Shown here: positions 1-33,044 of the stretch, one piece after another
Layout of the letters: the number at the start of each line of letters is the position of its first letter
How positions within the stretch are numbered: position 1 is the stretch's first letter
Origin: Prevotella sp.
Lineage (GTDB): Bacteria; Bacteroidota; Bacteroidia; Bacteroidales; Bacteroidaceae
Reading direction: 5' to 3'
Assembly (NCBI GenBank): GCA_017524385.1
Contig: JAFWSS010000119.1
Coordinates: 1 to 33,044 of the forward strand
DNA: 33,044 bases
The notes under the pieces: model-generated
Databases searched by the model: none
Told to the model about the DNA's origin: nothing
Seen by the model: the letters and a program-made list of their open reading frames with translations, nothing else
Made by a program: the position numbers and the translations under genes

Positions 1-55
1 AAGATTGAGTCCACTTGAAAAAGTGGACAGGGAGAAAAAAGGGCAGTGCGCATCT

Positions 56-154
56 CCCCTCCCCTCGCAGGGGAGGGGTTGGGGTGGGGTGAATAAATCT
101 TGAAAAACAACAAGTTACAGACCCCACCCCTGCCCCTCCCCTTGAGGGGAGGGG
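56..154. repeat. Inverted-repeat element with G-rich arms
   Basis: Two arms of about 35 bp (56-90 and 121-154) are near-perfect reverse complements around an AT-rich 30-bp centre. Each arm is itself a small hairpin (CCCCTCCCC against GGGGAGGGG). The left arm carries four runs of four G on the plus strand (70-89) and the right arm carries the matching four C runs (122-141), so each strand has one potential four-tetrad G-quadruplex. It resembles a REP/MITE-type intergenic element and encodes no protein. Confidence 0.75.
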
Positions 155-209
155 ATAACTAACACCGATATTTGCACAAACAGGACTTTTTAAAGTGAGC
201 TCAAAATTG

Positions 210-355
210 AATTTTTGGAGCAGCGAGAGCAGAGTCAAGCTTGCTTGAACTCTGCCGAGTCGCGAAAAAAATCAGCGAAGATAATTTTTGGAGCAGCGAG
301 AGCAGAGTCAAGCTTGCTTGAACTCTGACGAGTCGCGACAAAAATCAACGAAACT
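210..355 (+). repeat. 73-bp tandem duplication of a hairpin element
   Basis: Two copies (210-282 and 283-355) start with AATTTTTGGAGCAGCGAGAG and differ at only a few bases. Each contains a stem GCAGAGT/ACTCTGC (229-235 with 249-255 in copy one) closed by CAAGC/GCTTG, giving a nearly perfect hairpin with one bulged A. A diverged copy lies in the opposite orientation at 21039-21095. It is an intergenic element of unknown role. Confidence 0.8.
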
Positions 356-356
356 A

Positions 357-382
357 AAATTGAAGATTGAAGATTGAAAAGA
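357..382 (+). repeat. ATTGAA/GATTGAA simple repeat
   Basis: Three or four units of the 7-bp motif GATTGAA follow directly after the hairpin tandem. The same motif family recurs at 3317-3391, 20711-20746 and (inverted) 21096-21131. Confidence 0.7.
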
Positions 383-428
383 AAGATGAAAGGATGGCCA
401 ATCAATCATTTGTAGAGATATGATATGG

Positions 429-471
429 AAGTTCGGCAGGCAGGAAGAATGTTTCCTCCTGCCGAACTTTT
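429..471 (+). terminator. Strong hairpin, possible terminator
   Basis: AAGTTCGGCAGG (429-440) pairs with CCTGCCGAACTT (458-469). The loop pairs further (AGGAA with TTCCT), making about 17 bp with a single bulged C, followed by a short T run. No gene is visible upstream within the window, so it would end a transcript entering from the left or arising in the repeat region. Confidence 0.45.
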
Positions 472-510
472 CATTGGCGAGGCTCATCCATTGAGGCCAA
501 AATGGCAAAT

Positions 511-538
511 TGTCACATTTTTCTATAAAAATGTGACA
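511..538. promoter_or_regulatory. 12-bp perfect palindrome upstream of porin promoter
   Basis: TGTCACATTTTT (511-522) and AAAAATGTGACA (527-538) are perfect inverted arms separated by 4 bp. The centre lies about 44 bp upstream of the -7 box of the porin promoter, a position typical for a dimeric activator or repressor. The TCACA/TGTGA halves recall Crp/Fnr-type half-sites but in outward order. A role as an operator is inferred from position and symmetry only. Confidence 0.4.
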
Positions 539-546
539 GAAAACAC

Positions 547-575
547 TTGCGTTACCTAAAAAAGTTGTATTTTTG
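547..575 (+). promoter_or_regulatory. Bacteroidota-type promoter for the porin gene
   Basis: A -7 box TATTTTTG (568-575) matches the TAnnTTTG consensus, with TTG at 547-549 at about the right spacing for the -33 box. The porin start is 66 bp downstream of the -7 box. Confidence 0.6.
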
Positions 576-641
576 CAAGCGAAAATTTTTAATTAGAACT
601 ATTTTAATATGTAAATCATCATTCTAGAAATTTTCGCATTC

Positions 642-1688
642 ATGAGGAAACAATTATTCAAGACCTCATCACTGGCCGTCGCCATGGCTGTTTTCAGTTC
701 GGTGGCGGCCATGGGGCAACAACGTGACAGCCAGTCCATCGACTGGATGAAGGAGTTGACCAACCGCATAGAGTTGCATGGCTACGCCCAAGGTGGCTAC
801 TCCTACGACAACAGCAACGGCAAGAGCAACAGTTCTTTCAACTTGAAGCGCACGCTGTTTTGGGCAAAGGCCCGCGTTACCGACCGTTTCTCTTTCTTGT
901 TCATGCACGACTTTTCGAGTGTTGTACAAGAGTATTACCTCGACTACCGTTTCTCCAACGACAAGTCGCTAAACGTCAGACTAGGCCAGTTCAAGCACAG
1001 TTACAGTATGGAGAACCCGCTCTCGCCCACGATGCTTGAACTCATCGACGTCTATTCCCAAGCCGTCCTCTACCTTGCAGGCGAAGGCCCCGACCCCCTC
1101 AACGGTGTCAATTACGGTCGTGACCTTGGCATGATGCTCTATGGCGACCTTTTCAACAACAAGGTGCATTATGAGTTGGCTGTGATGAACGGCCAGGGCA
1201 TCAACCGCAAAGACGGCAACTCCGACAAAGACCTCATCGTCCACTTGGAATACAAGCCCACCGAGCAATTCCGCATTGTGGGAACAGCCCAGAAAGGGCG
1301 CGGCCATGCAGTGGGCACCGCCGTCTGGAACCCCGGTGTGCAGGTGGGCGACAACTACCGTCGCGACCGCGTGAGCCTTGGCGCAGAGTGGAAGAGCAAG
1401 GATGTGAACATCCGTGCAGAATACCTAGCAGGCAAGGACGGCGACGTGGACAGCCATGGCGGCTATGTCACCACGAGCATCCCGGTGGCCAAAGGTTTGG
1501 ACATCGTGGCCTCCGCCGACTATTACGACCGCAACACCAAGATGGACTACTACCAGACCAACCTCACCGGTGGCTTGCAATACTGGTTCTACAAGAAATG
1601 CCGTCTTCAACTACAATACACCCGCTGCCTCAGCCATTTCAGCGACGACTACAACTGGCTTCAGGCCCAGATGCAAGTGGCATTCTAA
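642..1688 (+). CDS. Outer-membrane porin, phosphate-selective porin O/P-like
   Basis: The product is a 348-residue predicted outer-membrane beta-barrel. An N-terminal signal peptide of about 25 residues ends near A-M-G-Q. The mature part has alternating aromatic/hydrophobic strands, with motifs such as ELHGYAQGGYSY and LRLGQFK-type strands characteristic of Porin_O_P, and ends in phenylalanine (QMQVAF) as expected for BAM-assembled barrels. It likely mediates passive uptake of an anionic or small solute; the true substrate cannot be read from the sequence. It has its own promoter at 547-575 and a palindrome upstream suggesting regulation. A sodium:solute symporter follows 106 bp downstream on the same strand, so the pair could move one solute across both membranes. 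That is inferred from adjacency only. Confidence 0.8.
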   Translation: MRKQLFKTSSLAVAMAVFSSVAAMGQQRDSQSIDWMKELTNRIELHGYAQGGYSYDNSNGKSNSSFNLKRTLFWAKARVTDRFSFLFMHDFSSVVQEYYLDYRFSNDKSLNVRLGQFKHSYSMENPLSPTMLELIDVYSQAVLYLAGEGPDPLNGVNYGRDLGMMLYGDLFNNKVHYELAVMNGQGINRKDGNSDKDLIVHLEYKPTEQFRIVGTAQKGRGHAVGTAVWNPGVQVGDNYRRDRVSLGAEWKSKDVNIRAEYLAGKDGDVDSHGGYVTTSIPVAKGLDIVASADYYDRNTKMDYYQTNLTGGLQYWFYKKCRLQLQYTRCLSHFSDDYNWLQAQMQVAF

Positions 1689-1692
1689 AAGG

Positions 1693-1729
1693 TTTTAGTT
1701 TTTAGACTTTAGACTTTGGTTTTTAGACA
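1693..1729 (+). repeat. TTTTTAGACTTTAGAC simple repeat after the porin stop
   Basis: Degenerate units of TTTTAGAC / TTTAGAC begin 5 bp after the porin stop codon. The motif supplies repeated TAG triplets and differs from the other intergenic repeats in the window. Confidence 0.6.
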
Positions 1730-1794
1730 TTAGGAACCATAGCGGTAAAAGAAACTTCAACAATCATTCATCAACCCAAAACAAGGAAAAGGAT

Positions 1795-3330
1795 ATGCTC
1801 ATCAAGATATTGCTCACCATCATTTTCGTGGTCGTGATGGTAGGCGTGGGACTATACTCACGCAAACAGGCCAGGACAGTGGAAGGATTCGTTCTCGGCG
1901 GCCGCACCGTCGGCCCTTGGCTCACCGCCTTCGCATTCGGCACCAGTTATTTCTCGGCAGTGGTGTTCGTGGGATATGCCGGTCAGTTCGGATGGAAATA
2001 TGGTCTTTCCGCCTCTTGGATAGGCATCGGCAACGCCGTGATTGGTTCGTTGCTTGCCTGGATATTATTGGGAAAGCGTACGAAACTGATGACTCAGCAC
2101 ATCGAGAGCCGCACCATGCCCGATTTCTTTGGCACTCGCTACCAGAGCGAATGGCTCCGCGTGACAGCATCTGTCATCGTCTTCGTCTTTCTCATCCCCT
2201 ACACCGCCGGTGTCTACAAAGGCATCTCCACCCTCTTCGAGATGGGTTTCGGCATTCCCTATGAATACTGCGTCATCATCATGGCCGTCCTCACAGCCGT
2301 GTATGTCATCCTTGGCGGCTACAAGGCAACAGCGATGAACGACTTCATCCAAGGCATCATCATGCTCGTCGGCATCGTGGTGGTGATAGCCGCCGTGCTC
2401 AACACCCAGGGTGGCCTTTCCGCCGCTGTGGAGAAGATGGCATCCCTGCCCAGCGACGAGAACCCTTCAGCCAACGGCGGTTTCGCCTCCCTCTTCGGCC
2501 CTGCGCCATGGGACCTGGTGGGCGTGGTGATCCTCACCTCTCTCGGCACATGGGGCCTGCCTCAGATGGTGGGTAAGTTCTATTCCATCACCGACGAGCA
2601 GGCCATCCACCGCGGCACCGTCATCTCCACCATCTTCGCCTTCGTCGTGGCAGGAGGATGCTATTTCCTCGGAGGTTTCGGAAGACTATTCCCCACACCG
2701 CCCACGCTGCCCAACGGCCGTCTGGACTTCGATGCCATCGTGCCATCAATGCTCGTCACCCTACCCGACATCCTCATCGCCCTCGTGGTGCTCCTGGTGC
2801 TATCGGCATCGATGTCTACATTGGCATCGCTGGTGCTCACCTCTTCCTCTACCATGACGCTCGACCTCATCTATCGTGACAAGAAGTCGATGCCAGGCGA
2901 AGTGAACGAGGGCAGCATCGACGACATGGTGTCCGAGAAAATCGAGCATCGCAAGGTGGTGGTGATGCGCGTACTCATCATGTTCTTCATCGCCATCTCA
3001 CTGCTCATCGCCCTCAACCCACCCACCTTCATCGCACAATTGATGGGCATCTCATGGGGCGCGCTGGCAGGAGCCTTCCTCGCACCCTTCATGCTCGGCC
3101 TCTACTGGCGCGGCGTGACGAAAGCCGCCGTTTGGGCCTGCTTCATCTGGGGCGTGGGACTCACCGTGGTCAACATGCTCCTCGGCAACCCCATCAACCC
3201 CATCAACTGCGGCGCTATCGCCATGTGTGGCGGCTTCGTAGTAGTGGCCATCGTCAGCCTGTTGACCAAGAAACTCCCCGAGAAGGACGTGGAGAAGATT
3301 TTTGAGTGCTACAAAAAGATTGAAGATTGA
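1795..3330 (+). CDS. Sodium:solute symporter (SSS family)
   Basis: This 511-residue polytopic inner-membrane protein has about 13 hydrophobic segments, the usual size for the SSS/LeuT-fold family that includes PutP and PanF. Family features include an N-terminal helix followed by a G-G-R-T-V-G-P-W segment, an early S-Y-F-S-A helix, ILGGYKATAMNDFIQG in the middle, and a late helix with LVLTSSSTMTLDL, where Ser/Thr side chains would line the Na2 site. It would import a small organic solute with Na+; the substrate is unknown. The ATG is preceded by an AAGGAAAAGG purine stretch. The last codons and the TGA stop lie inside the downstream ATTGAA repeat, so the C-terminal K-I-E-D is repeat-derived. 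A terminator lies at 3442-3482. Confidence 0.85.
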   Translation: MLIKILLTIIFVVVMVGVGLYSRKQARTVEGFVLGGRTVGPWLTAFAFGTSYFSAVVFVGYAGQFGWKYGLSASWIGIGNAVIGSLLAWILLGKRTKLMTQHIESRTMPDFFGTRYQSEWLRVTASVIVFVFLIPYTAGVYKGISTLFEMGFGIPYEYCVIIMAVLTAVYVILGGYKATAMNDFIQGIIMLVGIVVVIAAVLNTQGGLSAAVEKMASLPSDENPSANGGFASLFGPAPWDLVGVVILTSLGTWGLPQMVGKFYSITDEQAIHRGTVISTIFAFVVAGGCYFLGGFGRLFPTPPTLPNGRLDFDAIVPSMLVTLPDILIALVVLLVLSASMSTLASLVLTSSSTMTLDLIYRDKKSMPGEVNEGSIDDMVSEKIEHRKVVVMRVLIMFFIAISLLIALNPPTFIAQLMGISWGALAGAFLAPFMLGLYWRGVTKAAVWACFIWGVGLTVVNMLLGNPINPINCGAIAMCGGFVVVAIVSLLTKKLPEKDVEKIFECYKKIED

Positions 3331-3391
3331 AAATTGAAGATTGAAAATTGAAGATTGAAAATTGAAGATGAAATTGAAAATTGAAAATTCC
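3317..3391 (+). repeat. ATTGAA/GATTGAA simple repeat overlapping the symporter stop
   Basis: About ten units alternate between GATTGAA and AAATTGAA. The first unit supplies the final codons and the TGA stop of the symporter. A run of eight G follows at 3401-3408. Confidence 0.85.
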
Positions 3392-3441
3392 TTCTAACAA
3401 GGGGGGGGTGAATATTCGGAGGAATCGGAATACAAATAACC

Positions 3442-3482
3442 CGCGCCACCAAGCAAAGATGCTTGGTGGCGCGAATGTTTTT
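3442..3482 (+). terminator. Rho-independent terminator of the symporter
   Basis: CGCGCCACCAAGC (3442-3454) pairs perfectly with GCTTGGTGGCGCG (3461-3473) over 13 bp with a 6-nt loop, followed by AATG and six T. It lies between convergent genes and may also stop transcripts of the minus-strand kinase gene. Confidence 0.85.
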
Positions 3483-3510
3483 TGCTTGATTTGAAATATG
3501 AAAGGAAGAA

Positions 3511-5289
3511 CTATAGGGCGAGACGGAACCCGAGGTTGAAATAGGTGTTTGTAGGCGTGTAGTTGCGGCGTATCGACACTCGGCAGTATTTGGCGCTATA
3601 ATACCATCCTCCCCCACGTATTACTCTGTAAGCCCCCGATGCAGGTCCTTTGGGATTCGTTTGAGACGAGGCAGTGTAAGGTCCATACCAGTCGCTGCAC
3701 CATTCCCACACATTTCCAGACATATCATAAAGCCCTAATTCGTTTGGCTTTTTCATTCCCACGGGATGCGCGGAAGTGTTGCTGTTCTCACTATGCCATG
3801 TCACATGATCGACATCGTTGCTCCCAGCATATTTGTAATGCCTGCTCATTTTCCCTCCACGAGCAGCGAACTCCCATTCCGCCTCGGTAGGCAGTCGGAA
3901 CCTCTTTCCCGTCAATGCGTTCAACTTGCTGATGAACTCCTGGCAGTTGTCCCAACTCACATTCTCTACCGGATTCTTGTCACCCTTGAAATATGAAGGG
4001 TTATCCCCCATCACTGTTTTCCATTCCTCCTGTGTCACCAGATAGCGTCCGATGGAAAACGATGAAACAGTCACCTGATGAGCAGGTTTCTCTTTAATTT
4101 TGGCATCGCTGCCTTGCTCTGGTGTGGCTCCCATCATGAAGGTTCCCCCCTCCACTTGGACCATATTGTTGACAAGGTTTTGTAGAATAGGATGCAAAGC
4201 CTTTTTCCCCTGCCTCAAAGATGCCTGTTTTGCCGAAGGGTCACCACCATGGGCTTTCTTGTTTTTCTCCTTTAGGTCTTCGCTTGTTTCGACAACGATA
4301 ATCTCGACATCATTGTCATCACCTCCCTCCTCTTCGTTTTTATCCTTGAAAGCCTTCGGTGGGTATGAGCGATTAGAATGACCTGCCAAGCCATGTTTTC
4401 GGATGAAATCCCTTATTTCCTCCACCGACTGCGGTCTGTCGCTGATGTTGAGAACCATCATCCAAAGGATGAGTTTGCGCATGCCAGGGCTCAAGGAGTT
4501 AGGCAGTGGTATGGAATACTGTTTTTCCGGAGTGGGGTCAGCAAGGATTTTCGAGGGTTTTGACGGTTTTTTCCCGGTGAGCAGGCAGAAGAGCGTCGCC
4601 CCAAGTGAATAAATGTCTGTCCAAGGTCCAATGTCACATATTTCCCCGTCCATCAATTCAAATGGTGCATATCCGGGTGTCATGAACAGAAGAGACGAGG
4701 TAGTCATCGACCCGTCAGGGTTGGAGACATATTTGCTTGCTCCGAAATCCACCAACACGGCCTTGTCCACCCCTTCCATCATGATGTTGTCGGGTTTGAT
4801 GTCCAGATGCACGAGGGGTGGTTTTAGGTTGTGTATACATTCGAGTGCGTCGAGCATCTGTTCCAGGATTGACATGACGCGTTCCTCGTCGAGAGGTTCA
4901 GATGCATTTTTGAGCCAGTCGCCCAGGCTCTTCCCCTCGATGAAGTCCATCACATAATACACCGTTCCATTCTCCTCGAACGTGTCGCTCACTGGCACGA
5001 AATGAGAGTTGCGCAGGCTAGCCATCCTTATGGCCTCGCTCAGGAACTTCTCTTTCTGCTTTTCAAACAATTCTTTGTTGGCCTTCACCGTAGGCACGAC
5101 CGTCTTGCCATCTCTGGAGCGAGTGCAGATGTCACGCCAGAAGCACTCCTTCAGCGCCACACGCTTCTTGAGGTTCACTTGCGTGGCCTCGTAAGTGATG
5201 CCGAAACCACCCTGCCCCAGTTTGCAGCGTATGACGAACTTGCCATTTTGCAGTGTGACGCCTGCTTTCAAAACGTTATCTTGTGACAT
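3511..5289 (-). CDS. Ser/Thr protein kinase fused to an FGE-sulfatase-like domain
   Basis: The product has 592 residues. Residues 18-300 form a Hanks-type kinase: glycine-rich loop LGQGGFG (24-30), ATP-anchoring Lys47 in VALK, catalytic loop HLDIKPDN (161-168, Asp163), DFG at 181-183 and PGYAPFE. The usual Arg before the catalytic Asp is Leu, so this is a non-RD kinase. A charged linker (about 305-375) leads to a formylglycine-generating-enzyme/C-type-lectin-like fold (377-592) with VEGGTFMMG, RLPTEAEWEFAARGG, LYDMSGNVWEWC and IRGGGW. Only one of the two active-site cysteines of true FGE remains (YYSAKYCR), so this half is probably a binding domain. No membrane segment is visible, so the protein is probably cytoplasmic. 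It lies 63 bp behind pepC and may be cotranscribed. The architecture resembles Pkn1-like proteins; the signal and substrates are unknown. Confidence 0.85.
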   Translation of the reverse strand: MSQDNVLKAGVTLQNGKFVIRCKLGQGGFGITYEATQVNLKKRVALKECFWRDICTRSRDGKTVVPTVKANKELFEKQKEKFLSEAIRMASLRNSHFVPVSDTFEENGTVYYVMDFIEGKSLGDWLKNASEPLDEERVMSILEQMLDALECIHNLKPPLVHLDIKPDNIMMEGVDKAVLVDFGASKYVSNPDGSMTTSSLLFMTPGYAPFELMDGEICDIGPWTDIYSLGATLFCLLTGKKPSKPSKILADPTPEKQYSIPLPNSLSPGMRKLILWMMVLNISDRPQSVEEIRDFIRKHGLAGHSNRSYPPKAFKDKNEEEGGDDNDVEIIVVETSEDLKEKNKKAHGGDPSAKQASLRQGKKALHPILQNLVNNMVQVEGGTFMMGATPEQGSDAKIKEKPAHQVTVSSFSIGRYLVTQEEWKTVMGDNPSYFKGDKNPVENVSWDNCQEFISKLNALTGKRFRLPTEAEWEFAARGGKMSRHYKYAGSNDVDHVTWHSENSNTSAHPVGMKKPNELGLYDMSGNVWEWCSDWYGPYTASSQTNPKGPASGAYRVIRGGGWYYSAKYCRVSIRRNYTPTNTYFNLGFRLAL

Positions 5290-5352
5290 AGCACATCAAA
5301 ATCTCTAAATCTCCTATTCGGAATATGAAAAGACTTTTTCCCTATCGCAATC

Positions 5353-6756
5353 CTATTCGTCCTCCATGAACAGCGGGTCGTCGGGCATGACCATGACGGG
5401 TTTCAGTTTTTCGGCCTCGAGGATGTTGTCGGGGACGTATTTCTTGTCCACCACGAGTCGGAACATGTATTCGCGGAACCACGAGTCGGTCATGATAAGA
5501 TATCCAGCCTTTCCCGAACTGGCACCCCAACTGTTCTCCACCTTCCATTTCAATGCCTTCCCCGTGTCATCGACATCGACAGCAGTGAGTGTCATGGCAT
5601 GGGTGGAGCCACTGTCGAATGTCATGATGCGCTGTGCCTTGTCCATGGGGAACGATGTGTTGAAGAGCGTGGCATAGTCATAGATATCGACATCCAGGAA
5701 CCCCTTCTTGCGGTCGAACTGCTTACCCACGTCATAAGAAGAGTAAAGTTTGGTGCCATCCTTGATGGAAGCGATGGCGAGTTTCTCAATGTCATCCATG
5801 GGTAGGTTGATGTATTTCCAGTTGTGTCCGTCATAGGTGTGCCTGTCCCACTCCACCTCGTAGGTTTTGTAGTATTCACGCCTCGGGTCGTTCATGGCCA
5901 TGATGAAAGTCCCGTTGAGAGGTCCTCCTACCGTTTCCTTGTAGAACTCCATCGGCGTGTATGTTTTCTTCTCTGTCACCGCCACCCCTTTCTTGTTGAC
6001 GAAGGCATATGAGAACTGCTTCACCGGTTCGCCAAGGGAGATGGCGAGGATGTGGTAGATGGTTGCGAGCATTTCCGTCTTTCGGTCCTTGATGGCTTTG
6101 GTTTTCTTCTTGTCGGCGACCATCTGCCTGAGTTCCAATCCATATTCCCTCAGTTTGGAATCGATGAGCCTCGACATTCGGCTTGTATTGTCGGCGGAAT
6201 AGGTTTCTGGCTGCACGCTCATAGGCACCAGACCGTATTTTTCAGCCAGGTCGGCTACCCCGCAGAAGGTGCCTCCATCGCTGATGGGCGACTTGAAAAG
6301 CATGCGCACGAACTTGTCGTCCATAGGTTTGTCAGCCATGTCGATGGCGCCTTGCAGCATGAGGTTGGCCTTTTCCAATTGGTCGTAGAAGAAGAGGTAT
6401 GCCTGTGAGAACTCCACTTTCAACGTGTCATTGTGGTGCTTGGCGAAATTAGCCCTGAGGACGTTGAGTCCGCTGAACAACCAGCATCTCCCGCTGCTCT
6501 GTTGGTCGTGTATGGACTGGCTGGGTGTCTCATATTTGAAATTGGTGTCCTCTGGTCCATGGTTGTCAAAATTCTTTGCCAGATTGTCGATGGAATTTGC
6601 CGCGATGGCGTTGAAGAGCGCCTTGTCGGTAGCACCAGTGGTTTGCATTTTCTCAATCCGGGACAGCATGTCGGCAGAAATGCCACCCTCCTCCCTTTGA
6701 GCCATGGCAGAGCAAGCCATGACAGCCATAGTAAAGACGAAGATTGCTTTTTTCAT
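5353..6756 (-). CDS. pepC: Exported aminopeptidase C (bleomycin hydrolase family, C1B)
   Basis: This 467-residue papain-fold cysteine peptidase has catalytic Cys91 in QSSGRCWLFSG, His386 in GSTHAMT and Asn408 in VENSWG, all in the order expected for C1B. The start at 6756 was chosen because MKKAIFVFTMAVMACSAMAQ is a clean signal peptide; the longer reading frame upstream runs through the promoter. Most C1B enzymes are cytoplasmic hexamers, but Bacteroidota commonly carry secreted forms, so a periplasmic role in trimming dietary or host peptides is likely. The leader carries a 19-bp tandem repeat between the -7 box and the start codon. The kinase/FGE gene follows 63 bp downstream. Confidence 0.9.
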   Translation of the reverse strand: MKKAIFVFTMAVMACSAMAQREEGGISADMLSRIEKMQTTGATDKALFNAIAANSIDNLAKNFDNHGPEDTNFKYETPSQSIHDQQSSGRCWLFSGLNVLRANFAKHHNDTLKVEFSQAYLFFYDQLEKANLMLQGAIDMADKPMDDKFVRMLFKSPISDGGTFCGVADLAEKYGLVPMSVQPETYSADNTSRMSRLIDSKLREYGLELRQMVADKKKTKAIKDRKTEMLATIYHILAISLGEPVKQFSYAFVNKKGVAVTEKKTYTPMEFYKETVGGPLNGTFIMAMNDPRREYYKTYEVEWDRHTYDGHNWKYINLPMDDIEKLAIASIKDGTKLYSSYDVGKQFDRKKGFLDVDIYDYATLFNTSFPMDKAQRIMTFDSGSTHAMTLTAVDVDDTGKALKWKVENSWGASSGKAGYLIMTDSWFREYMFRLVVDKKYVPDNILEAEKLKPVMVMPDDPLFMEDE

Positions 6757-6761
6757 ATTCA

Positions 6762-6797
6762 AAAGATGGTAAGTTTGTACAAAGATGGTAAGTTTGT
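6762..6797 (-). repeat. 19-bp tandem repeat in the pepC leader
   Basis: The 17-bp sequence AAAGATGGTAAGTTTGT occurs at 6762-6778 and again at 6781-6797, giving a 19-bp period. It fills almost all of the space between the -7 box and the start codon of pepC. Confidence 0.85.
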
Positions 6798-6798
6798 G

Positions 6799-6806
6799 CA
6801 AAAATA
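6799..6806 (-). promoter_or_regulatory. -7 box upstream of pepC
   Basis: Read on the minus strand this is TATTTTTG, an exact TAnnTTTG match 43 bp ahead of the chosen pepC start. No clear -33 TTTG was seen. The rest of the 6757-7108 spacer contains only the tandem repeat, the dxs promoter and unstructured sequence. Confidence 0.5.
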
Positions 6807-7042
6807 AGAAAAAAAACGAGAAGTAGCAAAACATGCGTGAAAAAACATGGGGTATGAACTATTTAACTTGATTTTTGATGCTTCCGGGCCTTTTGCGAGA
6901 GCCTCTATACATGGCAACGGTGGCAGTCGCCCCCTAAGTTGCGCGTTGCTTTTATTGGCATTTTTCATCGTCGTCCAAGGGTGAAGAATGGCGAAAGGAA
7001 AAATAAACCGCAAAAAAAGAATGCCAATTCAACAAATATCAC

Positions 7043-7050
7043 TATCTTTG
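7043..7050 (+). promoter_or_regulatory. -7 box of the dxs-trkA-trkH operon
   Basis: TATCTTTG matches TAnnTTTG and is followed after 58 bp by the dxs start. The -33 region is weak. Confidence 0.55.
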
Positions 7051-7108
7051 CAAATCACAAAGACAAAGTTGTGCCATTATCCTTTGTGTGTGCGACAGTA
7101 AAGACAAG

Positions 7109-9004
7109 ATGAAAGAACTGACATACGAGATACTTAACAAAATAGAGACCCCCTCCGACCTGCGCAAGTTAAAAGTTGAGCAGTTGCCCCAATTGTGCGA
7201 AGAGCTTCGTGATGACATCATCCACGAGTTGTCCGTCAATCCCGGCCACCTGGCTTCCAGTCTCGGCGTGGTGGAGTTGACCGTGGCGTTGCATTACGTC
7301 TACAACACGCCCGAGGACCGCATCGTATGGGATGTGGGGCACCAAGCCTACGGTCACAAAATCCTCACGGGGCGCAGGAAGACGTTCAACACCAACCGTA
7401 AGCTGCATGGCTTGCGTCCTTTTCCATCCCCTGCAGAAAGCGAATACGACACCTTCACCTGCGGCCATGCCTCCAACTCCATCTCTGCCGCCATCGGCAT
7501 GGCAGTAGCAGCGAAGGCATTGGGGAAGAAGCGCAAGGTTGTAGCCGTCATCGGCGACGGCGCCATGAGCGGCGGTCTGGCCTTCGAGGGTTTGAACAAC
7601 GTCTCCTCCACCCCCAACGACATTCTCATCATCCTGAATGACAACAATATGAGCATCGACCGCTCGGTGGGGGGCATGAAGCAGTACTTGTTGAATTTGA
7701 ACAAGACAGAGACGTACAACAACGTTCGCCACCGCATTGCCACATGGCTTCGTGGCAAAGGCATGCTCAGCGACCAACGCAAGCATGGCCTCATCCGTCT
7801 CACCAACGCCTTAAAATCTGCCATCAGCCATCAACAGAATGTGTTTGAAGGCATGAACATCCGCTATTTCAGCCCTATCGACGGGCACGATGTGATTGGA
7901 ATCGTCCGTGTGCTGCGTCAATTGAAGGATTTCGAGGGTCCGAAATTGCTCCATCTTCACACGGTGAAAGGCAAAGGTTACAAGCCAGCCGAGGAAAACG
8001 CCATCACTTGGCACGCCCCGGGGAAATTCGACGTGGACACCGGCGAGCGTATCGTGAGCGAATGCGAAGGGCAGCCCCTCAAGTTCCAGGAAATATTCGG
8101 TCACACCCTTTTGGAACTTGCGAAAAGCAACGACCGCATCGTGGGTGTGACCCCCGCCATGCCTTCCGGCTGCTCCCTCAACATCATGATGAAAGAGATG
8201 CCCAGCCGCTGTTTCGACGTGGGCATAGCCGAAGGCCACGCCGTCACCTTCTCCGCCGGTATGGCAAAAGATGGTTTGACACCATTCTGCAACATTTACA
8301 GTGCATTCGCGCAGCGCGCATACGACAACATCATCCATGACGCCGCCATCCTTGGGCTCCCCCTGGTCATCTGCCTCGACCGCGCCGGTTTGGTTGGCGA
8401 GGACGGCCCCACGCACCACGGCGCCTTCGACATCGCCTCGTTGCGCGTCATCCCCGGCGTCACCATCGCCTCCCCCATGGACGAGCGTGAGTTGCGCCAT
8501 CTGATGTACACGGCCCAACTACCCGGGAAGGGAGTTTTCGTCATCCGCTACCCCCGTGGCCGCGGCGTATGTCCCGACTGGCAGTGCCCTATGGAGGAAG
8601 TGCCCGTTGGCACGGGCCGCCGGCTTCGTGAAGGCACCGACGTGGCTGTGCTGAGCTTCGGCCCCATCGGCAACAACGTCACCCAAGCCATCAAGTCTCT
8701 CGAAGAAGAGGGGTCTTCCCTCTCCATAGCCCATTACGACATGCGTTTTGCCAAGCCCCTCGACCACACTTTGCTGGAAGAGGTGAGCACTCGTTTCGAC
8801 CGCATCGTCACCATCGAGGACGGCTGCATTGCCGGTGGTTTCGGCAGCGCTGTGGCGGAATGGTTCTCCGACCATGGCAAGCAAGTGTCCCTCCACCGCC
8901 TAGGCCTTCCCGACCAGTTTGTGGAGCACGGCACGGTGGACGAGCTCCAGCAGTTGGTAGGCATCGACGCAGAATCCATCAAGAAAACCATCCTCAGCCT
9001 ATGA
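7109..9004 (+). CDS. dxs: 1-deoxy-D-xylulose-5-phosphate synthase
   Basis: This 631-residue thiamine-diphosphate enzyme condenses pyruvate and glyceraldehyde 3-phosphate in the first step of the MEP isoprenoid pathway. Visible motifs are [16 protein letters not shown] (His47), the ThDP/Mg binding pair GDGAMSGG (149-156) and NDNNMSI (177-183), and in the pyrimidine domain [15 protein letters not shown], followed by a C-terminal transketolase domain ([14 protein letters not shown]). The length is normal. A GTG seven codons upstream is in frame, but the ATG giving [12 protein letters not shown] fits family N termini better. The stop overlaps the start of trkA by 4 bp (ATGA), indicating translational coupling. 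Confidence 0.95.
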
Positions 9005-10347
9005 GAATCATCATTGCCGGAGCCTCAGCCATCGGCTCCCACCTCGCCCGCATGTTGTCTCGCAGCAACCACGACATCGTGTTGACGGATGAGAACGAAG
9101 ACAAGCTTGACGCCATCAGCAGCGAATACGACCTGATGACACTTGTCGGCTCCCCCACGGAAGTGAAGACCCTCCAAAGCGCCGATGCCGACCTCGCAGA
9201 CATCTTCATCGCCGTCACCCCTGATGAGAACGCCAACATCACGAGTTGCGTGATGGCCCATGTGATGGGTGCGAAGAAAACCGTCGCCCAGGTGAGCAAT
9301 TACGAGTGGGTGAACCCCGAAAACTCGACCCTCATCCGCCATATGGGCATCAACAACATCATCCACCCGGAGAAACTCGCCGCCGACACCATTGTGAAAA
9401 GCCTGAAACTCAGTTGGGTGAGGCAGAGATGGGACGTTCACGGAGGGTCGTTGGTGATGTTAGGCATCAAGTTGAGGGAAACTTGTGAGATACTCAACCA
9501 GCCCCTTCGCCTTCTTTGCGGTCCTCAAGACCCTTATCACGTCGTGGCCATCAAGCGAGGCAACGAAACTATCATCCCCGGTGGCAACGACGAGCTGCGT
9601 CTTTTCGACATCGTCTATTTCATGACCACCACCCAATACATCGCCTACATCCGCAAGATTGTGGGCAAGGAGCATTACGCCGACGTGAAGAACCTCATCA
9701 TCATGGGCGGCGGCAAGACAGCCATACGAGCAGCAAAGCAAATGCCCCCCTTCATCAACACGAAGATCATTGAGAAAGACAGCAAGCAGTGTGAGAGGCT
9801 CAACGAGGAACTTGACAACACGAAGGTGATGGTGATACAAGGCGACGGCCGGGACCTCAATCTCCTGAAGGAAGAGAACATCAAGAACACGCAAGGTTTT
9901 GTTGCCCTCACCGGCAACGACGAGATCAACATCCTTGCCTGCCTGTCAGCGAAGAAACTAGGTGTTCGCAAGACCATCGCCATGATCAACAACTCCAATT
10001 ACCTGAGCATGGCCGAGAGCCTTGACATCGGCACCGTCATCAACAAGAAGGTACTTTCAGCCAGCAACATCTACCAGATGATGCTGACTGCCGATGTCCA
10101 GAACATCGGTTTCCTTCCATCCGTGAACGCCGACGTTGCAGAGTTCACCGCCCAGGAAGGTTCCAAAGTGACGCGGAAGAAGGTGTATGAACTAGGCCTT
10201 CCCCGCGGTTGCACCATTGGCGGTTTGGTTCGCGGGAAGGAAGGCATGCTCGTTTCCGGTGGCACCCAGATAGAAGCAGGCGACCAAGTAGTGGTCATCT
10301 GCTATGACCTCGACCTCAAGAAATTGGAAAAGTTTTTCACGAAGTGA
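9001..10347 (+). CDS. trkA: Trk-type K+ uptake regulatory subunit TrkA
   Basis: This 448-residue cytoplasmic protein is built of two RCK units, each with a Rossmann NAD-binding half ([19 protein letters not shown] at the N terminus; [17 protein letters not shown] near residue 230) and a TrkA-C half. It gates the TrkH membrane subunit in response to nucleotide. The first nucleotide loop reads GASAIG instead of the common GAGEVG. The ATG at 9001 overlaps the dxs stop by 4 bp; an upstream extension in the same frame lies inside dxs and was rejected. The next gene begins inside its stop codon, so trkA and trkH are clearly coupled. Confidence 0.93.
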
Positions 10348-11888
10348 TGCTGAACAACAAACTCATAGCCAAGGTACTCGGTTCGCTCCTTATTTTGGAG
10401 GCAGCGTTCATGCTTCTATGCATTTTGACCGCCTTGTACTACCGGAACAGCGACTTTTGGCCATTCTCCATTTCCTTCCTCATCACCTCAATCACCGGCA
10501 TGGGCATGGTAAGAATAGGCAGAGACGCCCCCACCGTGATGACTCGCCGCGACTCCTACACCATAGTCACTCTGACGTGGGTCACCTTCAGCATCTTCGG
10601 TTCGCTTCCCTACCTGTTCGGTGGTTTCTTCGGCAGTGCCCCGATATGGGACATCCAAAGTCATCTGTCCATCACCACCGACGCTTTTTTCGAGACGATG
10701 TCGGGTTTCACGACCACCGGAGCATCCATGCTCAACGACGTAGAAGCCCAACTCGACACCCATAATGCGATGCTTGTGTGGCGCTCCCTATCCCAATGGA
10801 TAGGCGGTTTGGGAATCGTGTTCTTCACCATCGCCATTCTTCCCTCGATGGTAGGCAACTCGATGAAAGTGTTCTCTGCCGAGGCAACAGGCCCCATCCG
10901 CTCCAAGATGCATCCCCGTCTGAGTGCCACCGCGATGCGCATCTGGTGGGTGTATATCATCCTCACGGTCGGTTGCGGCATCTGCTATGCCTTGGCAGGC
11001 ATGGACGGTTTCAGTGCAATCAACTACGCCATGACCACGACTGCCACCGGCGGTTTTTCAATCCATAACGACAGCATCGGCCATTTCCACTCCGCGTCGA
11101 TAGAGTACATCGCCATCATCTTCCAGTTTCTCTCCGGCATCAATTTCTCCATGCTCTTCATGGTGATAGCCAAGCGCAAATTGTCGAGTTGGAAGGATTT
11201 CATGCGCAGCGAGAAGAGCAAATGGAGCGAGTTTTTCAGCAACGAGGAGACTCGATTCTACATCTTGGTGGTTTTTGCATGCACCATCGTCATCACCCTC
11301 ATCCTGATGTTAAGCAATGGCTACCAGATGGAGTTAGCCATCAGGAAGTCACTATTCCAAGTAGTGTCGATGATGACCACGACAGGCATTTTCTGCGACC
11401 ATGTAGGCATGTGGCCTCACATCACATGGATGATTCTTGCCATCCTCATGTTCATCGGTGCCTGTTCCGGCTCCACCACCGGCGGTTTCAAGAGTTCACG
11501 AGCGTTGATGATCATCAAGGTGATCCGCAACGAGTTCGTCCGCATGATGCATCCCCGTGCCGTGCTCCCTGTGAAGTTGAATGGCAAAGCCATCCACTCC
11601 CAGATGGTGAACAGCCTTTTGGCATTCTTCGCCATCTACATCCTGACAAGCCTGGGCACCATAGCGCTGATGATGGCAATAGACATCGACATCACCAATT
11701 CCGCCGTCATCTCGCTCAGTTGCATGAGCAATGTGGGGTTGCCTCTCAACGAACTAGGCCCCGACATGACTTGGAGCGCCCTTCCCATATGGACAAAATG
11801 GGTGTGCACCGTGCTCATGCTCCTTGGACGTTTGGAAATCTTCAACGTACTTATCATCTTCACCACCCTTTACTGGAAGGACAACTGA
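10347..11888 (+). CDS. trkH: Trk-type K+ transporter membrane subunit TrkH
   Basis: This 513-residue integral inner-membrane protein has the four-fold pore repeat of the Trk/Ktr/HKT superfamily. Four filter-like loops are visible: MSGFTTTGAS, MTTTATGGFS, MMTTTGIFCD and SCMSNVGLP. SGSTTGGFKSSR is the glycine/serine segment typical of TrkH. It imports K+ under control of TrkA. The start is the ATG at 10347 that overlaps the trkA stop as TGATG; a GTG one codon upstream is the alternative. A degenerate GCTGAAAG-rich repeat follows directly after the stop. Confidence 0.93.
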   Translation: MLNNKLIAKVLGSLLILEAAFMLLCILTALYYRNSDFWPFSISFLITSITGMGMVRIGRDAPTVMTRRDSYTIVTLTWVTFSIFGSLPYLFGGFFGSAPIWDIQSHLSITTDAFFETMSGFTTTGASMLNDVEAQLDTHNAMLVWRSLSQWIGGLGIVFFTIAILPSMVGNSMKVFSAEATGPIRSKMHPRLSATAMRIWWVYIILTVGCGICYALAGMDGFSAINYAMTTTATGGFSIHNDSIGHFHSASIEYIAIIFQFLSGINFSMLFMVIAKRKLSSWKDFMRSEKSKWSEFFSNEETRFYILVVFACTIVITLILMLSNGYQMELAIRKSLFQVVSMMTTTGIFCDHVGMWPHITWMILAILMFIGACSGSTTGGFKSSRALMIIKVIRNEFVRMMHPRAVLPVKLNGKAIHSQMVNSLLAFFAIYILTSLGTIALMMAIDIDITNSAVISLSCMSNVGLPLNELGPDMTWSALPIWTKWVCTVLMLLGRLEIFNVLIIFTTLYWKDN

Positions 11889-11889
11889 C

Positions 11890-12005
11890 ACAGAAAACGC
11901 TGAAAGGGAGGAAAAAGGAAACAGAAAATGAAGAAAAGGAGGAACACAGAAAATGCTGAAAGGGCTGAAAAGGAAAGCTGAAAAGCCCAAAATGCTAGAA
12001 AACAG
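11890..12005 (+). repeat. Degenerate GCTGAAAGG-type repeat between trkH and manA
   Basis: The 126-bp spacer is purine-rich low-complexity DNA built from variants of GCTGAAAGG, GAGGAAAAAGG and ACAGAAAATG. GCTGAAAG-like units occur at least four times and carry TGA triplets. No promoter consensus was found, so manA may be read from the dxs operon. Confidence 0.55.
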
Positions 12006-12014
12006 ACATCAACC

Positions 12015-12971
12015 ATGTTGAAATTCAAACCAATACTGAAGTCCACCATCTGGGGTGGAGACAAGATTGTAAAATTCAAAAAAATGAATTCCCAGCAACC
12101 CCGTGTGGGGGAGAGTTGGGAGATTTCCTGCATTCCCGGCTTCGAGAGCATCGTAAGCGAAGGTGAACATACAGGTAAAACTCTCAGCGAGGTGGTGGCA
12201 GAGATGGGTTCCCGCCTACTAGGAGCCGCCAACCACCTGCGCTTCGGCAACGAGTTCCCTCTTTTGGTGAAGTTCATCGACGCCAGCGACGACCTCTCCA
12301 TCCAGGTTCATCCCGATGAAGAAACCGCCCTCCGCCAAGGCAAGGGTCACGGCAAGACCGAGATGTGGTATGCGCTGCCCTCCTCCCCCGGTGCCCATCT
12401 CTACAACGGCCTTCGCCAAGCCATCACCCCCGAACGCTGCAAGTCGATGGCGTCGGATGGCACCATTTGCGAAGCCCTTGCGCATTATGATGTGAGCGAA
12501 GGCGATGTCTTCTTCATCCCTGCCGGCACCATCCATTCCATCGGCAAGGGATGCTTCGTTGTCGAAATCCAGCAGACCAGCGACATCACCTACCGTCTCT
12601 ACGACTTCATGCGTCGCGACAAGGAAGGAAATTTGCGTGAGCTTCATCTCCAAGAGGCAGGAGAAAGCATCCATTACCATTCGATCACAGACAATCACAT
12701 CCCATACACCCAAAAGAAAAACGAAGGCGTGGAATTGGTGAGATGCCCCTGGTTCACCACGTCTGTCTACGACCTTGACGAGCCCATGGTGATAGACTAC
12801 AGCGACCTCGACAGTTTCGTCATCCTCATCGGAGTGAAAGGCAGCTGCGTTGTTGTCGACAACGAAGGACACCGCATGTCGTTGTGCGCCGGTGAAACCA
12901 TCCTTCTTCCGGCATGCACCAACGAAATCAAAGTGGAAGGCGAGGTGAGATTTTTGGAAACTTATGTGTAA
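12015..12971 (+). CDS. manA: Mannose-6-phosphate isomerase, class I
   Basis: This 318-residue zinc-dependent cupin enzyme interconverts mannose 6-phosphate and fructose 6-phosphate, linking glycolysis to GDP-mannose and fucose synthesis. The zinc ligands are visible as QVHPDE (Gln97, His99), Glu116 in GKTEMWYAL and His174 in FFIPAGTIHSIG. The size matches the short Bacteroidota/Firmicutes type rather than the roughly 390-residue E. coli type. The gene lies 126 bp behind trkH on the same strand without a recognisable promoter of its own. No terminator hairpin was found after it. Confidence 0.92.
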   Translation: MLKFKPILKSTIWGGDKIVKFKKMNSQQPRVGESWEISCIPGFESIVSEGEHTGKTLSEVVAEMGSRLLGAANHLRFGNEFPLLVKFIDASDDLSIQVHPDEETALRQGKGHGKTEMWYALPSSPGAHLYNGLRQAITPERCKSMASDGTICEALAHYDVSEGDVFFIPAGTIHSIGKGCFVVEIQQTSDITYRLYDFMRRDKEGNLRELHLQEAGESIHYHSITDNHIPYTQKKNEGVELVRCPWFTTSVYDLDEPMVIDYSDLDSFVILIGVKGSCVVVDNEGHRMSLCAGETILLPACTNEIKVEGEVRFLETYV

Positions 12972-12995
12972 TTCTTACTTTTTTTAGGCTTTTTG

Positions 12996-13026
12996 TTGCA
13001 AAATACAAATTTTCATACTATTTTTG
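12996..13026 (+). promoter_or_regulatory. Promoter for the large secreted protein
   Basis: The -7 box TATTTTTG is at 13019-13026 with TTG at 12996-12998 as the -33 element (20-bp spacing). It implies a leader of about 235 nt before the ATG at 13268. Confidence 0.55.
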
Positions 13027-13054
13027 CGGTATTATTGCGAAACCCCGAATCGCA

Positions 13055-13156
13055 ATGCCACAAATCAGAAACCCAATGAACAAACTGCTATTTCTCTTGC
13101 CTCACCTTCCGTCGTCCATATGCATACGGACGACAGCACCACATCTCAACACCTAA
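13055..13156 (+). CDS. Possible 33-residue leader ORF
   Basis: An ATG-started frame in the long leader encodes MPQIRNPMNKLLFLLPHLPS and 13 further residues. It has a short hydrophobic core (LLFLLP). It could be a leader peptide or chance; no convincing ribosome-binding site was seen. A hairpin (GTCGTCC/GGACGAC, 13111-13134) lies inside it. Confidence 0.2.
   Translation: MPQIRNPMNKLLFLLPHLPSSICIRTTAPHLNT
13111..13134 (+). promoter_or_regulatory. Leader hairpin
   Basis: GTCGTCC and GGACGAC form a 7-bp perfect stem around a 10-nt loop containing the palindrome ATGCAT. It lies in the leader of the 1634-residue secreted protein. The rest of the 12972-13267 spacer holds a short CACCT/AGGTG hairpin and no other recognised signal. 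Confidence 0.35.
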
Positions 13157-13267
13157 TTATTATTAAGGTGTAACCTTTGGTGAGAAAGACACAACACACA
13201 AGAGACGCCACCTCGTCGAACGTATCTACAACAAATACCTTAATCAACCAACCTAATTATTCACTTT

Positions 13268-16200
13268 ATGAAAAAAACTACATGGCTCATCCTTGGGTTC
13301 CTACTCTCCGTCATTGGAGTGCAGGCCCAAGAGTTCACAGTGACCTATGCCGTTCAGGAAGGAGACACCCATCCCTCCGGAGACGTCGTATCCGTGGCCT
13401 CCAACGGCACGGAAGTGGCGACGCTCACCTTTGGTGAGGCAGACGGCACAGAAGCATTCCAAGCAGGAGCTGCCGACAGTCATATCGACGGCTTCGTGGC
13501 CTACACTCCTGGAAATGGCGTCAACGGCAACAAGCCCGGCGGCACCTTCTACACCATCAAACCGGCATACGACGGCAATGTGACAATAGGTGTCGTGCTC
13601 AACGCTGGCAAGAATTTCTTCATCGAAGAGGACGGAACTCCTCTTGATGCCTTCAACGGCATCAGCGTGGATGAGAAATACTACGGCACCTACAGCTTCG
13701 ATGTCAAGGGAGGCAGCAGTTACAAGTTCTACTGCGCCGGTTCGAAACTCGGTTTCTACGGTTTCATCTACACCGGTGTGATGGGCGGTTCACAACCCGA
13801 CCCCATCTACATCGAGACCGACCTGACCGACCAGTTCGGCTCCCTCACCGAGTACACCAACTGGGTGGGTGCCAGCGGCTATGCCACATGGGCGGCACCC
13901 CAGGTGACCACCAACGCAGGCAAGACCGCCTACATGTGCGAGAGGTATGACACCAACTGCGAAACCATCGGCGACGTGTTCTACCAGAACCTCACCGGCC
14001 TGACTCCAGGCACCTACAAGATCGAGCTTTATGGTTCGGCAGCCTTCACGTTCGGTCGCGGCTTCACTTCCGAAGCCTTTGCCGAGGACGACACACCCGA
14101 AGGCCCGCTGACCGAGAACACCGGCATCAAGCTCTATGCGCAGACCAGCGAAGGCACCGTGGCCCAGGAGATAGCCGCCTACAAGGCGATCCAGTTCTCC
14201 GAAGTGTCCACCGCCACCCTCGACGGAGTGACAGTGGGCGAGGACGGCACCATGAAACTGGGTATGGACAAGTCGACGAAGTACACCAACTGGCACATCG
14301 TGCAGTTGAAAGGCGTCACCGCAAAGGTGAATGCCTCCGAGCTCTACGCCTCCTACATCGCACAGGCACAAGCCCTCGTCGGCGAGCCGATGAACGGCAC
14401 GGTGCTTGCACAACTGCAAGGTGCGATGGTTGACGACAGCGGTTTCACCACCGCCGAGGAATACGAGGCAGCCATCGCCAATCTCTCCTCCGCCATCCAA
14501 AACGCCAACGCGTCCATCGCCGTCTACAAGGAAGTGAAAGCCGCCCTTGACGAATACGCCGCGAAGGCCGACAACCTCGACGCTTCTGGCAAGGCCGCCT
14601 ATGACGTATCATCCATCCAGAAGTCCTATGACGACCGCACGCTTGACAGCAACCTCGTCGTTGCCGATATCAAGGCAGCCTACATCTCCGCCGTGAAAGC
14701 CCAGACCACTCCGGGCTCCGACTTCACCGACGTCGGCGGCAAGTTGCAAAGCGACTGGATTGGCGCCACCGGCATCTACCAAGGCGCATATCCCGAGCGC
14801 TTCGGCGAGGAGATGCCCGCCGACACCATCATGCACCAGACCATCAGCGGCCTGAAGGCAGGCACCTACAAGGTGGAACTCTACGCCGTTGCCAGCCAGG
14901 CATGGAACAGCGCCGCCGTGGGCAACGACATCACCGTGGCCTACGCCAACGACGGCATCTACCCGCTTGAAGTCATCGCCCAAGTGGCTTGCGACCCCAC
15001 GGCATCCGTTGCCACAATGGAAGCCAACGTGGGCAGCGACGGCCTTCTCGACATGGGCATGCGCAACCTCACCAATGGCGGCAACTGGTTTGTCATCCAG
15101 CTGAAGTCCATCACCCTCGAGAGCCTGAAGGCTGAGGTGGGAGCACCCCTCGTGCTTGACATCGAGAGCGGAAAGGACATCACCGCCGAAGTGACGGCAG
15201 CTCTTGAAAGCAACCCGAACCCAGAGAGCATCGAAATCGGGCTCGCCCCCGATGGCCAATACACTGTCAGTGGAACCATCGAGACGGCAGCACCGCTCTA
15301 CATCCGTGGCGACGCGGCAAAATTAGCCACCATCGATGCCTCAGCACTCACCGCACCAATGATAGCCGTCAGGCAGACGTTGTATGAGAGTTCGCTCGAC
15401 CCAGCCAACAACTTCTACAACATCGCCACCATCGACATCAGGAACATCAAGGTGAAAGGCCTCACTCAACAACTCGTCTATGGCAGCAAGATGCGTGCAT
15501 TCATCCCCAACTTGTCTGTTGAGAACACCATCATCGAGGTAGCAGGTGGAAGCAAGACCGTCTTCGACTTCAACGGTGGCGGTGTGGTGGAAACCTTGTC
15601 CATCAGCCAATCTACCATCTACGGCAACCCGCAACACACCGGGCAGCTTTACAGCTCTCAAAGCGGGAATAAAGCCACCGAGGTGGCAGAAGACAAGGTG
15701 CAAACCATCTCCATCATGAACTCCACGCTCTACAACCTCGCCTACGGCAAGAACGTGATGACCCACAGGCAATCCAACCAGAAATGGCTCACTTATGAGT
15801 TGAAGTACAGCGTCATCCTCGACTGCGGCAAGGAAGGACAATTCGTCAAGGGTCTCAACGGCGGCCAAGGCGGCTCCAACCCCGTTTGGAGAATCCAGGA
15901 CAACGCATTCCAGCGCATTGTTGACGGCGTCATCACCGACATCAGCGCCAGCGAGGAAACCGGAGACGAGGAAGAGCCAGTCAACTTCAACGTAGAAGGC
16001 GCCCTTGTCTTCACTGGCGACTTTGCTTCCGGTGACTTCACCCTTGGCGAATGCGCACAAAAGGAAATGCACATCGGCGACCCACGCTGGTTTGTAGAGG
16101 AAGGTGGCAACATCGTGCTGACGCTGGAGAGCGGCAAGGATATCTCCGCCGAACTGGCAGCAGCCCTTGAGACCACCCCGTCCCCCGAGAGCATCACCAT

Positions 16201-18172
16201 CAACCTCGCAGCAGGCGGTGAGTACACCGTCAGCAGCACCCTTGAGACAGCAGCTCCGCTGACCATCGCCGGCGACGAAGAGAACATCGCCACCATCGAC
16301 GCCTCCGCCCTCACCGGCCCGATGACAGCCATCAGCCTCACTCCTTATGAAAGCTCCCTCGATGCCGCCAACAACTTCTACACCATCGGCGACATCAACT
16401 TCACCAACCTGAAAGTGAAAGGCCTCACCCAACAGCTCATCTACGGCAACAAGGTGCGTGCATTCATCCCCAACCTGGAAGTGGACAACTGCATCATCGA
16501 AATTGCCGGTGGCAGCAAGACAACATTCGACTTCAACGGCGGCGGCGTTGTTCGTGACTTCCGCGTGATCAACTCCACCATCTACGCCAACCCGCAACAT
16601 ACGGGTCAACTCTACAGCTCTCAGAGCGGCCAAAAGGCCACCGAAGTCAGCGAAGACATGGTGCAGACCTTCTCATTGGGAGCCAGCACCTTCTACAACA
16701 TTGCCTACGGCAAGAATGTGATGACCCATCGCCAGGCCAACCAAAAGTGGCTCAAGTACGAAGTGTCCAGCTGCCTCATCATCGACTGTGGCAAGGAAGG
16801 CCAATTCGTCAAGGGTCTCAACGCCGGGCAAGGTGGCAGCAACCCTGTTTGGGAAATTGAAGCCAACTCCTTCCAGCGCATCGTTGACGGTGCATTCACC
16901 GACGTCAGCTCCAAAGAGGAAACCGGAGATGAAGACGAACCCGTCGCCGAGAACGTGGAAGGCGTGGTGGCCTTCGCCGGCGACTATGCCAATGGCGACT
17001 TCACCCTTGCCTACTGCAAGCAAGACCTGTTCTACTTAGGCGACCCACGCTGGTTTAGCAACACGAATTACTATTCTTTCGAAGCCAGTGAATGGATTGC
17101 CGGCGACCCCGGCCGCATCAGTCCTGACCAAGTGGTCGTTGACGACATTGAAAACACCATCACCGTCAGCCAGACAGGCCAGAACAACGTGAACTTGCTC
17201 TTCCGCTCAGAGAACGTCTACACCCTGCCCTACGACTTCCGCTACTTTGTCATCTCCGCCACAGGATTGTCGACCAATGACAACGACAGCTACCTCTGGT
17301 GGATGAACAACACGAACGACGGAGGGCAGTACAAGCCCACAGCCATCTTCGAGCATGAAGGCGAGACCGTCTTCGCCTGGGACATCAACCTCATTCCCAT
17401 CGGAGGACAGATTGGCAAGGAAACCACCGAGTTCAAGGATGATGGTGGTTGGAGCACCACCTTCGGCATGACCTTGGCCGACCCGTCGTCACCAGCCGTC
17501 ATCTCCTACATCGGCTTCACCAACGACATCCAACAGCCAACAGAAGAGGCAGAGTATGCATGGGACGCCACCTTATGGGTTGCCGGCGACCCGGGCCGCA
17601 TCTCTCCCGACAAGGTGGTCGTTGACGAAGCAGCCAACACCATCACCGTCAGCCAGACAGGCGACAACAACGTGGCATTGCTTTACAAGACCGACAAGGT
17701 GCTTTATGTGAACGACGCCAAGTACTTCGTCATCCAAGGCAAGGGTCTCTCCATCGCCGATACGAAGTCCTACCTCTGGTGGCTGAACAACACGAACAAC
17801 GGCAGCCAGGTAGCACCCAACATCTCAGTGAAGGACGAGGACGGCACCGTCACCCTCGTGTGGACCATCGCCGACACGGGTCTCGGAGCCTCGTTCGAGA
17901 GCGGCAAGACCTACCTCGTGGGCACTGACAACTGGAACACCACCTTCGGCCTCACCCTCGACGACGAGAGCGTGCCAGCTGTCATCAGCTACATCGGCTA
18001 CGACGGCATCGACTCTGAAATCGTGAAGCATGCCGAGGAACTCTCCGGCATCACCACCGTGCGGATGGATGTGACCAACGGCGACATCTACGACCTCATG
18101 GGTCGGAAGGTTACCACGCCGCAGAAGGGCAGCATCTACATCCAAAACGGAAAGAAGTATATCGTGAAGTAA
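13268..18172 (+). CDS. Very large secreted repeat protein, DUF4957/DUF5123-like
   Basis: This 1634-residue exported protein has a signal peptide (MKKTTWLILGFLLSVIGVQA). By eye the order is an N-terminal beta domain; two galactose-binding-like modules (about 178-350 and 480-625, each with a GLxxGTYKxELY core) separated by an Ala-rich helical stretch; two near-identical beta-helix-like modules (about 628-947 and 949-1262); two further repeats (about 1272-1425 and 1431-1577, each with W-V/I-A-G-D-P-G-R-I-S-P); and a C-terminal tail with DLMGRKV and IYIQNGKKYIVK. The tail resembles the C-terminal domain of many Bacteroidales surface proteins. Polysaccharide binding or lyase-like activity is plausible for parallel beta-helices, but no catalytic residues could be assigned. 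It is transcribed alone from a promoter at 12996-13026 and ends in a strong terminator. Confidence 0.8.
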   Translation: MKKTTWLILGFLLSVIGVQAQEFTVTYAVQEGDTHPSGDVVSVASNGTEVATLTFGEADGTEAFQAGAADSHIDGFVAYTPGNGVNGNKPGGTFYTIKPAYDGNVTIGVVLNAGKNFFIEEDGTPLDAFNGISVDEKYYGTYSFDVKGGSSYKFYCAGSKLGFYGFIYTGVMGGSQPDPIYIETDLTDQFGSLTEYTNWVGASGYATWAAPQVTTNAGKTAYMCERYDTNCETIGDVFYQNLTGLTPGTYKIELYGSAAFTFGRGFTSEAFAEDDTPEGPLTENTGIKLYAQTSEGTVAQEIAAYKAIQFSEVSTATLDGVTVGEDGTMKLGMDKSTKYTNWHIVQLKGVTAKVNASELYASYIAQAQALVGEPMNGTVLAQLQGAMVDDSGFTTAEEYEAAIANLSSAIQNANASIAVYKEVKAALDEYAAKADNLDASGKAAYDVSSIQKSYDDRTLDSNLVVADIKAAYISAVKAQTTPGSDFTDVGGKLQSDWIGATGIYQGAYPERFGEEMPADTIMHQTISGLKAGTYKVELYAVASQAWNSAAVGNDITVAYANDGIYPLEVIAQVACDPTASVATMEANVGSDGLLDMGMRNLTNGGNWFVIQLKSITLESLKAEVGAPLVLDIESGKDITAEVTAALESNPNPESIEIGLAPDGQYTVSGTIETAAPLYIRGDAAKLATIDASALTAPMIAVRQTLYESSLDPANNFYNIATIDIRNIKVKGLTQQLVYGSKMRAFIPNLSVENTIIEVAGGSKTVFDFNGGGVVETLSISQSTIYGNPQHTGQLYSSQSGNKATEVAEDKVQTISIMNSTLYNLAYGKNVMTHRQSNQKWLTYELKYSVILDCGKEGQFVKGLNGGQGGSNPVWRIQDNAFQRIVDGVITDISASEETGDEEEPVNFNVEGALVFTGDFASGDFTLGECAQKEMHIGDPRWFVEEGGNIVLTLESGKDISAELAAALETTPSPESITINLAAGGEYTVSSTLETAAPLTIAGDEENIATIDASALTGPMTAISLTPYESSLDAANNFYTIGDINFTNLKVKGLTQQLIYGNKVRAFIPNLEVDNCIIEIAGGSKTTFDFNGGGVVRDFRVINSTIYANPQHTGQLYSSQSGQKATEVSEDMVQTFSLGASTFYNIAYGKNVMTHRQANQKWLKYEVSSCLIIDCGKEGQFVKGLNAGQGGSNPVWEIEANSFQRIVDGAFTDVSSKEETGDEDEPVAENVEGVVAFAGDYANGDFTLAYCKQDLFYLGDPRWFSNTNYYSFEASEWIAGDPGRISPDQVVVDDIENTITVSQTGQNNVNLLFRSENVYTLPYDFRYFVISATGLSTNDNDSYLWWMNNTNDGGQYKPTAIFEHEGETVFAWDINLIPIGGQIGKETTEFKDDGGWSTTFGMTLADPSSPAVISYIGFTNDIQQPTEEAEYAWDATLWVAGDPGRISPDKVVVDEAANTITVSQTGDNNVALLYKTDKVLYVNDAKYFVIQGKGLSIADTKSYLWWLNNTNNGSQVAPNISVKDEDGTVTLVWTIADTGLGASFESGKTYLVGTDNWNTTFGLTLDDESVPAVISYIGYDGIDSEIVKHAEELSGITTVRMDVTNGDIYDLMGRKVTTPQKGSIYIQNGKKYIVK
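15151..17056 (+). repeat. Intragenic duplication, two modules of about 950 bp
   Basis: Segments 15151-16098 and 16114-17056 encode the same module twice. Each copy shares LTQQLxYG, FDFNGGGVV, GQLYSSQSG, GKNVMTHRQ, GQFVKGLN and GDPRWF in identical order and spacing. Long stretches are also alike at the DNA level, so this is a recent or homogenised in-frame duplication. Confidence 0.9.
17082..18000 (+). repeat. Second intragenic duplication, two modules of about 470 bp
   Basis: Segments starting near 17082 and 17560 encode paired modules sharing AGDPGRISPD, NTITVSQTG, SYLWWxNNTN and PAVISYIG. They are more diverged than the upstream pair. Confidence 0.85.
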
Positions 18173-18197
18173 TCCACACGCACGTTACAATGAGATT

Positions 18198-18233
18198 GTG
18201 GGGAAATGGCATGGGCCATTTCCCCACTTTTTT
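18198..18233 (+). terminator. Strong rho-independent terminator
   Basis: GTGGGGAAATGGC (18198-18210) and GCCATTTCCCCAC (18215-18227) form a perfect 13-bp stem with a 4-nt loop, followed by six T. It ends the transcript of the large secreted protein. Confidence 0.92.
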
Positions 18234-18288
18234 CACCTCTTTTCGCCAAAAAAAACTTTTTCCTTGCATTTGTTGATGAAAAATGATG

Positions 18289-18316
18289 TTGATATGCTAT
18301 TTTTTTCTTATTTTTG
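18289..18316 (+). promoter_or_regulatory. Promoter of the ATPase-DUF4435 cluster
   Basis: The -7 box TATTTTTG (18309-18316) and TTG (18289-18291) lie 24 bp ahead of the ATPase start. With the terminator just upstream, the following cluster is an independent transcription unit. Confidence 0.6.
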
Positions 18317-18340
18317 CAACACACAGAAAAACATTACGCC

Positions 18341-19162
18341 ATGCAGAAATACGCCGACTACATCGAGCAGATAGAAATAGACTCGCTATGGAGTGGGAGA
18401 CGCCACATCAAATGGGACCTCGACCAGCATGTCAACATCCTCAGCGGAACCAACGGCCAAGGAAAGAGCACCATCATCAACAAGGTGGTCAAGGGTCTTG
18501 CCGCTGGTGGAGAATTCCCCAGCCACATGCTCAAGGGCGTGCACTTGAAAGTGTATCCCTCTGAAGCGAAATGGATCAGGTTTGGTGTCATCAGGTCTTT
18601 CGACCGCCCATTGATGAACCTCGACACCCTTGCAAAAATGGATATGAGCCTTGCCACGGAACTCGACTGGCAACTCTTCCAATTGCAAAGGAAATACCTT
18701 GACTACCAGGTGAACATCGGCAACCGCATCATAGAGGTGCTTCAAAGCGGAGCTCCCGATGCGGCACTAAAGGCTCAAGAAATCTCTGCACCCAAGAAGC
18801 GTTTCCAAGACCTGCTTGACGACCTCTTCTCCGACACGGGAAAGAAAATCGTCCGCAGCGCCAATGAAATATTCTTCTCACAAATAGGCGAGACGCTCGT
18901 CCCCTACCAACTGTCCAGCGGCGAGAAGCAGATGCTTGCCATCCTCCTCACCGTGCTGATTCAAGACAACCAACCCTTCGTGCTCTTCATGGACGAGCCG
19001 GAAGTGAGCCTCCACATCGAGTGGCAGAAGCGGCTCATCGACATGGTGCTAGAACTGAACCCGAATGTCCAGATCATCCTCACCACCCACTCCCCAGCCG
19101 TCGTGATGAACGGTTGGGTGAACAACGTGACCGAAGTGTCCGACATCACCGACAGTTTCTGA
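18341..19162 (+). CDS. Compact ABC-type ATPase (AAA_15/AAA_21-like, OLD/AriA-like)
   Basis: This 273-residue cytoplasmic ATPase carries every ABC-ATPase motif: Walker A GTNGQGKST (36-44), signature LSSGEKQML (191-199), Walker B VLFMDEPEVSLH (Asp218, Glu219) and H-loop TTHSP (His250). The short insertion between Walker A and the signature is helical and charged and takes the place of a long coiled coil. SMC-like ATPases of this type pair with TOPRIM nucleases in OLD, Gabija and PARIS defence systems, and a DUF4435 gene follows 34 bp downstream. It is shorter than typical AriA-type partners. The ATG at 18341 was preferred because a TTG nine codons upstream lies right after the -7 box. A DNA-repair or housekeeping function remains possible. 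Confidence 0.85.
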   Translation: MQKYADYIEQIEIDSLWSGRRHIKWDLDQHVNILSGTNGQGKSTIINKVVKGLAAGGEFPSHMLKGVHLKVYPSEAKWIRFGVIRSFDRPLMNLDTLAKMDMSLATELDWQLFQLQRKYLDYQVNIGNRIIEVLQSGAPDAALKAQEISAPKKRFQDLLDDLFSDTGKKIVRSANEIFFSQIGETLVPYQLSSGEKQMLAILLTVLIQDNQPFVLFMDEPEVSLHIEWQKRLIDMVLELNPNVQIILTTHSPAVVMNGWVNNVTEVSDITDSF

Positions 19163-19196
19163 CCCCTTGAAGCCGTTCCCACGAACTCTTAGGAAA

Positions 19197-20315
19197 ATGC
19201 CCAGACGCCTAACAGACAACCTCAACTCCGACTATTTCAGCGCTGCCAACAAATTGAAGCCCAAGACAGCGCGCCGCCGCATCGTGGCTTACGTGGAGAG
19301 CTACGACGACATCTACTTCTGGCGCACCGTACTCAGCGAGTATGAGGATGATACACTTTATTTCGAGGTGATGCTTCCCTCGAAAGTGAACCTGTCGAAA
19401 GGCAAGAAGCAAGTGCTGATGAATCTCATCGGCGACAACATCGGTGAAGACATGATAGCCTGCGTGGATGCCGACTATGATTTTCTGGTTCAAGGAGTGA
19501 CGAAAACCTCGGAGAAAATCATCCACAATCCCTACGTCTTCCACACCTATGTCTATGCCATTGAAAACTATCAGTGTTATGCCCCGTCGCTTCACAACGT
19601 ATGTGTGATGGCGACCCTCAACGACCACATGATCTTCAATTTCGAGGAATACCTGCGCCAATACTCCCAAGCCATCTTCCCGCTCTTCGTATGGAGCATC
19701 TGGTACTACCGATCCCCGAAATACACCGATTTCTCCATCACCGATTTCAACAGGGTCATAGAGACAGGTCATTTCACGTTGGCGAAAGCCGCAGAGGGCA
19801 TTGCCAATGTCCGTCACAAGGTAGGCAGGAAAGTCATCCAACTTCAGAAGGAGAATCCTGATGCGAAAGAGTCTTACCTAGCCTTGAAAGAGGAGTTGAA
19901 AGAACTTGGTGTCTCACCCGACAGCACATATCTCTACATCCAGGGGCATCACCTATACGACAACGTGGTGTCGCCCATGCTGGGGAAGGTGTGCGACAAG
20001 TTGCGCCGTGAGCGCGAGATGGAAATCCACAACAAGGCAGTGCACAACACACAGATGCGGAACGAATTGTCGTGTTACCAACACAGTGTCGAGAATGTCG
20101 CCGCGATGCTGAAGAAGAACACTGGTTACGTGAAGTCGAAGCCCTATGCCAGACTCAAGTCCGACTTGGAGCACTTCCTCTCCACCCTCACACCCCAACC
20201 GAAGTCCTCTCCCGAAGGCACGGAGCAACGGCCCTCGCCATCCTCAACCACAAGTATTTCAAGCCCCCGACCAGAGTCCTCTTCCCAAGAACCAGAACAA
20301 CCCCCAAAAGAATGA
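19197..20315 (+). CDS. DUF4435 / TOPRIM-like protein
   Basis: This 372-residue protein is partner to the ATPase upstream. The N-terminal half has TOPRIM-like landmarks: AYVESYDDIYFW with Glu34, GKKQVL near 69-74, the D-x-D pair in CVDADYDF (Asp91, Asp93), and YVYAIENYQCY, which is typical of DUF4435. In PARIS, the DUF4435 protein AriB is the toxic effector released by the ATPase; the same role here is inferred. The middle is rich in aromatic residues and the last 40 residues are a Pro/Ser/Glu-rich tail with no fold. The ATG at 19197 follows an AGGAAA purine stretch; a TTG ten codons earlier was rejected. The next gene starts 5 bp after the stop. Confidence 0.75.
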   Translation: MPRRLTDNLNSDYFSAANKLKPKTARRRIVAYVESYDDIYFWRTVLSEYEDDTLYFEVMLPSKVNLSKGKKQVLMNLIGDNIGEDMIACVDADYDFLVQGVTKTSEKIIHNPYVFHTYVYAIENYQCYAPSLHNVCVMATLNDHMIFNFEEYLRQYSQAIFPLFVWSIWYYRSPKYTDFSITDFNRVIETGHFTLAKAAEGIANVRHKVGRKVIQLQKENPDAKESYLALKEELKELGVSPDSTYLYIQGHHLYDNVVSPMLGKVCDKLRREREMEIHNKAVHNTQMRNELSCYQHSVENVAAMLKKNTGYVKSKPYARLKSDLEHFLSTLTPQPKSSPEGTEQRPSPSSTTSISSPRPESSSQEPEQPPKE

Positions 20316-20319
20316 TGCC

Positions 20320-20706
20320 ATGGAAATGAAGACCACCTCCATCGAGACAGCACGGTTGCTTCGCAAGCACCGCTTCAACGAACCCACCACCAGTTATTAC
20401 GACGCCGACGGCATTCTGCGCACCGTGAGCCAGGAGGAAGCAGCCTGTTGGAACAGCCCCACCTATGACAAGAGCGTACGTCACAAGGTGTATGCCGCTC
20501 CGACGCTGCCTTTGGCCCAACAATGGCTTCGGGAGAAGAAACGTTTCGACGTGTTGGTGGATCGCGACTACCTTTTCGGCAAGGTGGGCAAGTATTTTGC
20601 CAAGATCATACGTCTGAAAGACGGGGCCATCAGCGAGACGGTGCATTGCCGCAGTTATGAGAAGGCCTTGGAGCATGGCATCATGAAAGCGCTGCGCACG
20701 ATGTGA
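20320..20706 (+). CDS. Small phage/mobile-element-like protein, third gene of the ATPase cluster
   Basis: This 128-residue soluble protein follows the DUF4435 gene by 4 bp. The stretch RHKVYAAPTLPLAQQWLREKK and the ending YEKALEHGIMKALRTM resemble small proteins of unknown function seen in Bacteroidota prophages and conjugative elements, where they read similarly (AxTLxxAxxWLRE ... YExAxExGxxxAL). That resemblance is from memory. No catalytic motif, membrane segment or signal peptide is visible. The position suggests cotranscription and possibly a regulator or trigger of the ATPase/DUF4435 pair, but it may be unrelated. The start at 20320 (MEMKTTSIET) is uncertain by two codons. A frame extending upstream overlaps the DUF4435 tail and was not used. 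Confidence 0.6.
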   Translation: MEMKTTSIETARLLRKHRFNEPTTSYYDADGILRTVSQEEAACWNSPTYDKSVRHKVYAAPTLPLAQQWLREKKRFDVLVDRDYLFGKVGKYFAKIIRLKDGAISETVHCRSYEKALEHGIMKALRTM

Positions 20707-20710
20707 AAAA

Positions 20711-20746
20711 AGATTGAAGATTGAAAATTGAAAATTGAAAATTGAG
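20711..20746 (+). repeat. ATTGAA/GATTGAA simple repeat after the small gene
   Basis: Five units begin 4 bp after the stop codon. An inverted set lies at 21096-21131, so the two bracket the repeat island. Confidence 0.85.
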
Positions 20747-20842
20747 ATGCGCACATAAAGGGCAAAAGATTGATAATAACTTAAGTTTCGGAAGTAAAAA
20801 GCCTTGCAAAATTAGGATTTATCTTGTATGGCAACTGGTTGA

Positions 20843-21010
20843 GAAGTGAAGCCCGAAGGGCTGGGACGACCACAGGCAGGTGGTGGAGCGAAGCGTAACC
20901 CCTGCTTGACGATGATATAAAACCAACAACCCCAAAGGGGTGGCAGAGCAACAATACGACGTGTATGAAGTTGTCATTCTGCCACCCCTTCGGGTCCTTC
21001 GGGGTTCGTT
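20843..21010. repeat. Palindromic dispersed-type element
   Basis: AAGGGGTGGCAGA (20935-20947) is the perfect reverse complement of TCTGCCACCCCTT (20978-20990), around a 30-bp loop. Flanking sequence has short palindromes such as AGCCCGAAGGGCT and CCTTCGGGG. No protein is likely. The spacer 20707-21128 therefore holds only repeats. Confidence 0.7.
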
Positions 21011-21038
21011 CAACATCAAATCAAGAAATAACAAATTT

Positions 21039-21095
21039 GTCGCAACTCGGCAGGGTGCAGGCAAGCTTGCACCCTGCTCTCGCTGCTCCAAAAAT
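21039..21095 (-). repeat. Inverted copy of the GGAGCAGCGAGAGC hairpin element
   Basis: Read on the minus strand it starts TTTTTGGAGCAGCGAGAGCA, as in the tandem copies at 210-355, then forms a stem CAGGGTGCA/TGCACCCTG (21051-21059 with 21068-21076 on the plus strand) and ends GCCGAGTTGCGACA. The stem bases differ from the other copies but remain paired. It lies downstream of cysK. Confidence 0.8.
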
Positions 21096-21131
21096 GCAAT
21101 TTTCAATCTTCAATTTTCAATTTTCAATCTA
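21096..21131 (-). repeat. ATTGAA simple repeat after the cysK stop
   Basis: On the minus strand, units of ATTGAAA / GATTGAA start immediately after the cysK TAG stop and run into the hairpin element. Confidence 0.85.
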
Positions 21132-22076
21132 CAAAGGATATTCGTCGAAAGCGTAGAGTACAGTGGAGAGATATCGTTCACCCGTGTCGGGTAGGAGCAC
21201 GACAATGTTCTTGCCTTTGTTTTCCGGCCTGGCCGCTACTTGTGCGGCGGCGAAAGCAGCAGCTCCCGAAGAGATGCCGACGAGCAGTCCCTCTGTCCTT
21301 GCCAGCAAGCGTCCCGTGCGAATGGCATCGTCGTTCTCGACATCCACCACCTCGTCGATGATGTCGGCATCATAAGTAGCAGGCACGAATCCCGCTCCAA
21401 TGCCCTGAATCTTGTGTGGTCCGCTCTTCCCTCCGTTGAGCACCGGTGATGAAAGGGGTTCCACCGCGATGACCTTCACCTCCGGGTTTCGCTCTTTGAG
21501 CAATTTTCCCACACCGGAGATGGTGCCACCTGTTCCCACTCCAGCCACGAAGATATCCACTTTCCCGTCAGTGTCATCCCAGATTTCACGTCCTGTTGTG
21601 AGATAGTGTTTTTCAGGATTCGAAGCGTTCTCGAATTGCTGGAGTATGATGCTTCCCGGAATGGCATCCCTCAGTTCCTGTGCAGCCTTGATGGCCCCGG
21701 GCATTCCATCCTTTCCGCTGGTGAGCTTGACCTCCGCACCGTATGCCTTGACGAGGTTTCTCCTTTCCACGCTCATGGTTTCTGGCATGGTGAGTATGAG
21801 TTTGTAGCCCTTGACAGCCGAGACGAGCGCCAGTCCCACTCCAGTGTTTCCGCTGGTAGGTTCGATGATGGTCCCACCGGGTTTGAGCAGTCCTTTCTTC
21901 TCAGCATCCTCAATCATTGCGAGTGCTATTCTGTCTTTGACGCTCCCGCCCGGGTTGAAATATTCCACTTTGGCCACCACAGGCTTTTCAAGTCCTTTTT
22001 CAGCCGAGAATTTGTTGAGTTCCAACAATGGTGTTCCACCTATGAGTTGTGTCAATACATTTGCTATTTTTGCCAT
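21129..22076 (-). CDS. cysK: Cysteine synthase A (O-acetylserine sulfhydrylase)
   Basis: This 315-residue cytoplasmic PLP enzyme makes cysteine from O-acetylserine and sulfide. Motifs are NPGGSVKDR with the PLP lysine Lys47, PTSGNTG, the phosphate loop GVGTGGT and GISSGAA. The length is normal for CysK and there is no extra domain as in cystathionine beta-synthase. It lies 163 bp downstream of metY on the same strand, forming a sulfur amino acid block; whether both are on one transcript is not clear because the spacer contains a GGAGTTAAAG repeat. It is convergent with the ATPase cluster. Confidence 0.95.
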
Positions 22077-22105
22077 GGTTCTCTGTTTTTTTGTTAATTG
22101 TTTCT

Positions 22106-22140
22106 GGAGTTAAAGGGAAGTTAAAGGGAAGTTAAAGGGA
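22106..22140 (+). repeat. GGAGTTAAAG repeat between metY and cysK
   Basis: Three units of about 11 bp (GGAGTTAAAG, GGAAGTTAAAG) lie in the spacer. The same family is greatly expanded at 26004-26114 behind hppA. The rest of 22077-22239 shows no recognised promoter. Confidence 0.75.
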
Positions 22141-22239
22141 CATATGTTCACTTCTCCTGATATTGGTATCGTTGCCATACTATTTTAAACCCTTTTTCAC
22201 GTCCCATTTTCTTACTACCTAAAGTTGAGTGATGTTATA

Positions 22240-23529
22240 TCAGACAGCCTTGAAGGCGTCGTCAAGAGCCTCGATGATGTCGTCGATGTTCTCTATGCCA
22301 ATGCTGAGCCTGATGGTAGAGGGATAGATGTGCTGTTGCTCCAACTCCTCAGGCGACATCTGAGAGTGCGTGGTTGTGGCAGGGTGTATGACGAGCGACT
22401 TCACGTCAGCCACGTTGGCCAGAAGCGAGAAGATTCTCAGGTTGTCGATGAAGGCCCATGCCTCCTTCTCCCCTCCCTTGACCTCAAAGGTGAAGATGGA
22501 TCCAGCCCCGTTTGGATAGAGTTTCTTGTAGAGTTCGTGGTCGGGATGCGAGGGCAGTGCGGGATGGTTCACCTTTGCCACCTTAGGATGCTTTGCGAGG
22601 AAATCCACCACCTTGAGTGTGTTTTCGACATGACGCTCCACCCTGAGGCTTAAGGTCTCCAGTCCCTGGAGCAGAATCCATGCGTTGAATGGGCTGATGG
22701 CGGCTCCTGTGTCTCTCAGAATGACGGCACGTATGCGTGTGACGAATGCCGCTGGTCCTGCCACGTCGGCGAAGATGGCACCATGGTAGCTGGGGTCTGG
22801 CTTAGCCAATGTGGGGAACTTGTCGGCATTGGCCTTCCAGTCGAACTTCCCAGAATCTACGATGACTCCTCCGAGAGAACTGCCATGTCCACCTATGAAC
22901 TTGGTTGCAGAGTGCACGACGATGTCAGCCCCGTGCTCAATGGGTCGGATGAGGTATGGTGTCCCGAAGGTGTTATCGATGATGAGTGGTATGTTGTGCC
23001 TATGTGCGATTTCCGCCAATTTGTCGATGTCAGTCACGTCGGAGTTGGGGTTTCCGAATGTCTCAGCATAGATGGCCTTGGTCTCCGGCAGTATGGCCTC
23101 CTCAACGGCCTTGAAGTCCGACACGTTGACGATGGTGTTTTTCACCCCTTGGCTTGCCAGTGTGTGTGTGATGAGGTTGAAGGAACCTCCATAGAGGTTG
23201 TCAGCGGCCACGAGATGGTCTCCCGGGAGTAGTATGTTTTGTAGAGAATAGGTGATGGCAGCAGCACCCGAAGCCACGGCGAGTCCTGCGACGCCCCCTT
23301 CGAGTGCAGCGACCCGGTCTTCGAACACACCTTGCGTGGAGTTGGTGAGTCTTCCGTAGATGTTTCCGCTGTCACGCAGTCCGAATCTGTCGGCTGCGTG
23401 TTGAGAGTTGCGGAAGACGTAGGATGTAGTTTGGTAGATGGGCACGGCTCGTGCGTCGGTAGCCGGGTCGGCCTGTTCTTGTCCCACATGAAGTTGGAGG
23501 GTCTCGAATCGATAGTTTTTCTTACTCAT
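22240..23529 (-). CDS. metY: O-acetylhomoserine sulfhydrylase (Cys/Met metabolism PLP enzyme)
   Basis: This 429-residue cytoplasmic enzyme of the Cys/Met-metabolism PLP family incorporates sulfide into O-acetylhomoserine to give homocysteine for methionine synthesis. The PLP lysine is Lys210 in VVHSATKFIGGHG; YGRLTNSTQ and IIDNTFGTPYLIRP are typical of the MetY branch, and the length of about 430 residues separates it from the shorter MetB/MetC enzymes. The start at 23529 (MSKKNYRFETLQLHVGQ) matches the family N terminus; the frame upstream crosses the promoter. A -7 box lies at 23589-23596. cysK lies downstream. Confidence 0.9.
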   Translation of the reverse strand: MSKKNYRFETLQLHVGQEQADPATDARAVPIYQTTSYVFRNSQHAADRFGLRDSGNIYGRLTNSTQGVFEDRVAALEGGVAGLAVASGAAAITYSLQNILLPGDHLVAADNLYGGSFNLITHTLASQGVKNTIVNVSDFKAVEEAILPETKAIYAETFGNPNSDVTDIDKLAEIAHRHNIPLIIDNTFGTPYLIRPIEHGADIVVHSATKFIGGHGSSLGGVIVDSGKFDWKANADKFPTLAKPDPSYHGAIFADVAGPAAFVTRIRAVILRDTGAAISPFNAWILLQGLETLSLRVERHVENTLKVVDFLAKHPKVAKVNHPALPSHPDHELYKKLYPNGAGSIFTFEVKGGEKEAWAFIDNLRIFSLLANVADVKSLVIHPATTTHSQMSPEELEQQHIYPSTIRLSIGIENIDDIIEALDDAFKAV

Positions 23530-23588
23530 AATGCTATGTTTTTTGTTGTTGAATAATCTTCCTTTTGGGTCATGTTGTATTTCGTTGG

Positions 23589-23619
23589 CAAAGGTACGGC
23601 GGAAAAATGGTGTGGGAAA
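23589..23619 (-). promoter_or_regulatory. Promoter of metY
   Basis: On the minus strand the -7 box is TACCTTTG (23589-23596) with TTTC (23616-23619) at 19-bp spacing as a near-consensus -33 box. The metY start is 59 bp downstream. Confidence 0.6.
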
Positions 23620-23643
23620 TAGCACAATGGGGTCATATCGACT

Positions 23644-23666
23644 ACCACGAATATGGTATTTGTGGT
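23644..23666. promoter_or_regulatory. Inverted repeat between divergent metY and hppA
   Basis: ACCACGAAT (23644-23652) and ATTTGTGGT (23658-23666) are 9-bp arms with one mismatch and a 5-bp spacer. They lie upstream of the metY -33 box in a divergent spacer, where an operator would be expected. The role is inferred. Confidence 0.3.
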
Positions 23667-23748
23667 TGGAAGGGGGTTAAAAAGGTGGAAAATGACATTT
23701 ATTAACATAAATTATTACGTGAAATGCCGCTTTTTTTCCAATTTAAAT

Positions 23749-23756
23749 TAATTTTG
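23749..23756 (+). promoter_or_regulatory. -7 box upstream of hppA
   Basis: TAATTTTG matches TAnnTTTG 40 bp before the chosen hppA start. No clear -33 TTTG was found. Confidence 0.45.
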
Positions 23757-23796
23757 CGTGTGAAAGCGACAATTGATTATTTTATATAAAGTTAGT

Positions 23797-26001
23797 ATGA
23801 GTATTCCTGTAGTTTTTTGGCTTGTTCCCATTGCCTCGGTGTGCGCATTGGGCATGGCCTGGTTTTTCTTCAAGCAAATGATGCAAGAAGAAGAGGGCAC
23901 ACCTCGTATGGCAGAAATTGCCGAGTATGTTCGTCGTGGCGCCATGGCTTATCTGAAGCAACAGTACCGTGTTGTCCTGATTGTCTTCATTGTCTTGGCC
24001 ATCATTTTCGCTTTCATGGCCTATGTGCTCCATGTTCAGAATGAATGGGTTCCTTTCGCTTTCCTTACGGGTGGTTTCTTCAGCGGCCTAGCCGGATTCT
24101 TCGGTATGAAGACTGCGACCTACGCCTCAGCCCGCACCGCCAATGCTGCTCGCAAGAGCATGGACCGTGGTTTGCGCGTTGCATTCCGTAGTGGTGCCGT
24201 GATGGGTTTGGTGGTGGTAGGCCTCGGCCTTCTCGACATCGCCCTTTGGTATCTGATCCTCAACGCCGTGCTGGAGGACACCACCAACAAGTTGATCATC
24301 ATCACCACTACGATGCTTACCTTCGGCATGGGTGCGTCCACGCAGGCGTTGTTTGCTCGTGTGGGCGGTGGCATCTACACGAAGGCAGCCGACGTAGGAG
24401 CCGACTTGGTGGGCAAGGTAGAGGCCAACATCCCTGAAGACGACCCGCGCAACCCTGCCACCATCGCCGACAACGTGTGCGACAACGTGGGCGACGTCGC
24501 CGGCATGGGTGCCGACCTTTACGAGAGCTATTGCGGCAGCATCCTCTCCACCGCCGCCCTTGGTGCGACAGCCTTCGCTGCAGTGCCCGAAATGCAGATG
24601 AAAGCAGTGATTGCCCCGATGATCATCGCAGCCGTGGGCATCTTCCTCTCACTCATCGGCATCTTCATGGTCCGCACGAAAGAAGGTGCCACGATGAAGG
24701 ACCTGCTCCACTCGCTTGGTGTCGGCACTAATGCCTCCGCCATCCTCATCGCCATTGCCTCATTCGCCATCCTTTATCTATTAAATATTGAAAACTGGCT
24801 TGGCGTCTCCTTCTCCGTAGTCACCGGCCTGGTGGCAGGTGTCATCATCGGTCAAGGCACAGAATACTATACCTCTCATAGTTACAAGCCGACGCAGCGC
24901 ATCGCCGAGTCCTCACAGACCGGTTCTGCAACGGTGATCATCAAAGGCATCGGCACCGGCATGATCTCGACGATGATTCCCGTGGTGACCATCTCCGTAG
25001 CCATCATCCTGAGTTATCTCTGCGCCAATGGTTTCAGTCTGAAAATGGACGCCATCAGCATGTCGCATGGCCTTTACGGCATCGGCATCGCCGCCGTGGG
25101 CATGCTCTCCACCTTGGGCATCACACTTGCCACCGACGCCTATGGTCCCATCGCCGACAACGCCGGCGGCAATGCCGAGATGAGTGAATTGGAACCAGAG
25201 GTACGCAAGCGCACCGACGCCCTCGACGCCCTTGGCAACACCACCGCCGCCACCGGCAAGGGTTTCGCCATCGGTTCTGCAGCCCTCACCGCCTTGGCTC
25301 TTCTGGCTTCCTATGTTGAAGAGGTGAAGATTGCGATGGAGCGCACATTGAACGAAGCCGGGGAATTTGTCTCCGAGACGTATGGAGCCATCAATCCCTC
25401 CACAGCCGACATAGCACAATTCATGGATTATTTCCAAGTGAACCTGATGAACCCGAAGGTTTTGGTAGGTGCTTTCATCGGTGGCATGGCCGCCTTCCTG
25501 TTCTGCGGTCTCACCATGGGCGCCGTGGGTCGTGCAGCCCAGTCGATGGTGGAAGAGGTACGTCGCCAGTTCCGTGAGATCAAGGGCATCCTTGAAGGGA
25601 AAGGCACTCCCGACTACAGACGCTGCGTGGAGATTTCCACCCGCAGTGCCCAACAAGAGATGATTTTCCCGTCATTGCTTGCCATCGCCATCCCCATCGT
25701 CGTGGGCATCCTCCTCGGCGTAGCCGGTGTGATGGGCCTTCTGGTAGGTGGATTGACCGCTGGTTTCACACTCGCCGTATTCATGGCCAACGCCGGTGGT
25801 GCATGGGACAACGCCAAGAAGATGGTAGAAGAGGGCAACTTCGGTGGCAAGGGTTCCGCCTGTCACAAAGCCACCATCGTGGGCGACACCGTAGGCGACC
25901 CGTTCAAGGACACCTCTGGCCCCAGCCTCAACATCCTCATCAAACTGATGTCCATGGTGAGCATCGTCATGGCAGGTCTGACCATCGCTTGTGGCATGTA
26001 A
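23797..26001 (+). CDS. hppA: Membrane-bound ion-pumping pyrophosphatase, K+-dependent type
   Basis: This 734-residue inner-membrane pump has about 16 helices and couples PPi hydrolysis to Na+ and/or H+ export. Conserved cytosolic motifs are DVGADLVGKVE, EDDPRNPATIADN, DAYGPIADNAGG and VGDTVGDPFKDTSGP. GNTTAATGKG carries Ala at the position that is Lys in K+-independent enzymes, so K+ dependence is expected. Glu in GADLYES is compatible with a Na+-pumping subclass, but ion specificity cannot be settled by eye. The segment DNVCDNVGD has Cys where most family members I recall have Gly. The start at 23797 (MSIPVVFWLVP) was preferred over an upstream TTG. An extensive repeat follows the stop. Confidence 0.92.
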   Translation: MSIPVVFWLVPIASVCALGMAWFFFKQMMQEEEGTPRMAEIAEYVRRGAMAYLKQQYRVVLIVFIVLAIIFAFMAYVLHVQNEWVPFAFLTGGFFSGLAGFFGMKTATYASARTANAARKSMDRGLRVAFRSGAVMGLVVVGLGLLDIALWYLILNAVLEDTTNKLIIITTTMLTFGMGASTQALFARVGGGIYTKAADVGADLVGKVEANIPEDDPRNPATIADNVCDNVGDVAGMGADLYESYCGSILSTAALGATAFAAVPEMQMKAVIAPMIIAAVGIFLSLIGIFMVRTKEGATMKDLLHSLGVGTNASAILIAIASFAILYLLNIENWLGVSFSVVTGLVAGVIIGQGTEYYTSHSYKPTQRIAESSQTGSATVIIKGIGTGMISTMIPVVTISVAIILSYLCANGFSLKMDAISMSHGLYGIGIAAVGMLSTLGITLATDAYGPIADNAGGNAEMSELEPEVRKRTDALDALGNTTAATGKGFAIGSAALTALALLASYVEEVKIAMERTLNEAGEFVSETYGAINPSTADIAQFMDYFQVNLMNPKVLVGAFIGGMAAFLFCGLTMGAVGRAAQSMVEEVRRQFREIKGILEGKGTPDYRRCVEISTRSAQQEMIFPSLLAIAIPIVVGILLGVAGVMGLLVGGLTAGFTLAVFMANAGGAWDNAKKMVEEGNFGGKGSACHKATIVGDTVGDPFKDTSGPSLNILIKLMSMVSIVMAGLTIACGM

Positions 26002-26003
26002 CC

Positions 26004-26114
26004 GAGTTAAAAGGGAGTTAAAGGGAAGTTAAAAGGGAGTTAAAGAGGAGTTAAAGGGGAGTTAAAGAGGAGTTAAAAAGGAGTTAAAAAGGAGTTAAAG
26101 GGGAGTTAAAGGGA
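26004..26114 (+). repeat. Tandem GGAGTTAAAG repeat, about 10-11 units
   Basis: Units of 10-11 bp (GGAGTTAAAG, GGAGTTAAAAA, GGAAGTTAAAG) start 2 bp after the hppA stop and continue for 110 bp. They supply TAA triplets in changing frames. The same family occurs at 22106-22140. Confidence 0.9.
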
Positions 26115-26138
26115 CAATACCTTGCTAGTGTAGGGCAA

Positions 26139-26245
26139 AGTCAACCAGCTCAGCTGAAACTCTGCTGACAATCGTTAGAGTCAACCAACTCAGCTGAAAC
26201 TCCGCTGACAATCGTTAGAGTCAAGTTGCTCAGCCGAGACTCACC
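26139..26245 (+). repeat. 40-bp tandem repeat, two full copies and one partial
   Basis: Copies at 26139-26178 and 26179-26218 differ at two positions; a diverged partial copy follows (26219-26245). Each starts AGTCAACC, contains CTCAGCTGAAACTC and ends CAATCGTTAG. In the partial copy GAGTC pairs with GACTC across the unit, resembling the GAGTCAAGC hairpin element at 210-355. Confidence 0.85.
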
Positions 26246-26258
26246 TTTCCTTCACACT

Positions 26259-26474
26259 TCACATTTCTTCTTTTTCGAACCTTTCGAAAGTTGAATCAAG
26301 GAAATATCCGACAAGGGCGATGAGAGCATTGAGGCTCCCACCGCCCTTGTTTTTTTCAGAGTAACCGAAGTAATTGGTATGATTGGAGCAATCAGAGCAA
26401 CCTGTTTGATTGGAGTAATCAAGGTAATGGTTTTGATAGGAGCAGTCACCCCTCTTATTCTTCGTAAAACCCAC
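26259..26474 (-). CDS. Doubtful 71-residue ORF over a 27-bp tandem repeat
   Basis: The minus-strand frame encodes MGFTKNKRG followed by 9-residue units of the form xDCSxQxxx (GDCSYQNHY, LDYSNQTGC, SDCSNHTNY, FGYSEKNKG) and a nonrepetitive tail. A second overlapping frame is also open across the same repeats (TPIKQVALI-type units), so openness may only reflect the repeat. No good promoter or ribosome-binding site was found. Confidence 0.15.
   Translation of the reverse strand: MGFTKNKRGDCSYQNHYLDYSNQTGCSDCSNHTNYFGYSEKNKGGGSLNALIALVGYFLDSTFERFEKEEM
26311..26356 (+). terminator. Hairpin with T run, probable end of a plus-strand transcript
   Basis: ACAAGGGCG (26311-26319) pairs with CGCCCTTGT (26342-26350) over 9 bp, followed directly by T6. 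The 22-nt loop can pair weakly (GAG/CTC). It lies 310 bp behind hppA and would end an hppA read-through or a repeat-derived RNA. Confidence 0.65.
26353..26460. repeat. 27-bp tandem repeat with palindromic core
   Basis: TGATTGGAGCAATCA (26380-26394), TGATTGGAGTAATCA (26407-26421) and TGATAGGAGCAGTCA (26434-26448) recur at an exact 27-bp period. A weaker copy precedes them. Each core is a 6-bp inverted repeat around GAG. Confidence 0.8.
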
Positions 26475-26556
26475 TGATTTCTACGGTAAAATCATTTCAG
26501 TATGTAGTTTTAACAAAAATTACCACTCTAAAACTTAATAATATGTGGAAGATTTG

Positions 26557-26564
26557 TACTTTTG
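26557..26564 (+). promoter_or_regulatory. -7 box upstream of the small His-rich protein
   Basis: TACTTTTG matches TAnnTTTG 115 bp before the ATG at 26680, giving a long leader. The -33 region is poor. The remaining part of the 26002-26679 spacer holds only the listed repeats and terminator. Confidence 0.45.
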
Positions 26565-26679
26565 CAAAAAATTTGCAAAAACTCCAATTTACACGTCATT
26601 CATTCGAAGAAATAGCGGTCACTTTAGATTGAGCAACGCATGGGAATGATATGTATGGAAATCAAACCAACAGAAAGTA

Positions 26680-26961
26680 ATGAGCACATCAGACGACTAT
26701 AAGAGCGGTTCCAGCAGCTCTTCTTCACACAGCGAATCCTCCTCTCACAGCCACCATCACCACCACAGTAGTCACCATGGCAAGAAAAGGAAGAAGCACA
26801 TGGATGATTCCGACCGTTTCAAGAAGCATGGTTTGTCATCCATTCGTCGCCGCAAGATTTTGGGCAAGATTGTTTGGTGGCTTTTGGTATTGGCCGCCTT
26901 GGCAGTGATAGCTGGCATAGTAATTGTTTACGCATATGTCCCCGACAGGCATTATTTATAA
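26680..26961 (+). CDS. Small His/Ser-rich single-span membrane protein
   Basis: This 93-residue protein is not assigned to a known family. Residues 1-35 are almost only Ser, His and Asp/Glu, including a run of five His; residues 35-60 are strongly basic (KKRKK, RRRK). One transmembrane helix spans about 64-86 (WWLLVLAALAVIAGIVIVYAYV), with a 7-residue tail. By the positive-inside rule the His/Ser segment should be cytoplasmic. The His run suggests binding of Ni, Zn or Cu, or simply low complexity. It is monocistronic, with a promoter at 26557-26564 and a terminator at 26997-27024. Confidence 0.6.
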   Translation: MSTSDDYKSGSSSSSSHSESSSHSHHHHHSSHHGKKRKKHMDDSDRFKKHGLSSIRRRKILGKIVWWLLVLAALAVIAGIVIVYAYVPDRHYL

Positions 26962-26996
26962 ATGATGCTTCATTCGTATTGCATATAAGAAAATTT

Positions 26997-27024
26997 GAAG
27001 GCCAAGGAAGAATCCTTGGCCTTC
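26997..27024. terminator. Bidirectional terminator
   Basis: GAAGGCCAAGGA (26997-27008) and TCCTTGGCCTTC (27013-27024) form a perfect 12-bp stem with a 4-nt loop. It lies between convergent genes, with AT-rich flanks on both sides. Confidence 0.8.
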
Positions 27025-27061
27025 ATTAATTTGTATCCATCACCGTTAGATGCAGAAATGC

Positions 27062-28714
27062 TCACTTGGTCACCCTGAACCAGTCGGCTTCCACCCATCC
27101 CCTGTCGGTGTTTCCTGCAGGTTCCACGCTGACGAATCCCATTTTGGCCCCAATCCACTTTCCTTCTCTCATTTTGAAATCCTCTCCAGCCTCCTTGAAC
27201 TTTTTCCCATCAAGGCTGTATGAGAACTTGCAAATGCCATTGTCCACCTTCATCCTGAGATAGATGTCAAGATGGATGGCTGGTTTGTAGTCGATTTTGT
27301 CTTCCTCAGTGGGTTTGAAGTTGTCGATGTCGACGATGGTCTCAGGTTTGCCCTTGTCGGCCGACAGGCAAGTCACCCTTTGCAAGACGAACCCCTTGCC
27401 CACCCTCTTTGCCATGAGGGCGGAATAGTCGAGTCCTTGCATGATGATGCCCCCCGCCTGGTTCTCAGCCTTGCATGTGACGCGAATCTTCGCTGTGGCG
27501 GTGAATTGGTCAGCCGGTGTTTTCTGCAAGAGCATGTTGGGGACGTCCCACATGTTGACAGCCTCCTTGTCATGCTTGAAATTGAAGATGCGGAAAGTTC
27601 CGAAGGTGGTAGGCATGCCGAAAGTCTGGTCGTAGTTGGCTTGCCACTGCCATTGCAAGCCCATTGCAGGTGTGCTGAAATCGTCGCTCTCCACGGGATT
27701 GACCATCTTCCAAGGTGCACGTGTCTTTGGTTTTCGATAGGTGATGACAGGTTCTCCACAGTAGTCACCGTCCTTGTCCACCCCCATGACGGGCCAGTTA
27801 TCCTTCCATGTGACAGGCTGCAGGTGAACCACTCTCCCATAACATTCCTTGTCCTGGAAATGCATGAACCAGTCCTCTCCCATGGCCGTATGCACCCATC
27901 CCCCTTGGTGTGGCCCGTTCACATTGGTCTTTCCCTGTGCCAGCACCACTTTGTGCTCGTAGGGTCCATAGGGCGACTTTGCCCTCATGGCAAGTTGGAA
28001 GCCAGTGGGCACTCCTCCTGCCGGGCACATGATCCAGTACCACCCTTCTCGTTTGTAGAACTTAGGTCCCTCGCAGGTACGGTTTTCTGTTCCGTTACCA
28101 TCGAAGACGATGACGGGTTGCGAGATGGCGCGTGTGCCATCTGCCGACAATTCCCTCACGGTGAGCACGGAAGCGAAGCGCGCCCGACTGTTGGCCCATC
28201 CGTTCACGAGATAGCATCGGCCGTCATCATCCCATAGCGGGCAAGTGTCGATGATGCCTTTTCCCGGTATGACACAGAGCGGTTCGCTCCATTCCCCCGC
28301 CGGGTCCTTGGCCTTCACCATGAAAGCGCCATAGTCGGGGTCTCCCCAAAAGATATAGAATTCTCCATCATGGTAGCGGATGCTTGGCGCCCATATGCCA
28401 TTGCCATGGCTGGGTTTGTCGAAGACGTCACGGGGTTTGAGTTCCTTGACGGCATAGCCAATGATTTCCCAATTGACCAAGTCGCGTGAGTGGAGAATGG
28501 GAAGTCCCGGAATGCACTGGAAGGAACTGGCTGTGAGGTAATAGTCGTCTCCCACGACACATACGTCGGGGTCGCTGTAGTCGGCATTGATGACCGGGTT
28601 GGTGTACGTACCGTCGCCGTTGTCAGGCGCCCATGCCTGTGAGCGGTAGTCGCCTTGTGCCTGCAAGGCGAGAGGCAACATCAGTAAAGCAATGATTTCA
28701 AGTAGTTGTTTCAT
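27062..28714 (-). CDS. Secreted glycoside hydrolase family 43 (beta-xylosidase / arabinofuranosidase-like)
   Basis: This 550-residue protein has a signal peptide ending LALQAQ. The N-terminal five-bladed propeller carries the GH43 triad: base Asp in DYSDPDVC (Asp48), pKa-setting Asp in GIIDTCPLWDDDG, and acid Glu in RTCEGPKFYK. A C-terminal concanavalin-like beta-sandwich (about 355-550, beginning GLQWQW) is typical of two-domain GH43 enzymes acting on xylan or arabinoxylan side chains. It would act in the periplasm or at the surface on plant polysaccharide. It starts 29 bp behind the ATP-grasp-like gene and may share its transcript. No SusC/SusD pair lies in the window. Confidence 0.9.
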   Translation of the reverse strand: MKQLLEIIALLMLPLALQAQGDYRSQAWAPDNGDGTYTNPVINADYSDPDVCVVGDDYYLTASSFQCIPGLPILHSRDLVNWEIIGYAVKELKPRDVFDKPSHGNGIWAPSIRYHDGEFYIFWGDPDYGAFMVKAKDPAGEWSEPLCVIPGKGIIDTCPLWDDDGRCYLVNGWANSRARFASVLTVRELSADGTRAISQPVIVFDGNGTENRTCEGPKFYKREGWYWIMCPAGGVPTGFQLAMRAKSPYGPYEHKVVLAQGKTNVNGPHQGGWVHTAMGEDWFMHFQDKECYGRVVHLQPVTWKDNWPVMGVDKDGDYCGEPVITYRKPKTRAPWKMVNPVESDDFSTPAMGLQWQWQANYDQTFGMPTTFGTFRIFNFKHDKEAVNMWDVPNMLLQKTPADQFTATAKIRVTCKAENQAGGIIMQGLDYSALMAKRVGKGFVLQRVTCLSADKGKPETIVDIDNFKPTEEDKIDYKPAIHLDIYLRMKVDNGICKFSYSLDGKKFKEAGEDFKMREGKWIGAKMGFVSVEPAGNTDRGWVEADWFRVTK

Positions 28715-28743
28715 GATTTGTGGTTTTTAGTATGGTTGTTGTA

Positions 28744-29796
28744 TTATTCCAAGCATAAGTGGTATTGTCCTTTCTGGCACGTCACGCGCATGGTGTCATA
28801 CCTTCCCCTGGTGCGTTGTGCCAAGGCGATAGCCGCCCATCCCATCGTGCATCGCAGGTTGACTTCGACACAGGGATGGACTTTACGGTGGCCTTTCTCC
28901 TCCACCACCATCATATCCACCCCCAGCGGTCCTTTGTAACCGGCGAACGTCTCTGCAAGTAGTGCTTCCAATGCGTGAACGAGTGGCCGCACGACTTCCA
29001 ACGGAATTTCCTTTCCCAAAAGTCCCCATTTCTCTTCCTCCGCAGCCAGCACGTTGCCCGAATACGCCCCATTGCGCGTATCGAAGAGCGAGAGGCCTTC
29101 GTATTGCACCCCCCCATTCTCGGCCATGAACTCCATAGCGAAATCCATCAACCTCTGGTATCGATGCTCGACGATGACGCAGCCCTGATGTGCCAGCACA
29201 TTGCGCAGGAATCCCTCGAGGTTGCCATCAAGTTCTTTCTCGACGAAGCGCACCCCTCTTCCACTACAACTCCAGGGAGCCTTGCACACGACGGCTCTCT
29301 CTTGCGAAAGCCATTGCCGCACCTCATCCACGCTCTTGGCTTCTCGGCGCTCTCCCAGCGTATCGGGCAACGTGTCCACCAAGCGTTGTAACAACGGGAT
29401 GGTGGTTCTTCTGTGTGAGAGCATCCTCACCCTTTCCACTTCCTCAGCCTTGGGCAAGCAGCCGGCAGGGACACCAGCACGCAGCAGTTGGTGGCGCAAG
29501 GCCATGTCCCATCCCCACGGTCTGATTTCAAAGTGTTCATATCTTTTGACGACATCAGGAAGTTGACTCCAGGAAACGAACGCCACTTTGGGGAGGAAAT
29601 CCCCGAATGGTGCGGCCGCCCTTTCCATCGCTGTGACGTCATCCACCAATATGGAGTCGCCTTCATTTGCCCAGAAGGCGGGCAAGAAGCCCAATCCCGC
29701 CCGCATTCCCCTTCCTGCAGCAGGAGGAGTGAAACCCTCGCCTCCGTATGCCATGGCAAGGTCGTGCTCTGGATTGTATACATGCGTCACCATCAT
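28744..29796 (-). CDS. ATP-grasp-like protein of unknown substrate
   Basis: This 350-residue soluble protein has a conserved-looking N terminus (HVYNPEHDLAMAYGG, then TPPAAGRGMRAGLGFLP) followed by ATP-grasp landmarks: VVCKAPWSCSGRGV (Lys and glycine-rich loop), CVIVEHRYQ (hinge Glu), LGVDMMVV and CVEVNLRCTMG (Glu-x-Asn metal ligands). It would ligate a carboxylate to an amine or similar group using ATP, or be a degenerate member. I recall similar proteins only in Bacteroidota and without assigned function. Two tandem ATG codons (29796, 29793) are possible starts. GH43 follows by 29 bp, a pairing without obvious biochemical logic. Confidence 0.65.
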   Translation of the reverse strand: MMVTHVYNPEHDLAMAYGGEGFTPPAAGRGMRAGLGFLPAFWANEGDSILVDDVTAMERAAAPFGDFLPKVAFVSWSQLPDVVKRYEHFEIRPWGWDMALRHQLLRAGVPAGCLPKAEEVERVRMLSHRRTTIPLLQRLVDTLPDTLGERREAKSVDEVRQWLSQERAVVCKAPWSCSGRGVRFVEKELDGNLEGFLRNVLAHQGCVIVEHRYQRLMDFAMEFMAENGGVQYEGLSLFDTRNGAYSGNVLAAEEEKWGLLGKEIPLEVVRPLVHALEALLAETFAGYKGPLGVDMMVVEEKGHRKVHPCVEVNLRCTMGWAAIALAQRTRGRYDTMRVTCQKGQYHLCLE

Positions 29797-29987
29797 CTTT
29801 CATCATCTTTCGGGAAGCATCACTCTCAAGTTGCCTGTCAGGGCTTTGCACGCATAGCAACTTGATAATCAGCACATTTCACAAGTACTAAGATACCACC
29901 CTATTCATGGATGTCCTGAATGATGGTGTAAAGATACGAAAAAAAAACAAAAAAAGGAGAAAGGAGCGTGAAATATTTCAACCCATA

Positions 29988-30025
29988 CTCCTCACGCATC
30001 CATCATTTGCTGGACGCGTGAGGAG
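29988..30025. terminator. Hairpin downstream of the C10 peptidase gene
   Basis: CTCCTCACGC (29988-29997) pairs with GCGTGAGGAG (30016-30025) over 10 bp. There is no adjacent T run on the minus strand, so termination is uncertain. The rest of 29797-30077 holds A-rich tracts and no recognised gene. Confidence 0.35.
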
Positions 30026-30077
30026 AAAATGCACCAAGAACCTTGAGAGGCGACGCACATGCATCGCCCCTCAACAT

Positions 30078-31781
30078 TTATCTGGATTTGACAAATTTGC
30101 GTGACCCGTTGGCATCTTGTATGACATAGACACCTTTTGACAAACTTCTCAAGATGTTGGCGTATTCTTGCTCATCAGGAGTCGTGCTCCAACGCCTCAC
30201 GCAAACACCTCCCAAGGTGCTGATGGTGAGTCCTTTCACGGGTGCGACATCTTGCTGCCGTACAGCAGTGGCATAGTCGGTGAGAGGCAGCCAACGCTTG
30301 CCGTTCAATTCCCTATAAAAGGCACTTATCTCGTAGCCTTCAGAGAAATCGGCCTTGGTGTCAGGGATGAAATAGCGATAGGTCATCTGCTGGCCATCAT
30401 AGATGGACGTAAGTTGGTGAGAAAGGTAGGTTTTGCCTTTATTGCTGATGCAAATCTGCAAGGAGTCTTCAAAGTTGTTTTCTGAAGGGTTGCAGATGGT
30501 GAATTCAAAAGTCTTCCCTCCATTTTGGCCTGTCACTTCCTTGATGCCGTCGAGCAGGTAGAGGTGGGTGTCGAGTTTGTGTGACGGCAGGACGTGGAAG
30601 GTGAAAGTCCCGTTTTCCACGGTCACGGGCACACGGTTGGGTGCATTGTCCCATCCTCTTACCCATGGTGCGCTTTCATTTTCTCTCGAAACGATACTCA
30701 TCTCATATTCACCATTTCCCAATGTCGACGGCAGGGTGAAAAATCCCCTGAAATACCTCATCTTGCCACCATCAGGGAAAGATTGGTTGCGTAATACAGT
30801 TGGCGAGACAGCTTGCAACACGCCGTCACGATAGAACCCAACAGAACAATCTATTGAAGCCCCAAAGAAACTTACCAACTTGACAACACTGTTCACATAT
30901 ACGCTGTTTCTCGCAACGACAGTGCTGGCATAAGGGTCGTCGCCCACGAGCAAGGTGGTGTCCACCACCAGAGCGATGTGGTCGTAGTCGGAATCGGAAA
31001 GCCCCTGCAAGGGAACGCAATCGGTGACCATGGCCTGCCTATGATGATAGCATACACCCCCCACGCCCGGGTTTGTGCCGTTGCCTTGGTTGAGCAGATT
31101 GAGGTCCACCCAACGTATCTGGTAGTTTTCCCCATGTCCGTAATTGGCGTGAAATAGCGATGTCCCGTCATGGCCATCGATGACAAACATATGCCCGGCC
31201 AACCTCTTGTCGGGTTCGCTATGGTCTCCCCTGTAGAATACCGGGTGCCCTTCATCCAATTCCTTGCATAGCATTTCCGTCCATTCAGCAGTGGAATAGT
31301 AGCAACGTCGAAGATACCTGGACTGGGGCGAGAGGTGAAGATAGTGCTGCAGTCCCCACATCATGCTGGGATAATTGTAAGGAGAACTGCCGTTAGTCAT
31401 ATAATGCATTTTCATCGCGGCCCCCACCACGCGCATCAGATTGGCCACGGCCTTTTTCTCTGTTTCCGAAGCCTGTGCACCATATCTTGGTTGGATGTGC
31501 TGCCAGTCGATGGCGCATGTGTCCAAGTCAACGTCGACGTTTCCATATTTCACATGTCCTGTTCCTTTCAACGGAAACTGGTAATAATAGAAAATCTGCG
31601 CCATGGCCGTAGCACCGCATCCTGTCAACGCTTTGTTTCCATTCGCCAGCAACGGGCAGAAAATATTGTATGGATCACCTTGAGACCATACGGCATCTAC
31701 CATATATCCATTTGCCGACGACTGTGCCGAAATATGATTGGCACTCAATAGTGTAACGAAAAGAAGTAATAACTTTTTCAT
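30078..31781 (-). CDS. C10 (streptopain-like) cysteine peptidase, lacking a propeptide
   Basis: This 567-residue protein has a signal peptide (MKKLLLLFVTLLSANHISAQ). The C10 catalytic Cys is in LTGCGATAMAQI (Cys55) and the His in GHMFVIDGHDG (His197). C10 zymogens such as SpeB and interpain carry roughly 100 residues of propeptide before the catalytic domain; here the Cys lies only 35 residues after the signal peptide, so the prodomain is missing. The Trp-rich loop after the His, usually WGWGG, reads NYGHGENY. Residues about 270-520 form beta-rich domains, and the end (LSKGVYVIQDANGSRKFVKSR) resembles the C-terminal tails of Bacteroidales secreted proteins. The active-site changes make its activity uncertain. 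Confidence 0.8.
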   Translation of the reverse strand: MKKLLLLFVTLLSANHISAQSSANGYMVDAVWSQGDPYNIFCPLLANGNKALTGCGATAMAQIFYYYQFPLKGTGHVKYGNVDVDLDTCAIDWQHIQPRYGAQASETEKKAVANLMRVVGAAMKMHYMTNGSSPYNYPSMMWGLQHYLHLSPQSRYLRRCYYSTAEWTEMLCKELDEGHPVFYRGDHSEPDKRLAGHMFVIDGHDGTSLFHANYGHGENYQIRWVDLNLLNQGNGTNPGVGGVCYHHRQAMVTDCVPLQGLSDSDYDHIALVVDTTLLVGDDPYASTVVARNSVYVNSVVKLVSFFGASIDCSVGFYRDGVLQAVSPTVLRNQSFPDGGKMRYFRGFFTLPSTLGNGEYEMSIVSRENESAPWVRGWDNAPNRVPVTVENGTFTFHVLPSHKLDTHLYLLDGIKEVTGQNGGKTFEFTICNPSENNFEDSLQICISNKGKTYLSHQLTSIYDGQQMTYRYFIPDTKADFSEGYEISAFYRELNGKRWLPLTDYATAVRQQDVAPVKGLTISTLGGVCVRRWSTTPDEQEYANILRSLSKGVYVIQDANGSRKFVKSR

Positions 31782-31980
31782 CAGTCAAGAATGTTGGTTT
31801 AAGCATATAGAGTAGCACAAGCCCCCATTTTCTATCAGCCATGTTGAAAAAACGTGGTCATTTGGTAGTTTCTTTTTCATGGACAGGCAGAAACATGGCG
31901 ATAGGGAAAGCAGGTGTTGCATAGATTGCACCCACAACCCATAAAAAACGCAAAAAACATGCATATTTTGCAATCTATAC

Positions 31981-32011
31981 TTTGCAATTTGACAAAAAAA
32001 TGCTACCTTTG
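31981..32011 (+). promoter_or_regulatory. Consensus Bacteroidota promoter of the AAA ATPase gene
   Basis: The -33 box TTTG (31981-31984) and -7 box TACCTTTG (32004-32011) are separated by exactly 19 bp, a perfect match to the consensus. TTTGCAAT occurs twice (31967-31974, 31981-31988). The remaining part of the divergent spacer 31782-32103 has no other recognised feature, and no promoter for the C10 gene was identified. Confidence 0.8.
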
Positions 32012-32103
32012 CCAAAACTTAGCAATAGGGATATCTTGGATTGTTGTTCCAAAAAGCCAACAGGGAGCATCACAGCATCAAGAGAAGTCAGAAACAAATC
32101 AGA

Positions 32104-33044
32104 ATGGAAGCCTTTTTCCGCACTCACACCTACCTTGTGGAGCACACCACCGCCCCTGTCCGTCGCGGCCTTATGGACGAGATAGACTGGAACGACCGTC
32201 TCATCGGCATCAAGGGCACCCGTGGCGTGGGCAAGACGACATTCCTGCTTCAATATGCCAAAGAGCACTACAACACGCGTGACAAGCAATGCCTTTATGT
32301 GAATATGAACAACTTCTATTTCCAGGAGCATGGCATAGAGGAGTTTGCCGGTGAGTTCTACCGCAAAGGCGGCAAGGTGCTTCTTGTAGACCAGGTATTC
32401 AAGCAACCCAACTGGAGCGAGGACCTTCGCAAGTGCTACGACAACTACCCCGACCTGCACATCGTGTTCACGGGTTCGAGTGTGATGCGTCTGAAGGAGG
32501 AGAACCCCGAACTCAACGGCATCGTCAAGAGTTACAATCTCCGTGGCTTCTCTTTCCGCGAGTTTCTCAACCTTCAGACGGGCAACAACTTCCGCCCTTA
32601 CACTCTTGAGGAGATTCTCTCCGACCATGAGCACATCATCAAGTCGATTCTCCCGAAGGCACGCCCCCAGGAATACTTCCAGGACTACCTGCACCATGGT
32701 TTCTATCCGTTTTTCCAAGAGCGTCGCAACTATTCGGAGAACCTTCTCAAGACGATGAACATGATGACCGAGGTAGACATCCTTCTCATCAAGCAGATAG
32801 AGTTGAAATACCTCACCCGCATCAAGCGGTTGTTCTACGAGATGGCCGTAGATGGGCCCAAGGCGCCCAACGTGAGCCAACTGGCCATCGACATCGACAC
32901 GAGCCGTGCCACGGTGATGAACTACATCAAATACCTGGCCGACGCCCGCCTGATCAACATGATCTACTCCGACGCACAGATCGTTGAGGAAAAGTGGACA
33001 TACACCAAGACCACCACGATCGAATCCTACGAAACCTCCATGGA
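32104..33044 (+). CDS. AAA ATPase (AAA_14 / DUF4143-type), partial, runs off the window
   Basis: The frame from ATG 32104 stays open to the last base, giving 313 residues of an incomplete protein. Walker A is GTRGVGKTT (38-46), and FTGSS (122-126) is the sensor-1-like segment following a Walker B strand. Walker B reads VLLVDQVFKQPNW where most family members I recall have D-E and a following His (IDEIHKYPNW), so the catalytic Glu is Gln97. A helix-turn-helix-like stretch follows (VSQLAIDIDTSRATVMNYIKYL, about 257-278). Such proteins are abundant in Bacteroidota and their role is generally unknown. It has a perfect promoter at 31981-32011. Confidence 0.85.
   Translation, partial: MEAFFRTHTYLVEHTTAPVRRGLMDEIDWNDRLIGIKGTRGVGKTTFLLQYAKEHYNTRDKQCLYVNMNNFYFQEHGIEEFAGEFYRKGGKVLLVDQVFKQPNWSEDLRKCYDNYPDLHIVFTGSSVMRLKEENPELNGIVKSYNLRGFSFREFLNLQTGNNFRPYTLEEILSDHEHIIKSILPKARPQEYFQDYLHHGFYPFFQERRNYSENLLKTMNMMTEVDILLIKQIELKYLTRIKRLFYEMAVDGPKAPNVSQLAIDIDTSRATVMNYIKYLADARLINMIYSDAQIVEEKWTYTKTTTIESYETSM

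Follow-up and report, generated by a model that had tools for sequence, protein, structure and literature searches.

A PARIS-type ATPase-TOPRIM gene pair, probably fixed and vertically inherited in the Bacteroidaceae

Bacterial defence systems are usually regarded as accessory genes with a rapid turnover. In this study, we describe two adjacent genes, A and B, encoding an AriA-like ABC ATPase and an AriB-like DUF4435/TOPRIM protein, which break this rule: almost all sampled species of a family dominant in gut and rumen carry them. We consider it fairly probable that A and B form a PARIS-type pair that is fixed in the chromosome and passed on vertically, already present in the ancestor of most Bacteroidaceae (here Prevotella, Bacteroides, Phocaeicola and relatives) and with active sites kept intact. 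Since this PARIS-like pair is found in nearly all sampled species and is inherited like household genes, it would be either an immunity fixed in the family or a former immune system in everyday use. The pair is a testable case of fixed innate immunity in bacteria or of a suicide nuclease reused in normal cell life. PARIS molecules with a short AriA are already known from PADLOC profiles; the core, vertically inherited status across the family is the new part. Among the top-ranked papers of a literature search, most subscription journals lying outside its range, none presents the pair as core in Bacteroidaceae, and in the accessible part of a rumen defence survey (PMC13356809) the word PARIS does not occur.

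The locus and its two conserved proteins

The stretch of DNA analysed, hereafter the window, is one whole contig (G000:C125) of 33,044 bases from a genome of 5.05 Mb in 272 contigs. It contains the following features.

18198..18227, + strand: intrinsic-terminator-like hairpin and T run (13-pair stem with 8 G-C pairs, then TTTTTT)
18309..18316, + strand: Bacteroidota-type -7 promoter box TAnnTTTG, TATTTTTG, read in the sequence against the consensus as generally known
18341..19162, + strand: gene A, short AriA-like ABC ATPase, 273 aa (ORF call)
19197..20315, + strand: gene B, predicted AriB-like DUF4435/TOPRIM nuclease, 372 aa (ORF call)
20320..20706, + strand: third gene, 128-aa basic (pI 9.5) phage-related protein (ORF call, phrog_12005, homologues in crAss-like phages)

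The gaps between the genes measure 34 bp (A to B) and 4 bp (B to the third gene). An earlier note on the window had listed these three reading frames and gaps, the ATPase motifs and residues Glu34, Asp91 and Asp93 of B, all of them correctly as judged by ORF calls and alignments.

A carries a Walker A motif (G36-T44), the signature LSSGEKQ (191-197), DEPE (218-221) and H250. Residues G36, N38, G39, G41, K42, T44, L191, G194-Q197, D218-E221 and H250 are invariant among 35 aligned family members, at least 90% of which keep the signature serines S192 and S193. The motifs are also conserved in a set of 46; the single changes in the two signature serines occur in the wider set of 35. The PADLOC AriA profile PDLC04164 matches A at E 2.8e-55, its 253 positions spanning the protein from end to end. 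The best solved relative by sequence in the PDB is AriA (8ux9, E 1.2e-19, via the broader A1 profile; the narrower A4 profile had no PDB match at 1e-15), and AriA is also the best PDB fold match of the A model. A does not contain the long insert of the solved E. coli AriA: 244 residues align against a chain of 396 residues spanning 3-444 and about 150 residues are missing, so the sensing mode may not carry over. The earlier note had suggested that the short ATPase may be a distinct subtype. The difference from E. coli AriA is real; since PADLOC already holds a 253-position AriA profile, shortness alone is not new, and the long insert is not required of all PARIS.

B carries E34, D91 and D93. 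None of the three varies among 35 family members, among 71 nearer ones or in sets that also contain accessory copies and an AriB from an E. coli plasmid. E34 presumably is the equivalent of E26 in E. coli AriB. PADLOC assigns B to AriB, and the best fold match of the B model in the PDB is AriB, which bears out the TOPRIM/AriB fold expected for the DUF4435 protein. Searches of the PDB by sequence with B or its profiles returned nothing or chance matches, the link to solved AriB being made through the fold. An extension at about residues 280-335 is conserved; accessory copies in the same order are without it or have it in another form. Residues 340-369 or so, modelled at low confidence, are probably disordered. 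That the pair is of the PARIS kind, as had been proposed, is supported by the PADLOC assignment to AriA/AriB, by AriA as best PDB match in sequence and by AriB and AriA as best matches of the single-chain folds.

Bacteroidota promoters share the -7 consensus TAnnTTTG, and the pair has such a box of its own, within 110 nt upstream of the A start in 98 of 114 loci (among which a few genomes are counted twice) versus 7% in mononucleotide shuffles. The earlier note had placed a promoter directly in front of the pair; a scan of the window sequence found none of the sigma-70 type there. The hairpin at 18198-18227 separates the pair from the upstream 1634-aa gene, in agreement with the strong terminator claimed there; the terminator scan as a whole found four versus a mean of 3.8 in shuffles, the stems of the other three having 5-8 pairs.

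On its 5' side the pair is preceded in the window by dxs, trkA, trkH and manA-like genes and by the 1634-aa gene. It is followed on the 3' side by a gene that by eye resembles cysK and by genes for a Cys/Met PLP enzyme and an H+-pyrophosphatase. The 1634-aa protein (13268-18172, + strand), encoded directly upstream of the pair, is rich in repeats, and by eye its N terminus resembles a signal sequence and its C terminus a sorting tail; G062 has a 1633-aa gene in the same place. A Peptidase C10 family protein (E 3.5e-47) is encoded at 30078-31781 (- strand). When ten window neighbours were scanned with PADLOC, there were matches for one generic kinase only. This 592-aa protein, encoded at 3511-5289 (- strand), matches kinase-type PADLOC profiles (mad6, E 7e-52; PD-T4-6, E 7e-43) and is probably a Ser/Thr kinase.

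Distribution, synteny and inheritance

The family surveyed appears, from its named carriers, to be the Bacteroidaceae of GTDB. These carriers include Prevotella, Hallella, Hoylesella, Leyella, Xylanibacter, Bacteroides finegoldii and Phocaeicola massiliensis. B matches 240 of 251 family genomes, 146 of the 151 good ones (completeness at least 90%, contamination at most 5%) and 28 of 30 genera; A is found at E <= 1e-30 in 235, 145 and 27, respectively. Both genes are present in 235 of the 251 genomes and a divergent pair in five more, and no family genome has either gene alone. The 16 genomes without A at this threshold are the 11 without B and the five sampled genomes of genus g66. All five match B weakly (E 1e-42 to 1e-45), and the g66 pair, examined in two genomes (L100, L101), is about 30-40% identical and branches separately in the tree, as a result of either replacement or fast evolution. 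Conservation across the whole family means that the observation is not due to chance. Both genes are missing from five of the 151 good genomes, so the pair is dispensable in some members.

Within the genus, 86 of 90 genomes, that of the window included, have both genes, four are without the core pair and none has one gene alone. Matches to A in G008 and G059, and to B in G071, came in two pieces. The four are G012, G023, G067 and G070, with completeness of 99, 56, 63 and 86%, respectively, and G012 has an accessory pair in place of the core pair. Nearest among named relatives are uncultured Prevotellaceae with RUG names (94% for A), names which we take to denote rumen origin. Concerning the order, B matches in 91 of 149 genomes, its own included; in other families of the order it is found in 4 of 59, at 29-34% identity. 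As a control, OLD-like_TOPRIM (PF20469) was found in 9 of the same 90 genus genomes. Accessory PARIS copies, whose B has 23-28% identity, occur in four of these 90 (G012, G024, G030, G079), in line with the general frequency of ariAB, 5.2% of genomes, given by Rousset et al. in the accessible part of their report (PMC9122126).

Two epimerase/DUF1731 genes, belonging to the same Pfam families, flank the accessory pair of G024 (L097 6361-12711), with a HipA gene nearby; the pair looks like an insertion beside a duplicated gene. G032 has an extra A-like match (C6:50778-51188, 37% identity, E 5e-24) for which the same search gave no adjacent B; this is either a lone accessory AriA-like ATPase or one whose B is too divergent to detect.

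In all 41 loci examined, accessory ones included, A immediately precedes B on the same strand, and this arrangement recurs in all 78 named loci with both genes; the remaining two of 80, situated at short contig ends, yielded no B there. At least one tracked housekeeping neighbour was found in 66 of the 80, a count not independent of the loci examined earlier, from which these neighbours had been picked. The other 14, some of them on short contigs, have none. trkH, trkA and dxs are all within the fetched stretch in 40 of the 80, a DMT transporter gene on the other strand in 25 and cysK in 25. In Bacteroides-like genera the locus reads alpha-2-macroglobulin, DUF1573, meaB, often DMT, then A, B and MscS. 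Synteny is regional, clade by clade, and no one identical locus is found throughout. In G207 the loss is clean: the DMT transporter and MscS genes remain, now without the pair in the middle. Of the good genomes that lack the pair, the four others (three of g62, one of g72) have retained meaB and DUF1573 at this place, with no DMT or MscS gene recognised beside them.

The pair is inherited vertically. Distances of A+B follow those of RpoB among 27 genomes (Mantel r 0.86; none of 5000 permutations as high), and the two trees share 14 of 24 splits against 0.14 expected. Ten of the 24 are not shared, and there is one strongly supported conflict. Left out of this comparison were accessory copies, copies of other families, core loci of genomes for which rpoB had not been searched, G172 and G162 (rpoB was found and pair loci exist, outside the stretches used) and G241 (no rpoB match). 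The distances of A and B remain correlated after removal of RpoB (partial r 0.49). Median distances are 0.55 for A, 0.79 for B and 0.19 for RpoB; A is more conserved than B. Purifying selection acts on both genes, with dN/dS of 0.02-0.11 for A and 0.04-0.19 for B compared with 0.035-0.075 for rpoB, over unsaturated comparisons. Core copies are monophyletic against accessory ones with weak support (64/77); since the accessory rows sit on very long branches, their order in this tree is unsure.

The earlier note had inferred a defence or DNA-processing module. An ordinary accessory defence module is not supported: the pair is in 235 of 251 family genomes and, in divergent form, in five more, and it has housekeeping genes beside it in most loci, though the loci are not identical. 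This is to a large extent the distribution that the note itself had named as speaking against its reading. A sporadic defence cassette is ruled out by the family-wide distribution and by an A+B tree that follows RpoB. A plasmid-borne core pair was also considered and rejected. Two 'plasmid' records of PLSDB gave hits at 51-54% identity; by gene content both look like pieces of Bacteroides/Phocaeicola chromosome. NZ_OY725943.1 (L139) has alpha-2-macroglobulin, DUF1573, meaB, DMT, A, B and MscS in chromosomal order, and OY726067.1 (L238) has DMT, A and B. B had no match in 50,697 phage records, and viral contigs scanned with A and with the third protein, a search reaching close relatives, gave no phage-borne pair.

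Function of the pair and the third gene

In PARIS, a hexamer of AriA holds AriB until a phage trigger releases it, with tRNA cleavage and protection against phages as the outcome. By homology, the AriA-like ATPase would most likely assemble and hold the TOPRIM protein inactive. A cellular or viral signal would alter the ATPase, whereupon the AriB-like nuclease would be released and would cut RNA. In E. coli, freed AriB cleaves tRNA according to the accessible part of PMC12409363. The distribution of the pair alone fits both a phage trigger, that is a family-wide innate immunity, and an endogenous stress, that is an exapted surveillance.

With a phage trigger, A and B would form a working PARIS system of abortive infection, with a trigger frequent enough among phages of the family (e.g. 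crAss-like phages) for the whole family to keep the pair: the ATPase would sense a phage protein, the freed nuclease would cut tRNA and growth would stop. We regard this as a serious candidate, somewhat below an even chance. Gene pair, folds and catalytic residues are the same as in PARIS, which acts in this way in E. coli (PMC9122126 and PMC12409363, each in its accessible part), and in one lineage the third gene belongs to a family of phage type. Defence genes usually turn over fast, however, as accessory PARIS (4/90) and OLD-type TOPRIM (9/90) do here, and the low overall frequency of PARIS points the same way; low turnover and housekeeping neighbours speak against plain defence. Moreover, A, as the putative sensor, has diverged less than the effector B, which does not fit an arms race at the sensor, and the ten window neighbours offer PADLOC nothing but the generic kinase.

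An endogenous signal would mean that A and B, once a defence pair, now take part in quality control of RNA or DNA, in the stress response or in control of the cell cycle. This reading we hold tentatively, as one that falls somewhat short of even. The pair is core, vertically inherited, mostly single copy and under purifying selection, and it has housekeeping neighbours and a conserved promoter box. The absence of both genes from 5 of 151 good genomes speaks against a strictly essential role. To our knowledge, there is no known endogenous partner or phenotype for such a pair. Cran1, reported as a non-defence OLD-family enzyme of archaea, provides a precedent (PMC12796447, in its accessible part). 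If the PARIS ATPase-TOPRIM pair has in this sense been domesticated, as a family-wide, vertically inherited core pair answering to an endogenous signal, which is possible and deserves serious though guarded consideration, most 'PARIS' calls made by defence-annotation tools in Bacteroides, Prevotella and relatives would denote a housekeeping pair and not acquired immunity. A core pair would inflate the defence counts of surveys based on AriA/AriB profiles.

The third gene lies outside the conserved unit; it is related to phage genes and specific to one lineage, as a passenger or an accessory gene. Its protein matches phrog_12005 (E 2.4e-8) and, in 7 of the 50,697 phage records, hypothetical proteins at 29-34% identity, so that the earlier description of this gene as phage-like was apt. 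Relatives occur in phages of Bacteroides, and two records examined are Crassvirales. Two crAss-like phages have a homologue no more than about 0.4 kb away from a tRNA-Arg gene (L140 3724-4339, L141 3516-4354). In G064 a homologue sits among phage-type helicase, replication and methyltransferase genes. The same note had also made the third gene part of the system, possibly as regulator or trigger, and a three-gene module of this kind we consider unlikely. The gene follows B at 4 bp on the same strand, is kept behind B in close relatives (the four closest of the genomes surveyed), is under purifying selection (pN/pS 0.14-0.39) and has its homologues in phages. Yet it is absent from most carriers of the pair and lies behind it in close relatives only: a match is found in 9 of 149 genomes and adjoins the pair in five of them, the window included, and it is next to the pair in 4 of 80 named loci (L142-L145, L145 being the same contig as G036). 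The protein is also basic, with a pI of 9.5 and a net charge of +7, whereas a negative charge is ascribed to the known triggers of PARIS (PMC11455837).

A system of the Gabija, Septu or OLD class 1-3 type in place of PARIS is very improbable: the TOPRIM domain has a gene of its own, the partner is a DUF4435 protein, and the matches to AriA/AriB profiles are far stronger. Gabija has a UvrD-like helicase as partner and Septu the HNH nuclease PtuB; neither a helicase nor an HNH match was found among the three proteins and ten window neighbours.

Comparison with known systems

In OLD classes 1-3 and in Gabija GajA, ATPase and TOPRIM are fused in one chain, whereas A and B are separate genes; OLD-type TOPRIM is patchy among the genus genomes (9/90), unlike A+B. 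Cran1 of the Sulfolobales, an OLD-family ATPase-nickase, is reported to have an essential cell-cycle role and apparently no antiviral one, as far as the accessible part of PMC12796447 goes. It resembles A+B as an OLD-family ATPase with TOPRIM that is conserved in its lineage and reported not to be defensive; it differs in being a single-chain, archaeal and essential protein, while A+B are two genes absent from some species.

Of the same form is the short-AriA PARIS (PDLC04164/PDLC04165), in which the pair of E. coli pSE11-5 aligns along A and B. That pair (L239), annotated merely as AAA ATPase and hypothetical protein, lies on a 5.4-kb mobilizable plasmid, whereas A+B are chromosomal and fixed. 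PARIS of E. coli likewise consists of adjacent ABC ATPase and DUF4435/TOPRIM genes, with the same folds by model and catalytic Glu/Asp residues that are kept in B. Its AriA has 464 aa and a large insert, compared with 273 aa and no such insert in A, and the E. coli system is accessory whereas A+B are core and vertically inherited. A+B do not show the patchy, accessory distribution usual for defence systems; such a distribution is usual for PARIS without being molecularly defining, and A+B are members of the PARIS kind, in its short-AriA form, which is OLD class 4 in current naming.
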